Origin: Nitrosospira sp. NpAV
GTDB lineage: Bacteria > Pseudomonadota > Gammaproteobacteria > Burkholderiales > Nitrosomonadaceae
Length of the DNA stretch: 60,195 nt
Direction of reading: 5' to 3'
NCBI RefSeq assembly: GCF_000832065.1
Contig: NZ_JXQM01000004.1
Coordinates: 1-60,195 of the forward strand
Of this stretch, positions 1 through 60,195 are shown one piece after another. The position numbers were made by a program, and so were the translations under genes. The notes beneath the pieces were generated by a model, which searched no databases, was not told the origin of the DNA, and saw only the letters and a list, made by a program, of their open reading frames with translations. Each line of letters opens with the position of its first letter. Position 1 is the first letter of the stretch.

Positions 1-107
1 GGCTCGGGCAAGTTCAACTGATAAGGATCCGCCGCCGCCATCCCCAATCCGGAATACATGGCAAACGTCAGGGCTCCCGCCAGCGCTGCTGTTACTTTAC
101 TACTCAT
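1..107 (-). CDS. 5' end of an exported/membrane protein, possibly cytochrome c oxidase subunit II (partial)
   Basis: Only the first 35 codons are present; the gene continues past the left edge. The ATG at 107 is preceded by a good ribosome binding site (GAGG, 6 bases upstream on the minus strand). The peptide has an N-terminal hydrophobic stretch (ALAGALTFAMYSGLGMAAA), consistent with a cleaved signal peptide, followed by DPYQLNLPEP. A mature start of the form YQLN-x-P resembles the N-terminus of betaproteobacterial cytochrome c oxidase subunit II (coxB), where it precedes the first transmembrane helix. The fragment is too short to prove this, so the identity is a guess and only the signal-peptide gene start is well supported. 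Confidence 0.5.
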   Translation of the reverse strand, partial: MSSKVTAALAGALTFAMYSGLGMAAADPYQLNLPE

Positions 108-568
108 ATTTTCCTCATTTGATCCGCATTGCTCATTCAGTTGGATGAACATTGAAGATAATCAGATTCTCTTATCCGGTATCGAATCGTATGACGCGCC
201 GCGCGAGGAAACCTTGATAAAAATCAACTTTTGTTTATTTTCTTTCGGAGAAGGATTTATTTGGGAGAAGGCAGGCCGGGCACGCCATGACTGGCGTGCC
301 CGCGATACTGCCGCGATGGCGGCAGCACCCCTTACCGCTGGTGGCTGGTGGCTGACGGCTGGTGGCTGATACGGGTAAGTGAATGCTATGGCTTGCGCCT
401 TATCCGGCGGCGAAATATCATGAATTTCGTCCATTCGGACTTAATCGGGAAGCCATACCGCACCTTAAAAGATCCGCTTCGGGGTTATGACTTACCGGAT
501 TAATAGAAAAAGGATTGATGCGGGCTTTTGGCGGGCCACACACGTTTTATCCAACTACAAAGGCGTAT
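108..568. other. Intergenic region with two adjacent perfect hairpins and TGGTGGC-type repeats
   Basis: No convincing gene is seen in these 461 bases; the short ORFs have no family resemblance. It separates the end of the membrane hydrolase gene (569, minus strand) from the start of the gene at the left edge, so it should hold a terminator for the former and a promoter for the latter. It contains two hairpins (278-325, listed separately) and, at about 333-363, a short purine-rich stretch in which GGTGGCTG-like units recur three times. Confidence 0.5.
278..325. terminator. Two tandem perfect hairpins, possible terminator or repeat element
   Basis: First hairpin: 9-bp perfect stem GGGCACGCC (278-286) with GGCGTGCCC (293-301) around a 6-base loop. 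Second hairpin: 7-bp perfect stem CTGCCGC (308-314) with GCGGCAG (319-325) around the loop GATG. Neither is followed by a T-run on either strand, so if they stop transcription from the minus-strand gene ending at 569 they would be atypical. They could also be a small palindromic repeat. Confidence 0.35.
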
Positions 569-1699
569 TTATTCAAGTTCAGGGTGCGGCGGCTGATCCT
601 CTTCCCTCTTCATTCCCAAAAGCTTCAAAAGCGTGTCGGTCCCGAAAGTGCCGGCCCTCTGTCCCAGCCGCCAGGGGCCTGAGGCATTATCGCGGCATAC
701 GCCGAATCCTAGAGACGGCGGTAGCGAAGGAAGGGTAAAGCGCAGATCGAGAAACCATACGCATAGGCGGCCTCCGTCGGATTCGATTCGATCGAGAAAG
801 GGGAATATCGCAAACTGGCGGTAACGGGTGAAAACCTCTTGACTCCAAGCTTCACGCGCAAGTATATGTTGAGATTCCATTTCGCCAAATCTGCCATGGT
901 GCATCCATTTTGCCGCTGAAACCGGTTGATAACCGGAAGCGACCCTTTTCCATGCGGCCAATATTCCGTTTGCGGTATCGGGTGGCTGCAGCTTTTGAAC
1001 ACGCCACAGATTAACCAATGCTTCGTAGTAGTCGTCCCCATGGCTGACGATGATCTTCCAGTTGAAAGGTGACAATGGTTGGGGTATGGCATGAACTTCG
1101 GCTCCCGTTTCCTTCAGCCCATGGGTCTCCAAGTAAGTCTCTCCGATCTTGATAGCCTGGGAATGGAGAATCCCCTGAAATCCTACGTAGCATCCCAGCA
1201 TAAGAAGGGCAATGATGGCGGGATACCGTCTTTGACGCCTGAACATGACCGCAGCCAGGCCAATCACGATAATGGCGGTGAAATAGGGGTCGATGATAAA
1301 TGTGAAAGGAACAGCGAAGCGATGATAGGAAAAAGGGGCCAGCACCATCGTGCCGTATGCGGTGAAAACATCGCCCGCGATATGAATGCCGATACCCAGA
1401 GCGGCGGTGCCGTATATTGCCCGCCAGGAATAGCGCTGACGCGAGCACCGGGAAAATAGCCAGGCTAACAACAGAGCCCAGGCAGGAAGCAGGATAATCG
1501 AGTGAGTAACGCCCCTGTGCAGATCGAGATACGGAAGCATACCAAACAGACGCAATACAATATCGCTATCAGGAAATGCGGCGGCCACGAACCCTACCGT
1601 CATACGTGCGCGCGAGGTCAACTCACCTGGACCCGGCGTTGCCGGGGCGGTTGCGCGCGCCAGCAAAGCACCGCTTAACGCATGGGTCAGGGTATCCAT
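569..1699 (-). CDS. YdjM-type membrane-bound metal-dependent hydrolase (DUF457)
   Basis: 376 residues. The N-terminus MDTLTHALSGALLA and the motif LHRGVTHSIILLP (about residues 60-72) are the signature of the YdjM/DUF457 family of inner-membrane proteins, where the conserved His and Asp residues (HRG-x-THS, and the later GIHIAGDVFTAYG) are thought to bind metal. Several hydrophobic segments fill the first half; the C-terminal third is soluble. The family is annotated as hydrolase by similarity only and its substrate is not known; E. coli ydjM is LexA-regulated, but no LexA box was recognised here. It stands alone on the minus strand, 60 bases from the start of the TetR-type gene's 3' end, so co-transcription with that gene is possible. 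Confidence 0.85.
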   Translation of the reverse strand: MDTLTHALSGALLARATAPATPGPGELTSRARMTVGFVAAAFPDSDIVLRLFGMLPYLDLHRGVTHSIILLPAWALLLAWLFSRCSRQRYSWRAIYGTAALGIGIHIAGDVFTAYGTMVLAPFSYHRFAVPFTFIIDPYFTAIIVIGLAAVMFRRQRRYPAIIALLMLGCYVGFQGILHSQAIKIGETYLETHGLKETGAEVHAIPQPLSPFNWKIIVSHGDDYYEALVNLWRVQKLQPPDTANGILAAWKRVASGYQPVSAAKWMHHGRFGEMESQHILAREAWSQEVFTRYRQFAIFPFLDRIESDGGRLCVWFLDLRFTLPSLPPSLGFGVCRDNASGPWRLGQRAGTFGTDTLLKLLGMKREEDQPPHPELE

Positions 1700-1759
1700 C
1701 CCGCTTGAGAAGTTATAAAGAGAAAGGGAATGGAAACAACACCGAGCCCAGGTGCAGGC

Positions 1760-2380
1760 TCAAATGCCTTGCGGCGTTTTTTCGCTGTCCGCGCTTTCCG
1801 CAGCGCCGCGCCGGGTGAAGATCATACGATCGAGATTTTCGGCCGCGGAGAGGCACCTTTCAAGAAACCGGCTGGTTTTGGTCGAACCGGAAGAACTATC
1901 ATTCATCCAGTGGAAAAAAGCCGCCAGGTAAATCGTCGTCAGGCCGGTTTCTTCAAGCGCACGCCGAACGTAGGTCGCATCCCGGTTAGCCGCTTCGCGC
2001 ATCCATTGTACGGTACGGCTGACGCGCATCAGCCCTGGCACCTGGATATGAATATGCCCCGGTTCCAGTTTGCCGTAGATCATCTGCCTGGTAGTTTTGC
2101 GGTAAGGATAAAATGCGCCAAGCCATGCCATGATCAAGCGATGCAAACGCTGACGCGGCGTCAGATAGAAAAAATCGGAGGCTTGCGCAACTTTGAGCAT
2201 GGCGCTATCGGCACGCTCAAACCAGGCATCAACGATATCCTCCTTCTCGCGGAAATGGGCGCGTATATCATCCAGGGTAATTCCCAGCGTGACCGCCACG
2301 TCGTGCAGACGCACAGCTTCCCACGATTTCTGCTCGCCCAGCTCAACCGCGGCGTCAACAATCTGATCAATTGTTGCCAT
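1760..2380 (-). CDS. TetR/AcrR-type transcriptional regulator, COQ9-like
   Basis: 206 residues. The first 50 residues form a TetR-type helix-turn-helix: an amphipathic first helix (IVDAAVELGEQKSWEAVRL), then HDVAVTLGITLDDIRAHFREKEDIVDAWF, which fits the recognition helix and the usual F-x-x-K-x-x-L/I position. The remainder (LIMAWLGAFYPYRKTTRQM and onwards) is the ligand-binding half and resembles the COQ9-like subgroup often found in alpha- and betaproteobacteria. The ATG at 2380 has a strong ribosome binding site (GGAGGAAGC directly upstream). The ligand and target genes cannot be told from the sequence; the adjacent YdjM-type gene is a possible partner. Confidence 0.8.
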   Translation of the reverse strand: MATIDQIVDAAVELGEQKSWEAVRLHDVAVTLGITLDDIRAHFREKEDIVDAWFERADSAMLKVAQASDFFYLTPRQRLHRLIMAWLGAFYPYRKTTRQMIYGKLEPGHIHIQVPGLMRVSRTVQWMREAANRDATYVRRALEETGLTTIYLAAFFHWMNDSSSGSTKTSRFLERCLSAAENLDRMIFTRRGAAESADSEKTPQGI

Positions 2381-2536
2381 GCTTCCTCCGATGAGTGATT
2401 GATTCAGAAGAAGGAAAATACTTTAGCTCAGTCGTAAGGCAAAGTGTAAAGGACATCGAGGACGTTATCAATACCGATAGCCTGAAGCGCCGGCATCGTT
2501 GAACGCGCAGCAGCGTAGGAAAACGTCCACGAAAAA

Positions 2537-3259
2537 TTACTGCTTTCGCTTCCGTTCCAGTTCCAGCTTGTTGATATAGCGCTGGATCATGGACAACACG
2601 CTCTCCCGTGGATCGATATATGCACACCGGGCGCGCTGGCCTTTTCCATGGGGGATTTCAGAAACATGCTGCACCTGGAGATTGATCTTGGCCGTACCAA
2701 TCTCGGGCAACGTGACCAGGCAGTCGCGATGGATGGCGCCCGTCTCAAATTTGAGACGGGATTGAGCGTCGATCACGGCCATGCCGCCGCAGCTGATATC
2801 ATGCAGGATAACTTCGACGGAGGCCGGAGTATGCCCCTGTAGCAATGGTATTACGCACTTGATGGGGACGGCTTTCGGAGTTTCGACGCGGTAAAACTCC
2901 CTTCTCTGTACACGCAACAGTGTTCCCGGAATCCGGGTAAGGAAGGCGGCGTGTCCTTCGAATTGGATTTTCTCGATCCCCTCGCAAACGAACTGAATCT
3001 TCACATGGTCCGGAAATGCAACGGCACTCAATTGATTGGCTTTCAGCGCCTCCTGGTTGACGAGTTCATCAACACCGTAATCCAGCACCATTTCACCCCC
3101 CTCCGCATCAACATCGATAACGGTCGTCAGAATATGACTGCCGCTGTGGCCAAATTCACAAGTCACCAGGGAATTATTCCGCATCATGGCTCGCAGGATA
3201 GAGAGAATCCCCGTCTCTGAATAAATGCGGTACTTTTCGTCGTCATCGGATTCCAGCAT
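2537..3259 (-). CDS. ycgR: YcgR-type flagellar brake protein with PilZ domain
   Basis: 240 residues with the two-domain YcgR layout: an N-terminal YcgR domain (about 1-115) and a C-terminal PilZ domain (about 118-235). The cyclic di-GMP binding motifs are visible: RREFYRV (RxxxR type, about residue 118) and the later DISCGGMAV (D/N-x-S-x-x-G type). In this family, binding of cyclic di-GMP makes the protein act on the flagellar motor and slow swimming. No flagellar genes are nearby, so it is an isolated member of that regulon. The start at 3259 is the first ATG and gives a typical family length. Confidence 0.88.
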   Translation of the reverse strand: MLESDDDEKYRIYSETGILSILRAMMRNNSLVTCEFGHSGSHILTTVIDVDAEGGEMVLDYGVDELVNQEALKANQLSAVAFPDHVKIQFVCEGIEKIQFEGHAAFLTRIPGTLLRVQRREFYRVETPKAVPIKCVIPLLQGHTPASVEVILHDISCGGMAVIDAQSRLKFETGAIHRDCLVTLPEIGTAKINLQVQHVSEIPHGKGQRARCAYIDPRESVLSMIQRYINKLELERKRKQ

Positions 3260-3666
3260 GATCCATCAGCTTAATCGAATTGTATGGCTGTTATTTTTTT
3301 AATGCCGCATCAATTATAGTGATTTTCGTGTTGGGTTGAATCCCTCAACGAAAAGTATTGTTTCCAACAGGTCTGGTGAAATCCCTGGGCTAGCGGATGC
3401 GGAACTTGAAGTGGAAGCGAGAAAGGAGGCTGAGCAAGAATAGATTTAAATAATTTTGAAGTAGTAAAAGAACTTTTTGTATTAATCCGCGTCCAATGTT
3501 CGCGGACGCGTAAGTTTTGTTCGCAAGTGACGTTCTTTGAAACAGTAACAGGAGATGTTTTTGAAGGCGTTTGCTGACCGAACTGGGACTGAGAGAAGTG
3601 CAACGTGGGTGCATGGTCATCAAGTTGGTCATATTCTTGAGCATCTCAATCTTTAAGGAGGTAATC
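3260..3666. other. Long leader/intergenic region ahead of a small ORF
   Basis: 407 bases. The short minus-strand ORFs here lack plausible protein sequence. One clear hairpin is present: CGCGTCC (about 3487) pairing with GGACGCG (about 3503) around AATGTTCGC. The region ends in a perfect Shine-Dalgarno for the small ORF at 3667. It probably carries the promoter of that ORF and of ycgR in the other direction, but I could not identify unambiguous promoter boxes. Confidence 0.4.
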
Positions 3667-3747
3667 ATGGAATTGACAATTCTCGTAGTAGGCGTAGCGG
3701 CGGTCGCTCTTTGGTTTTTTCTCTCGAAGGATGGACGGCACGAATAA
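3667..3747 (+). CDS. 26-residue single-helix membrane peptide
   Basis: Short ORF of 26 codons: MELTILVVGVAAVALWFF followed by LSKDGRHE. It is one hydrophobic helix of about 17 residues with a charged C-terminal tail, the typical shape of a small inner-membrane protein. The ATG is preceded by AAGGAGG with a 5-base spacer, one of the strongest ribosome binding sites in the window. A hairpin with a following T-rich run (3834-3880) closes the unit about 90 bases downstream. I do not recognise a family. Translation signals plus terminator argue that it is real; function is unknown. Confidence 0.55.
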   Translation: MELTILVVGVAAVALWFFLSKDGRHE

Positions 3748-3833
3748 AATTGCCCCTACATCCTTGCGTAGGACCCGTGGCAAGGAATATCTTCTGACTA
3801 CAGCATACAGAAGTCAGAACTAACGACTCAATT

Positions 3834-3880
3834 GGCCGATGCTTTTGCGACTCGATTGTCCAGCGCATCGGCCTTTCTTT
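3834..3880 (+). terminator. Rho-independent terminator after the small membrane peptide gene
   Basis: Perfect 9-bp stem GGCCGATGC (3834-3842) with GCATCGGCC (3865-3873), 22-base loop, followed by TTTCTTT. It is placed to end the transcript of the small ORF at 3667-3747 and to shield it from tamB, which converges from the right. A second 8-bp inverted repeat (TTCTGACT 3792-3799 with AGTCAGAA 3812-3819) lies just upstream. Confidence 0.65.
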
Positions 3881-3944
3881 GGCGTATTGTTCAAATTCAT
3901 GATCTACCCTGGATTGCCGCCGTAAAACGAATAGAACTTGCCAC

Positions 3945-6900
3945 TCAATCAAACCGCATTGTATAAAGCACATCTATTGCATTATCGATACCCGCCCTGG
4001 TTACAACCGTAAATCTGGGGGTCAGGCTGTAGGTGAGTTTGGTCACTCCGGCGACAGCCGTTAATGCCTGCTCATAGCTGATATAGGCACGATTCGAAAG
4101 GCGCTTGCCGACCGTGCCGATCTGACCCATCAATACATCTCCCCCCATGGGCCGCGTCTGCCGTACGGATAGTTCATCCACACCCAGCGCCTGAGCGACT
4201 TTATCCGTGACCCCGCCGGATTGACCGCCCAGAATAGCGTTGGCCGCGGTCATCAACAGCGATGCATCGGCCTTTCCTTCAGGGGCGCGGCCCAACGTAA
4301 TCCACGAGAGTTTCTCCAAATCAGAAACCGCGGGCGTGGAGACCAGCCGCACCCGGGGCCGGCGCACGCTGCCGGTCACTTCGACGCCCGCTTCCACGGG
4401 TAACCCCGTGCGCACCGCAAGCACGTTCAATCCGGGATCGTCGATCGGCCCCTGGAAATTTACAATGCCGCGCTCCACCACCAGGCGCTGGCCATATGCT
4501 TTAAAATTCGCGTTGCGAGCGGTAATAGTACCGGTAGTGCGCAATTGTTGATTTGGCTCACCATGCACGCGCAACTGGCCAGCCAACCGGCCTTCCAATC
4601 CTGAGGCACGTATATAGAATTGCTCGCCCAGATCAAGGGTTGCCTCAAGCCTGATCCGTGGTGCTTGCCGGCCGGGGGGCTTTCCTCCCATGACGGTGAC
4701 GTCATCCGGCAGTCGCGGACGGCCTGCTTCCGGCTGAGCGATCAAGCCGGCATCCGCCACCAGATTCCCATTCAGAGCCAGCACGTTTTTTTCTAGACTG
4801 GCGCGCCCGTTTCCTGATACGATAATCCAGCGGTCCTGCCGCTGAGCCAAGGGCAGGCGGCTGGCCGTAAATTCCAGATCACCCTGCTCTCCCATGAAAT
4901 TCAGGGTACCCGATGCCCGGAGGCTGCCCGGACCTGTTGGAAGCTCGAGGCCTCCGGGCATATGACTGTCGGGTTGCGGTCTATGTCGCGCCGTGTCATC
5001 CAGGATGCCATATTCCCCCAGGAGGTTCATGATGCCGGATGTTCTGCTCGGATCAATGGGCGCTTTCACGGTTTTAAGCAAGCGGTCGCCGGGAGGTGGC
5101 GCATGCGGAGCGACAAAACTTAGAACATCCATATGCAGTGACTCTTCATCGAAACGTGCCGCCAGTTTTCCCTGCTCAAGCCGCACACCCTGATCCAGAA
5201 GGGCCACTTCAAGATTGTCCCCTCTTATTTGCCCTATCAAATGCGGTTTGCCGAAAGTGCCGCCCACATCCGCCTGCAAGATAATCTGGCCACCGCTTCT
5301 CAGATCGCTGTTGATGATGGGTCCCAACCATGACATATCGCCCATATCAGCGGATATGCGCCCGGTAAGGAGCGCACTGGGTAGAATAGTCCAATTCAGG
5401 CCGGAATTTGCAGACTTGGCCAGCGGCACGGAAACACCGGCATTCACCACACCCAGCCGTTCGCCTTGTGCATTCAGTTGCGCCGTGAGGCTCCCGCCGG
5501 CCGCGTGAGCGGAAAGCTGAAGGGCTTGTAAACCCAGGGGAGAAAACGACATATTTCCCGGCAAAAACCAGTCACCGCTTTCGCGCATGATCCTGAGATT
5601 GCCTGTTAGCTGCGTGGCGGACGCAATATCCCATTCGCCGCCCAAGCGCAGTACGTTATCATTTTTTTCCTTCTCGTCCGTTCCAACCGGGACACCGGGA
5701 CGCAACCCGATACCACTGAATTTGCCACGGCTGAACCATTGTTGGGGCGTCCATTCGGTGCCGCTGATTTGTACGCTGCCTCCAGCAGCGGAGAATTCCG
5801 CCGTACCGAGCGAAATGCGTTCCTTGCCAACTTCCAGTGGAGCGGCGCGCGTTAAATGGAAAGGTAACCCGCCAACCATGGCCAGCTCCGATATTTCCCC
5901 CAACCATGCGGTATTTTTCCATCCCTTCCCGCTTTGTCCCTTTTTCCCCTTTGATTCCTTACCGCCTGTCTGCGGCGGTATTTTCAATCCCCCAGTAGCT
6001 CGCAGGCTCAGATTCAGATCGTCATCCAGGTCGGCGACTGTCCATAGTTTATGCCGCGCCCTACTGCCCTCCACCTCCAGTTGCAGACTTCGCCAGCGGG
6101 TTGCCCCTTCTGTCTTATAGTCCGCCGATTTAATTCTTAGTGCAATGGCGTCACCACGCGAAGTGCCATCAGCCGTAAAGCTCGCCAGATGATGGTTGCC
6201 CGGAAGGGTAAGATCGCGTCCTTCGGCGCTAACGATCACATCTGGCCACTCAAGCTCACTATTTGTGAAGCGGCTTTCCAGTGTAATCTTGGTTACCGTG
6301 GAACCACTGAATCCATGCCCGATTTGTGCAAGGGTGGGTGCGTCCAGTTCGACTTGCAACCGGTCATTCTTGCGGCCGAAACCACCTTGCGCAAACAGGC
6401 GGTTGGCGCCAAGCCGCAGTTCAATTTTTCCCGAAACCGACGCAGCAGCCGGATTAGCGTGATCAAGCCCTGCGAATACGACTCGGCCGTCACCGGTAAT
6501 GGGCTGCCCTGCCACCTGGCTGTTACTCATCTTGAAGCCCACTGTACCAGATGTCTGCGGCATCAGTTCACCCGCCAGCTCGAGTGTGGAGTTGAGACTG
6601 GTGCGTGGCGTCTGTGCAAAGACCGATAAATCAAAGTGCTGAAGTCTGCCCTCGAACGCGAACGGTTGCCGTTCGCCCAATCCCAGCTTGCCATGCCCGG
6701 TAAGCACCGACCGGCCATGTTGGAGATGCATCTTGTCCAGCGTCAACGTACTGCCTGCCTTGACGATAGCCACATCCATGCCCAGTGCCTTGTCCCTAAG
6801 CGTCAAAATACCTTGCTGCGCCTGCGCGTCCCCGCTGAGTTTTATCCCCCCGCTCAGATTGGCGGCACGCAAACGGGTATCCAGTCTGACAGGATCGATC

Positions 6901-8012
6901 CGGCTGACGGCAAGATCTGCCGTTCCCGCCGCTTCCGCAGGCCGCCAGAGCAGATTTCCCGAAACCATGCCGCCACCGGCCACGGCCAGCGTCAATTCGC
7001 TGAATTGGAGCAATTCCGCAGAGAGTATCGTCTGAGCGCGCGCCTGAAGCAGCGGCAGACCTCCATGGTCAAGCGGCGCGGGTGCGGCGTTCTCGATCGC
7101 TATGTCACCTTCCAAGCGCCCGCCATTGGTTTCATGCAAGTCAGCTTGCAATGAGAGACTGGCTTTAGGCGCATCGGCTGAAAACACATGGGGATCGAGA
7201 CCGTGCAGCGATAACCGTAGCGCGGCGACCAGAATCGGCGCATAAGGCCGCAGCTGTGCCTCGCCTCCTCCTCTCAACCCGGCATCAGTTCCTTCCGTGG
7301 CACTTATCCTGATATCGAGTTGTTCGAGATTACCGGTGATGGCGGCAGAAATACGTGCGGCCGGCATTTCCGGCAATTCAACGCCCGCAATGTCGAGCCC
7401 GGTGCGCCCGGCAAGCTCGGCTTGAGCGTTCACATCGAAGGGTCTGGTTCCATCTATCTGACCCGATCCCGTCAATCCACCATATTCAAGGCTGGCGCGC
7501 AGATCGGACAAGCGGTGCCTGCGACCATCGCTTTCCAATTGCGCCATCAAGTCTGTTGCCTTGAAATCCGGCGTACCGCCTTCCTCTGGCATGACGCGAA
7601 GCATACCAATATCAAGCTTGCGCAAAGACAGCGCAAAAGGCAGTTCCAAGCTTATGGGCAGCGATTTTGGCTCGGAGGAAGGGGTCGCCACGATCTCCAC
7701 CTCTTTCGCCGTCAGCGCTGTTATATCCAGACGGCCTTCCTTCAACGCGCCTGGTCGCCAGTTCAGCTGTATGTCCCGGGCAATGACAAGCAGATCGTCA
7801 TTTGCAAAACGCAGGGTACGTGCGCCAAACGAACCGGATAATGTGCCATCCAGCCCTTCAAACGACGTTTGGCCTGCGCTAAGATACGATAATGCCGACC
7901 CCAACAATCTGAGACCGGATGTGCTGGTGGATAACCAGCCTACGAAACCCGTGATTGGAATGATGAGAACCGCAAGTATTAATGCGGGCCGCCACCATCG
8001 CCATTTTTTCAT
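3945..8012 (-). CDS. tamB: TamB, inner-membrane AsmA-like component of the translocation and assembly module
   Basis: About 1355 residues. One N-terminal membrane anchor (PALILAVLIIPITGFVGWL) is followed by a very long periplasmic beta-rich region and ends in the conserved DUF490 C-terminal domain (about the last 350 residues, with GLNVLAVRTGLPVEAGVEV and the terminal LTYSLTPRFTVVTRAG). TamB spans the periplasm, works with the outer-membrane TamA in inserting some autotransporter-type proteins, and related AsmA-like proteins help move phospholipids to the outer membrane. The reading frame is open to a GTG at 8033, but the ATG at 8012 gives the usual MKKWRWW-type start and is preferred. tamA lies upstream but is separated by an opposite-strand gene, so tamB needs its own promoter close to 8012-8060. 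Confidence 0.88.
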   Translation of the reverse strand: MKKWRWWRPALILAVLIIPITGFVGWLSTSTSGLRLLGSALSYLSAGQTSFEGLDGTLSGSFGARTLRFANDDLLVIARDIQLNWRPGALKEGRLDITALTAKEVEIVATPSSEPKSLPISLELPFALSLRKLDIGMLRVMPEEGGTPDFKATDLMAQLESDGRRHRLSDLRASLEYGGLTGSGQIDGTRPFDVNAQAELAGRTGLDIAGVELPEMPAARISAAITGNLEQLDIRISATEGTDAGLRGGGEAQLRPYAPILVAALRLSLHGLDPHVFSADAPKASLSLQADLHETNGGRLEGDIAIENAAPAPLDHGGLPLLQARAQTILSAELLQFSELTLAVAGGGMVSGNLLWRPAEAAGTADLAVSRIDPVRLDTRLRAANLSGGIKLSGDAQAQQGILTLRDKALGMDVAIVKAGSTLTLDKMHLQHGRSVLTGHGKLGLGERQPFAFEGRLQHFDLSVFAQTPRTSLNSTLELAGELMPQTSGTVGFKMSNSQVAGQPITGDGRVVFAGLDHANPAAASVSGKIELRLGANRLFAQGGFGRKNDRLQVELDAPTLAQIGHGFSGSTVTKITLESRFTNSELEWPDVIVSAEGRDLTLPGNHHLASFTADGTSRGDAIALRIKSADYKTEGATRWRSLQLEVEGSRARHKLWTVADLDDDLNLSLRATGGLKIPPQTGGKESKGKKGQSGKGWKNTAWLGEISELAMVGGLPFHLTRAAPLEVGKERISLGTAEFSAAGGSVQISGTEWTPQQWFSRGKFSGIGLRPGVPVGTDEKEKNDNVLRLGGEWDIASATQLTGNLRIMRESGDWFLPGNMSFSPLGLQALQLSAHAAGGSLTAQLNAQGERLGVVNAGVSVPLAKSANSGLNWTILPSALLTGRISADMGDMSWLGPIINSDLRSGGQIILQADVGGTFGKPHLIGQIRGDNLEVALLDQGVRLEQGKLAARFDEESLHMDVLSFVAPHAPPPGDRLLKTVKAPIDPSRTSGIMNLLGEYGILDDTARHRPQPDSHMPGGLELPTGPGSLRASGTLNFMGEQGDLEFTASRLPLAQRQDRWIIVSGNGRASLEKNVLALNGNLVADAGLIAQPEAGRPRLPDDVTVMGGKPPGRQAPRIRLEATLDLGEQFYIRASGLEGRLAGQLRVHGEPNQQLRTTGTITARNANFKAYGQRLVVERGIVNFQGPIDDPGLNVLAVRTGLPVEAGVEVTGSVRRPRVRLVSTPAVSDLEKLSWITLGRAPEGKADASLLMTAANAILGGQSGGVTDKVAQALGVDELSVRQTRPMGGDVLMGQIGTVGKRLSNRAYISYEQALTAVAGVTKLTYSLTPRFTVVTRAGIDNAIDVLYTMRFD

Positions 8013-8059
8013 GATGATTTTTTCAGCATGCACCTGTTAACCCTGGACTAGCATTCATC

Positions 8060-9163
8060 TTGCAACAATTCGTCAGCGTCATTACCAACGGTATAAAAGA
8101 CTTCCACCCAGCCTATTTTGCGATGGTAATGGCCACCGGCATTGTATCTATCGCCTTTGAAGGGATGGCTTGCCCGCACATAGCAAAAATTCTTTTTCTG
8201 CTGAATCTGGTTTTCTATTCGATTTTATGCGGCATCCTGGCCGCGCGGATATTACTTTTCCGTTCGAATGTAATGGCTGACCTCAGAACCTTTCCGCGGG
8301 TATGGCTTTTTTTAACGTTTGTGGTAGGTACCAATACCATCGGAGCACAGCTAATCGTATTCCGGCAGGACACCGGTCTGGCAAGCTTATTATGGCTTGT
8401 CGCACTGATCAGCTGGATCATATGCATCTATTTCATTCTTTCCGATTTCATCCGCATGCCAAGAAAACGCATGTGGGAAACGGTGAGCGGCGCAACGCTG
8501 TTGATTATTGTCAGCACGGTATCCGTCGCCCTGCTGTGGGTCCGTCTGTTGGATGCGGCTGCCATACAAGTTACTTACGCTTATTTAGCGGCATGGATGC
8601 TTTGGATTTCGGGCTTCATCCTATATCTATTTGTCATTCCATTGATAATTTATCGCCTTTTTTTTAGAATCCTTGAGCCTAAAGATTGGGAAGCGCCTTA
8701 CTGGATCTGCATGGGAGCGCCAGCCATCATCACCTTGACGGGTTCAGAGTTCGTCATGTGTATGCCTGCTGTAGCGGGGGAAGATATCCGGGAAATTACT
8801 CTCCGAATTGCTATTTTCGCATGGATCATTGGAACATCATGGATTCCCTATCAGCTTTTCATGGATATCCGGCAATTTATCACCATCAACATCGCGGGTC
8901 CTACACCGTTATGGATAAAAACCTTTCCATGGTCGAGACTGGCATTTGGCAGACGACATTATTTCTATGATCCTCCTTCATGGAGTAGAGTCTTTCCCAT
9001 CGGGATGTACACGGCCTGCACGCTATCTTTGGCGAAAGTGACAGGTTCCGGATCGCTGGAAATCATTCCTCAATATTGGGGCTGGTTTGCGCTGCTGATT
9101 TGGTCTCTTACGTTGGTGGGCACATTTCGCGCCGTTATATCATTGAAGCCCCCGTTACGTTGA
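8060..9163 (+). CDS. TDT/SLAC1-type transporter (tellurite resistance / C4-dicarboxylate family)
   Basis: 367 residues, almost entirely hydrophobic with about ten predicted membrane helices. The opening FHPAYFAMVMATGIVSIA matches the conserved start of the tellurite-resistance/dicarboxylate transporter (TDT) family, to which TehA, Mae1 and plant SLAC1 channels belong; members pass small anions. The substrate here cannot be assigned. The frame opens with TTG at 8060; no in-frame ATG exists before the ATG inside the family's conserved first helix, so TTG is the best start. It is divergent from tamB (48 bases apart) and convergent with tamA (54 bases apart), and so interrupts what is a tamA-tamB operon in many bacteria. 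Confidence 0.82.
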   Translation: MQQFVSVITNGIKDFHPAYFAMVMATGIVSIAFEGMACPHIAKILFLLNLVFYSILCGILAARILLFRSNVMADLRTFPRVWLFLTFVVGTNTIGAQLIVFRQDTGLASLLWLVALISWIICIYFILSDFIRMPRKRMWETVSGATLLIIVSTVSVALLWVRLLDAAAIQVTYAYLAAWMLWISGFILYLFVIPLIIYRLFFRILEPKDWEAPYWICMGAPAIITLTGSEFVMCMPAVAGEDIREITLRIAIFAWIIGTSWIPYQLFMDIRQFITINIAGPTPLWIKTFPWSRLAFGRRHYFYDPPSWSRVFPIGMYTACTLSLAKVTGSGSLEIIPQYWGWFALLIWSLTLVGTFRAVISLKPPLR

Positions 9164-9217
9164 AATCTGGCTTCGGATTTGATAATTATCATTGCGCTCC
9201 CGGGGAACATCCCATCC

Positions 9218-11026
9218 TCAGAATGCCACGGCGATTGAAAAGTGCAGCCGCAGTTTGCCATCTCTCTGGCCTCGAGCGAGATCCAATGCCAGCGGCCCGA
9301 CCGGACTACGCCAGCGAATTCCGCCGCCATAACCCACGGCCAGATCCAGGCGATGCAGACCATCGGCGGCGTCCCCGGCATCGGCAAACACGGCGGCACC
9401 CCATTCGCGTGTGAGCCAGTGATTATACTCGATGGTGCCGCTAACCATCGCCGTGCCGCCCACGATGGCCTGGCCTTCCCGCACACCCAGACTTTGAAAG
9501 TCATAGCCGCGCACAGACTGTATGCCCCCGGCGCGGAACAAATATTCCTGCGGAATACCGAAGCGCGAATCGGTAAAAGTATATCCCGCCTCACCGCGCA
9601 AAAATAACACATCGCGTTTGCCAACAGGATACCAGTACTGATGGCGATAGTAAGTACGCACAAAACTCTGGTCAGACAACAATTGCTTGCTGCCGCCACC
9701 TATACGCATTTCTATCACGCTGCCATCGCGTGGAAACAATGCATCATCCACAGAGCGGTAGCGCAATTGTCCATCCAATACCAGCGTTTCGTTAGTCTGG
9801 CGCACCCCGCCTTTTGGGTCCCGGTCTTCCCGCTGCCAATTGAGCCCGATCCGGGTCTCGGTCTTCCCCACGAGCTGGTTACGGGTCACAGCCACTTTCT
9901 CACGCAGGGTTTCCAGGTCCTGAATGGAAGTTCGATCGATGCCCGCTCCCAGAGAAAACCAGCGCCCAGCCCGATTTGGCAGGCTATCCACCGCCATGGT
10001 CAGTGACTGACGTTTTTGCTCCAGACGCAAGACACTGCTCAACCGTAATGCCCTACCCAGAAAATTATGATTGCCGTAATTGATTTCGCCGCGCGCGCCA
10101 GTATTGGAGCTGTAGCCTCCCCCAAGCGATATGCGCTGCGACTGCGTTTCCGACACTGTCACCTCCACCGGTGCCGCTTGATGCGCCCCCACATCGGGTT
10201 CAACGCTGACCAGTGCCGAGCCGAATTGAGCCAGGTTCTGAAGTTTTGTCTGAAAAACTTGCAGCTGATCCCGCCGGTAAGGGTCGCCGGGTTTGAATGG
10301 GGCAAGATTATTGACCAGCTTCTGATCATAGCGATCAAGCCCCTTGATTATGATATTTCCATAATAAAAAACAGGTCCGGAATCCACGACTACCCGCAAC
10401 CGGACGCCGCCGGAGGCTGGGTCCACCTCGGCCTTGCTCTCATCAATCACCGCTGCGGCATAATCATCCCGCGATACACTGGATATTAATGCCGCTTTGG
10501 CCTCTTCCCATACCGGCGAGCGGAACGGATCACCCTTGTTCAGAGGCCATGCGGCTCGCAAACTTTGGATGCGGGCATGCCGCTCAGGCGCATCGCTTGC
10601 CAAATCTCCCTTGAATTCAATGCGGACTTCAGTAACCAATGCGCGCGGCCCCGGCGCAACCTCCAGCACCAGGTTCGCATCGGGGGTAGGCTGCAATGTT
10701 ATCGTGGGTGTGAAATAACCCTCGGTAGCGAGGAGTTCACTTATCTCCTGCCGTGCCCGGCGCAAGAAAGCAGCTCGAGCGATGTCATCCGCTATCGGTT
10801 CGGCCGGCAACTGGAAATAGGTCTTCAGCAAATCCCGCAATGATTCCGGGGCGGAAATGATGACCGGTGGCGAATTATTTCTGGCCTCGGATTGTTGCGG
10901 CTCATGCGCCTCGGCTGTACCACTTCCCAGCGTAAAAAAGATAAGACCCAGAAGGAGGGCTGATATCCCTGTTCGTGGTGAAAGGGCAGGTGAATTTTCC
11001 GAAAGACATGGCAAGGGAGGATTCAT
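9218..11026 (-). CDS. tamA: TamA, outer-membrane BamA-family protein
   Basis: About 602 residues from the preferred ATG at 11026. A signal peptide (GISALLLGLIFFTLGSGTAEA) is followed by POTRA domains (about residues 55-290) and a 16-strand Omp85 barrel. The barrel shows the diagnostic loop-6 motif in FRAGGIQSVRGYDFQSLG and ends in F (LHFSIAVAF), as expected for an outer-membrane beta-barrel signal. TamA cooperates with TamB in outer-membrane protein assembly. The frame extends to a TTG at 11104, but that would place 26 charged residues before the signal peptide. It is convergent with the TDT-type transporter gene rather than followed directly by tamB. Confidence 0.88.
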   Translation of the reverse strand: MNPPLPCLSENSPALSPRTGISALLLGLIFFTLGSGTAEAHEPQQSEARNNSPPVIISAPESLRDLLKTYFQLPAEPIADDIARAAFLRRARQEISELLATEGYFTPTITLQPTPDANLVLEVAPGPRALVTEVRIEFKGDLASDAPERHARIQSLRAAWPLNKGDPFRSPVWEEAKAALISSVSRDDYAAAVIDESKAEVDPASGGVRLRVVVDSGPVFYYGNIIIKGLDRYDQKLVNNLAPFKPGDPYRRDQLQVFQTKLQNLAQFGSALVSVEPDVGAHQAAPVEVTVSETQSQRISLGGGYSSNTGARGEINYGNHNFLGRALRLSSVLRLEQKRQSLTMAVDSLPNRAGRWFSLGAGIDRTSIQDLETLREKVAVTRNQLVGKTETRIGLNWQREDRDPKGGVRQTNETLVLDGQLRYRSVDDALFPRDGSVIEMRIGGGSKQLLSDQSFVRTYYRHQYWYPVGKRDVLFLRGEAGYTFTDSRFGIPQEYLFRAGGIQSVRGYDFQSLGVREGQAIVGGTAMVSGTIEYNHWLTREWGAAVFADAGDAADGLHRLDLAVGYGGGIRWRSPVGPLALDLARGQRDGKLRLHFSIAVAF

Positions 11027-11296
11027 GCTGATAACACGGGTCCAAAACGTTGCGGAATGTCCCCGGCCACGGTCAAAATGGGATTTCCGCATAACCGCCA
11101 GCAAGCTATGCTAACGAAATGCCTGGATTCGAAGTATGCGCAAGCAATGTGCCTGCACAAGGGACACTGGGATCAAAATTGAACGTGGCGGTCGCCGCTA
11201 TGGCCGGCGGGACTCTATGAGCGCGCCTACTGGGATAATACTGAGCTACGTCCGTCAACGCAACCCGCCAAAACAGCGAGGAATGAGTACCGTACC

Positions 11297-12076
11297 TCAG
11301 CGCACCGGCTTGTCAGGAAGCTCGTCGGGAATCGCGGGATCATCATAAGCCTCGCGTGGCGGGTTTCCATCATATATCAAATGCTTGCGTTGCTGTAGGT
11401 AGGCGTCTCGCACAAACAGGTACGGCTCCACCGCGGCATCGTCGCGGATTCGCATGGGACCGGATAGTCGGGCCCGTTTGTCAACAATGCCAAGAATGGA
11501 AAGCGGCACCGTAACAGGAGCGCCAACCACATAAATACCGAAATAAAAGAGACCATTCGTAAATACACTGACCGGAATGCCTGATACATCACGGTTGCTG
11601 CTAGGCCCAAGCAAAGGAATAAACAAATAAGTTTTTGCGTCAATACCCCACACACCCAGCGTCTGTCCGAAGTCTTCATCATGTTGCAGCAGACCCATAG
11701 GCGACGCCATGTCGAAGAATCCAGCCATGCCGATGGTTGAATTGACGGCAAAACGCAGCGTATCCTGAAATCCTTGGCGCACCTTACCCTGCAAAAAACT
11801 ATTCAGGATCACATTCGGATATGCCAGATTATCATAGAAATTTCCAACGATACGCTGCATGCGATTAGGCACATATTCAATATAGGCATCTGCAACCGGT
11901 GCCAAAACCTTCCGATCGATCACATCCGTAAATATATAGGATTTGCGATTGATATTCTCATAAGGGTCGATTGGGTCGGTATTCATGCTTTGGTCGTGCG
12001 GCCGCATGGTGGCGCAACCACCAAACAACACTGTGCATACCAGCATCAGGACAGTGATCGGATGGCTATGTCTCAT
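11297..12076 (-). CDS. mlaA: MlaA (VacJ) outer-membrane lipoprotein, phospholipid retrograde transport
   Basis: About 259 residues from the ATG at 12076. A lipoprotein signal peptide ends in LFGGC (lipobox with the acylated Cys). The body carries the MlaA hallmarks: DPYENINRKSYIFTDVIDR near the start, YDNLAYPNVILNSFLQGK, FDMASPMGL and the proline-rich LLGPSSNRD. MlaA sits in the outer membrane, removes misplaced phospholipids from the outer leaflet and hands them to the Mla pathway. The frame remains open to 12250, but the ATG at 12076 is the one that precedes the signal peptide. It lies 227 bases downstream of pqiC on the same strand. Confidence 0.92.
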   Translation of the reverse strand: MRHSHPITVLMLVCTVLFGGCATMRPHDQSMNTDPIDPYENINRKSYIFTDVIDRKVLAPVADAYIEYVPNRMQRIVGNFYDNLAYPNVILNSFLQGKVRQGFQDTLRFAVNSTIGMAGFFDMASPMGLLQHDEDFGQTLGVWGIDAKTYLFIPLLGPSSNRDVSGIPVSVFTNGLFYFGIYVVGAPVTVPLSILGIVDKRARLSGPMRIRDDAAVEPYLFVRDAYLQQRKHLIYDGNPPREAYDDPAIPDELPDKPVR

Positions 12077-12303
12077 GATCAGTGAATGAGTAAGATTATG
12101 ATATTGATGTTTGCGGCAATCATCAGGAAGAGCCGGGCCCCTGAAGTATAGCGGAAATCGGATAGGCTCCGACGATGTTCCTCCATCACTTCGCGCAATG
12201 ATTGTTACGAATGGGAGTAGACAAAGAGATAAGTCGGAGCGCAGGACCATGGGATGATCCCACCGCAGCCGGATTCATCCGGCCCCTCAATCGAATCTAT
12301 AAG

Positions 12304-12960
12304 CTAATAGATATCAAGAACTTTTCTCTGCGGTACGCAGGTCGCAGCACGGCCTGAGTCCAGCTCTACCAGATTCTTCGACACTTCCGCTCCCGCACTC
12401 GAAACCGCGCGTTGTACGCCTTTAACCACACCCTCGATGCCCCCACTGACCAACTCTGAAATTACCGCATAACATACAGCGCCACGGCCATCGGTGGAAC
12501 GCGTAATCCCCCAGTTGAACCTCGCCTGTACTCTATCGCCGACAACCGCGTCGAATTCACTAAGCTCGATCGCAATGCGATAGACAGGCTGATCGGGTTT
12601 ACGGGCCCCGCGTGGTTCATTGACCGCTCCGGTTTGATCAGCAATGGCCGTAGCGAACGCGTCGCGCAGCTCCTTGTTGAAATGCGACGACCAGCGATCC
12701 TGCTCAAGGATGAAAAGCTGGAATTCCTGCCCGGAACCCTGGGAACGCACAACCAGTTGCGGACGAGCGAACCGTTCCGGCACATTGACAGGCATTACTT
12801 CAATATGAATTGGCACGGATGAACGGTCTGACGAATCCTTCATTTCCGGGGCCCTGGACGGAACCGAAAGCGTATAAAACCGCGTATCCGGAACCGATGC
12901 GCAGCCAGCGGCCAATAACGCTCCTATCATACCCAGTATGCCGCGTGTCAATGGTTTCAT
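12304..12960 (-). CDS. pqiC: PqiC-type lipoprotein (ABC-type transport auxiliary, DUF330)
   Basis: 218 residues. Lipoprotein signal with LLAAGC (Cys19), then the motif PDTRFYTLSVP, typical of the PqiC/YmbA family. PqiC is the outer-membrane lipoprotein partner of PqiB, which forms a tunnel for lipids across the periplasm. Its ATG overlaps the stop codon of pqiB by 4 bases (ATGA), so translation is coupled. It is the last gene of pqiA1-pqiA2-pqiB-pqiC. Confidence 0.9.
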   Translation of the reverse strand: MKPLTRGILGMIGALLAAGCASVPDTRFYTLSVPSRAPEMKDSSDRSSVPIHIEVMPVNVPERFARPQLVVRSQGSGQEFQLFILEQDRWSSHFNKELRDAFATAIADQTGAVNEPRGARKPDQPVYRIAIELSEFDAVVGDRVQARFNWGITRSTDGRGAVCYAVISELVSGGIEGVVKGVQRAVSSAGAEVSKNLVELDSGRAATCVPQRKVLDIY

Positions 12961-14621
12961 TGTTTATCCTTTTGCTTGCCCCGAATTACCGCTTGAGGAT
13001 GCAGCTCGAAATAGTCTGTCAAGATTCGCAACGAAGCGGCCGCTCGCGCCAATTCTTGCAGGGTCTGACGCAAATCCTGCTGTAGTGGAGCATCTTCAGA
13101 TAACGTGCGTTCCGCGGCGCTTAACGTTTTACTCACATCCTTCATCGCCGTGGTGATCTCAGGCGCAACATCATTGTTCAACTTCTCCGCCAGTTGTGCG
13201 GTACTGTTCAGCGTTCCCTTAAGTTCTTTCAACGACTGCTGCAAATCGTCACCAATCTGATCAAAGGGTACCTTGCTTAACTTGAACGCTATCTCCGAAA
13301 CCTGGGTTTCAAGCGCTTCCGCGCTGCTGGGAATGGTGGGCAATTGCAATAACGCGCCTGGAGTGTCTGCGCTGGCCGTTTTTCCGGCATCCTTTTTTGC
13401 CAAGACGATTTTGGGAAAGAAATCGAACGCGATATAAATCTGCCCAGTGAGCAAATTACCGGTTCTCAATTGCGCACCCAAACCGCGGTTGATCATGAAT
13501 TGCAAACGCTGCTGCGGTGTGTACTTCGATTGCCTTTGAGATTCGATAAATTTCCGCCCCAGACGCTCCGGATAAACTTCCACCAGCACCGGCATACTGA
13601 ATTCCTGTTGCTTGGGATCGTATTCGATACCTACTGATTTAACATGGCCCAGTGTCAGCCCGCGAAAACTGACTTCGGCACCAGGCACCAAGCCACGCAC
13701 AGATTGTTTGAAATAAAGCACTATCATGGTTGCCTCGCCATCTTGTTCCCTTAACGCCTCAGCTTCGCTTTCCGCTAGAACGTAGGCGGTATTCTCTTTG
13801 GCAGGAGGGCCGGGATTCTCATCCGGTGCCTGAAATGAAAGGCCGCCGAGCATAACGGTCGCTAGCGATTGCGTATTGAGTGTGAAGCCACTGGCATTTA
13901 TCTGCATGTCAAAACCACTGGCGTGCCAGAAGCGCGTATTGATCCCAACAAACTTGTCATAGGGGGCGTCAATGAATATACGAATGGTAATGCCTTTGCC
14001 GTCATCATCCAGATCGAACGCGGTGACCTGTCCCACCTTGATGCGGCGGTAATAGACCGGCGAACCGATATCCAGTGAACCGATATCGGACGCCCGCAAA
14101 ACATACTGCTTGCCGGACGCGTCCCGCGTAATGATGGGCGGCACCTCCAGTCCGGTAAATTTATCCGTTTTCTCGTTTTCAATACCGGCGTCGGCACCAA
14201 TATATGCGCCGAACAGCAACGTGCCGAGCCCGGACACTCCGGAGCCGGCGACACGCGGACGCACGACCCAGAAGCGACTGTCGGTCGCGGTAAAACTTTT
14301 AGCTTCCCGCTCCAATAACACAGTCACCAGAACCCGAGAACGATCCTTGCTCAGTTTGATGGACTGCACGGTACCAATATCAACTTCCTTATACTTGACC
14401 TTCGTCTTGCCCGCTTCCAGTCCTTCAGCAGAACGAAATGCAATGGTGATCTCGGGGCCGCGCTGAATCCATGTCTGAACCGCAAGTGCAATACCGATAA
14501 CTGCGGCCAAGATGGGAATCAGCCAGATCAGTGATGGAACCCAGTCCCGCTGCGGCGCCTTTACTGGCGCCGGTATGGCCTCTGCCGAGCCACTCGGTTC
14601 TCCTGTTTTTATTTCACTCAT
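12957..14621 (-). CDS. pqiB: PqiB, MCE-domain intermembrane transport protein
   Basis: About 554 residues from the ATG at 14621. One N-terminal membrane helix (LIWLIPILAAVIGIALAV) is followed by three MCE domains: the first begins at ITIAFRSAEGLEAGKTKVKY, the second at KQYVLRASDIGSLDIGSPVY and the third at MIVLYFKQSVRGLVPGAEVS. The C-terminal part is helical and coiled-coil-like (about the last 110 residues), as in E. coli PqiB, which forms a hexameric tube through the periplasm. Start and stop overlap neighbouring pqiA2 and pqiC by 4 bases each. The longer frame to 14657 lies inside pqiA2 and is not preferred. Confidence 0.93.
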   Translation of the reverse strand: MSEIKTGEPSGSAEAIPAPVKAPQRDWVPSLIWLIPILAAVIGIALAVQTWIQRGPEITIAFRSAEGLEAGKTKVKYKEVDIGTVQSIKLSKDRSRVLVTVLLEREAKSFTATDSRFWVVRPRVAGSGVSGLGTLLFGAYIGADAGIENEKTDKFTGLEVPPIITRDASGKQYVLRASDIGSLDIGSPVYYRRIKVGQVTAFDLDDDGKGITIRIFIDAPYDKFVGINTRFWHASGFDMQINASGFTLNTQSLATVMLGGLSFQAPDENPGPPAKENTAYVLAESEAEALREQDGEATMIVLYFKQSVRGLVPGAEVSFRGLTLGHVKSVGIEYDPKQQEFSMPVLVEVYPERLGRKFIESQRQSKYTPQQRLQFMINRGLGAQLRTGNLLTGQIYIAFDFFPKIVLAKKDAGKTASADTPGALLQLPTIPSSAEALETQVSEIAFKLSKVPFDQIGDDLQQSLKELKGTLNSTAQLAEKLNNDVAPEITTAMKDVSKTLSAAERTLSEDAPLQQDLRQTLQELARAAASLRILTDYFELHPQAVIRGKQKDKQ

Positions 14622-15313
14622 ACCTGGTTCCCAGACTCCTGTCTGGCAATATCCCAAGTCAAGCGAGGATCAAAACTGATCGACGCAAGCATGGTCAGCA
14701 CCACCACGGCGGCAAACGAAGCGATCCCCGGTCCTGCATGTATCGTGGCGAAACCTTTGATCTGGACGAGACCGGCCAGCAGCGTCACGACAAAAACATC
14801 CAACATCGACCAACGGCCGGTCAATTCAACAAGGCGATAAAGTTTAGCCCGTTGCAGGAGACGCCAGTTGCTGCGCCGCCGCACCATGATCAATAATAGA
14901 ATCAATACCGCCAGTTTGAACAGCGGCACCAGAAAGCTGGCGATAAAAACGATGACCGCCAACTCCCATGAGCCCGAAACCCAGAAATAGATGATGCCGC
15001 TCATGATAGTGTCATGCTTCTCCCCGAAGAAGGAAGCAGTAGTCATCACAGGTAATATATTTGCGGGAACATACATGATGCAGGCGGCAATCAGGAAGGC
15101 CCAGGTCCGGTTCAGGCTGTCAGGCTTGCGCTGGTGCAACCTTGCGCCACAACGCCCACAATGATCATGCGCTTTAACGTCTTTCCACAACGTGGCGCAG
15201 TAATGACACGATACCATGCCCAGGCTCGCCGCTGTCTTTACAGGCGCTTGGTTCACGGATGACTTGGCCCCCAAGGTATCGCTGGCTGACCGAACGGCGC
15301 TATCCGTCGGCAT
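14618..15313 (-). CDS. pqiA: PqiA, C-terminal-half membrane protein (pqiA2)
   Basis: About 231 residues from the ATG at 15313 (ribosome binding site GGAG upstream). It contains a zinc-ribbon-like CHYCATLW...CGRCGARL near residues 38-63 and four membrane helices, with the PqiA motif FPxN-like PANILPVMT. It matches one of the two repeated halves of E. coli PqiA. Here each half is a separate gene; the upstream half ends 14 bases inside this one. PqiA is the inner-membrane partner of the PqiB tunnel. Confidence 0.87.
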   Translation of the reverse strand: MPTDSAVRSASDTLGAKSSVNQAPVKTAASLGMVSCHYCATLWKDVKAHDHCGRCGARLHQRKPDSLNRTWAFLIAACIMYVPANILPVMTTASFFGEKHDTIMSGIIYFWVSGSWELAVIVFIASFLVPLFKLAVLILLLIMVRRRSNWRLLQRAKLYRLVELTGRWSMLDVFVVTLLAGLVQIKGFATIHAGPGIASFAAVVVLTMLASISFDPRLTWDIARQESGNQV

Positions 15314-15932
15314 TCTGTTTCTCTCCTTTTTTGAGCGAAGCCACCTGCCAGATATAGCGAGGATTGAATGAAAACACCGCCGCAAGAAGAATAGTAAGGA
15401 TACCAAATGCCCACAGCGCGGCGCCCGGCAATACCGTTGCCATACTTGTCAATTTGACAAACGTGACAATGGTGCCCAGCAGGAATACTTCCACCATTGA
15501 CCACGGCCTCAAGGTTTGAGCCAGACGCGCCAATAAATTGAATGCAGGGAGATGTTCAGTTCTATTTATCGAGCCAAGCAAGTACGCCAGAATTAGAAGC
15601 TGCATCAATGGAAACAGAATGGTTGTAACCAGCACCAGAAACGCCACCAGGGGCATTCCTTCAGCGCTCAAGGTGGAAACCGAGCCCATGAGCGTTGTCC
15701 GGCTGACAATGCCTTGAAGTTTCATTTCAACAACCGGGAAGATATTGGCTATGATGTACATGATCAAACCGGCGAGCGTTAGCGGCAGGGCACGCTTGCT
15801 GTAAGAACTCATGTCGCGCTCCAGTTCGGCGCCACAACAGCTGCAAAGCGCGGCTTCATTGTGATCCAGTGCTTGCCTGCGGTGAATCGCATCACATTCT
15901 TCACAGGCAATCAGACCGGATATTTCCTGCAT
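15300..15932 (-). CDS. pqiA: PqiA, N-terminal-half membrane protein (pqiA1)
   Basis: 210 residues, beginning MQEISGLIACEECDAIHRR; the cysteine pairs CEEC and CSCC form the first zinc-ribbon of PqiA. Four membrane helices follow, with IIANIFPVVEMKLQG matching the PqiA core motif. It is the first gene of the pqi operon and overlaps pqiA2 by 14 bases. It is divergent from the FtsH-type gene (137 bases between starts), so that gap should hold the operon promoter. In E. coli, pqi genes respond to paraquat through SoxRS; no SoxS box was identified here. Confidence 0.88.
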   Translation of the reverse strand: MQEISGLIACEECDAIHRRQALDHNEAALCSCCGAELERDMSSYSKRALPLTLAGLIMYIIANIFPVVEMKLQGIVSRTTLMGSVSTLSAEGMPLVAFLVLVTTILFPLMQLLILAYLLGSINRTEHLPAFNLLARLAQTLRPWSMVEVFLLGTIVTFVKLTSMATVLPGAALWAFGILTILLAAVFSFNPRYIWQVASLKKGEKQNADG

Positions 15933-16068
15933 GGTTTTTAGCTCACGTAAGTCAATTATGTAACGTTTCCCCGGGTTTTCATGATTCTATACCTATTCTT
16001 GCGTGTGCCATGCTGAAACAAATCACTTTCCGAACTGTCATTAACCGAAACACAACAAGGAAAAGCCG

Positions 16069-17919
16069 ATGGACAAGAAGACCCGAATCAATGCCTGGTA
16101 CTTGATCATCGCTGTACTCGGCGTTTTGATGGTGCAAAATCTTTATCAGCAATATACCAAGGTTGAGCCCATCCCCTATAGTCGCTTTCATACATTGCTG
16201 GAACAGGACAGGATCGCCGAGATTGCAGTTACCGAGAACCACATTTACGGGTCCCTCAAAGAGAAAGGTGCCGATGGGTTAAAGGATTTTGTCACCACAC
16301 GGGTGGAACCCGAGCTGGCCGACAAGCTGGATAAGCACAACGTGATTTATACCGGGATAATTCAAAGTACCTGGGGCCGTGATCTGTTGTCCTGGCTCCT
16401 GCCGATGGCGGTCTTCATCGGGATATGGTTATTTATCATTCGCCGCATGAACCAAGGCGGCATCAGCGGCGGCGGACTGATGTCGATCGGCAAGAGCCGC
16501 GCCAAGGTATTTGTGGAAAAAGAAACCAAAGTCACGTTCGCGGATGTGGCCGGCGTCGATGAGGCGAAAGAAGAGCTGATTGAAATCATCAATTTTCTAA
16601 AGGATACCGAAGGATATAGCCGCCTCGGTGGACGCGCGCCCAAGGGAATTCTGCTGGTTGGGCCGCCCGGTACCGGCAAAACGCTATTGGCACGTGCCGT
16701 TGCGGGCGAAGCGAGTGTACCGTTCTTTTCAATTTCCGGCTCGGAGTTTGTCGAAATGTTTGTCGGCGTCGGCGCCGCCAGGGTGCGCGACCTGTTCGAA
16801 CAGGCGCGCCAAATGGCCCCGGCTATCATTTTTATCGATGAACTGGATTCGCTCGGGCGAGCCCGGGGTGCCTACGGACTCGGCGGACATGACGAAAAAG
16901 AACAAACGCTGAATCAGTTACTGGCCGAACTCGACGGTTTCGATGCAAAAAGTGGTGTCGTATTGCTCGCTGCCACCAATCGGCCGGAGATCCTCGATCC
17001 TGCGTTGCTGCGCGCTGGAAGGTTCGACCGTCAGGTTCTGGTGGATCGGCCGGACAAGGTGGGCCGTGAACAAATTCTGGCTGTGCATCTTAAAAAGGTG
17101 AAATTTGATATCGATGTGAAGCCAGAGCAAATCGCAGCTTTGACGCCGGGATTTACCGGCGCCGATCTTGCGAATCTGGTCAACGAGGCGGCGCTGCTCG
17201 CCACCCGGCGCATGGGTACGTCGGTGACGATGAATGATTTCAACAATGCTATTGAACGCATCGTCGCCGGACTTGAGAAACGCAACCGCTTGCTGAATCC
17301 GCTGGAGCGCCGCGTCGTCGCGTTCCATGAATTAGGGCACGCCATGGTGGCGCTGGCGCTGCCGGGTACCGACGAGGTACACAAAGTCTCCATCATTCCG
17401 CGCGGCGTCGGCGCCCTCGGCTACACTATCCAGCGCCCCACCGAAGACCGGTTTCTGATGAGACGAGCAGAACTGGAAAACAAAATGGCAGTGCTGCTGG
17501 GCGGACGCGCGGCGGAGCATGTGGTATTCAATGAAGTATCAACGGGCGCATCGGATGATCTTGCACGCGCTACCGACCTCGCACGCGCCATGGTGCTGCG
17601 CTATGGGATGAGCGATGCCTTGGGCAATGTCGCCTACGATCGTGACCGTTCGGCCTATCTTCAAACCGGCATGCCGGTACCGCAAAACCGGGACTACAGC
17701 GAGGACACCGCGAATGCTGTCGATAATGCCGTGCGCAGGCTGGTCGATCATGCGCTGGAGCGCGCCGTTTCCATACTCCAGCTTAATCGCGCTCTGCTTG
17801 ATCGTGCCGCTGACGAGTTGTTGAAGACCGAGACGCTCAATCAACCTCAGATCGATGCCTTGAAACGAGAGATTATCAGCGGCCCTGCCGCGCCTGTACA
17901 GGCAGCATCGAATGGGTAG
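16069..17919 (+). CDS. ftsH: FtsH-type membrane ATP-dependent zinc metalloprotease (paralogue)
   Basis: 616 residues with the FtsH layout: two membrane helices (about 10-27 and 108-126) flanking a short periplasmic domain, an AAA+ ATPase with Walker A GPPGTGKT (about 199-206), Walker [10 protein letters not shown], second region of homology [21 protein letters not shown], and a zinc protease with HELGH (about 420-424) and the third ligand region TGASDDL. The usual FtsH motif is HEAGH; Leu in place of Ala keeps HExxH intact. FtsH degrades membrane and regulatory proteins. Its surroundings differ from the usual rlmE-ftsH-folP context, so this is probably a second FtsH copy. Ribosome binding site AAGGAA precedes the ATG. 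Confidence 0.88.
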
Positions 17920-18383
17920 ATGATGGCTCGCCATACCACCGTTTCTATTTAGACAAAGAAATTTCTATCCAGGCCTCACTTCCTGTATACTCCGCGCGTC
18001 GATGAAAAGGAACTTACATCTTTTTGCCTTTTTGTCGGTTCATCGTTCCTGACCTCTCTTCGATTTTCATGTCTCCGACGGAAATTGTGCAGCACCGTGG
18101 TTAGCGGCGATGTTTTATGTGCGCGCCAACGGTACTTTGCCCATTAATCTCCGGCAGCTATATTCTGTTCGCGCGCGTTAGGGCGCTTCGATAATTCAGA
18201 GCTCCAGGTAAAACAAGACAAGGCGCAAGGCGGCGGAGAGTCGCGGCGCGGATATTCGCCAAGAAATTTTGGTGCCGCATATCGATGCGAGCGGCAAAGC
18301 TTCTGGGTTATACCTTGATCTGTATTACTGCATTTGGCGCTTTATGGGGCGCACCATATTTTTTCATTTAATAGGAAAACAAC
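17920..18383 (+). other. Long non-coding leader upstream of the RNA helicase gene
   Basis: 464 bases without a believable ORF. It is rich in short inverted segments (for example CCGCATATCGATGCGAGCGG near 18272-18291) and ends with the ribosome binding site AGGAAAAC before a GTG start. Long structured leaders are common ahead of cold-inducible DEAD-box helicases, so this may be a regulated 5' UTR; that is inference. No tRNA or known riboswitch was recognised. Confidence 0.35.
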
Positions 18384-19775
18384 GTGTCTTTTGAAAACCT
18401 TAATCTGCATCCACTTATTCTTAAAGCTATTATCGACTCCGGCTACACTACGCCTACCCCTGTTCAGGCACAGGCCATTCCTGAATTAATCGCAAGGCAC
18501 GATATCATGGCCTCGGCTCAGACCGGCACTGGCAAGACCGCCGCATTCATGCTGCCGGCACTGCATTGCCTCGCAACGCCTTCCAAAATACATAGCCGCG
18601 GCCCGCGGGTGCTGGTATTGACCCCGACGCGAGAACTCGCGCTTCAGGTATCTGAAGCTGCCGCCAAATATGGCAAGCATCTGCCTCGCGTCAAAGTCGT
18701 GAGCATCCTCGGCGGAATGCCATATCCGCTGCAGAATAAATTGCTTTCGCAGCCGGTGGATATTCTTGTCGCAACGCCTGGCCGTTTGATCGATCACATT
18801 CAGCGCGGACGCATCGATTTTTCGCGTCTGGAAATGCTGGTACTCGATGAAGCCGACCGCATGCTCGATATGGGCTTCATCGATGACGTGGAGAGAATTG
18901 CTTCAGCCACACCCGCGACCCGCCAAACCTTGTTGTTTTCCGCTACGCTGGACAGTGCGATAGACAGGGTTGCGGCGCGTCTGCTGAAATCGCCTAAGCG
19001 TATCCAGATCGCAACGCAACAGGCGCGGCTCGATAACATCGAACAACGGCTGCATTATGTTGACGACATTACGCACAAGAACCGGCTGCTGGATCACCTG
19101 CTGCGCGACATCACGTTGAAACAGGCCATTGTTTTCACAGCCACCAAACGCGACGCCGATATGCTGGCGGACAATCTTTCCGCCCAGGGACATGAAGCCG
19201 CCGCGTTGCACGGCGATATGAGCCAGCGCGACCGTACCCGTACGCTGACCAAGCTTCGTCATGGCGGGCTGCGGGTGCTGGTGGCCACGGATGTCGCCGC
19301 ACGAGGAATCGACGTGGTCGGCATTACCCACGTGATCAACTTCGATCTCCCCAAATTTGCCGAAGACTATGTACACCGCATTGGACGCACTGGCCGCGCG
19401 GGCGCATCGGGAATCGCGGTATCGTTCGCTTCAGGCAAGGATGGCGTCAATCTGAAAAAAATTGAACGATTTACAGGCCAGCGGATCGATTCTCATGTAA
19501 TACCCGGGCTGGAACCAAGATTCAAGCCGCGCCCCGCTACGGGCGGCCCATCCAGAGGTACCCCCAACGTCGCTCATAAACGTAACCGTACCTGGGCAAA
19601 TGATAGTGGCCGCCATGCCGGTAGCACTAATAACACCAATGGAAATTGGGACAATACCCGTGCCCGTTCGCTTAGTGATAATCGAGAAAATACGCGAGGC
19701 AATGCCGGCAGAAATACCCGCAGCCAACCATTCGGGAATAGCGGCGCTCCAAGTCCTTATTTCAGAAGCAAGTAA
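18384..19775 (+). CDS. rhlE: DEAD-box RNA helicase, RhlE-type
   Basis: 463 residues. All helicase motifs are present in order: Q motif (YTTPTPVQAQAIP), I (AQTGTGKT, about 45-52), Ia (PTRELALQ), II (DEAD, about 155-158), III (SAT), IV-VI including ATDVAARGID and HRIGRTGRAG. The C-terminal tail (about 375-463) is basic and rich in Asn, Arg, Gly and Thr, a low-complexity RNA-binding tail. The family unwinds RNA in ribosome assembly and RNA decay, often at low temperature. The start is GTG at 18384 with AGGAAAAC upstream. Confidence 0.9.
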   Translation: MSFENLNLHPLILKAIIDSGYTTPTPVQAQAIPELIARHDIMASAQTGTGKTAAFMLPALHCLATPSKIHSRGPRVLVLTPTRELALQVSEAAAKYGKHLPRVKVVSILGGMPYPLQNKLLSQPVDILVATPGRLIDHIQRGRIDFSRLEMLVLDEADRMLDMGFIDDVERIASATPATRQTLLFSATLDSAIDRVAARLLKSPKRIQIATQQARLDNIEQRLHYVDDITHKNRLLDHLLRDITLKQAIVFTATKRDADMLADNLSAQGHEAAALHGDMSQRDRTRTLTKLRHGGLRVLVATDVAARGIDVVGITHVINFDLPKFAEDYVHRIGRTGRAGASGIAVSFASGKDGVNLKKIERFTGQRIDSHVIPGLEPRFKPRPATGGPSRGTPNVAHKRNRTWANDSGRHAGSTNNTNGNWDNTRARSLSDNRENTRGNAGRNTRSQPFGNSGAPSPYFRSK

Positions 19776-20236
19776 GCGATTCCGTTTGTTGCAAATGGCC
19801 CGTCTGGTGGTGGCACTCCGGGTCATTTGCCTGAATCCTCTGATAGTTATATCAAAATCACCACGCAAGCCTCTGCCAACTAACTCTCTTACTGGTTACA
19901 AGAGATCATAAGACCGGTTATCCGCGATAAATTGAGGTTACAGATGTCATCCTGTCCTGTTGTCTATGATCGCTCGTTGAATTAAAGATCCCGCTTCGAA
20001 TCATCCATATCGCACTATTTGATAGTAAATTTCCGCCATCCCAAGTTTCATTATTTCATGGCCTACCTGAATCCCGGCATATCAAAGCAGAATTCATTGC
20101 AAGTATCGAAATAAAACTCCCCGTCGTCCGGTCCTGCAACAAACCGATATGTCAGAAACCCACCCGAGGAATTACGCACTGGAGTGAGCCAGCGCAAAAC
20201 CCGTCCCGAGTCTATTCTCAAGAAAGCACGATAAAA
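19776..20236. other. Intergenic region between helicase and permease genes
   Basis: 461 bases. Apart from the hairpin at 19791-19830 I see no clear element. A minus-strand frame (20063-20248) reads as a fairly protein-like 61 residues (with RFVAGPDDGEFYFDTCNEF) but starts with TTG inside the neighbouring gene and has no ribosome binding site; it may be a remnant. Confidence 0.35.
19791..19830 (+). terminator. Hairpin just after the RNA helicase gene
   Basis: Stem GCAAATGGCCCG (19791-19802) with CGGGTCATTTGC (19819-19830): 12 pairs including one G-U pair, 16-base loop, starting 16 bases after the stop codon. There is no T-run after it, so it may be a stabilising 3' hairpin or a Rho-assisted stop rather than an intrinsic terminator. 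Confidence 0.4.
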
Positions 20237-21364
20237 ATGGATACCCAAGCTGAAGCCGCGATTTCCCTGCTGCGAGCGCTCCGCAAGGATTATTTCTTCT
20301 GGGTGCTTCTTGGTCTTCTAGTCTTGCTAACCATAGCGAAACCTGAGCGGCTTCCCATTTACTCCACGCTTGTTGATTGGCCGACCATTGCCGCCCTGAC
20401 CGGTCTGCTGGTGATCACCAAGGGTGTGGAACTCTCCGGCTACCTGCATCATCTTGGCAAACGCTTGATTTTGCGGCTGCCTACCGATCGGGCCATAGCC
20501 GTATTTCTTGTACTTACTACGGCATTGTTGTCCATGCTGTTAACCAATGATGTCGCCCTGTTCATTGTTGTCCCGCTGACCGTGGGACTACGTGCGGTAA
20601 GTACGGTGCCGGTAACACGCATTGTCGTCTTTGAGGCTTTTGCGGCAAATGCAGGCTCCACGCTCACACCGATTGGAAATCCGCAAAATCTGTTTCTCTG
20701 GCAACTTTCCCAAGCTTCGTTTTATCAATACGTTGGCGCAATGCTGCCACTCGCCCTGATTTGCGTCATTCCACTCCTGCTGCTCACCACCCGCGCATTA
20801 ACCGGCCGCAGCATCACGATCGTAGACGGCACGAATCCCCATTCCCTCAACAAAAGATTACTGTATATGTCTTTGGCATTATACTTTCCATTTCTGGTAT
20901 TCATTGATTTGCATCTGGCGGAAACGGCGGTGATTGTGGTGCTGGCGATCTTCCTCTTTACCTACCGGCGGGTGCTTGCGCGTGTTGACTGGGCGTTGAT
21001 CCTGGTCTTCATGCTCATGTTCGTCGACATGCGGCTGATTGCGCGAGACCCTGCTGTATACGAGCTTATTGGACAACTAGGATTGAGCGATCCCCGGCAG
21101 CTTTACTTCACGGGTATCGTCATTTCGCAACTCATTAGCAACGTACCGGCGGCGATCCTGCTGGCTGAGTATTCGAATGACTGGCGACTGATCGCCTATG
21201 CAGTGAATGTCGGCGGCTTCGGGTTCATGCTGGGATCGCTTGCAAACATCATAGCACTTCGCATGGCTCATGATCGTGAGGCCTGGCTGACGTTTCATGT
21301 GCACTCTCTGCCACTTCTGCTAGTGATCAGTGGACTCGCCTATCTATGGCTGTTCCTCTTATAA
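20237..21364 (+). CDS. SLC13/ArsB-like anion permease, inner membrane
   Basis: 375 residues with about ten hydrophobic helices. The segment TALLSMLLTNDVALFIVVPL followed by FAANAGSTLTPIGNPQNLFL is the conserved core of the citrate/arsenite/sodium-type transporter superfamily (CitMHS/ArsB/NhaD fold). The second half repeats the pattern (ISQLISNVPAAILLAEYS, LGSLANIIALRMA), as expected for an inverted repeat. The substrate is not predictable: arsenite, dicarboxylates, sulfate and Na+/H+ exchange all occur in the family. No ars genes adjoin. It stands alone on the plus strand and converges with the minus-strand haemoglobin gene. Confidence 0.8.
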   Translation: MDTQAEAAISLLRALRKDYFFWVLLGLLVLLTIAKPERLPIYSTLVDWPTIAALTGLLVITKGVELSGYLHHLGKRLILRLPTDRAIAVFLVLTTALLSMLLTNDVALFIVVPLTVGLRAVSTVPVTRIVVFEAFAANAGSTLTPIGNPQNLFLWQLSQASFYQYVGAMLPLALICVIPLLLLTTRALTGRSITIVDGTNPHSLNKRLLYMSLALYFPFLVFIDLHLAETAVIVVLAIFLFTYRRVLARVDWALILVFMLMFVDMRLIARDPAVYELIGQLGLSDPRQLYFTGIVISQLISNVPAAILLAEYSNDWRLIAYAVNVGGFGFMLGSLANIIALRMAHDREAWLTFHVHSLPLLLVISGLAYLWLFLL

Positions 21365-21485
21365 GACCGCCCGCACTTTCAAATGGGATCGCATCATCAT
21401 CGAACCACTTGAAGCTGATGCATTGGAATACCAACTTTATGGCATCCCGTCTCGATCTACATCACTTGGTGAATTGGCATTGATG

Positions 21486-21872
21486 CTACTCCGGCTGGTT
21501 ACGCATGAAATCCGCCGTCTGGTAAAATGCCATGGCGAGCTTCTTGCACAATTCTTCATCCAGTCCGACATCCACCATCGCACGGCCCATGCACGCCAAC
21601 CATTGATCGCGCTCAGGAATACCGATGGCGAAAGGCATATGGCGCGTACGCATGCGGGGCTCGCCATATTTCTCGGTGTACAGGGAGGGTCCGCCCGTAA
21701 AGCCGGATAGAAACATGAATAGCTTCTGTCGGGAATGAGTCAAATCCTGCGGATGAAGCTTGCGGATACCGAAATAGTCTGGATCTTCATCCATCAGATC
21801 GTAAAAACGGTCCACCAGGCGACGTATCACGGTTTCACCGCCTATCCGTTCATATGACATAGCAATATGCAC
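21486..21872 (-). CDS. Group 2 truncated haemoglobin
   Basis: 128 residues, the usual size of a 2/2 haemoglobin. Recognisable features are the B-helix RLVDRFYDLMDEDPDYFGIR, FMFLSGFTGGPSLYTEKYG and the C-terminal half with the proximal-His segment RMRTRHMPFAIGIPERDQWL, typical of group 2 (trHbO). These proteins bind oxygen or NO; in an ammonia oxidiser a role against nitrosative stress is attractive but inferred. It follows the ceramidase-like gene by 18 bases on the same strand. A second in-frame ATG four codons in (MSYERIGG) could also be the start. Confidence 0.9.
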   Translation of the reverse strand: MHIAMSYERIGGETVIRRLVDRFYDLMDEDPDYFGIRKLHPQDLTHSRQKLFMFLSGFTGGPSLYTEKYGEPRMRTRHMPFAIGIPERDQWLACMGRAMVDVGLDEELCKKLAMAFYQTADFMRNQPE

Positions 21873-21890
21873 TCGACTCTCCTTGATTGT

Positions 21891-22754
21891 TTACGTGCGA
21901 TAACCGGCGTGGGGTCCGAATCTTTCCATTCTTTCCGGCAACGGTCTGCGTCTTGTCAGCATACGCAGTATCCAGTAAATAGCCAACGCGGCAAGCAAAT
22001 GTTTTACCGTATGACCACTTACTATTTGCCCAAGATCATAGATCTCGCGATCCCCCACTTCCGCTAGTTTGGCGAGGCCATAGAAGGCAAGCACCCTGTA
22101 TATATCGGCTCCCCGGGTATATCGCGACGGAAAGAAAATACCGAGCAGAATAATGACCAGCAACGAATAGAACTGCACAACGATATAAAAGTTCAAATTG
22201 CCGGCACCACGCTGCTCGCTCCAATTCCAGTGCACCACACTTCCGGCTCCGATCAAAATCAAAACAGGCAGCAGCGGCATCCCTATTCTTGGACTTACGC
22301 GCTCATTGAGCGTTGCGGCGAGCAATGCCATGATGCCTATCGCTATCGGTAACCGATCCCAGACCAGCCGGTCATTGTCCGGGGCAAGATGATAATAGAT
22401 TGATCCGATGCACGCTATTGCCACGCTCAAGAACAAAACCGAATAAGGCCCGCGCTCAGACAGATCGGTAAATACCTTCGACGCCATCGGTCCGCGCAAG
22501 CGCAATAGAAATATCAGACCTGCTACTCCAACAAACAGAAAAATAACGTTGGACGCAACATTGAAAAAATTTGGAATACCGAAATAAATACGCTGGTCTG
22601 CAAACTGGTGATATGCAATGGGTTGAGGAATCGGTGGAGCAATCGTGGCGACGAGCAACATGCCTGCCGAAAGAATGCCCAGTATCCACAACTTGCGCCC
22701 ATCACTCATATGAAACCATAAATGCCAACGTTGTGTTGCATGTAACGGCACCAT
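21891..22754 (-). CDS. Ceramidase-like (CREST superfamily) integral membrane protein
   Basis: 287 residues with about seven membrane helices. The motifs SIYYHLAPDNDRLVWDRLP and VSGHTVKHLLAALAIYW carry the conserved Ser, Asp and His residues of the alkaline ceramidase/PAQR/Per1 (CREST) superfamily, in which they bind zinc and hydrolyse lipid amides. Bacterial members are poorly studied and the substrate is unknown. The gene sits between radA (72 bases upstream) and the truncated haemoglobin (18 bases downstream), all on the minus strand. The start could be 22754 or the ATG 15 codons later (MSDGRKLW). Confidence 0.75.
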   Translation of the reverse strand: MVPLHATQRWHLWFHMSDGRKLWILGILSAGMLLVATIAPPIPQPIAYHQFADQRIYFGIPNFFNVASNVIFLFVGVAGLIFLLRLRGPMASKVFTDLSERGPYSVLFLSVAIACIGSIYYHLAPDNDRLVWDRLPIAIGIMALLAATLNERVSPRIGMPLLPVLILIGAGSVVHWNWSEQRGAGNLNFYIVVQFYSLLVIILLGIFFPSRYTRGADIYRVLAFYGLAKLAEVGDREIYDLGQIVSGHTVKHLLAALAIYWILRMLTRRRPLPERMERFGPHAGYRT

Positions 22755-22826
22755 AATCTAGAAGTTGCGTGAGCATGATAATAAAGCGGGTAAGCCACAA
22801 AGTGAAAATGCGCAAACTATGGATCG

Positions 22827-24176
22827 TCAACGCATTTTTGCAACCGATTCTTCCACTCGTTCCACCGCAATAATCTCAATGCCGGAAATCGTCTGTTTCG
22901 GCTTGTTGGCCTTGGGAATGATGGCTTGTGTAAAGCCCAGCTTGGCGGCCTCCCTCAGCCGTTCCTGTCCACGCTGGACCGGGCGTACTTCTCCCGCCAG
23001 CCCAACTTCACCGAATACCACCATTTTCTCCGGCAGCGGCTTGTTTTTGAGCGAGGAAACAATAGCGAGCAGAACCGCCAGATCCGCGCCCGGTTCAGTG
23101 ATTTTCACGCCGCCGACGGCATTGACAAATACATCTTGGTCGAAACAGGGAATTCCCGCATGGCGATGCAGCACCGCCAGCAGCATTGCCAGGCGGTTTT
23201 GCTCCAGCCCAACACTCAGCCGCCTTGGATTGGGTGCATGCGCCTCATCCACTAGCGCTTGTATTTCCACCAGCAGCGGGCGTGTACCTTCCTGTGTCAC
23301 CATGACGCAGGAACCCGGCACATGCCCGCCATGGTGAGAAAGAAACAGCGCCGAAGGATTGCTGACTTCACGCAAGCCATTTTCGCTCATGGCAAATACG
23401 CCCAATTCGTTCACCGCGCCAAAGCGGTTCTTGAAAGCGCGGATCAAACGAAAACTGGAGTGGGTATCGCCTTCGAAATAGAGCACCGTATCCACCATAT
23501 GCTCCAATACGCGCGGCCCTGCCAGCGCGCCTTCCTTGGTCACATGACCCACCAGAATAATGCACGTGCCGCTGGCCTTGGCCAGCCGAGTCAATTGGGC
23601 GGCGCACTCGCGCACCTGTGCGACCGAACCAGGCGCGGACTGCAGCGCATCGGAATATACCGTCTGGATCGAGTCGATGACCGCTATGTCAGGTTTGCGT
23701 TCAGCCAGCACCGCCTGGATTCGCTCCAGCCGGATTTCCGCCAGCAAATGAACCGCCTTTGCATCCAGCGCCAGGCGTTTTGCCCGCAGAGCCACCTGCC
23801 GCGCCGATTCCTCACCGCTCACATACAGCACATTGCGCACGGTAGACACGTGACACAATGCTTGCAACAACAGCGTGGACTTGCCGATGCCGGGATCGCC
23901 GCCCAGCAATACCACACCGCCATGTACCAAACCGCCGCCGAGAACCCGGTCAAACTCAGCCATACCTGTTGAATAGCGTGGCTCTTCGCCCGCTTCCACT
24001 TCACTCAAATTCTGCACCTCGCTCGTTTCGGATACGGGCGTAAAGCGCGATACGGCTTTCTCGGCAATCGCCTCGACCAGCGTATTCCATGCCTGACAAT
24101 GCGGGCACTGGCCCTGCCATTTCAAGGTTTGGCCGCCGCACTCGGTGCAGGAATAAATGGATTTCGGTTTAGCCAT
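22827..24176 (-). CDS. radA: DNA repair protein RadA
   Basis: About 449 residues. It shows the complete RadA arrangement: N-terminal C4 zinc finger (CTECGG...CPHC, about residues 8-28), RecA-like ATPase with Walker A GGDPGIGKST, the RadA-specific KNRFG motif (AFKNRFGAVNELGVF), and a C-terminal Lon-protease-like domain (GGVKITEPGADLAVLLAIVSS). RadA is a branch-migration helicase in recombinational repair. The frame starts with TTG two codons earlier, but the ATG at 24176 (MAKPKSIYSC) is the normal start. Confidence 0.95.
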   Translation of the reverse strand: MAKPKSIYSCTECGGQTLKWQGQCPHCQAWNTLVEAIAEKAVSRFTPVSETSEVQNLSEVEAGEEPRYSTGMAEFDRVLGGGLVHGGVVLLGGDPGIGKSTLLLQALCHVSTVRNVLYVSGEESARQVALRAKRLALDAKAVHLLAEIRLERIQAVLAERKPDIAVIDSIQTVYSDALQSAPGSVAQVRECAAQLTRLAKASGTCIILVGHVTKEGALAGPRVLEHMVDTVLYFEGDTHSSFRLIRAFKNRFGAVNELGVFAMSENGLREVSNPSALFLSHHGGHVPGSCVMVTQEGTRPLLVEIQALVDEAHAPNPRRLSVGLEQNRLAMLLAVLHRHAGIPCFDQDVFVNAVGGVKITEPGADLAVLLAIVSSLKNKPLPEKMVVFGEVGLAGEVRPVQRGQERLREAAKLGFTQAIIPKANKPKQTISGIEIIAVERVEESVAKMR

Positions 24177-24625
24177 TTTCAATTAAATAATTTGTCATAT
24201 TTCGTATGCCAAACCCGCCAGCTCATGTCAAATCTGGCGGACCAGATTTTTCCAATTCTCTTGAGCTGCAAGGATGGCCGAGTTTGACCGGGTTTTGTTA
24301 TAAAAGCGGGAAATTATTGATAGCAATGCCAAAAATAGGAGGACGTAAAATGCTTCAAGATATATAAAGCATAGCTGATTGTCCATTCCGGTGTGCAGCC
24401 AATCCTTCTTCGATAAAAGTATCAAATTTCTCGAAATGCGAGCCCCGTATGACCTCACCTTGATAGAGCCAGGTTTTAATATAAATGAGTTTCTCTGGAT
24501 TAAGAGTATTAATTTCGTTTATCCTATACCTAATCATAAGCATGTCGTTTGGCGAGTATGCTGATATTTTATGCTCGCAATCTCTTTTCTAGCTACTTTA
24601 AGGCGAATGCATAAAGGATAGAATT
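24177..24625. other. Intergenic region between radA and a lipoprotein gene
   Basis: 449 bases, AT-rich. It holds one 7-bp inverted repeat CCGCCAG (24216-24222) with CTGGCGG (24235-24241) and, at 24339-24367, a strong ribosome binding site (AGGAGG) ahead of an ATG that runs for only five codons. No longer gene is supported. It should contain promoters for radA and for the lipoprotein gene. Confidence 0.4.
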
Positions 24626-25300
24626 ATGATTAATATTTTTAGAATTCTGATCGTGGGCGCAGTTTCCATTGCATTGCTAACAGGGTGCTCGACCACCCAC
24701 AAAGCCACTCAGTCTGCAAGAACGCCCATTGAACAATTACTTATCAGCGAAGCTGCGATAAGGAGTGCTTCCCCCACGGCTGAGCGCTCCTTACCTATTC
24801 CTAAGGGCGCAAACGTCATACTTACCACCTCGGGATTGAACACGGATCAAGTTCTCCTGCAGCAAGTCTTGACCGGCTGGTTGGGACAGCAGGGTTACCT
24901 GGTTGTTCAGAAAGACGATAAAAACGCAACACACCGCATTGATGTGATTGTAGGATCGCTGGGCACCGAGTTATCGGGAACATTCATAGGCATGCCTCCG
25001 ATCCAGAGCACGCTCATTCCCTTTTCGTTACCGGAACTGGCATTCTATAAATCTCAATACCAGACCGGGTACGCAAAATTCTATATGAATATTTTTGAAC
25101 TTCCGTCGGGCAAATTTGCCGGATCAACCTCTCCCTTTCTAGCTGATGCCTATTACAATGATTATACGGTTCTGTTTATACTTTCATTTAACTCGACCGA
25201 TCTCACATCGCCGCCGGAACTAGGCTCCCTCTATCGCAAGCCGCTTAATCCGCCGCCTAGTCAAAGTGAATATGAAACAAAACCCGCTAATGTAAAATAG
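24626..25300 (+). CDS. Lipoprotein of unknown function (DUF6655-like)
   Basis: 224 residues. Lipoprotein signal peptide with lipobox LLTGC (Cys21), then a periplasmic domain with IVGSLGTELSGTFIGMPPIQS and a Pro-rich, low-complexity tail. The overall pattern resembles the DUF6655 family; its function is not known and that assignment is from memory of the pattern only. The ATG is preceded by AAGGA. It stands alone on the plus strand and converges with tilS. Confidence 0.7.
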   Translation: MINIFRILIVGAVSIALLTGCSTTHKATQSARTPIEQLLISEAAIRSASPTAERSLPIPKGANVILTTSGLNTDQVLLQQVLTGWLGQQGYLVVQKDDKNATHRIDVIVGSLGTELSGTFIGMPPIQSTLIPFSLPELAFYKSQYQTGYAKFYMNIFELPSGKFAGSTSPFLADAYYNDYTVLFILSFNSTDLTSPPELGSLYRKPLNPPPSQSEYETKPANVK

Positions 25301-25448
25301 CGATATGAGACTGCTTCATAATTGAATAGGAGAAGAGAAGCTATGCGATTCCGTCCCCTGCAGCTTTCTAAAAGATAAGCGGCCAACCATGGGAACTGGG
25401 TTCAATCCATAAAAACCGGGAGGCATGACACATGCAGCGTGCAGTATG

Positions 25449-26879
25449 TCACGCTGATCCTGGCTTTCTCCCTGATTTCCACTCCACCACGATGCCGGGT
25501 TCTCCCGCCGCCGCCTGAAAACCGCAATCGACACCGATTCCCGGCACACACACCAGATGCTCCCCACTGAAGATCAATGGTAGCGCATCGCGCTCCCAAG
25601 GCGGTAGCGACGCTTCCCGCAAAAGATTCTTAAGACTGCGGCGCGGACGATTTCCAACCGGCCTTAGGCGCTCCCCTCCCTGGCGCATGCGGATGGTAAC
25701 AAGGCTCTCCGTCAGTTTATGAAGATTGATCCCCATGCCCTTGCGGCGCGTAAATCTGATTGTGCCACCCAAATCTGAGATGATGAGTTGTTTCTCTCCG
25801 TGCCATTCCCGCCACCCCACGCCGGGGGTTATGCCGGTTTTGCGCAGGTAAACTACTCCCCTGAAGCAACGTACCTCGGTATTCCCAAAAACGATATGCA
25901 ATTTTGAATCCGCGCTTGAGGACTGCAGTTGCCGGATAATTTCCTCCAGTTTTGCTGTGCTGGGCAGTATCGTACCCTGCTCGGTCAAAAAATAACGCAA
26001 CAGATTCTTGGCCCGTGCAAAGTTCAATTTCCGCAAATCCTCGATTCGAAGTTCTCCAGAAATGCCGCATACTTTACTGTCGCTCTCGGCCAATTCATCC
26101 AGCAGGCTGGATGCCTCCGCCATATGACGGCTTGCACGCAGAAATGTCGTGCGGTAGGAAGGAAAACGCTTTTCCAATAATGGAAAGAATTCATGGCGCA
26201 GAAAATTGCGGTCGAAAGAAACGTCGCTGTTGCTTTCATCGATGATCCACTGCAATGCATTTTCCCTGGCGTAATCCTCGATTTCGCGCCGGGACACATC
26301 CAGTATCGGCCGCAATATCCGTGGCCCATAATCCAACGCGCCAGCCCCGATTCCCGGCACTTGTTTCCCGGTTTCCGCTGCGTGATGGTTTATTGCGGAC
26401 GCGGAATTCCTGACTACCGGCATCGCCCCCAACCCCTTTACACCGGCGCCTCGCAACAATTGCAGCAACAACGTTTCCGCCTGATCGTCCAGATGCTGGG
26501 CCAATACCACATAATCGGCTTTTTGTTTTACGAATACCCGATAGCGCGCATCGCGGGCAGCCGCCTCCAGACTGACACCGGATTCCCGATTGACCTTTAA
26601 CTTGGCGATTTTGAGAGGAACATCTCTGGCTCGGCATAAGTCACGGCAGAACTCGGCCCATTGGGCCGCATGGGCGCTGATGCCGTGATTGACGTGAACG
26701 GCGGAGAGTGAAAATTGCAAGTGAACCGACAGCGGAATGAGCAAATCCAGCAGCACGACCGAGTCAACTCCGCCGCTCAACGCGGCAACCAGATGATCGC
26801 CACGCCGAATCTGTTCGCGCAGCACATGCTCGGCCTTGCTGGAGATGCTACTTGATTTTGACTTCCTTGAACTTGCCAT
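25449..26879 (-). CDS. tilS: tRNA(Ile)-lysidine synthase TilS
   Basis: 476 residues. The PP-loop ATP-binding motif SGGVDS lies at residues 35-40, followed by the family's N-type ATPase domain ([27 protein letters not shown]) and the C-terminal TilS domains ([11 protein letters not shown]). TilS turns the anticodon C34 of tRNA-Ile(CAU) into lysidine so that it reads AUA and is essential in most bacteria. The ATG at 26879 lies 32 bases inside the 3' end of accA, so the two are probably translated together. Confidence 0.93.
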
Positions 26880-27816
26880 ATCCCATCAGGCGCTCAAAGC
26901 GTTTCTCCAACAACTGCTCTGTCGCGTAACCTTGAAAATGCCGGAGCGATTCCTGCAATGCTTTCCTAACGGATTGCATGGTGGCAAGGTAATCACGATG
27001 GGCTCCGCCAGGCGGTTCGCTGATAATCTTGTCGATCAGCCCCATGGTTTTAAGCCGATGGGCGGTAATGCCCATAATCTCGGCAGCTTCCGGCGCCTTG
27101 TCCGCGCTTTTCCACAGGATAGAGGCGCAGCCTTCGGGGGAAATGACGGAATAAGTTGCGTATTGCAACATCTGCACGACATCGCCCACTGCCACCGCCA
27201 ACGCTCCGCCGGAACCGCCTTCGCCGATGATGGTGCAGATCACCGGTACTTTAAGCTCCGCCAGCACATAGAGATTTCTGCCGATGGCCTCCGACTGGCC
27301 GCGTTCTTCGGCGCCGATGCCAGGGTACGCACCCGGAGTATCGATGAAAGTAAATAGCGGCACAGAAAACTTTTCCGCTAAGCGCATCAATCTCAATGCC
27401 TTGCGATAGCCTTCAGGCCTGGGCATACCGAAGTTACGATAAATTTTTTCCTTGGTATCACGGCCCTTCTGGTGACCGATGACCATGACTGTCTGACCCA
27501 TGAACCGTGCCAATCCGCCAAGGATGGCATGATCATCGGCGAAACTCCGGTCACCGTGAAGCTCTTCGAAATCAGTGAACAGATGCTGGATATAGTCGAG
27601 CGTATAAGGACGCTGCGGGTGCCGCGCAACCTGCGAAATTTGCCACGGTGTGAGCTTGGCGTAGATGCCGCTGGTGAGCGACTGGCTTTTCTTCTGCAAA
27701 CGCAAAATTTCCGCCGAAATATCCACCGCTGAATCGTCCTGCGCAAAACGCAGCTCCTCGATTTTTGCCTCAAGCTCGGCGATGGTTTGTTCGAAATCCA
27801 GGAAGGTGATTTTCAT
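26848..27816 (-). CDS. accA: Acetyl-CoA carboxylase carboxyltransferase subunit alpha
   Basis: About 322 residues from the ATG at 27816 ([21 protein letters not shown]), the standard length. Signature stretches are [69 protein letters not shown] and [15 protein letters not shown], which form the crotonase-type active site. AccA and AccD transfer the carboxyl group from biotin to acetyl-CoA, the first step of fatty acid synthesis. The frame continues to 27918, but the extra residues are not found in the family. tilS follows with overlap. Confidence 0.96.
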
Positions 27817-28285
27817 CCTAAATTCCGCGGTTGGACGAGGTGACGTGGGCAGCTTCCGGGGTGGAAGGTAATACATTGCGAGCAATGCCGCCGGTACGGC
27901 TAAAACAGCGCAATCCACCCCGTGGCGAACTCACTATAAAGATGAAAATCGAGTGAGGTAAAGAGTCTTTGTGGATCATGGCGCCGAGCTTGAAAAATGA
28001 GTTAGAAACGCTTGACCGCCGCATTTAGGGTTATGGAGCACAGTCATAATTTTGAAACCGCAATGATACAGGAATGCCAAAATACCGCACGACTGTATCG
28101 AAAACTGCCTTGGAAGTCCTCAGCATCATACCTGGAAATCCCCTAATCCCTGGATTCAATTGCGTGTATTTGATAACACCGCGATTTTTATACTTTCTTT
28201 ACGTCCAACGATCATTTCTTTACAGGATCTTTAGGCGGTTCCTATTAATCTCCCCGTATTCAAAATAGCCTGCTCGGGGGCGACA
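27817..28285. other. Intergenic region between accA and the kdp operon
   Basis: 469 bases with divergent genes at both ends, so it carries the accA promoter (minus) and the kdp promoter (plus). The kdp control elements are at 28187-28248 (listed separately). A plus-strand frame at 28074-28268 reads as 64 residues but ends across the kdp promoter and looks non-coding. Confidence 0.5.
28187..28248 (+). promoter_or_regulatory. kdp promoter with KdpE-type operator boxes
   Basis: The 17-mer TTTATACTTTCTTTACG at 28187-28203 matches 15 of 17 bases of the E. coli KdpE operator as I recall it (TTTATACTTTTTTTACA). A weaker copy (11 of 17) lies at 28208-28224, 21 bases (two helical turns) further on. 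The second copy ends in TTTACA (28219-28224), a plausible -35 with an 18-base spacer to TATTAA (28243-28248), giving a start near 28255. This fits KdpE-activated transcription of the following kdp genes under K+ limitation. Box assignment is pattern matching; the regulatory role is inferred. Confidence 0.65.
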
Positions 28286-28378
28286 ATGGATCTTCTATAT
28301 ATTGGTGCAATCCTGGCGCTCCTGCTTGTGACCTGTGCGTTTGCCAGCGGCTGCGGCAAACTAGGCGAGCGGCAATGA
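28286..28378 (+). CDS. 30-residue membrane peptide upstream of kdpF
   Basis: ORF of 30 codons beginning [19 protein letters not shown] and ending GKLGERQ: one hydrophobic helix plus a short charged tail. Its stop codon overlaps the ATG of kdpF by 4 bases (ATGA), so it is translationally coupled to the kdp operon. It is not KdpF, which follows. Small hydrophobic ORFs at this place exist in other kdp operons but are usually left unannotated. Function is unknown; a helper of the Kdp complex is inferred. Confidence 0.6.
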
Positions 28379-28464
28379 ACACGTTTTATATTATTGGCGC
28401 GGTCGTCGCGGCTGGTCTATTAATATATCTGGTCATTGCCCTGATAAACGCCGAGGATTTGTAA
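28375..28464 (+). CDS. kdpF: KdpF, small subunit of the K+-transporting ATPase
   Basis: 29 residues: one membrane helix ending in the family signature ALINAEDL. KdpF stabilises the KdpFABC complex in the inner membrane. Its ATG overlaps the stop of the upstream 30-codon ORF, and the last base of its stop codon is the A of the kdpA ATG (TAATG), so the three are tightly coupled. Confidence 0.88.
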
Positions 28465-30272
28465 TGACTGCGCAATCTCTCCTTTTGCTTGGGGTGTTTC
28501 TCGCCACGCTGCTGGCGCTTGCTTATCCTTTGGGTACTTATCTGGCAAAGATCGGCGAGGGGAAGCCCATACATGGGCTGATGTGGATAAGAAAGATTGA
28601 AAACTTCTTATACCGCCTTGCCGGTATCTCGCCGGAATCGGAAATGGAGTGGAAAGTCTATGCATTGGCGCTGCTGGTATTCAATGCGCTGGGCGCGTTA
28701 ACCGTTTACGCAGTGCAACGCCTGCAAGCCTGGTTGCCGCTGAATCCACAGGCATTTGCCAACGTCAGTCCCGATTCGTCCTTCAATACCGCCATCAGCT
28801 TTACCACTAATACCAACTGGCAAGGTTACGGCGGCGAATCGACGATGAGCTACCTGACGCAAATGCTGGTGCTGACCGGACAGAATTTTTTGTCGGCCGC
28901 AACCGGCATGGCCGTCGCCTATGCACTGATCCGAGGCTTCAAACGCCACTCGGTAAAATCAATCGGTAATTTCTGGCATGACCTTACCCGTTCGACGCTC
29001 TATGTACTGCTACCGTTGTCAACATTATTTGCCGTGTTCCTGATCAGCCAGGGTGTGATCCAGAATTTTTCCGCATACAAGGAAGCAAGCCTGATTGAGC
29101 CCGTCACCTATCAGCAGGCTAAAACCAACTCGGACGGTCAACCAGTCAATGACGAAAAGGGCAATCCAATAATGGAATCCAAGATTGCCAAAACCCAAAT
29201 ACTGGCGATGGGGCCGGTCGCTTCACAGGAAGCCATCAAGCTGCTCGGCACGAATGGCGGTGGTTTTTTTAATGCGAACTCGGCGCATCCTTACGAAAAT
29301 CCAACGCCATTGTCGAATTTTGCCGAGATGCTGGCGATTCTGCTGATTCCCGCCGCACTGTGTTTTGCGTTTGGACGCATGGTCGGCGATATACGTCAGG
29401 GCTGGGCGGTATTAGGTGCGATGGCAACCATTTTTGCCGTGATGACGATTACCGTGCTGATCGCGGAGCAGCAGGCGCACCCAGAAGTGCAGGCGCTGGG
29501 CATTGATCAGACGGCTGGCCCGCTGCAATCCGGCGGCAACATGGAAGGCAAGGAAACACGCTTTGGCATCAGCACGTCAGCCCTGTTCGCAGCGGTCACC
29601 ACAGCGGCATCCTGCGGGGCGGTGAATGCGATGCACGATTCCTTGATGCCGCTCGGCGGCATGGTGCCTATGTTGCTGATGCAATTGGGCGAAGTGGTAT
29701 TCGGTGGAGTTGGGTCGGGTCTGTACGGCATGCTGATTTTTGCCATCATTGCCGTATTCATTGCCGGTTTGATGACTGGCCGCACACCCGAGTATCTGGG
29801 CAAGAAAATTCAGTCGTTTGAAATGAAAATGGCCTCGATTGCGATCCTTGTCACGCCGCTGTTGGTGTTGGGTGGGACTGCGTTAGCGGTCATGGTTGCA
29901 GCCGGCAAGACAGGTATCTTGAATGTCGGCGCACATGGCTTTTCCGAGATTTTGTATGCGCTGTCGTCGGCCGCCAATAATAACGGCAGCGCTTTTGCCG
30001 GCTTATCGGCCAACACACCGTTCTACAATGTCCTGCTGGCAACCGCGATGTGGTTTGGCCGCTTTACTCCCATCGTGACGGTACTGGCGATTGCGGGCTC
30101 GCTCGCCGGGAAGAAGCGTTTGGAGGTGACCGCGGGAACGATGCCAACGCATGGTCTCCTGTTTATCGCACTCCTGATCGGCACCGTCATCATGGTCGGT
30201 GTGCTGACCTACATTCCGGCCATTGCACTGGGACCGATAGCCGAGCATTTACAGCTTTATGTCACACCCTAA
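28464..30272 (+). CDS. kdpA: KdpA, K+-channel-like subunit of the K+-transporting ATPase
   Basis: 602 residues, about ten membrane helices arranged as in the K+ transporter superfamily. The selectivity-filter loops are visible: [45 protein letters not shown] and [13 protein letters not shown]. KdpA selects K+ and passes it to KdpB for active uptake. Length and motifs are normal. It directly abuts kdpF and precedes kdpB by 12 bases. Confidence 0.97.
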
Positions 30273-30284
30273 GAGAGATCCGGC

Positions 30285-32351
30285 ATGTCACGCAAAAGCC
30301 TGACACTTTTTGATTCCGCGTTGATTGGCCCGGCCATCATTGATGCATTCAAGAAACTGGACCCACGCATTCAATGGCGCAGTCCGGTGATGTTTGTCGT
30401 TTATATCGGCAGCATCATTACCACTTTGCTGTTCATGCAGTCGGCTGCCGGCAGTGGTGAGGAAAGCCCTGCTTTTATTCTCACCATTACGGTATGGCTG
30501 TGGTTCACGGTGCTGTTTGCAAATTTCGCCGAAGCATTGGCGGAAGGCCGCAGCAAGGCCCAGGCGGCTTCACTCCGTGCACTGAAGCAAACGGTCGTCG
30601 CCAAAAAACTGGACGCGCCACGCTATGGTGGCAGTTGGACATCGACGCCCGCCACCCGCCTGCGCAAGGACGATACCGTGCTGGTGGAAGCGGGCGAAAT
30701 AATTCCTGCCGATGGTGAAGTGATCGAGGGCGTTGCATCGGTTGATGAAAGCGCCATTACCGGCGAATCCGCGCCGGTTATCCGCGAATCGGGCGGCGAC
30801 TTTTCCGCCGTGACGGGCGGCACCCGTGTGCTGTCCGACTGGCTGGTGGTGCGCATATCCGTCAATCCGGGCGAGGCATTCATTGACCGCATGATCTCCA
30901 TGGTCGAAGCTGCCAAGCGGCAGAAAACACCCAACGAGGTCGCACTGAATATCCTGCTGACTGCATTAACTATCATTTTCCTGCTGGTGACGGTGACTCT
31001 GTTGCCATTCTCATTGTTTAGCGTAGAAGCCGCCCAGGCTGGCACACCGGTTACAATGACGATACTTATCGCGCTTTTGGTGTGCCTGATTCCGACCACG
31101 ATCGGCGGTTTGTTGTCCGCCATCGGCGTCGCGGGCATGAGCCGCATGATGCAAGCCAACGTCATCGCTACGTCCGGCCGCGCGGTGGAAGCCGCTGGCG
31201 ACGTAGATGTGCTGTTACTGGACAAAACCGGCACCATTACTCTCGGTAACCGGCAAGCGGCGGCATTCGTCCCGGCTCCGAATGTCACGGAGGAGCAATT
31301 GGCCGATGTCGCCCAACTGGCATCGCTGGCAGATGAAACACCGGAGGGGCGCAGCATCGTGGTGCTGGCGAAGCAGCGCTTCAACATTCGTGGACGTGAT
31401 ATGGCTTCCTTGAATGCCACTTTTGTTCCATTCAGCGCGCAGACTCGCATGAGCGGCGTGGATATCGGCGGTCGCGCCATCCGTAAGGGCGCCGCCGATT
31501 CGGTGAAAAAATACGTGGAATCACTGGGACATCCTTTCCCTTCTGAAATTACCAGGGCTGTGGGAGACATTGCGCGCCGCGGCAGCACGCCTCTGGTTGT
31601 GGTCGACGATGCTTGCGTAATGGGTGTGGTGGAACTCAAGGATATCGTCAAAGGCGGCATCAGGGAGCGCTTTGCCGAGCTGCGCCGTATGGGCATCAAA
31701 ACCATAATGATTACCGGCGACAACAAACTGACCGCCGCGGCGATCGCGGCCGAGGCGGGAGTCGATGATTTCCTGGCGGAAGCGACGCCGGAAGACAAAC
31801 TCAAGCTGATTCGAGCTTATCAAACCGAGGGACGCCTGGTTGCAATGACGGGTGATGGCACCAATGATGCGCCCGCGCTGGCGCAGGCCGATGTCGCGGT
31901 CGCGATGAATTCCGGCACACAAGCGGCGAAAGAGGCAGGCAACATGGTCGATCTCGATTCCAATCCGACCAAATTGCTTGAAATCGTCGAGATCGGCAAG
32001 CAGATGCTGATGACACGCGGTGCGTTATCCACATTCTCGATAGCCAACGATGCCGCCAAGTATTTCGCCATCATTCCCGCCGCCTTCGTCACCACTTATC
32101 CGCAACTGGCGGCACTCGACGTGATGCGTCTTGCCAGTCCCTCATCGGCAATCATTTCTGCCGTGATTTTCAACGCGCTGATCATCGTGATATTGATTCC
32201 GCTGGCATTGAAAGGCGTGAAATACCGTGCTATTGGTGCCGCGCTGCTGCTGCGCCGCAATCTGCTCATATATGGGCTGGGCGGCATTCTGGTGCCTTTT
32301 GCCGGAATCAAGGCAATCGACATGGTGCTGACTGTTCTCCATCTCGTGTAG
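30285..32351 (+). CDS. kdpB: KdpB, P-type ATPase subunit
   Basis: 688 residues with seven membrane helices. Catalytic motifs: TGES in the actuator domain ([11 protein letters not shown]), the phosphorylated Asp in DKTGTITLG (about residue 312), and the hinge motif [12 protein letters not shown]. It hydrolyses ATP and drives the K+ held by KdpA inward. The start is the ATG at 30285; normal length. Confidence 0.97.
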
Positions 32352-32360
32352 GAACTTTGA

Positions 32361-32933
32361 ATGAAATCCAGCCTCCGTCCCGCATTAGTACTGCTCACCG
32401 CGCTGACACTCGTTTGTGGTGTACTGTACCCGTTCGCAATTACCGGTATCGGGAAAATCCTTTTCGCTGATAAGGCGGCGGGCAGTCTGATATTGCACGA
32501 TGGCCAGCTTGCCGGCTCCACGCTGATCGGTCAGGCGTTTTCATCCCCTGGCTATTTCCGGGGAAGGCCTTCGGCCACCAGCCCGATGCCGAATAACGCC
32601 GCATCCTCCGGTGGGTCGAATCTCGGTCCATCCAATCCCGTGCAAATCGATACCATAAGAAACCGTATCGACGCACTGAAAGTGGCCGATCCTGGCAATA
32701 CCGCACCGCTTCCCGTTGACCTGGTAATGGCCTCCGCAAGCGGACTGGACCCGGAAATCAGTCTGGCGGCTGCTTACTATCAAGCAGGCCGGATTGCGCG
32801 GGTGCGTAAACTGACTGTCGAAGAAATACACGGCATGATTGATAGATATAGCGAACCACCGTATTTTGGTTTCCTTGGCGAGCCGCGCGTAAATGTGCTG
32901 ATGCTGAATCTGGCGCTTGATCAACGCCCTTGA
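32361..32933 (+). CDS. kdpC: KdpC subunit of the K+-transporting ATPase
   Basis: 190 residues: one N-terminal membrane helix (ALVLLTALTLVCGVLYPFAI) and a periplasmic domain with GSTLIGQAFSSPGYFRGRPS and ASGLDPEISLAAAYYQ, all typical for KdpC, which helps ATP binding and complex assembly. It follows kdpB by 9 bases. After its stop comes a 117-base gap before kdpD with a short ORF (32936-33064). Confidence 0.96.
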   Translation: MKSSLRPALVLLTALTLVCGVLYPFAITGIGKILFADKAAGSLILHDGQLAGSTLIGQAFSSPGYFRGRPSATSPMPNNAASSGGSNLGPSNPVQIDTIRNRIDALKVADPGNTAPLPVDLVMASASGLDPEISLAAAYYQAGRIARVRKLTVEEIHGMIDRYSEPPYFGFLGEPRVNVLMLNLALDQRP

Positions 32934-32935
32934 TC

Positions 32936-33064
32936 ATGCTTATGTCATATATATTCGAATTGAATAAATTGTGGGATGAACGCGATGCGACCACGCTCTT
33001 CATTATCTCGTTGTTGGTCGATTCGATAGGTAAAGCCCCTACCTCCGACCATGTGCCCATTTAA
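32936..33064 (+). CDS. Possible 42-codon ORF between kdpC and kdpD
   Basis: Starts with ATG 2 bases after the kdpC stop and ends 14 bases inside kdpD in another frame. The peptide (MLMSYIFELNKLWDERDATT, then a hydrophobic FIISLLVDSIGKAP) has no recognised family and no good ribosome binding site. It could be a leader that couples kdpD translation to kdpC, or chance. Weakly supported. Confidence 0.25.
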   Translation: MLMSYIFELNKLWDERDATTLFIISLLVDSIGKAPTSDHVPI

Positions 33065-35879
33065 CCACCGGCGCGACCCCCAACGCCCCAACGCGGATGC
33101 CCTCTTGGCACAAGTGCAGGCACAGGAGCGCCGTGCGTCGCGTGGAAAACTTCGCGTTTATTTCGGTGCTTCGGCGGGAGTCGGCAAAACCTATGCGATG
33201 CTGACCGCCGCGCGGCAATTGCAAACTGAAGGCCACGACGTAGTAGTCGGAGTGGTCGAATCACATGGTCGTGATGAAACCGCATCGCTTGTCAATGGGC
33301 TTGAGATTCTGCCGCAGAAACAAATCACCCACCGCGGCAGAACAATCACCGAATTTGATATCGATGCTGCGCTGACGCGTCGTCCCGCCTTGGTACTCGT
33401 AGACGAATTGGCGCATACCAATGCGCCTGATTCGCGTCACCCGAAACGTTGGCAGGATGTCGAAGAGTTACTGGATGCGGGCATCGACGTATTTACAACC
33501 GTCAATGTTCAGCACCTGGAGAGCTTGAATGACGTGGTTGGCGGAATCACCGGCATTCGCGTGGGGGAGACTCTGCCTGATACTGTGTTTGATGAAGCCA
33601 ATGAAGTCGTGCTGGTGGATATTACAGCGGATGAGCTGCTGATGCGGCTCAAGGCCGGAAAAGTTTATCAGGCGCAACAGGCGGGACGCGCGGCGCAAAA
33701 TTTTTTCCGTAAAGGCAACCTGATCGCATTGCGCGAGCTGGCGCTACGCCGCACCGCCGATCGAGTCGAAGATGATGTACAGGCATATCGAATTGAGAAA
33801 TCCATCAACGCAGTATGGAAGACGGATTCAACCCTGCTTGCCTGCGTTGGGCCGCATCCGGGTGCCGAGCATGTGATTCGAAGTACGGCACGGCTGGCTA
33901 CTCAATTGAATGCCGACTGGCACGCGATTTATGTTGAAACGCCGCAGCTGCAACATCTGCCGCCAGCACAACGCGAACGAATCCTGAAGACACTGAAGCT
34001 TGCACAGGATCTTGACGCCACCACGGCGGTGCTGGCCGGGAACGACATTGCGTTTGCGATAGCCGACTATGCGCGGAGTCATAATTTCTCGAATATCATA
34101 GTAGGACGCAGCCACCGCGCCTGGTTCTGGCGCACCTCCCATCTAAAACGCATCGCCGACTATGCGCCGGATATGGATTTGATAGAAATCGGCCATACGA
34201 ATCAGGAAGAACCCCCGGTTCCAGAAAGATCGAACGATGCGGGCGTATCCCGGCCTGCCAAAGTGAAGGAGCCCTCCGCTTCACAGCGTCGCCCTGCGCC
34301 CCAGTGGAGTTATGTCTGGGCAGCGGCAGCCAGCCTGTTAACAGCGCTCGTCGCCATGCCGCTGTTGCCCCACCTGGATCTCGCCAATATCATCATGTTT
34401 TTTTTGCTGACAGTGGTATTGGTTGCCGTGTGGTTAGGGCGTGGACCGTCGGTGGTTGCCACGTTCGTGGGGGTCGTAGCATTCGACTTCTTTTTTGTAC
34501 CGCCGCGACTTTCGTTTGCTGTCAGCGATCTGCAATACCTGGTGACATTTGCGATAATGCTTGCAGTGGGCTTGATTACCGGCCACCTTACCGCTAATTT
34601 GCGGTATCAGGCTCGCGTCGCATCGCATCGAGAGTCTCGTTCCCGCGCCTTGTATGAATTCGCGCGCGAATTGTCCGGCGCATTGCAGACTGATCAAATA
34701 TTCGAAACCACGCGTACGTTTATTCAGCGCACTTTCCACGCACAGGCGACATTATTACTGCCGGATGATGCGGACCATTTACAACCGCCGCCATCTGTGC
34801 CGGGTGTGACACCTGAAGACCCGCACACCCATGCACTGGATATGGGAATTGCGCAATGGGCATTTGATCATGCGATACCGGCAGGTATCGGCACCGATAC
34901 GCTTCCTGGCGGCAGTTTCTTCTATCTACCGCTGGTCGCACCGATGCGCACCCGCGGCCTGCTTGCAATCCTCCCGCAGAGCCGCCGCTGGATGCTCATC
35001 CCCGAGCAGCGGCGGCAGCTTGATACCTTTGCCGCATTGGCGGCGATTGCGCTGGAGCGGGTGCATTATATCGAAATCGCCAAGAATGCCCTGATACGCA
35101 TGGAATCCGAACGGCTGCGCAACTCTTTACTCGCCGCGCTCTCGCATGACTTGCGCACGCCGCTGACCTCGCTGGTAGGACTGTCAGACTCGCTCGCGAT
35201 GTCCAGACCGCCGCTGGCTCCGCCGCAACGGGAACTTGCGGAGGCCATGCGTGATGAGGCCGTTCGAATGAGTAATCTGGTATCAAACCTGCTGGATATG
35301 GCGCGCATTCAGAGTGGAGAGGTCCGACTCAATTTGCAATGGCAGCCCTTTGAAGAAGTCGTCGGTAGCGCATTGCATGTCAGCCGCTCGCAGCTCACCG
35401 GGCATCAGGTACAAACCCGGCTCGCCCGCGATTTGCCGCTTGTTCACTTCGATGCTGTACTGATCGAACGGGTGCTGTGTAATCTCATTGAAAATGCGAG
35501 TAAATACACGCCGGCGGGTTCGTGCATCATTATTGCCGCCGAAGTGAAAGCGCAATTTCTCGAAGTGACTGTTTCCGATAACGGGCCTGGGCTGCCGCAT
35601 GGCAAGGAAGAAGCAGTTTTTGAGAAATTTACGCGCGGAGAACGAGAATCGGCCAAGCCTGGTGTCGGCCTGGGACTCGCGATTTGCCGTGCCATCGTCG
35701 AGGCGCATGGCGGCACTATTCATGCCGAACGTGCATCGATTGGCGGAGCCTCTTTCGTATTTACTCTCCTGCTCGGTACGCCTCCAGATATGCCCAAAAT
35801 GGATGTGGGCACCGTCGGTCTGGCGAATGAGGGGGTCGCATCAGGTTACGCTGTGCTAACCCCGCCTACGGAACGTTGA
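33051..35879 (+). CDS. kdpD: KdpD, K+-sensing histidine kinase
   Basis: 942 residues with the classical KdpD order: N-terminal KdpD domain with Walker A GASAGVGKT (39-47) and DELAHTNAPDSRHPKRWQD, a universal-stress-type domain (about 250-370), four membrane helices (about 420-520), a GAF-like region, and a histidine kinase core with the H-box ALSHDLRTPLTSL (His about 699), N-box LCNLIENASKYTP and G-box GPGLPHG, GVGLGLAI. It phosphorylates KdpE when K+ is scarce. The start ATG has only a weak ribosome binding site and lies within the short ORF from kdpC. kdpE follows 16 bases downstream. Confidence 0.95.
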   Translation: MCPFNHRRDPQRPNADALLAQVQAQERRASRGKLRVYFGASAGVGKTYAMLTAARQLQTEGHDVVVGVVESHGRDETASLVNGLEILPQKQITHRGRTITEFDIDAALTRRPALVLVDELAHTNAPDSRHPKRWQDVEELLDAGIDVFTTVNVQHLESLNDVVGGITGIRVGETLPDTVFDEANEVVLVDITADELLMRLKAGKVYQAQQAGRAAQNFFRKGNLIALRELALRRTADRVEDDVQAYRIEKSINAVWKTDSTLLACVGPHPGAEHVIRSTARLATQLNADWHAIYVETPQLQHLPPAQRERILKTLKLAQDLDATTAVLAGNDIAFAIADYARSHNFSNIIVGRSHRAWFWRTSHLKRIADYAPDMDLIEIGHTNQEEPPVPERSNDAGVSRPAKVKEPSASQRRPAPQWSYVWAAAASLLTALVAMPLLPHLDLANIIMFFLLTVVLVAVWLGRGPSVVATFVGVVAFDFFFVPPRLSFAVSDLQYLVTFAIMLAVGLITGHLTANLRYQARVASHRESRSRALYEFARELSGALQTDQIFETTRTFIQRTFHAQATLLLPDDADHLQPPPSVPGVTPEDPHTHALDMGIAQWAFDHAIPAGIGTDTLPGGSFFYLPLVAPMRTRGLLAILPQSRRWMLIPEQRRQLDTFAALAAIALERVHYIEIAKNALIRMESERLRNSLLAALSHDLRTPLTSLVGLSDSLAMSRPPLAPPQRELAEAMRDEAVRMSNLVSNLLDMARIQSGEVRLNLQWQPFEEVVGSALHVSRSQLTGHQVQTRLARDLPLVHFDAVLIERVLCNLIENASKYTPAGSCIIIAAEVKAQFLEVTVSDNGPGLPHGKEEAVFEKFTRGERESAKPGVGLGLAICRAIVEAHGGTIHAERASIGGASFVFTLLLGTPPDMPKMDVGTVGLANEGVASGYAVLTPPTER

Positions 35880-35895
35880 AACCATAGAGGCGCTC

Positions 35896-36597
35896 ATGAG
35901 TGAATCCGTGCCCATTGCTCTAATAGTCGAAGATGAGCCGCAAATCCGGCGTTTCGTGCGCATGGCGCTGGAGACGGAAGGATGGCAAGTCTTCGAATCA
36001 GAATCCGTCCGGCGGGGACTCATTGATGCGGGGACCCGCAAACCGGATCTCGTAATATTGGATCTCGGCCTGCCTGACGGGGATGGGGTCGATTTCATCC
36101 TGGACATCAGAAAATGGTCATCGATTCCTATCATCGTTTTGTCGGCGCGCGTCAATGAGCAGGATAAGATCAGAGCGCTTGATGCCGGGGCTGACGACTA
36201 CCTTACCAAACCGTTCGGCGTCGGCGAACTCCTTGCGCGGGTACGCGTCATGCAGCGGCGGAACCTCCAGCCTGGCGCTGGCGACCAGGGGATCTGTGAG
36301 TTTGGAGATGTCAGGATCGATCTCAAGGCACGCCTGATCACCAAGGCCAATCAAGTGATTCACTTGACGCCGTTGGAATATCGGCTGCTGACGGTGTTGG
36401 TGAAAAACGCAGGCCGGGTGGTGACCAGCCCGCAACTTCTGCGGGCAGTCTGGGGACCTTCGCACTCGGAAAGCGGTCACTATCTGCGCATCTATATGGG
36501 GCATTTGCGGCAAAAACTCGAAGACGATCCCACGCAACCCAAATATCTTCAAACCGAAACCGCCGTGGGCTACCGATTACTTCTGCCTCTGGAATGA
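35896..36597 (+). CDS. kdpE: KdpE, response regulator of the kdp operon
   Basis: 233 residues: receiver domain with acidic pocket (EDEP), phospho-acceptor Asp in VILDLGLPDGDG and conserved Lys in DYLTKPFGVGELLAR, then an OmpR-type winged-helix DNA-binding domain (LTPLEYRLLTVLVKNAG, GHYLRIYMGHLRQKLE). It activates kdp transcription; matching operator boxes occur before kdp, before the PII-like gene and before the porin gene in this window. Ribosome binding site GAGG precedes the ATG. Confidence 0.95.
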   Translation: MSESVPIALIVEDEPQIRRFVRMALETEGWQVFESESVRRGLIDAGTRKPDLVILDLGLPDGDGVDFILDIRKWSSIPIIVLSARVNEQDKIRALDAGADDYLTKPFGVGELLARVRVMQRRNLQPGAGDQGICEFGDVRIDLKARLITKANQVIHLTPLEYRLLTVLVKNAGRVVTSPQLLRAVWGPSHSESGHYLRIYMGHLRQKLEDDPTQPKYLQTETAVGYRLLLPLE

Positions 36598-36669
36598 GCG
36601 CTCCCATAAAATCGGGTACCCTAGACCAAATTAATAAAGCATAACCTGGTCAATGTCCGATCAACCATT

Positions 36670-36729
36670 TTTATGATTTTTTTACAATCGGCAGTTGTTT
36701 ATTTACTACGTTTTTATGCTGTTTCTTCT
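36670..36729 (+). promoter_or_regulatory. Pair of KdpE-type boxes before the PII-like gene
   Basis: Two T-rich boxes 43 bases apart (start to start). TTTATGATTTTTTTACA at 36670-36686 matches 15 of 17 bases of the E. coli KdpE operator; TTTATGCTGTTTCTTCT at 36713-36729 is weaker. The stretch 36667-36735 aligns without gaps to 39309-39377 upstream of the porin gene (47 of 69 bases identical by my count), so both promoters seem to share one control element. No standard -35/-10 pair is obvious, as expected for an activator-dependent promoter. Confidence 0.55.
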
Positions 36730-36776
36730 AGCATTTGATTCAGGCTCTGCTGAGCTTGTTTGATAAGGAGAATCGC

Positions 36777-37064
36777 ATGAAACGCATCATCATTGTGGTG
36801 AGCGCATCGGAAATGAAGGCGGTACGTAAAGCGGTTTTTATCGCAGGCGCGAATAGACTAGTGATTAGCCCGGTGCCACAGCGAACATGTATCATAGAAT
36901 TTGGCGACTGGTATTGTGGGACGTCCATAGCCAAGCGTGAAAGTCATATGCAATTGGAGGTGACTTCCGATGATAGCCGGTCTGACGCCATAATTTCCGC
37001 CATTCTTTCGACCGCGCATGCCGCGAAGATCGAGAATATATTTACCGGAAGTGTTTTACCATGA
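36777..37064 (+). CDS. PII-like regulatory protein with shortened T-loop
   Basis: 95 residues from the ATG at 36777, which has GGAG 8-12 bases upstream; the frame is open to 36735. The sequence follows the PII fold: first strand and helix KRIIIVVSASEMKAVRKAVFIAG, second strand RLVISPVP, then a short loop instead of the long T-loop, strand HMQLEVTSDD, helix AIISAILSTAH and final IENIFTGSVL. The uridylylation Tyr of GlnB/GlnK and the glycine-rich B-loop are missing, so it is a divergent PII-like protein, not GlnB. Similar small PII-like proteins control transporters for bicarbonate and other ions in other bacteria. Its place behind kdpE and the KdpE-type boxes suggest a role in K+ uptake; that is inference. 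Confidence 0.6.
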   Translation: MKRIIIVVSASEMKAVRKAVFIAGANRLVISPVPQRTCIIEFGDWYCGTSIAKRESHMQLEVTSDDSRSDAIISAILSTAHAAKIENIFTGSVLP

Positions 37065-37524
37065 CTCATCTATATTTTAGGGGTTGGATTTGTCTTTTTA
37101 CCTTTGTACTGCCTGTGGACGGATCCTCCCCTTTGCCTTCGGTGGATATAAAGACTAGGTTGACCTATCACTCGATTTCATGTTGCCGTGCTGATGGAGT
37201 TCGGGCGCGACTAAACCGAATTTACAGCAAACGTGGGACTTGACCCTATATCCCTCCCCTGCCTTGAATGAGGCAAGGGATAACAGTTCTTATCTACATC
37301 ATTGCCCGATATGCGGAAAAGCGCATCAAGTCAATCTTGTACGCCACAATATGGCCTACGGAAAGCAAATAACCTGTAGCTTTACGTGTGAATTACAAAG
37401 AAGGAAAAAGTGGAAATGGCATGGAAACAAAGTTCGGTAGTTGCATGGTTCCGTGGTTCCATAGACTAGATTGTGCATAGTGTAGCCCAGCCAAGAACAA
37501 TCCAGTATTCTCAACAAGTCAGGA
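37065..37524. other. Region with no clear complete gene; remnant zinc-finger ORF
   Basis: 460 bases between the PII-like gene and the CorA-like gene. A 60-codon frame (37061-37243) overlaps the stop of the PII-like gene by ATGA but does not read like a protein. A frame at 37240-37440 contains a plausible zinc-binding segment and is listed as a possible remnant. No terminator was recognised after the PII-like gene. Confidence 0.4.
37240..37440 (+). pseudogene. Possible remnant of an HNH/zinc-finger-type protein
   Basis: 66 codons with only a TTG to start it and no ribosome binding site. The peptide has HCPICGKAHQVNLVRH, AYGKQITCSFTCELQRR: a C-x2-C ... C-x3-C arrangement like the zinc knuckle at one end of HNH endonucleases and related phage or mobile proteins. 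The rest of such a protein is absent. It may be a fragment left by an old insertion, or a small zinc protein whose start I cannot define. Confidence 0.35.
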
Positions 37525-39201
37525 ATGAGAATGAATGCCACGGAACCGCTTCAATTACCAAACGTCGAAAAATTCAGGGAAATCGTGCTTTGGCCAGTGC
37601 AGCTGTTGCCGCGCCATGAAAGCACAGAGATTCAGAACCATTGGGAATGTCTGAGCGCGACAAGCGCCGATTCTGTATGGAATGAAGTGGCGGACGAGTT
37701 CAGCGTCGATCCAGCCGAGTTCAAAGAAAGGCATTACAAGGAATTTGTAACTTTCCTGCCCTTCGTACAGCGCTTTTTGTATGGTGAGGGCGGTGGCAGT
37801 GATGGCGATGGAAGGTTCGGGCGCTCGCCAATTCACGTATTTCGTCGCAACGATGTTGCGCAAGCGCGAATTACTCTCCCCGGCGACCCCCTGCCCGCAA
37901 CTTTCGATGTGGCACATGTCGATCTGTACTTCTTCTATGACATAGATATTGCCATCCTGGTCATGGAAATAATAGGCGAAAAACTTTCGCTACGACGCGC
38001 GCTTGATACCTTGTACCGCTTCGGACGGGCTTATCCGACACATTGGGAGCCGAGTGGCCGCGGCGGGCACTGCGCAGAGCACGTTGAGTGGCTCTCGCAT
38101 AGCGGTGCCGTGCTTGCTGTGTCGGACTATGAAAAGAAAGCGCGCTACCTGCGGTTTGTCGGTGAACATCGGGCACCATGCGTGGCGTCCCATTGGGAGT
38201 TTCTGATGGAACCGCTGGTGCTCGACCACTCGCAGCGGGAAGGGAGCGTCCGCTATCGGGAAATCGAATATCAACGTATGCCGCTGATGAGTTTTCTGGC
38301 GTTGGACGAAAAAGACCGGCTGACTCGTGGCGATCTCGTGCGGCTCGGATTGGTTACGCGCCCAGGCGACGCGCGGACGCTGCCATTTTCGGAACAATTT
38401 CTGGAGGATTTCGAGCGGCGCTACTGCTACGATCGCTACTGGGAAGAGGCGCAAGAACATGACTTCAGCAATACGCGCCTGCTCTCCAACGGCCATGATT
38501 TCACGATGATAGGCGAAGCACGTGAACCTTTCTTTACGGATACGGAAAGCGGCATGCTGGGTCAGTTCCGTCATCAGTACTTTCTGCTCTTTCTGATCAC
38601 GCATTTCCACAAAGCCGCATTGTTGATGCTCTCCAACCGGCTCGTTGCCGAACTCAGCCGGCTCGATATCCGCCGGCCCGATTCGGTACGTGTCTTCAGG
38701 CGCGACGTAAAACATGTCACCGAGATTTTCTTGCGCTTTACTAATCGCTACTGGTTTCATGAAGTATCCGACCAGGCTCAGGCCCACGATGTTTTTACCA
38801 TGATGAGAAACCACCTCGGTACAGACGAATTGTACAAGCGTACGCGGCTGCGTATTCTGGATATGAATGATTACCTGGAAAGAGACCAGCTAAGGCGTCA
38901 ATCCGATGCCGTGGTACGGTTGACCGTGGTGACCACGTTCGGCCTGATCGGTACCGTGACGACCGGTTTCCTGGGAATGAATCTGATCGCTGCCGCCGAT
39001 AATACGCTCGGCACCAAGCTGATCTATTTTATGCTGATATTCGTTCCAGCTGTCGCGCTGACAGTCTACACGGTGGTGAAATCAAAACGGCTGGCCGAGT
39101 TTCTCGAAGCGCTTTCCGATGAGCGGCTGACCAAGCGAGATAAGCTGAATACTCTGTTCACTATCTGGAAAAAAGAACGGCGCGCTTCGCGGCATGCATG
39201 A
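37525..39201 (+). CDS. CorA-like divalent cation channel with long N-terminal domain
   Basis: 558 residues. The C-terminus holds two membrane helices; the first (VVRLTVVTTFGLIGTVTTGF) ends in LGMNL with GMN at residues 484-486, the selectivity motif of CorA channels for Mg2+, Co2+ and related ions. The second helix follows (LIYFMLIFVPAVALTVYTVV) and the protein ends in a basic tail. The cytoplasmic part (about 1-455) is much longer than in E. coli CorA (about 316 residues total) and is otherwise unrecognised. Start: ATG 37525 or the ATG at 37531, which is better spaced from AGGA. It sits between the PII-like gene and the porin in the K+ region. Confidence 0.75.
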   Translation: MRMNATEPLQLPNVEKFREIVLWPVQLLPRHESTEIQNHWECLSATSADSVWNEVADEFSVDPAEFKERHYKEFVTFLPFVQRFLYGEGGGSDGDGRFGRSPIHVFRRNDVAQARITLPGDPLPATFDVAHVDLYFFYDIDIAILVMEIIGEKLSLRRALDTLYRFGRAYPTHWEPSGRGGHCAEHVEWLSHSGAVLAVSDYEKKARYLRFVGEHRAPCVASHWEFLMEPLVLDHSQREGSVRYREIEYQRMPLMSFLALDEKDRLTRGDLVRLGLVTRPGDARTLPFSEQFLEDFERRYCYDRYWEEAQEHDFSNTRLLSNGHDFTMIGEAREPFFTDTESGMLGQFRHQYFLLFLITHFHKAALLMLSNRLVAELSRLDIRRPDSVRVFRRDVKHVTEIFLRFTNRYWFHEVSDQAQAHDVFTMMRNHLGTDELYKRTRLRILDMNDYLERDQLRRQSDAVVRLTVVTTFGLIGTVTTGFLGMNLIAAADNTLGTKLIYFMLIFVPAVALTVYTVVKSKRLAEFLEALSDERLTKRDKLNTLFTIWKKERRASRHA

Positions 39202-39311
39202 CTCAAGCCGAATTCCACGATTGAATAATATTTGCCCTGGGAGAACCCATACCCTAACCCGTATGAAGAAGCAAGCTCCTATCGGATGCACACAAAAGGC
39301 CGCAAACGATT

Positions 39312-39371
39312 TTTACGGATTTTTTATAGCAATTCACTGATTATTTATAATATTTTTATACTTTTTCTTCT
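39312..39371 (+). promoter_or_regulatory. Pair of KdpE-type boxes before the porin gene
   Basis: TTTATACTTTTTCTTCT at 39355-39371 matches 14 of 17 bases of the E. coli KdpE operator, including twelve in a row; a weaker copy (12 of 17) lies at 39312-39328, again 43 bases upstream, the same spacing as in front of the PII-like gene. The whole region 39309-39377 aligns without gaps to 36667-36735. Possible -10 elements are TATACT (39357) or TAATAT (39371); I cannot choose between them. Confidence 0.55.
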
Positions 39372-39441
39372 AATATTCAGTAACTTATAACTGATAAACA
39401 TGCTTCCCAAGCCCGGCTTGCCGGAGGCGTAGAAGATAAAG

Positions 39442-40536
39442 ATGAAAAGGATAGTGTTGGCCGCTTGCCTACTGACAACCCTACAAGCCAATGCTCAAGT
39501 CAGTACCGGAATTTTCAACCGTTTCCTCTCGCCATTAACCATTAGCGGCTACGCTGAGACTTACTATGGTGGTGATTTCAATAACCCGCTTGGAAACACC
39601 AGGCCTTCGTTTGTCTACAGCTTCAATAAAAATAATGAAGCTTCGGTAAATTTGGCTTTCATCAAAGGATCGTATATCACAAGCACAGTCAGAGCCAACC
39701 TTGCGTTGGCGGCGGGCACCTATATGAATGCCAACTATGCGGCCGAGCCTGGCATATTGGGAAATTTCTACGAAGGTAATATCGGGATAAAATTATCTCG
39801 CGAAAACAATCTGTGGCTGGATGCCGGTATCTTCGCTTCACATATCGGTCTTGAAAGCGCGGTGGGTAAGGATAATTGGACATTAACCCGAAGTATCGGC
39901 GCGGATAACACTCCGTATTTTGAATCGGGCGCTAAAATCAGTTACACATCAAAAAATGAAAAATGGTTTTTTAGTGCGTTAGCTTTAAACGGTTGGCAAC
40001 ACATTAAACCCGTGGACGGGAATACCATTCCCGCGTTTGGTACCCAGATCACTTATAAACCTTCCCCGAAAATAACATTGAATAGCAGCACATTTATCGG
40101 CAGCGACAAACCTGACAGCAGCAGGCAGATGCGTTACTTTCATAATTTCTATGGTATTTTTAGATTGACTGACGCACTGGCCGCCGCGATGAATTTTGAT
40201 ATCGGGTTTGAACAACGGAACAAGGATTCTTCAACCATGAATACATGGTTCAACCCAACGATTATTCTGAGATATATGCCCACAGCAAAAACCGCCATTG
40301 CCGTCAGAGCGGAATACTACGATGACAAACACGGCGTAATCATCGCCTCCGGCACACCTAATGGTTTTAGAACATGGGGATTCTCAGCCAATTTTGATTA
40401 CCACATCACCAGCAATTTATTATGGCGGATTGAGGCGAAAACATTGAGCAGTAAAGACAATATTTTTACCAGGCGGGATGGTAGCGCCACCGACAACAAC
40501 ACGTTCATTACAACGTCATTGGCTGTCAGTTTTTGA
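39442..40536 (+). CDS. Outer-membrane beta-barrel porin of Bacteroidota type (BBP2-like)
   Basis: 364 residues: signal peptide (MKRIVLAACLLTTLQANAQ) and alternating beta-strand pattern to a C-terminal Phe (SLAVSF). Segments such as ISGYAETYYGGDFNNPLGN, NTRPSFVYSFNKNNEASVNL, AAEPGILGNFYEGNIGIKLS and GTPNGFRTWGFSANFDYHI strongly resemble the porin found with kdp genes in Bacteroidota. Base composition is visibly lower in GC than kdp and the flanking genes, which together with this resemblance suggests horizontal transfer. KdpE-type boxes lie upstream, so a K+-linked outer-membrane channel is likely. The ribosome binding site is weak (GGAGG is 14 bases from the ATG). Confidence 0.75.
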   Translation: MKRIVLAACLLTTLQANAQVSTGIFNRFLSPLTISGYAETYYGGDFNNPLGNTRPSFVYSFNKNNEASVNLAFIKGSYITSTVRANLALAAGTYMNANYAAEPGILGNFYEGNIGIKLSRENNLWLDAGIFASHIGLESAVGKDNWTLTRSIGADNTPYFESGAKISYTSKNEKWFFSALALNGWQHIKPVDGNTIPAFGTQITYKPSPKITLNSSTFIGSDKPDSSRQMRYFHNFYGIFRLTDALAAAMNFDIGFEQRNKDSSTMNTWFNPTIILRYMPTAKTAIAVRAEYYDDKHGVIIASGTPNGFRTWGFSANFDYHITSNLLWRIEAKTLSSKDNIFTRRDGSATDNNTFITTSLAVSF

Positions 40537-40786
40537 TGCAATCCTTTGCTCGCAAAACAGTAACCCGTCGTTATATTGAATAGACATCAAAAATTCTTAC
40601 CCAATAGATTCAGGGCACCGAATCCGCTTGCGTGAACAGAGTCAATTTTTCAAACAAGGCCTCCGGAACGCCTGGCGCATCTGTCCTTCGCGAGTCCGAT
40701 TGACGGCAATCATAAACGATGGTCGGAATTTACTGAAAAAACGTATAAAATAGCGGGTTTTTTGCCATCTTTTCAGGAAATATGCT

Positions 40787-42391
40787 TTGATCACCACTGC
40801 CAATATCACCATGCAGTTCGGGGCCAAGCCCTTGTTTGAAAATGTTTCCGTCAAATTCGGCGATGGCAATCGCTATGGCCTGATCGGAGCCAACGGCTCC
40901 GGCAAATCCACCTTCATGAAAATCCTCGGCGGTGATCTGGAGCCCACTTCCGGCAATGTCAGCGTCGATGCCGGTGAGCGGGTGGGTAAATTGCGGCAGG
41001 ATCAGTTTGCTTTCGAGAATTGTCTGGTGATTGATACCGTAATGATGGGGCACGAGGAGTTGTGGCGCGTGAAGGAGGAACGCGATGCGATCTATGCCAA
41101 TCCCGATGCCAGCGAGGACGACTATATGCACGCCGCCGAACTTGAGACGCGCTTTGCCGAGCTGGATGGCTATTCCGCCGAAGCGCGGGCTGGGGAATTG
41201 CTGCTGGGCGTGGATATTCCGCTGTCACAGCATGCGGGACTGATGAGCGCCATAGCGCCCGGATTCAAGCTGCGTGTACTGCTGGCGCAAGCACTGTTTG
41301 CGGATCCTGAAATTCTACTGCTGGATGAACCCACCAATAATCTGGACATCAACACCATCCGCTGGCTTGAAGACGTCATCAACGCAAGCAGGAGCACCAT
41401 CGTCATCATTTCACACGATCGGCATTTCCTGAACAGTGTCTGTACACACATGGCGGATCTGGATTATGGCGAAATCCGTATTTATCCCGGTAATTACGAT
41501 GACTACATGACCGCATCGACTCAGGTACGCGAGCGCATGCTGGCTGACAACGCCAAGAAGAAAACCCAGATTGCGGAATTGCAGTCGTTTGTCAGCCGTT
41601 TTTCCGCCAATGCCTCCAAGGCGCGGCAAGCTACCAGCCGCGCACGCCAGATCGAGAAAATAAAGCTGGAGGATGTAAAACCTTCCAGCCGCCAGTATCC
41701 CTACATCCGCTTTGAAACGGATGAGCGGGAGAAACTGCATCGCCTGGCGGTATCAGTGCAAAGTATCAGCAAGCATTTCCCCGGCATGGAAAAACCGCTG
41801 CTAAAAAAATTCAGCCTCAACGTCGAAGCAGGCGAGAAAATTGCCATCATCGGTCCCAATGGTATCGGCAAGACCACGCTGCTGCGATGCGTGGCCGGCG
41901 ATCTGGTACCCGATGCGGGAGAAGTGAAATGGGCGGAAAAAGCACGCCCTGGTTACTTTGCCCAGGATCATGCCAGTGATTTTGAAGCAGACATGCCGCT
42001 CACAGACTGGATGACACAGTGGCGGCGGGAACATGACGACGACCAGACCGTGCGCAGCATTCTTGGCAGGCTGCTGTTCTCCGGCGATGAAGTAAAGAAA
42101 CCGGTTAAAGTCATCTCCGGCGGCGAGGAAGGACGCATGCTGTTCGGCAAGCTCATGCTGCAAAAAAACAATGTATTGCTCATGGACGAACCCACCAACC
42201 ATCTCGACATGGAATCCATCGAATCCCTGAATAGCGCACTGGAAAAATATACGGGAACACTGATTTTCGTTTCGCACGACCGGGAGTTCGTATCCTCGCT
42301 AGCCACTCGCATCGTCGAAATGAAGCCGGATAGAATCAGCGATTTCAAGGGCAGCTATGAGGACTATCTGCTGGGTGAAGGAGTGGTATGA
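40787..42391 (+). CDS. ybiT: ABC-F family ATPase, YbiT-type
   Basis: 534 residues with two ABC domains and no membrane part. First domain: Walker [10 protein letters not shown], Walker [13 protein letters not shown], with the canonical signature replaced by [10 protein letters not shown]; second: Walker [10 protein letters not shown], signature [10 protein letters not shown], Walker [13 protein letters not shown]. The linker ([20 protein letters not shown]) is nearly identical to E. coli YbiT, a ribosome-associated ABC-F translation factor. The frame begins with TTG at 40787 (AGGAAA 8 bases upstream); an ATG nearby is in another frame. Confidence 0.92.
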
Positions 42392-42429
42392 GTAATTTCT
42401 CCTATTTAACCACTGAGAAAATACCTTAA

Positions 42430-42546
42430 ATTTCGTCGTTCCCCGCTTGACCCGGAATCCAGCCTAAACCGACAAAGGCATGCTTTGCGCGCCACCAGAT
42501 ACTGGCTTCCGCTGGCATGACATCCCCTTCCGCCATTCCCGCGAAA
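42430..42546. repeat. Degenerate dispersed intergenic repeat
   Basis: Contains, read on the minus strand, TGGATTCCGGGTCAAGCGGG and, nearby, the plus-strand TTCCCGCGAAAGCG: both are parts of the TGGATTCCCGCTTTCGCGGGAATGACG-type palindromic repeat widely scattered between genes in beta- and gammaproteobacteria. The copy is broken and has no ORF. Assignment is by pattern memory. Confidence 0.4.
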
Positions 42547-42581
42547 GCGAGCATCGCCCGTTGCTCTGTACCGATGCTCGC
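42547..42581 (-). terminator. Hairpin at the 3' end of ampD
   Basis: Perfect 10-bp stem GCGAGCATCG (42547-42556) with CGATGCTCGC (42572-42581), 15-base loop, 5 bases beyond the ampD stop codon. On the minus strand it is followed by TTTCGC, a weak T-run. Likely ampD terminator. Confidence 0.5.
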
Positions 42582-42585
42582 CGGA

Positions 42586-43149
42586 TCAACAGCCCGCGGC
42601 AAGCAGAGCCGCGCGATAGCGCTCCCAGTCAAAGCAAGGACCAGGATCGGTCTTGCGGCCCGGCGAAATATCGGAATGTCCGGCGATACCGGTAATGGGA
42701 TAGGCCTTTTGCAACGCCAGCGTGAGCGCTATCAATGCCGCATACTGGCCGCCGGTAAACGGTTGGGTGTCACCGCCTTCAAGCTCTATGCCGATTGAGA
42801 AATCGTTACAGCGGGCCCTGCCCTGCCAGCAGGATGCTCCCGCATGCCATGCGCGTTTTTCGCAGGGAACGAACTGGATGATCTCGCCGTCCCGGCGGAT
42901 GAAGAAATGAGTCGACACCCTGAGATCACGTAATCTCGGGTAGTAGGGGTGGGCGTCGAGATCAAGCCTGTTGGTGAATAGCTCGACGACACCGTCACCG
43001 CCGAATTCGTCCGGGGGCAGGCTGATGTTGTGGATCACCAGCAAATCGATCGCACCCCCGGCCGGACGCTCGTCGCAATTGGGTGAAGGGATGAAGCGTA
43101 CACCGTCCAGGCAGCCCGTTTCGTCAATTTGTAGAGGGGTAACCTTCAC
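42586..43149 (-). CDS. ampD: 1,6-anhydro-N-acetylmuramyl-L-alanine amidase AmpD
   Basis: 187 residues, the normal size. The amidase-2 zinc ligands are visible in LLVIHNISLPP (His about 40), and AGHSDISPGRKTDPGPCFDW (His and Asp near the end). AmpD cleaves anhydro-muropeptides in cytoplasmic wall recycling and, in bacteria with ampC, keeps beta-lactamase low. It is transcribed away from the PP0621-type gene region on the same strand, 53 bases downstream of it. Confidence 0.93.
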   Translation of the reverse strand: MKVTPLQIDETGCLDGVRFIPSPNCDERPAGGAIDLLVIHNISLPPDEFGGDGVVELFTNRLDLDAHPYYPRLRDLRVSTHFFIRRDGEIIQFVPCEKRAWHAGASCWQGRARCNDFSIGIELEGGDTQPFTGGQYAALIALTLALQKAYPITGIAGHSDISPGRKTDPGPCFDWERYRAALLAAGC

Positions 43150-43202
43150 ACGCTGCCGGGTCCAAATTGCCTGAGTCGCCGTAAATTCGAAAGAGTTGAA
43201 TC

Positions 43203-43442
43203 CTAGCGCTGCAAGTGCAAACGACGATGCTCGTCGCTACAGAAAAACTTGTCTTCGGAGAGAATGCTTTCGCTTTTCGGCAAATGCACGCCGCAGTGGG
43301 TGCAGCGCACCATATCTTCGCCTTCGATGGACGGAGACTCTTTCTGAGCCTCCTCCTGCCGCTTTTTTAAGCCGCGCCGATAGCTCCGTATTGCCCAGAA
43401 AACAAGCACGGCGATAAGGGCAAAAAATAGCAGTCTACCCAA
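43203..43442 (-). CDS. PP0621-type small membrane protein with zinc-ribbon-like end
   Basis: 79 residues: one N-terminal membrane helix (LLFFALIAVLVFWAIRSY), a charged middle, then MVRCTHCGVHLPKSESIL and KFFCSDEHRRLHLQ, a C-x2-C ... C-x2-H-type metal site. This layout is typical of the PP0621 family of unknown function in beta- and gammaproteobacteria. It is followed by ampD and preceded by tRNA-Pro on the same strand. Confidence 0.8.
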   Translation of the reverse strand: MGRLLFFALIAVLVFWAIRSYRRGLKKRQEEAQKESPSIEGEDMVRCTHCGVHLPKSESILSEDKFFCSDEHRRLHLQR

Positions 43443-43471
43443 CGCGTCGACTCCGTTACCGCATCAAAAAT

Positions 43472-43548
<77 letters not shown>

Positions 43549-43887
43549 AAATATCATCAACTTGTAATACTAATGATACGCACTGTCTTCAATACCTGTA
43601 CACACCCAGCGCATGGGCAGCAATTGTACGCAGGAAGGGGCATCCGGGCAATCCAAAATTGTTCCGGAAAGCCCTTCCACATCCTTACGCAGCCAAAAAT
43701 TATGTCAAGTAAGTATGCAAACAGTGATTAACGCCAACTCCGGCTCCCTGCGTCCTGGATAATCTTTAAAATCAGCGTCAAGGATGAGCTGGTGGCGGGG
43801 GCAGCGACAAATCTCCACACGCCAAGACTGGAGACCAGAATCGCCGGGCGCCTGCAATCGCACTTATCCGAATATTTAACGGAAAAC
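43549..43887. other. Intergenic region between tRNA-Pro and ispB
   Basis: 339 bases on the downstream side of ispB and upstream side of the tRNA. Besides the tRNA promoter I see no gene; short frames across it lack recognisable sequence. Confidence 0.4.
43564..43592 (-). promoter_or_regulatory. Likely sigma-70 promoter of tRNA-Pro
   Basis: On the minus strand TTGAAG (43592-43587), a 17-base spacer and TATTAC (43569-43564) lie 16 bases before the tRNA 5' end. Good agreement with -35/-10 consensus. Confidence 0.45.
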
Positions 43888-44856
43888 CTAATAATTGCGC
43901 GCCACCGCAAAAGTGGTCAGTTGTAACAGACACTCCTTGTAATCAGAATCCTGGATTGATGAAATCGTTGCGGACGCCGTCTCGGATTCGGCTTGTGCCC
44001 GCTGCCGCGTATAAGCCAGCGCGCCGGTCTGCTGGATAACCTCCAGAACCGGCCCGAAACCACCTTCCCCACCCTTCTCGATGGCGTTGCGTATGATGGC
44101 GGCCTGTTCCTCAGATCCTGTTTTCATTGCATAAATCAGCGGCAGTGTGGGCTTGCCTTCGGCCAGGTCATCGCCCAGATTCTTGCCCGTTTCCTGATAA
44201 TCCCCGGAATAATCCAGCATGTCATCGGTCAACTGAAACGCCGTCCCAAGATGCATGCCGTAAGCGGCCATCGCTTGCTCCTCCGCCGGTGTGGCATTGC
44301 CTAGAATTGCGCCTAATCGCGTTGCCGCCTCGAATAGCTTGGCGGTTTTATAACGGATCACCCTCAGGTAGTTTTCCTCATCAACGCCGGGATCGCGGCA
44401 ATTGAGCAACTGCAATACCTCGCCTTCCGCGATGGTATTGGTGGCATCGGCCAATACCCGCATGACCCGCATATTATCCACTTCTACCATCATCTGGAAT
44501 GCACGCGAGTAAAGAAAATCTCCGACCAGTACGCTTGCGGCATTACCGAACAAGGCATTGGCCGTAGCCTTGCTACGCCGTAATTCGGAGGCATCCACGA
44601 CATCGTCATGCAATAAGGTTGCGGTATGAATGAACTCCACGACCGCCGCAAGATTGAAATGGTACTTGCCGGGATAGCCGAATGCGCCAGCGGCAAGAAT
44701 CACCAGTGCGGGCCGCAGGCGTTTCCCGCCACTGTTGATAATATATTCGCTTACCTGCCGGATGAGCCCGACATCGGAATAGAGCTTGTCGCGGATAACC
44801 GCATCCACCGCATCCATGTCCTGGGCGATAAGACTTCTGATACGTTCAATTGACAC
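43888..44856 (-). CDS. ispB: Octaprenyl diphosphate synthase (polyprenyl synthetase) IspB
   Basis: About 322 residues. Both Asp-rich motifs of trans-prenyltransferases are present: TLLHDDVVDASELRR (first, DDxxD) and QLTDDMLDYSGD (second), plus GGKRLRPAL for isopentenyl-PP binding. It makes the C40-type side chain of ubiquinone. The frame is open from an ATG at 44883, but the GTG at 44856 (VSIERIRSL) has AGGA correctly spaced and gives the family's normal N-terminus. It is divergent from rplU. Confidence 0.93.
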   Translation of the reverse strand: MSIERIRSLIAQDMDAVDAVIRDKLYSDVGLIRQVSEYIINSGGKRLRPALVILAAGAFGYPGKYHFNLAAVVEFIHTATLLHDDVVDASELRRSKATANALFGNAASVLVGDFLYSRAFQMMVEVDNMRVMRVLADATNTIAEGEVLQLLNCRDPGVDEENYLRVIRYKTAKLFEAATRLGAILGNATPAEEQAMAAYGMHLGTAFQLTDDMLDYSGDYQETGKNLGDDLAEGKPTLPLIYAMKTGSEEQAAIIRNAIEKGGEGGFGPVLEVIQQTGALAYTRQRAQAESETASATISSIQDSDYKECLLQLTTFAVARNY

Positions 44857-44978
44857 AGGGGTTCCTGAAAAAAAAGGTGCCATGGTAGAAACGTCGCTGC
44901 CAACGTGTCAAGCTCGACAATTGGGACAGCTACGCAGACAACTGCGATTTTGACACAAAACTCATTTGCAACAGGCCT

Positions 44979-45036
44979 TTGACCTTGGAGAAGCGGGTAT
45001 GTATAATGCGCGCTTAATTCTTTCGGGGCGTCCCGA
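44979..45036 (+). promoter_or_regulatory. Sigma-70 promoter of rplU-rpmA and leader hairpin
   Basis: TTGACC (44979-44984), exactly 17 bases, then a perfect TATAAT (45002-45007): one of the best promoters in the window, with a start near 45014. A short hairpin TCGGG-GCGT-CCCGA (45023-45036) lies in the leader before the rplU ATG at 45060; it may be the binding site for autoregulation by a ribosomal protein, which is inferred. Confidence 0.75.
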
Positions 45037-45059
45037 GAGAGCAATAACCGGAGTCGAAC

Positions 45060-45371
45060 ATGTACGCGATCATAAAAACCGGCGGAAAACAATACCGTGT
45101 TGAAGCCGGACTAAAACTCAAAATAGAACAGATACCGGCAGATATTGGCAGCGAGCTGTCCATAGACCAGGTATTAATGATTTCCGATGGCGACAATGTC
45201 TCGATGGGCAAACCGCTGTTAAGCGGTGCCTCGGTTACGGCGACCGTGCTGAATCAGGGCAGACACGACAAGGTGCGTATTTTCAAGATGCGGCGGCGGA
45301 AGCATTATCAGAAACATCAGGGACATCGGCAGAATTATACTGAAATCCAGATTACCGGCATTTCGGCATAG
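45060..45371 (+). CDS. rplU: 50S ribosomal protein L21
   Basis: 103 residues, standard length. The family opening [17 protein letters not shown] and the RNA-binding end [19 protein letters not shown] are clear. First gene of rplU-rpmA-obgE, behind a strong promoter. Confidence 0.98.
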
Positions 45372-45383
45372 GGAGAGTTTACC

Positions 45384-45641
45384 ATGGCACATAAAAAAGC
45401 AGGTGGGAGTTCCAGAAACGGTCGTGATTCGAATTCCAAGCGTCTGGGTGTAAAAAGCTACGGGGGCGAGTTGATCCCGGCCGGCAGTATCATTATCCGC
45501 CAGCGGGGCACGCAAGTCCATGCCGGCGACAATGTCGGCATGGGCAAGGATCATACCTTGTTCGCCAAGATTACCGGCACTGTCAACTTCCGCACGAAAG
45601 GCGCGACGCATCGCAAAACAGTAAGCATCATACCGGCCTAA
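45384..45641 (+). CDS. rpmA: 50S ribosomal protein L27
   Basis: 85 residues beginning [20 protein letters not shown], with the conserved GNILVRQRGT-type stretch ([18 protein letters not shown]). The N-terminal tail reaches the peptidyl transferase centre. Ribosome binding site GGGAGAG lies upstream; 12 bases after rplU. Confidence 0.98.
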
Positions 45642-45658
45642 GATAAACTTTTGCGCGG

Positions 45659-45690
45659 AAAAAGCCCTGTCAGCCCCGGCAGGGCTTTTT
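45659..45690 (+). terminator. Rho-independent terminator between rpmA and obgE
   Basis: Perfect 11-bp stem AAAAAGCCCTG (45659-45669) with CAGGGCTTTTT (45680-45690), 10-base loop, ending in T5. It can partly separate the very strong ribosomal protein transcript from obgE. Confidence 0.85.
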
Positions 45691-45723
45691 CATTTTGGGC
45701 ATATGTATTTTTTGCGGGATTAA

Positions 45724-46779
<1,056 letters not shown>

Positions 46780-46841
46780 GGGCCTGATTTGCTATGTGAT
46801 TTAAAGCCGTGAAGAACTGATGCATGGTGTCATACGCTCCC

Positions 46842-48083
46842 TCAATCGATCTTTCCAAGCATTTTCTTTCGTACCCAGCGCTTCTTCTGCCAGATAATCA
46901 CGCCGGTAACAGAGAGCGTCGCTACCAGCAATCCCATCGCGGATATAAAAATACGCCCCGGCAGACCGAGGATACGGCCGGAATGCAAGGGGAACTGAGC
47001 TTGCATAAAGATATCTCCCGCACTGCCGGTGCCGGGTATATTGGCCCCGGCGGGCGATCCATCCTTGCCGTCGAAATACAGGGAGGGATTGCCCAGGCCA
47101 ATATCGCCATGCTCGTGGCCCGGCTCGAAAAAAGTCACACCATAGATACCGAACTCGGGCACATAAAATATTCCGCCCGGTGGGGCGCTCCAACCAAGCC
47201 TTTTAGCTTCCGCCGTAGCGCGCTGGAGGATGGTGTGCCGATCAACCACCGGCTCAATGGGCTGATCAGGTGGATTGGGCGTACCCGTGAAAGGGCTTGG
47301 GGTCAATGTCGAGAATAGCGATACCACGGGCCTCATGACCTCCTGATTGAGGTTCATGGACGTTGCGGTTACGGCCAGAAGCAGCAAGAAGCCCCACACC
47401 CATACCCCGCCGGAACGGTGCATGTCAAAGTTGAGCTTGGAGCGGCCCTGCCGCCACCGAAAAATGAATGACTTACGCCATGCGCTCGCCTTGGGAAACG
47501 AAATCCATAACGCAATGCAGCAGTCGAGAGCCCAGACAATGGCAAGGATCCCCATGAACAGGACACCAAACTCGATCCCAAACCCATCGGGGATATGCAT
47601 GCTGTAGTGCAATTTGTACAAGAATGGGAGTAAATTTTCTCGGCTGAGCGAAACCTCTCCCCACATCCGTTTTCCTCGTAGTTCCCCGTTCACGGGATCG
47701 AGCGCAACCTGGTTGAAATCCAACTCGAACGCTTTGCCGGATGCGGGATCAAGGCGCGGGCCGATCCCCACACCCAGGTTTTGTCCGGACTCCACCGCGA
47801 GTGGAACCCAGGTTATCATCAGCCGGTGATCGGCTGCTTCCAGTTTCTCGGCAATCAGCAGGGGGGGGAGCGGCTTTCCCGGCCCACGCGCTTCGAATAG
47901 CTGCGGATTGAGCCACTCATCCAGTTCATGATCCCACGAGATGATTGCACCGGTAAGACCGGAAATAAAAAGGAATACTGCCAGAAAAAGACCGGCCCAA
48001 CGGTGCATCAGGACAAGAAAATTACGCCCGATTGACAGTTTGGCAGCGCGTTGTTTTTCGAATTGCTCGATTACATTGGACAT
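46842..48083 (-). CDS. PepSY-associated membrane protein, possible siderophore-iron reductase
   Basis: 413 residues with four membrane helices and the PepSY_TM features HRWAGLFLAVFLFISGLTGA near the start, KLHYSMHIPDGFG and DMHRSGGVWVWGFLLLLAVT in the middle, and VTGVIIWQKKRW at the end. Conserved His residues could bind haem. Members such as FpvG and FoxB near TonB receptors help release iron from siderophores in the periplasm or inner membrane. It follows the cyclic-peptide exporter by 27 bases on the same strand, so both probably form an operon. Confidence 0.8.
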   Translation of the reverse strand: MSNVIEQFEKQRAAKLSIGRNFLVLMHRWAGLFLAVFLFISGLTGAIISWDHELDEWLNPQLFEARGPGKPLPPLLIAEKLEAADHRLMITWVPLAVESGQNLGVGIGPRLDPASGKAFELDFNQVALDPVNGELRGKRMWGEVSLSRENLLPFLYKLHYSMHIPDGFGIEFGVLFMGILAIVWALDCCIALWISFPKASAWRKSFIFRWRQGRSKLNFDMHRSGGVWVWGFLLLLAVTATSMNLNQEVMRPVVSLFSTLTPSPFTGTPNPPDQPIEPVVDRHTILQRATAEAKRLGWSAPPGGIFYVPEFGIYGVTFFEPGHEHGDIGLGNPSLYFDGKDGSPAGANIPGTGSAGDIFMQAQFPLHSGRILGLPGRIFISAMGLLVATLSVTGVIIWQKKRWVRKKMLGKID

Positions 48084-48110
48084 TGCAACGCAATACTCCG
48101 CTTCATGGCA

Positions 48111-49823
48111 TCAAACCGCATTGCTACAGGCTACCGATGGCGTTGCCGGCGCCAGACTCTCCTTCATGGGTGTCTGGCTATTAAGGGTCAGGCATCCGCT
48201 CTCCATGCGTATCAAGCGATCGGCAAGGTGGAAGTACCGATCGTCGTGCGAGATTACCAGTACAGCCTTACCCATGGCACGTAGCTCGGGAAGCACCTCA
48301 CGGTAAAATACTTCCTTGAATACCGGGTCCTGATCCGCCGCCCATTCGTCGAACATGAAGAAGGGCCGGTTCTCCAGATAGGCCACCACCAGTGCCAGGC
48401 GCTTGCGCTGCCCCTGTGACAGCTCAAGCGTAGTGAAAGCGCCATCCTTGACCTTTACCTTGTTTTGCAAATGCAGTTTGGCCAGAAGCCGATTACCTTC
48501 ATTGTCCAGATCGACGCCACCCGTTCCGAGCAGACGGTCGAAAAGATGAAAATCGGAAAAGATCGTCGAAAACAGCTGTCTGTAGTGGTCACGATTCGTC
48601 TCGTCCACCGCACTGCCGTTAAAGATGATTTGCCCCTCCTCCGGCGGGTAGAGCCCAACCAGTAATTTAGCCAATGTCGTCTTGCCGCTGCCGTTACCGC
48701 CGACCAGAAAAGTGATCTGGCCCGGACGAAACTCCAGATCTATCGGACCCATGGTAAACAATTCGTCGCTTTGTTCATGATAATAACGATGCAATACGCC
48801 CTGAAGCGTAATAGATTGCAAGGAGGGCGGAGAAAGCCCATCCGTCTGTTTTTCCGAAGCTGCCATGGCGCGTGTAATCTCGTCAATCCGATCGGCGGAC
48901 ACCTGTGCCAGGTTAGCCCGCGGAATGTTCAGCAGGAGTGCTTCGAGCGGTCCCACCATATAAACGAACACAAGTGCGAAGCCCGTCATGATTAACGCCC
49001 GGTCGGGCACGTCGCCCACCAGTACGAACAGTACCATGCCTATAAACGCGTAGATGAGGAAATTACCCCAACTTGCCGAACCGATAAACAGCGACATGCC
49101 AAAGGTCCGTTCATGGCGGACGATCTCAATCGATTTTCCCAACACGTTATCATAAAATGCGGCACGCTTATCACGATTCAAGCGCAACTCTTTGGCTCCA
49201 TCGGTCAGGGAACGAAAATAGGCAAACAACCTGTCCTGCTCCTGAGCGGCAACATCCAAATGCCGTATGGCGCGCAAATGCGCAAGATGGTAGCCCAACG
49301 AACCTAAGCCAATGACAATAACTGCGAGCAGGAATACCTGCCAGGAAAGCAGCGCCATATAAATCAGACATCCGGCAACGATGACCGCATTCGTCAGGAT
49401 TACCGGAAAGCTCACAAAAAATTCGGCAACATGCGTGCAATGCTCGGATAGCGCGGATTGTACGCGCGCCGCGCCAATCACTTCAAGGTGCCGGAAGTCG
49501 GCGGCTATCACGCGTTTTGCGATAAAACTGCGCAATTCAGCATGGGCTCGCTGCCCCAGACGTTCAAATAAAATATTCGCGACCATATAGCTCAACATCA
49601 CCGCGACCGCGGTTCCTGCAAAGATCAGCGCCATTTCCATGCGGTCCGGCGTCTCCGCCGTCAGCGCGGAACTGATTTGCGCCAGCAGAAATACACTGCA
49701 AGCGCCATGCACTACGCTTGCGAACGAGGCGCCTATGAGTAACCCTTTTGATTGACTGATGAGATACTTGAGCACAGCTGTCTCGTAATAAAGATGAATA
49801 TGAAGGTGACGAATGATCACCAT
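48111..49823 (-). CDS. Cyclic-peptide/siderophore ABC exporter, PvdE/SyrD type
   Basis: 570 residues: six membrane helices (about 20-300) fused to an ATPase with Walker A VGGNGSGKTT, signature ELSQGQRKRLALV and Walker B PFFMFDEWAADQDP. The half-transporter shape and DEWAADQDP motif match the cyclic peptide export family of PvdE and SyrD, which moves the pyoverdine precursor or syringomycin to the periplasm. In this window it would export the product of the NRPS. Start is the ATG at 49823 or perhaps the GTG 16 codons later (VLKYLISQSKG), which has GAGA upstream. Confidence 0.86.
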   Translation of the reverse strand: MVIIRHLHIHLYYETAVLKYLISQSKGLLIGASFASVVHGACSVFLLAQISSALTAETPDRMEMALIFAGTAVAVMLSYMVANILFERLGQRAHAELRSFIAKRVIAADFRHLEVIGAARVQSALSEHCTHVAEFFVSFPVILTNAVIVAGCLIYMALLSWQVFLLAVIVIGLGSLGYHLAHLRAIRHLDVAAQEQDRLFAYFRSLTDGAKELRLNRDKRAAFYDNVLGKSIEIVRHERTFGMSLFIGSASWGNFLIYAFIGMVLFVLVGDVPDRALIMTGFALVFVYMVGPLEALLLNIPRANLAQVSADRIDEITRAMAASEKQTDGLSPPSLQSITLQGVLHRYYHEQSDELFTMGPIDLEFRPGQITFLVGGNGSGKTTLAKLLVGLYPPEEGQIIFNGSAVDETNRDHYRQLFSTIFSDFHLFDRLLGTGGVDLDNEGNRLLAKLHLQNKVKVKDGAFTTLELSQGQRKRLALVVAYLENRPFFMFDEWAADQDPVFKEVFYREVLPELRAMGKAVLVISHDDRYFHLADRLIRMESGCLTLNSQTPMKESLAPATPSVACSNAV

Positions 49824-50186
49824 AAATGTTTACTGCCAGGAGCATGATGGCGGGACAGTTCATTTCGCAAAAGCGTACTGATTTCCTGGCGCCATATCCA
49901 GCAATTCCCCTCCCCCCTACCCACCCAGCAGCCTGCCGGACCATAGCTTAACTTTCTCCCCGCCTTCGACCGTCACTCCTATGAATCGGTAGATACAAAG
50001 CCGCCAAAGGGATGAGTCCGGCAAGTATCGGCAGCGCCGATTCGGCAGGTTTTGAATGGGATTCTCGGTCGGATCCAATCGCTCTTCATTAAGTTCAAAA
50101 AGTTATTAAATAATAATGTTTCTCATTCGTCTTTCTTCACTATAGGGAACATTCGCCTCGAACTGAGTTCTTCCAGGAGTCCATTG
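49824..50186. other. Divergent control region of the siderophore genes
   Basis: 363 bases between the exporter gene (minus) and the acyltransferase gene (plus). It holds the Fur-like box at 50109-50130 and the ribosome binding site AGGAG (about 50174) of the plus-strand gene. Otherwise no gene is seen; the plus frame from a TTG at 50052 has no ribosome binding site and is discounted. Confidence 0.5.
50109..50130 (+). promoter_or_regulatory. Fur-like box
   Basis: AATAATAATGTTTCTCATT (50109-50127) agrees at about 12 of 19 positions with the E. coli Fur consensus GATAATGATAATCATTATC when shifted three bases, and closely resembles the AATGATAATAATTCTCATT type found before pyoverdine genes. It lies 57 bases before the acyltransferase ATG. 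Iron repression of the siderophore genes through Fur is inferred. Confidence 0.5.
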
Positions 50187-51281
50187 ATGGGTATTCAACA
50201 TGAGCAAATTCAGGAGCCAGCTGCTCATGTGACGCCATTGATGTCCCGCCCCGATGGAACCGTCTATCTTGCAACGTATTATGGCAATACGCTGCTGCTG
50301 CAGACCGTTAATGGAGAGGAGAATCCATCCAGGTGGGAGCTGACCCGGCAACCAGGCCAATTAAAGCTGGAGTGGACAGATGCTCACTCTGGTATGCCGG
50401 ATACGGCCGAATTGCTGGCGGCGCTCGAAGCCTCCTTTACCAATTATCCCAATCACCATCAGATCCACCTCCTGGCACCCGTCGGGCAAGCCGACGAGTT
50501 ACTTCGATCCGGCGTTCTGGTCAGGGGCGAGAACAATCAGCTCATTGCCTACACTGAGCTTTTCTGGCAACAGCCCAGAATCTGGCTCGCTTCACCTCAA
50601 CCGCACGCGTTTCCACTTTCCTATGTCCTCAGCCAGGGCCGGCGACACCCATTACGACCGCCTAAACCGGTTGGCATCGTTTATCAACGGCACATTCCAT
50701 GGCTTGCCCGAACGCTTTCGTTTCGGGCGGTGAATATCGAATACGACCTGGAACGCTTCAACCGATGGATGAACGATCCGGTAGTGGCGGCATCCTGGCG
50801 GGAAGAAGGCGATCCTGGCAAGCACCGTACCTACTTGGAGGGTATCGCAGCCGATCCGCATGTCATCGGACTCATTGGCTGCCTTGACGGCGAAGCGTTC
50901 GGCTATTTCGAAGTTTACTGGGCAAAGGAGGATCGGATTGCGCCCTTCTATGACGTGGACGATTTTGACCGCGGCTGGCATGTGCTGATCGGGGAGCCTC
51001 GCTTTCGCGGTAAACCCTTCGTTACCGCGTGGTTGCCATCTCTCTCTCATTACCTGTTTCTCGACGATTGCAGAACACAGCGCGCTGTCATCGAACCTCG
51101 CTCGGATAACTACAAGATGATTCGTAATCTCTCCTTGGGCGGTTACGCGAATCTCAAGGAGTTCGATTTCCCTCACAAACGCGCCATGCTCGGCATGTTG
51201 TTGCGGGAACGCTTCTTTGCGGAACGGTTGTGGATTCCACGCGATGGCGTAGCAACCTCACTTTCCGCCACACTGTTCTAA
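50187..51281 (+). CDS. N5-hydroxyornithine/N6-hydroxylysine acyltransferase-like GNAT protein
   Basis: About 364 residues from the ATG at 50187 (AGGAG upstream). The C-terminal half is a GNAT domain of the siderophore type (IucB/AlcB/RhbD-like): FNRWMNDPVVAASWREEGDPGKHRTYLEG, GYFEVYWAKEDRIAPFYD, RGWHVLIGEPRFRGKPFV and FDFPHKRAMLGML. Such enzymes put an acyl group (acetyl in aerobactin) on the hydroxylated amine. With the adjacent ornithine hydroxylase it should make N5-acyl-N5-hydroxyornithine for the NRPS; which acyl group is not visible. Confidence 0.85.
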   Translation: MGIQHEQIQEPAAHVTPLMSRPDGTVYLATYYGNTLLLQTVNGEENPSRWELTRQPGQLKLEWTDAHSGMPDTAELLAALEASFTNYPNHHQIHLLAPVGQADELLRSGVLVRGENNQLIAYTELFWQQPRIWLASPQPHAFPLSYVLSQGRRHPLRPPKPVGIVYQRHIPWLARTLSFRAVNIEYDLERFNRWMNDPVVAASWREEGDPGKHRTYLEGIAADPHVIGLIGCLDGEAFGYFEVYWAKEDRIAPFYDVDDFDRGWHVLIGEPRFRGKPFVTAWLPSLSHYLFLDDCRTQRAVIEPRSDNYKMIRNLSLGGYANLKEFDFPHKRAMLGMLLRERFFAERLWIPRDGVATSLSATLF

Positions 51282-51291
51282 GGATATCGCC

Positions 51292-52596
51292 ATGCAAATC
51301 CATGACCTGATCGGTATCGGCTTCGGCCCCTCCAATATTGCGCTTGCCATTACCCTGGAGGAGAAAAAGCCGCATGGGTTCAATGTAGATGCGTTCTTTA
51401 TCGAAAAGCAGCCAAGTTTCGCCTGGCATGCCAACATGATGCTGGATAACACGCATATGCAGATTTCCTTCCTGAAGGATCTGGCAACCATGCGGAATCC
51501 TTCGAGTTACTTCACTTTTATCAACTATCTGCATCAGAAACAGAGACTCCAGGACTTCATCAACCTGAAAACTTTTTTTCCCAGCCGTCACGAATTCAAT
51601 GATTACCTCGCCTGGGCCGCGTCGCATTTCAATGACCGCTGTGCGTATGGCGAAGAAGTTCTGGAAGTGCTCCCCGAAAAACGAAATGACGAAGTCGCAC
51701 TCCTGCGCGTGCGCTCGCGTGATTCTGACGGGATGATTCATGAACGGCTCACCCGCAACCTTATCGTTGGTGTCGGCGGCATGCCCAGCATTCCCGAGTG
51801 TTTCCTGCCTTTAAAAGATGATCCGCGCGTGTTTCATTCGAGCGGATACCTTCGAGAGATTGCACGGCATGATAGCGCCAAAAAGGTGGCTGTCGTAGGC
51901 GCGGGCCAGAGCGCCGCGGAAATTTTCATGGATTTACACAATCGCGCGGGCGCCCCGCATGTCGACCTCATCATGCGCGCGCGGGCAATCAAGCCTTCCG
52001 ATGACAGCCCCTTCGTCAACGAAATTTTTAATGCCGATTTCACTGACTTCGTTTTCAGCCGCCCCGATCAGGATCGCGCCGCACTGCTCGACGAATTCTG
52101 GCACACCAATTATGCGGCACCCGACCTCGTTCTGATAGAACAGATTTTCAACGTGTTCTATCAGCAGAGAGTGACCAGAAATGCGCGCCACCGCTTCCTG
52201 CGCCGGCATGAAGTCGTCAGTGCCAATGCCTTGCCGGAAGGCATTCAATTGGTTCTGCGGGATCTCAATGCCGGTCGCGAGCATGTTGCCACCTATGACG
52301 CCGTGGTGCTTGCCACCGGCTATAACCGGGACTATCACAAATCACTATTGAAGCCGCTTTCGTCCTATATGGGAGACTTTACGGTCGATCGTCAATATTG
52401 CTTGCAGAGTACGCCAAACTTCCGGCCCGCCATTTTCCTGCAAGGGGCCTGCGAATCAAGCCACGGTTTGAGCGATACCTTGCTTTCGGTCACTGCGGTT
52501 CGCACCGATGAGATAGGACAAGCATTGCTGGGCGTAGTCAACCAGCCCGGAGCAAAGCCAACGGATAATCCCATACGGGCGGTTGCCGGCCGTTGA
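51292..52596 (+). CDS. pvdA: L-ornithine N5-monooxygenase (PvdA-like)
   Basis: 434 residues with FAD motif GIGFGPSNIALA near the N-terminus, NADPH-binding GAGQSAAEIFMDL in the middle, and the C-terminal ATGYNRDYHKS and ACESSHGLSDTLLSVTAVRTDE stretch shared with Pseudomonas PvdA. The enzyme hydroxylates the side-chain nitrogen of ornithine (lysine in IucD-type relatives); the PvdA resemblance favours ornithine. It follows the acyltransferase by 10 bases and is very likely co-transcribed with it. Confidence 0.87.
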   Translation: MQIHDLIGIGFGPSNIALAITLEEKKPHGFNVDAFFIEKQPSFAWHANMMLDNTHMQISFLKDLATMRNPSSYFTFINYLHQKQRLQDFINLKTFFPSRHEFNDYLAWAASHFNDRCAYGEEVLEVLPEKRNDEVALLRVRSRDSDGMIHERLTRNLIVGVGGMPSIPECFLPLKDDPRVFHSSGYLREIARHDSAKKVAVVGAGQSAAEIFMDLHNRAGAPHVDLIMRARAIKPSDDSPFVNEIFNADFTDFVFSRPDQDRAALLDEFWHTNYAAPDLVLIEQIFNVFYQQRVTRNARHRFLRRHEVVSANALPEGIQLVLRDLNAGREHVATYDAVVLATGYNRDYHKSLLKPLSSYMGDFTVDRQYCLQSTPNFRPAIFLQGACESSHGLSDTLLSVTAVRTDEIGQALLGVVNQPGAKPTDNPIRAVAGR

Positions 52597-52667
52597 ATTT
52601 ATTATTTCTTTAATTTAATGCAGTCAATTGTTACACAACAGTTTTTTAACCACGAGCAACTATAACT

Positions 52668-54968
52668 ATGAAAGCCTACACAAAAACCAACATAGGGCTG
52701 AGACACCTGAAACGCACTGTAATTTCACGCGCCCTGCAGTACTCATTCCTGGCTTTATCCGTCACCACCGGTTATGCCCAGGCACAACAGGCCGGCACCG
52801 AATCGGCAAAACCGGACACGAAGGGAAAGCCCGCCGCACCGAGTGTACTCGATGCACCGGAAAATACTTCCAAACCCGCGAACGCTGCAGGGGCACCGGT
52901 CCTGCCGACAGTGACAGTCAAGGATACAGGACAAACTCCCGGCTATGTGACCACTCGCATGCAGAGCGCGACAAAAACCGACACACCGATTATCGAGATA
53001 CCCCAGTCCGTTTCCGTCATCAATCGCAATGAGATGGATATACGCGCCGTGAACCTCAATATCACTGAAGCGCTGCGCTATGTGCCGGGCGTTGTACCTG
53101 ATCAATTTGGTTTCAGTGGGCAAGGTTTTGAATACGTGAGCATGCGCGGCTTCAACGTCCAGACCACCGCCAATTTCCGCGATAATTTGAACCAGGCCGC
53201 GACAGGGCTTTATTATGGCGCTTTTATTACGGATCCCTATGCGCTTGAACGTATTGACGTATTACGTGGACCCACCTCGGTCATGTTTGGCCGCGGCGAT
53301 GCCGGGGGGATCGTGAATCGCGTCACCAAGCTCCCCACCGCCGCCCCGATCCGTGAAGTCGAACTCCAGTATGGCAACTTCGATCGCAAGCGGATTGCCG
53401 CAGACTTCGGTTTGGCCAATGCCGACGGCACGCTCATGTTCCGCCTCGTCACCTCGGCCCTCGACACGGACACGCAGGTCAGGTTTCCCAATACCAATGG
53501 AGACCGCGCGAGCATCAGGCGTTTTTATATCGCCCCATCGCTGACGTGGCGTCCTAGCGACAAGACATCGATCACCCTTTTCGGCGATATCCTGAACAAC
53601 GACAGCGGAGCAGCTCCATTTTATGTAGGGACCCCGGATGGGAACCCAACCAATACGCTGGTGGGCGACCCTGGCTTTACAAGATACAAAACCAATCAGG
53701 CCTCGTTCAGCTATAGGCTCGAACATCACTTCAACGAAACCTGGACTGTGCGGCAGAATTTTCGTTTCCAGCGGCAGGATGGGCGTTTCAGGGATATAAA
53801 CCCGGGCGATCTTATTACAGGGGAATTATTTGATACGGATAATAGGACCCTGTTCCGTAATGCATTTTCTACGAGGGAGCGGCTGGATCAAACTACTCTG
53901 GATACGCATCTGCAAGCCAAGCTAAGCACTGGCCCGGTAAGTCATACTGTGCTGAGCGGCATCGACTGGAACCGCACGAATGCCACCCTCCAATACAATG
54001 CGGCTCTTGGAACCCCGAGTATCGACATATTCAACCCGGTGTATTTCCAACCGGTGCCGACACCCGATATTCCGGGTTCAGATGCGACACAAAAGATCAA
54101 CAATGTCGGCTTTTATATACAGGACCAGGTCAAATATCAAAACTGGATTCTTACCCTCAGCGGCCGTCACGATCGGGTATCGAATAATACTGCCGATAGC
54201 ATAAGCGGAGAGACTTTCGCGAACAAGGATTCCGCATACACCGGCAGGGCTGGCCTGACCTATCTTTTCTCCAATGGCATCGCGCCTTATGTGAGCTATT
54301 CACAATCGTTCCTGCCGCAACCTGGACTGGACCGAAGTGATGGCGGCAACGGCAAGCCATTCGATGCTTCCCGAGCCTCCCAATATGAGGTAGGCATCAA
54401 GTACCAACCCGTGGGCAGCAGAAGCCTGTTCACGGTGGCGCTGTTCGAGTTGACCAAAACCAATGTTTTGACGCGTGATCCAAATGCTCCTCTTGGTTCC
54501 TTTAGCTTTGTACAAACTGGGGAGATCCGCTCCCGCGGCGCGGAACTGGAAGCGAGGACGGAAATTTTCCGTGGGATGAATGCTATTGGCGCTTTCACCT
54601 ATAACGATGTCAAGGTGACTGAGAGTACCGATTTTTTAGGCAAAATGCCGATCCTGGTACCCAACACAACCACTTCGGGCTGGCTCGATTATAACTTCGA
54701 TGCATTGAATATCAGCTGGCTGAAGGGTTTTGGCATCGGTGGAGGGGTTCGCTATGTGGGCAGGGTGTTTAACAATGAGGAAAATACCAGTACCACGCGG
54801 TCATTCACCTTATTCGACGCAATGCTCCGGTACGATCACGGGCCCTGGCGTTTTATCATCAATGCCAACAATATATTCAATGAAAAATACTATTCCGGAG
54901 CTGGGGGCGGTAACTTCTTCCGGGGGACGGAACGAATGGTTATCGGCACGCTGAAACTTCGTTTCTAA
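52668..54968 (+). CDS. TonB-dependent siderophore receptor
   Basis: 766 residues. Signal peptide ends about residue 40; the plug domain carries VINRNEMDIRAVNLNITEALRYVPGV and RIDVLRGPTSVMFGRGDAGGIVN; the barrel ends in the outer-membrane signal ERMVIGTLKLRF. It belongs to the hydroxamate-type (FhuA/FoxA-like) receptor group; no N-terminal signalling (STN) domain is present, so it does not seem to drive a sigma/anti-sigma pair. Same strand and 71 bases after the ornithine hydroxylase, so it should take up the iron-loaded product. Confidence 0.92.
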   Translation: MKAYTKTNIGLRHLKRTVISRALQYSFLALSVTTGYAQAQQAGTESAKPDTKGKPAAPSVLDAPENTSKPANAAGAPVLPTVTVKDTGQTPGYVTTRMQSATKTDTPIIEIPQSVSVINRNEMDIRAVNLNITEALRYVPGVVPDQFGFSGQGFEYVSMRGFNVQTTANFRDNLNQAATGLYYGAFITDPYALERIDVLRGPTSVMFGRGDAGGIVNRVTKLPTAAPIREVELQYGNFDRKRIAADFGLANADGTLMFRLVTSALDTDTQVRFPNTNGDRASIRRFYIAPSLTWRPSDKTSITLFGDILNNDSGAAPFYVGTPDGNPTNTLVGDPGFTRYKTNQASFSYRLEHHFNETWTVRQNFRFQRQDGRFRDINPGDLITGELFDTDNRTLFRNAFSTRERLDQTTLDTHLQAKLSTGPVSHTVLSGIDWNRTNATLQYNAALGTPSIDIFNPVYFQPVPTPDIPGSDATQKINNVGFYIQDQVKYQNWILTLSGRHDRVSNNTADSISGETFANKDSAYTGRAGLTYLFSNGIAPYVSYSQSFLPQPGLDRSDGGNGKPFDASRASQYEVGIKYQPVGSRSLFTVALFELTKTNVLTRDPNAPLGSFSFVQTGEIRSRGAELEARTEIFRGMNAIGAFTYNDVKVTESTDFLGKMPILVPNTTTSGWLDYNFDALNISWLKGFGIGGGVRYVGRVFNNEENTSTTRSFTLFDAMLRYDHGPWRFIINANNIFNEKYYSGAGGGNFFRGTERMVIGTLKLRF

Positions 54969-55001
54969 CCAGCGACGTCCCGCATAGCCGAGAATGATAC
55001 G

Positions 55002-55982
55002 ATGCCGCTTGACCCGGACCTTGCCGCGTTTCTTGAACTGGTCGAAGCTGGCGTCGACAATGGTGCACAACCATTGCACGAATTGCCGCTTGCGAAAGCG
55101 CGCGCGCAGTACGATAACTCGACACTGGCGATTGATGCCGAAGGCATGGATATCGCCAGCGCCAAAACTATCGAGATACCATGCCGGGATGGCAGCCGGA
55201 TCGATGCGCGGCTATATGTGCCCGCTATCCCGGTCCTTGATGGATCGCTGTTGCCCGCGCTGCTGTACTTTCACGGTGGCGGGTACTGCGTTGGCAGCCT
55301 CAATTCACACGACTCCCTATGTCGCGCATTGTCGGCACTCACTCCCTGCTGCGTACTGAGCGTTGCATATCGGCTTGCCCCTGAGCATAAATTCCCCACG
55401 GCTGTTGACGATGCCCAGGATGCCTATCAATGGCTGCTTTCGAATGGATCTGCCTATGGAATAGATACGCAGCGTATTGCGGTGGGGGGCGACAGCGCGG
55501 GAGGAACCCTGGCAACGGGGTTGACAATCGCCGCACGTGACGGGAAATGGCCACAACCACTATTACAGGTACTTCTTTATCCGTGCACCGCAGCTTGGCA
55601 GGATACCGGATCACATAGCCGCCTGGCCCAAGGCTACCTGCTTGAAGCCCCGACGCTGCAATGGATGTTCGGCAATTACCTTCGCGACGCTGCGGATCGT
55701 ACGGATTGGCGTTTCGCGCCCCTTGAAGCGGTTGACTTAAGCAATCTTGCTCCGGCATTTATTGTATTGGCCGAATATGATCCGCTGGTGGACGAAGGTA
55801 TTGCCTATGCAAATAGGCTTAAGGCGGCAGGCGTTTCTACTCACCTCAAGATCTATGAAGGAATGACCCATGATTTTGCCCGTCTCGGCAATATCGTAAA
55901 CGAAACCGAACGGGTACGAAGGGATATGTCGCAAGCGCTTGCGAAAGCATTTTCTTCCCAACTTCTTGAGAAGGGAAACTGA
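55002..55982 (+). CDS. Alpha/beta hydrolase, hormone-sensitive-lipase (HSL) family
   Basis: 326 residues. The HSL oxyanion-hole motif YFHGGGYCVGS and the nucleophile elbow GGDSAGG are present; catalytic Asp and His are likely in AEYDPLVDEG and YEGMTHDF. These are carboxylesterases with broad activity. Placed 34 bases after the TonB receptor, it may process the siderophore or its acyl group, but known siderophore esterases (Fes, IroE) belong to another branch, so this is inference. Confidence 0.85.
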   Translation: MPLDPDLAAFLELVEAGVDNGAQPLHELPLAKARAQYDNSTLAIDAEGMDIASAKTIEIPCRDGSRIDARLYVPAIPVLDGSLLPALLYFHGGGYCVGSLNSHDSLCRALSALTPCCVLSVAYRLAPEHKFPTAVDDAQDAYQWLLSNGSAYGIDTQRIAVGGDSAGGTLATGLTIAARDGKWPQPLLQVLLYPCTAAWQDTGSHSRLAQGYLLEAPTLQWMFGNYLRDAADRTDWRFAPLEAVDLSNLAPAFIVLAEYDPLVDEGIAYANRLKAAGVSTHLKIYEGMTHDFARLGNIVNETERVRRDMSQALAKAFSSQLLEKGN

Positions 55983-56012
55983 ACGCTTCTCCAATTTTCT
56001 GTAAAACCTGAA

Positions 56013-56042
56013 GGCTGGTTGGCATGATTTAGCCAACCAGCC
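56013..56042. terminator. Perfect hairpin between esterase and NRPS genes
   Basis: 11-bp perfect stem GGCTGGTTGGC (56013-56023) with GCCAACCAGCC (56032-56042), 8-base loop. The NRPS stop codon (56029-56031) lies in the loop, so the stem starts inside the coding sequence. On the minus strand TTCAGGTTTT follows. It probably acts as a shared terminator for the two convergent genes. Confidence 0.6.
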
Positions 56043-59000
56043 TGCTCTCCGTGGCCAAGGGCGGAATCGCTGCCAGAGCAGATACTATCCCCAGCAACAA
56101 GGCTTCCTCCCGCACGATGGAAAAATGGTCCGCCTCGAGTTCAACGGAAAGTAAGTCATCCTGATCTATCTGCGAAGCAAGCGCCTCCCTGTCCGGCAAC
56201 GGACGATCGGCCGCCCACCAGCATATTGGCCGGCCCTGCAAAGCAGTCAAACCAGTGGCTTGTAGCGACAGCGCTTTCAGTTGACGCGCGACGGCAAAGG
56301 TATGCGCCAATTCTTCTCTTCCCATGTCGGTATAACCTCCTGCTCCTCGATCGCCTTCTGTACGCTCTCTCATCCGTTCGGTTAGAAAAAGCTTTCCCAG
56401 CAAGCTGGAGACTGCCTGTGTTTCCGTCATTTCACCATCCGAGGATGAATCGGCGTCCATCATTTCATCCAGCGTCATACCTGGGATAACTACAGAGATG
56501 AAATCAGAAAAATCCTGACGCCAGTTATCGTGCTGGGGTTGTTCAATGCCGGGAATAAAGGGATCAATCAGTCCGAGAAATGCCACCGTTTGCGCGTCTG
56601 CCTCGAGGAATGCAGCGATCATGGCTGCCAGCGTACCGCCCAGGGACCAGCCAGCTAAGTGATATGGCCCATGCGGCTGGATGCGGCGGATCATCTGACA
56701 ATAGTCTGCCGCCATTTTTTCAAGCGAACTATCCCGGTGTTGAGGATCCGTCAACATGCGGCAGGGAAGGCCGTATACTGTCCGCTTGCCCTGAAGCAAG
56801 CGTGCCACAGGCTGATAGTCGAATACCGTGCCTAGCCCCGCATGAATGCAGAATAGTGGCGCCGCCTCTTCGCACGGCTGATTGAGTGCCAACAGCGGCT
56901 GAATGTCGTTCGGAGCCGGTATATCCAACCCGAGTAAACCCGCAATGGTGGGTCTCTGCATCAGGTCGCGCAGTTTGAAGTTGAATTTGATACCGGGCAG
57001 ATTGCGCATCTTGGCCATCACTTTCAGGCTCGATAGCGAATCCCCCCCGAGCGCAAAAAAGTTGTCGGTTTCTCCCACGCGCTCTACGCCAAGCACTTCC
57101 TGCCAGATTTCTGCCAGCATCCTGGCCTGGTCAGTCGACGGCGCGCGGTAGGTCAGGCCGATAGCAACACCCGGTTCCGGCAATGCATTACGGTCGAGCT
57201 TGCCACTTGGCAACCGTGGCAAGGTCGCGAGCGTCATGATGTGCGCTGGAAGCATGTATTCTGGCAAGTGATTGCCGAGCTCCTGCTTGAGTCGCCGAAC
57301 CAGGTCGAGCGGGGGCATGTCATCCATCGGCACCACATAGGCAACCAGCTGGGAACCCGTTGCACTCTGGTGTACTACTACTGCCGCATCGGCTATTCCG
57401 ATGGCTTCACGTAAACGGGCCTCGATTTCACCCAACTCAATGCGGAAGCCGCGAATCTTTACCTGATGATCGACGCGGCCGATATACTCGATATTGCCGT
57501 CATTCAGCCATCGCACAAGATCCCCAGTGCGATAAAGGCGGCCGCCACTGCCGTCGAAAGGATCGGCAATGAAGCGCTCGGCTGTCAAACCGGCTCGCCC
57601 CAAATATCCACGTGCCAATCCGTACCCGCCAATATAAAGCTCACCCACTGTACCCATGGGCACGGGTTGCATATCGATGTCCAGCACATATGCGGTTCGC
57701 TCACCTACGGGACGGCCTATGGGTGCATAGACGCAATCAAAACTGTTCCTGGCCTCGGTCTTCCAAATCAATGGCGTAACGACCGTTTCGGTGGGTCCGT
57801 AGCCATTGATCAGGATACGCGGCCGCAGCGTTTGCCGGATCAGATCATACGAGGCCTTGGGCATGGCTTCGCCGCCGAATACATAGAGCTCCACCGGTGG
57901 CGGATCATTACGGGGCGCAGCCCATTCCGCTACCTGCCCCAGGTAGGCGGGCGGGAAGGCAGCATTGGTAATACCATATTGGTGCAGTGCATCGTAGGTT
58001 TGTTCAGCGGTCCATAATTCCTGGTCGCGTACCGCGAGTCCCGCACCGACAGTGAGTGCGGTCAGCCAACGCTCATGGGCGCCGTCAAAAGAGAATGACA
58101 TGAAAAGCAATTCGCATGAATGCAGGCCCATGCCATAAATCTCGGCAGTGGCCTGGCAATGCATCGACAGCGGGCCATGCGTCACCGCCACCCCTTTGGG
58201 AATACCTGTGGAGCCTGATGTGTAAATGACATAAGCGAGATTATGCTCATTAACCGACACCTCGGGGTTCGCATCCGGCTCAGCGCCAAGGTTGATTGAA
58301 TTCAGCACCAGCGTTCGCACGCCGGTGGTGATCACGAGCTTGGACAATACCTCGTTTTGCGTAATGAGAAGAGACAAGCCGCTGTCGTCCATCATGAATG
58401 AAAGCCGGTCGGCCGGATATTCCGTATCCAGTGGCACATACGCACCACCGGCCTTGAGTATGGCAAGCAGCACCACAATCACGTCGAGCGAACGCTCCAT
58501 TGCGACACCCACCCGGATTTCCGGGCCGATATTCATATTGATAAGATGATGTGCAAGCCGGTTTGCCCGTATGTTCAATTCAGCATACGAAAGTTCTTGC
58601 TCACCCATCAAGAGCGCGATAGCGCCGGGTTGCATCCTGGCATGATGTTCAATCAGGCGATGTACCGGCTGATGTGAACGTGCCGGGATGCTGGCCGCAA
58701 GTTCATGCGTATTACATCCCAAGGAAATCACTTGATTAAGCGCTTTGGCCCCCATCCATGGCAGTTCGCCCAGCGCCCGTTCCGGATGGGCCATCATTTC
58801 CCGCAGCAAAAATTCCATATGGCTTCGCAATTCCAGCACGAAGTCATCCGTAAAATCATTTCGTCCGTATGAATATTCGATCTCGATCGTATCCCCGACG
58901 ACCACTTGCAAGTCCATCGCGTAACCGGTCAAGCCTTTGCCTTCAATATCACCAAAATGAAGACCGTATAGTTCATTGCTGCGCAGCGTCTCGGCGATGG

Positions 59001-60195
59001 GATAATTCTCGAACACAACGATACTGTCGAAAAGAGGCTGCCCCGGCGAGCCCGCCCATCGCTGGATATCGGCCAGCGACGTATGTTCGTGTTCGCGCAG
59101 TCTTGCATTGACACTTTGCAGCATGGCAAGATGCTCCCTCACCGTCAAATCGCTTCTCCGCTCGACCGGAACCGGAATGGTATTGATGAACAATCCAAGA
59201 ATCTCGTCGGATTTTGGTAAATTCGGTGATCTGCCAGCCACGGTAACCCCAAATACAACCGTATCCTTCCCGGTATAGCGTTGCAGAAGCTGTCCCCATG
59301 CCGCCTGCACGAGAGTATTGAAGGTGACTCGTTCTCGCTGCACAAACGCCTGCAAATTACCGGTTTCTTCAACGCTCAAATGCGTATAGATCTGGGCGTA
59401 GCCAGTTCGCTGGCCGTCTGCTTTCGCTGTCGTGCGAAGGGCGTTCGATAGCAAGGTTGCACCCTCGACCCGTTTGAGCTCGTTTTTCCAGAACGCTTGG
59501 GTTACTTCCGCATCCTGTTGCGCGAGCCAGCGCACATAGTGCCCGTAACCCGGACCCGGTGCGGCAAGGGTTTCGCCGGCATAGGAGCGTAGCCAATCGC
59601 TGACAAGCATGGAGTCGCCCCAGCCGTCCAACAGTATGTGATGCTTCGTCCATACCAGCTGATAACAGGTTTCACTCAGGCGAATCAGACTCAGCCGCGC
59701 TACCGGGGGCCTGAGGAAATCAAATTCGCGCTTCAAATCTTCGTCCGCGTAAGCGGCAATCCGCGATTCCAGCCCATCCGGGCCACGCCAGTCCAGCTGA
59801 ACCACGGGAGCATCAGCCTGTTTGAATACAATCTGCAACGGACGTGCCAGTCCGGCTTGCCATAGAAAACCCGTGCGCAATACCGGATGCCGCGCCACCA
59901 TGGCTCGCCATGCGTCTACGAGGCGTTCAGGGTCGAGACCCTCCACCGCGACACTGAGCTGGGTCACGTAAAGTCCGGTGCCTGGTGCTTCCAGGGTATG
60001 AAACAGCATCCCTTCCTGAATTGGCGCCAGTGGATAGATATCCTCGATTTCATTCTCTCCGAACGGCAGTGCGGCGATCATTTCAGCATTCAGATAGTCA
60101 TGCAGATAGCCTCTCTCGGTTTCGGCCGTCATCACGACCCGTTCCTGCATGATTTCAGCCGTTTCCGCCAGCGCGGCGATAGTCTGCCGTTCGAA
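56029..60195 (-). CDS. Nonribosomal peptide synthetase, terminal C-A-PCP-TE module (partial)
   Basis: At least 1388 residues; the frame stays open through the right edge, so upstream modules lie outside. Approximate domains (counted from the first in-frame Met at 60150): condensation 40-470 with KHHILLDGWG; adenylation 490-1000 with YVIYTSGSTGIPKGV, NGYGPTET, YRTGDLVRW and LPSGKLDRNALP; carrier 1010-1080 with FFALGGDSLSSLKV (Ser about 1036); thioesterase 1100-1370 with AGWSLGGTL. The residues just upstream (FERQTIAALAETAE) and IEDIYPLAPIQEGMLFHTL fit a condensation domain that follows an epimerase or another condensation-type domain. Together with the hydroxyornithine genes it should finish a peptide hydroxamate siderophore. 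Aligning by eye to GrsA gives approximate specificity residues D-G-E-A-V-G-G-V-T; substrate is not assigned. Confidence 0.93.
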   Translation of the reverse strand, partial: FERQTIAALAETAEIMQERVVMTAETERGYLHDYLNAEMIAALPFGENEIEDIYPLAPIQEGMLFHTLEAPGTGLYVTQLSVAVEGLDPERLVDAWRAMVARHPVLRTGFLWQAGLARPLQIVFKQADAPVVQLDWRGPDGLESRIAAYADEDLKREFDFLRPPVARLSLIRLSETCYQLVWTKHHILLDGWGDSMLVSDWLRSYAGETLAAPGPGYGHYVRWLAQQDAEVTQAFWKNELKRVEGATLLSNALRTTAKADGQRTGYAQIYTHLSVEETGNLQAFVQRERVTFNTLVQAAWGQLLQRYTGKDTVVFGVTVAGRSPNLPKSDEILGLFINTIPVPVERRSDLTVREHLAMLQSVNARLREHEHTSLADIQRWAGSPGQPLFDSIVVFENYPIAETLRSNELYGLHFGDIEGKGLTGYAMDLQVVVGDTIEIEYSYGRNDFTDDFVLELRSHMEFLLREMMAHPERALGELPWMGAKALNQVISLGCNTHELAASIPARSHQPVHRLIEHHARMQPGAIALLMGEQELSYAELNIRANRLAHHLINMNIGPEIRVGVAMERSLDVIVVLLAILKAGGAYVPLDTEYPADRLSFMMDDSGLSLLITQNEVLSKLVITTGVRTLVLNSINLGAEPDANPEVSVNEHNLAYVIYTSGSTGIPKGVAVTHGPLSMHCQATAEIYGMGLHSCELLFMSFSFDGAHERWLTALTVGAGLAVRDQELWTAEQTYDALHQYGITNAAFPPAYLGQVAEWAAPRNDPPPVELYVFGGEAMPKASYDLIRQTLRPRILINGYGPTETVVTPLIWKTEARNSFDCVYAPIGRPVGERTAYVLDIDMQPVPMGTVGELYIGGYGLARGYLGRAGLTAERFIADPFDGSGGRLYRTGDLVRWLNDGNIEYIGRVDHQVKIRGFRIELGEIEARLREAIGIADAAVVVHQSATGSQLVAYVVPMDDMPPLDLVRRLKQELGNHLPEYMLPAHIMTLATLPRLPSGKLDRNALPEPGVAIGLTYRAPSTDQARMLAEIWQEVLGVERVGETDNFFALGGDSLSSLKVMAKMRNLPGIKFNFKLRDLMQRPTIAGLLGLDIPAPNDIQPLLALNQPCEEAAPLFCIHAGLGTVFDYQPVARLLQGKRTVYGLPCRMLTDPQHRDSSLEKMAADYCQMIRRIQPHGPYHLAGWSLGGTLAAMIAAFLEADAQTVAFLGLIDPFIPGIEQPQHDNWRQDFSDFISVVIPGMTLDEMMDADSSSDGEMTETQAVSSLLGKLFLTERMRERTEGDRGAGGYTDMGREELAHTFAVARQLKALSLQATGLTALQGRPICWWAADRPLPDREALASQIDQDDLLSVELEADHFSIVREEALLLGIVSALAAIPPLATESRLVG

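Follow-up and report, generated by a model that had tools for sequence, protein, structure and literature searches.

A paired KdpE-type promoter element upstream of kdp, a PII-like gene and a BBP2 porin gene points to a small K+-limitation regulon in Nitrosospira and Nitrosomonas

Main finding

Analysis of a 60,195-nt stretch of Nitrosospira sp. NpAV DNA (contig NZ_JXQM01000004.1; the window), whose host is most likely an ammonia-oxidising bacterium, revealed the same promoter element upstream of the kdp genes, of a gene for a small PII-like protein and of a gene for a BBP2-type outer-membrane porin. Based on the sequence, it is highly probable that the latter two elements are KdpE-activated promoters as well, and that kdp, the PII-like gene and the porin gene form a small K+-limitation regulon in Nitrosospira and Nitrosomonas. 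The response to K+ starvation would then probably cover more than the pump. The regulator itself has been described before; what is new is the set of targets and the two-site layout.

Layout of the elements

Each element consists of two predicted KdpE-type dimer sites of the form TTTTTAY-N4-TTTTTAY, 32 bp apart, followed at a fixed distance by a TANNNT -10 (Table 1). The layout of the kdp promoter is identical to that of the PII-like and porin elements, with one mismatch to the four-half-site pattern and none in the other two, and the elements contain a direct repeat of TTTAYA-type half-sites, as defined in PMC3264566, with a period of 11 bp.

Table 1. Positions of promoter elements and genes in the window.
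Feature	Position	Strand	Details
kdp promoter element	28184..28251	+	half-sites 28185-28191, 28196-28202, 28217-28223, 28228-28234; -10 TAATCT 28246-28251
kdpA, kdpB, kdpC, K+ pump	28464..32933	+	PF03814 (kdpA); PF02669 (kdpC); kdpB by position between them
kdpD, sensor kinase	33051..35879	+	NF007793 KdpD equivalog, over cut-off
kdpE, presumed activator	35896..36597	+	NF007820 KdpE equivalog, over cut-off
PII-like gene promoter element	36667..36734	+	site 1: 36668-36674, 36679-36685; site 2: 36700-36706, 36711-36717; -10 TAGCAT 36729-36734
PII-like small protein gene, 95 aa	36777..37064	+	weak PF00543 match
Gene for a CorA-like membrane protein, flanked by the two targets	37525..39201	+	weak PF01544 match
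BBP2 porin promoter element	39309..39376	+	site 1: 39310-39316, 39321-39327; site 2: 39342-39348, 39353-39359; -10 TAATAT 39371-39376
BBP2-type outer-membrane porin gene, 364 aa	39442..40536	+	PF07642

An initial sequence-only reading had aligned positions 36667-36735 and 39309-39377 without gaps and counted 47 identities in 69 positions, and our recount reproduced coordinates, alignment and count exactly. The match is beyond chance: in 2000 shuffles of both intergenic regions that preserved dinucleotides, the best ungapped 69-base match averaged 32.1 (sd 1.6, maximum 41) and never came to 47 identities or more; shuffling the two 69-mers in register gave at most 40 identities (at least 47 in 0 of 20,000). 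One box per stretch had also been said to agree with the 17-base E. coli KdpE site at 14-15 positions, which is the case at 36670 (15/17) and 39355 (14/17). The claim of two boxes at a 43-base spacing had to be revised: the spacing is real, running from half-site 1 to half-site 4 (11+21+11), but the second box was out of register, the predicted second dimer site beginning 11 bp further upstream at 36700 and 39342. Positions 39355 and 36713 were rejected as starts of dimer sites, each box comprising the last half-site and the beginning of the -10 region.

The two stretches lie 2.6 kb apart, and their gapless match could go back to one promoter stretch having been duplicated recently, in which case the likeness would reflect descent and require no common regulator. 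However, identity between the PII-like and porin elements sits in the half-sites (27/30 positions) and in the part containing the -10 (14/18), while only 6 of 21 spacer positions agree, and both elements occur separately in Nitrosomonas with another gene arrangement. Because of this spacer divergence and the conservation across genera, duplication appears extremely improbable.

Specificity in the genome

The 3.45-Mb genome was searched for four TTTAY half-sites at 11/21/11 spacing, with the reversed pattern as control. At up to one mismatch, only three matches were found, each lying immediately before its gene (kdp, PII-like or porin) on the coding strand, a fit that is partly by construction as the pattern was derived from these promoters and their relatives. 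No match had two mismatches and five had three, and the control gave six matches at up to three mismatches and none at up to one.

The 17-base E. coli site and the E. coli kdp promoter are more independent tests than this pattern. As a single box at up to three mismatches, the former was not enriched genome-wide (12 matches versus 15 for the reversed control), its only matches at two mismatches being the kdp and PII-like promoters. The background-controlled motif search proposed by the sequence-only reading thus spoke for the paired layout but not for the lone box, and it is the paired layout that makes the element specific. With the E. coli kdp promoter as sole template, the three promoters scored 34, 34 and 30 of 47 positions, with the kdp element tying for the top score, and ranked first to third when the window was scored over its two strands together; a register shift within the porin element gave 26 and the highest-scoring unrelated position 25, against a mean of 11.4 (sd 3.0).

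Chance T-rich or UP-element-like tracts in AT-rich intergenic DNA would account for a lone box that is no commoner than its control, but not for an identity that none of the 2000 shuffles reached, nor for a paired pattern that is confined to these promoters in the genome and conserved across genera. These three observations refute a chance origin, which we regard as next to impossible.

Four of the 12 single-box matches fall inside the window. Among the other eight, the surroundings of three were inspected and the matches judged to be chance: one (L061) lies around the start of an ORF taken to be hemB, and two (L012, L007) lie near ORFs without an evident role in K+ handling. The L061 site is also one of the three-mismatch matches of the four-half-site search.

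Conservation in relatives

So far, the PII-like protein has been found only in Nitrosospira and Nitrosomonas, its gene being present in 7 of 125 family genomes, and all seven promoters carry the element at up to one mismatch. N. oligotropha Nm75 (L088) is a carrier of the gene. The alignment revealed that the element is kept across both genera while the flanks diverge. In one genome (G108), the PII-like gene is located on a contig without kdp, adjoining genes for a Kup K+ transporter and a Na+/H+ antiporter, and has kept an element with no mismatch. Together with the confinement of the element to three promoters of the genome, its conservation in two genera and the porin comparison below, this strongly supports, at the level of sequence, the suggestion of the sequence-only reading that the regulon extends beyond kdp.

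Scanning the family at up to one mismatch resulted in 22 matches in 12 of the 125 genomes, versus 13 control matches (row tally). Promoters of kdp, the PII-like gene or the porin accounted for 18 matches (two overlapped at one promoter), four were located elsewhere (G024 contig 51, G026, G030, G050), and all ten zero-mismatch matches belonged to PII-like or porin promoters. KdpE was matched in 17 genomes, nine of which had no element match at this threshold; among these nine, the third half-site is poor in four Nitrosomonas kdp promoters, G103 is weaker, the score shows no element at three divergent kdp operons (L048, L050, L054), and the KdpE-like protein of G112 is only 46% identical. In 23 promoters outside the full-pattern picks, half-site 3 agreed at 4/5 positions or better in 19, half-site 4 likewise in 23, and TANNNT stood at offset 62 in 18; this set excludes the kdp promoters of L048, L050 and L054, four promoters with incomplete upstream DNA (L022, L023, L026, L045) and five picked by the pattern itself. 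At class level, nine zero-mismatch matches were found in 7 of 369 genomes, with no control match among the matches listed. Two were the window's own, and four of the other seven were located at kdp promoters or just after kdpE; the short loci around the matches in G357, G221 and G178 contained none of the ten query proteins.

Comparison of porin promoters (28 of 30 rows, after two broken G003 fragments had been dropped) also followed the presence of kdp. All eight porins of genomes with kdp genes, one of which has a kdpE fragment only, carry the element with 0-2 mismatches. In the 17 genomes without a close KdpE, one porin promoter had two mismatches, four had four and twelve had 6-10, and two second porin copies had eight and nine; the element is thus absent from most porin orthologues without a close KdpE. 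The one with two mismatches (G004) carries its match at -187, another distance, and reached a score seen in 0 of 300 shuffles, which keep base composition only. The G112 porin promoter had five mismatches, and in that of G103 site 2 is degraded.

Direct-repeat half-sites are general in the OmpR/PhoB family (PMC3264566), and another member recognising an 11-bp T-rich direct repeat might bind the PII-like and porin promoters, with KdpE acting at kdp only. The matches without a close KdpE in G026, G030 and G050, as well as the G004 porin, would suit such a regulator. On the other hand, layout and spacing are common to all three promoters, kdp included, and to E. coli kdp, and among the 12 family genomes with matches, KdpE is matched in eight and present as a kdpE fragment in G051, while the matches of the other three are located elsewhere. 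We therefore consider another regulator very unlikely.

Genes of the locus

The KdpE residues equivalent to R193, R200 and T215 are identical to those of E. coli KdpE (alignment to 4kny, chain numbering offset by 2), where they contact DNA (PMC3264566). The porin matched PF07642 clearly above the cut-off (348.3 bits, E 6.5e-104, residues 31-364). For the small protein we use the label PII-like, since its PF00543 score (21.5 bits) is below the cut-off of 25, NCBIfam gave no match, and profile matches to PII structures (E 0.07 to 0.8) did no better than those to unrelated chains. Its AlphaFold2 model, built from seven sequences, is weak (mean pLDDT 60.1), and a plasmid search gave no match.

The protein encoded between the two targets is likewise called CorA-like, as it scored 19.7 bits against a PF01544 cut-off of 27. 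Its gene was rejected as a third new target since no element lies upstream (best same-strand score 9/14 in the window and 8-10 in the loci of eight relatives). Transcription of this gene may start at the PII-like promoter, or at that of kdp in loci where the gene directly follows kdpE.

Proposed mechanism

In the KdpE regulon favoured here, K+ limitation would be the signal on which KdpD phosphorylates KdpE, and two head-to-tail KdpE~P dimers would bind the same face of the DNA. Relative to the predicted start point, site 1 would lie some 70 bp upstream; site 2 would follow it at a distance of exactly 32 bp, or about three turns, in place of a -35 hexamer. Because site 2 ends 11 bp before the TANNNT -10, KdpE would touch RNA polymerase in a manner similar to that of PhoB at pho boxes, where direct-repeat dimer sites also take the place of the -35 near the -10, though half-site sequence and regulator differ. 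One switch would control kdpFABCDE together with the PII-like and BBP2 porin genes. When K+ is scarce, it would turn on the pump, a porin that is a likely route for K+ through the outer membrane, and a small PII-type protein, which may adjust the transport of K+ (or K+/NH4+).

A direct prediction is that low K+ turns on the outer-membrane porin and the PII-like protein in ammonia-oxidising bacteria. Ammonium, a look-alike of K+, is the food of these organisms, and the regulon would offer a handle on the connection between K+ and ammonium handling in nitrifiers. Moreover, a promoter grammar of four half-sites (11/21/11) and a -10 in fixed register would make the KdpE regulon readable from genomes.

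Comparison with known KdpE systems

In E. coli, the KdpE binding site at kdpFABC is TTTATA-N5-TTTACA at -72 to -50, the only one described in the available text of PMC3264566. The E. coli promoter shares half-sites and 11-bp period with those of the window, which differ by their pair of stronger sites and by two additional predicted target genes. At +32, the E. coli promoter carries a weaker second pair (TTTTTGC-GAAA-TCTTTGC), with TTCTACCCT in the -10 register, a scoring chosen after the window had been seen; this suggests a second putative KdpE site in the textbook promoter. Tentatively, and with more doubt than confidence, KdpE promoters including that of E. coli may generally be built from a tandem pair of dimer sites at 32-bp spacing, of which the second stands in for the -35, and in ammonia oxidisers the switch may also command a PII-like protein adjusting K+ transport and a dedicated K+ porin.

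E. coli KdpE activates kdp under K+ limitation and has been described as a one-operon regulator with kdpFABC as sole target, to which adeP, uxaA and uxaC were added by ChIP-exo and expression data (PMC7657598). In contrast to the wider regulon proposed here, no porin or PII-like gene is described in the accessible part of that report. Unlike the window, the kdpF promoter of M. smegmatis has one 22-bp KdpE sequence and a SigF-type promoter; as presumed for the window's kdp genes, kdpFABC is activated there by KdpE, with low K+ as well as high Na+ or NH4+ as inducing conditions (PMC5401905).

Promoter Layout and Gene Order at the kdp Locus

The window, one entire contig of 60,195 bases in a host genome of 3.45 Mb, carries a kdp operon followed by genes for a PII-like protein, a CorA-like protein and a porin (see table). 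The promoter element shared within this locus consists of four TTTTTAY half-sites at offsets 1, 12, 33 and 44 with a downstream TANNNT at offset 62, and is read as two predicted KdpE dimer sites, each TTTTTAY-N4-TTTTTAY, located 32 bp apart.

Features of the kdp locus and candidate promoters after kdpE in another family
Feature	Position	Remark
kdp promoter	28184-28251	layout as at PII-like and porin promoters
30-codon reading frame	28286-28378	between kdp promoter and kdpF, overlapping kdpF start
kdpF	28375-28464	read by eye
kdpA-kdpB-kdpC-kdpD-kdpE	28464-36597	in this order
PII-like promoter stretch	36667-36735	
PII-like gene	36777-37064	Pfam match under cut-off
CorA-like gene	37525-39201	Pfam match under cut-off
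Porin promoter stretch	39309-39377	
BBP2 porin gene	39442-40536	after CorA-like gene
Candidate KdpE-type two-site promoters after kdpE, another family	L098:12668-12715; L097:1223-1270	two genomes, one genus

The E. coli KdpE site, as described in part of PMC3264566, comprises the half-sites TTTATA and TTTACA with 5 bp between them, spans 23 bp (-72 to -50), and thus has the same 11-bp half-site period as the elements of the window. In the E. coli kdp promoter, a second pair (TTTTTGC-GAAA-TCTTTGC) is weaker than that of the window, yet lies at exactly +32, and TTCTACCCT occupies the -10 register. Using this promoter alone as template (47 scored positions, with scoring of the +32 pair decided once the layout of the window had been seen), the kdp, PII-like and porin promoters scored 34, 34 and 30, respectively, while on both strands of the window a shifted register within the porin element reached 26 and the best unrelated place 25. 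The sequence-only reading had proposed paired KdpE-type boxes 43 bases apart. The elements as such were recovered, but the second box has to be repositioned, as 39355 begins in the fourth half-site and extends into the -10 region.

Similarity and Specificity of the Elements

The 47 identities counted earlier over the 69 bases of the PII-like and porin promoter stretches proved to be real. Dinucleotide shuffles of both intergenic regions (n = 2000; AT content 62% and 61%) resulted in a best ungapped 69-base match of 32.1 on average (sd 1.6) and 41 at maximum; therefore, the resemblance is not caused by AT-richness. A recent copy of one promoter stretch would be another source of such likeness, but identity amounted to 27/30 at half-site positions and only 6/21 in the spacers (14/18 in the stretch holding the -10), as expected of binding sites and not of a recent copy.

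Searching the whole genome with the four-half-site pattern at up to three mismatches revealed eight places, compared to six for the reversed pattern used as control. The PII-like and porin promoters showed no mismatch, the kdp promoter one and the five others three, with no place of exactly two mismatches in the 3.45 Mb; the reversed pattern gave no match in this genome at one mismatch or fewer. The concern that T-rich matches might be common holds for single boxes, since the 17-base E. coli box alone was not enriched genome-wide (12 matches vs. 15 for the reversed control), though not for the paired layout, which is rare. The two best matches of the single box (two mismatches) were the kdp and PII-like promoters.

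Conservation in the Nitrosomonadaceae

Among 125 genomes of the family, a KdpE match (E 1e-50 or better) was detected in 17, the PII-like protein in seven, the CorA-like protein in nine and the porin in 27. A scan covering the genomes of 84,980 species, pattern-seeded and hence incomplete, revealed four loci for the PII-like protein, all from Nitrosospira or Nitrosomonas; the named related contigs belong to Nitrosospira sp. and Nitrosomonas spp., N. oligotropha Nm75 among them.

All seven PII-like promoters harbored the element at one mismatch or fewer. Their genes neighbor kdp clusters in five genomes, a kdpE fragment in G051 and kup in G108. In Nitrosomonas, the PII-like gene is inverted relative to kdp, with the element still present, and in G108 it is found on a contig of 13 kb that carries no kdp genes (probably that of L087:5777-10073), flanked by genes for a putative Na+/H+ antiporter (PF07399) and a Kup K+ transporter (PF02705), and displays an element without mismatch.

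Comparison of 23 promoters, none chosen by the full pattern but all from related species and hence not independent, showed at least 4/5 matches for the third half-site in 19 and for the fourth in 23, and TANNNT at offset 62 in 18. TANNNT was not at this offset in the remaining five, which comprise four Nitrosomonas kdp promoters and that of the porin gene in G103. Of the 17 genomes with a KdpE match, nine showed no place at one mismatch or fewer, namely four Nitrosomonas with a poor third half-site at the kdp promoter, three with operons with divergent kdpA, where no element was seen at the kdp promoter, G103 and G112.

G103 also displayed a remnant of a PII-type promoter between kdpE and the porin gene (locus L046, about 10610-10700), while neither a PII-like nor a CorA-like gene was detected in the examined stretch or in the family-wide protein matches. 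A CorA-like orthologue (84% identical) was identified at G111:C18:36837-38498 (L134), in a genome that yielded neither a KdpE match at 1e-50 nor a PII-like match.

Porin Promoters with and without kdp

Eight porins derive from genomes with kdp genes, i.e., G000, G100, G103, G108, G024, G037 and G065 with a KdpE match, and G051. Seven of these carried the element without mismatch, and G103 with two. Two broken porin fragments of G003 were left out of the comparison as a whole. In G051 (L024), all that was found of kdpE is a fragment of 129 residues, adjacent to the CorA-like, PII-like and porin genes, and no kdpA-kdpD match lies upstream within the examined stretch; the element is kept at the PII-like and porin promoters of this genome.

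Where no KdpE match was found (17 genomes), the closest fit upstream of the porin gene showed two mismatches in one genome, four in four and 6-10 in twelve. The two-mismatch case, G004 (G004:C1, L117), lies at -187 and not at about -130, and 0 of 300 shuffles were as good; this two-site match without KdpE is attributed to chance or another regulator. Four mismatches were found for G099, G005, G007 and G008, with 1-2% of shuffles as good. G005, G007 and G008 share the genus of G004, and their matches lie at the distance seen there. Second porin copies revealed eight mismatches in G065 and nine in G108, and the porin of G112, which encodes two KdpE-like proteins of 46% and 44% identity, five.

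Matches Outside the Family

Among 369 class-level genomes, the zero-mismatch pattern gave nine matches in seven genomes, including the two of the window, with no control match among the matches listed. Matches were located at kdp promoters in G192 and G370, and directly downstream of kdpE in G192 and G323, both members of a single genus in a different family of this class. Thus, judging from these positions, KdpE-type promoters that follow kdpE and drive another target may also occur outside the family studied here. Downstream of the match in G323 (L098) lies a reading frame of 131 aa that matches no Pfam family, and no clear gene follows the match in L097. For three other matches, no kdp link was seen in the short loci examined.

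Predicted Regulation and Roles

Most likely, activation would be class II-like, with site 1 anchoring and site 2 adjoining the polymerase in place of a -35. PhoB promoters serve as a model for an activator site in this position; the proposed role of site 2 relies on this analogy and on the spacing. KdpE of the window keeps R193, R200 and T215, on which, according to part of PMC3264566, both DNA binding and induction depend in E. coli. The porin would raise the K+ permeability of the outer membrane; for the PII-like protein, binding to a K+ transporter and regulation of this transporter are predicted. In PMC5401905, Kdp systems of E. coli and M. smegmatis are described as responding to high NH4+ as well as to low K+, which may matter in ammonia oxidisers.

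Altogether, the finding of a shared promoter element is sound, and the suggestion of a K+-limitation regulon extending beyond kdp is, as a prediction, well supported by sequence. For E. coli KdpE, kdpFABC had been called the sole target, to which adeP, uxaA and uxaC were added (PMC7657598, in part). In Nitrosomonas sp. Is79, kdpABC with kdpD and kdpE was noted in a paper whose main text does not contain the word porin (PMC3764937, in part). The titles and abstract starts listed for open-licence papers yielded no report of a KdpE regulon of kdp, PII-like and porin genes, nor of a second KdpE site in E. coli. Apart from that, the 30-codon reading frame upstream of kdpF, whose start is conserved in loci L021 and L046, perhaps encodes a leader or small membrane peptide.
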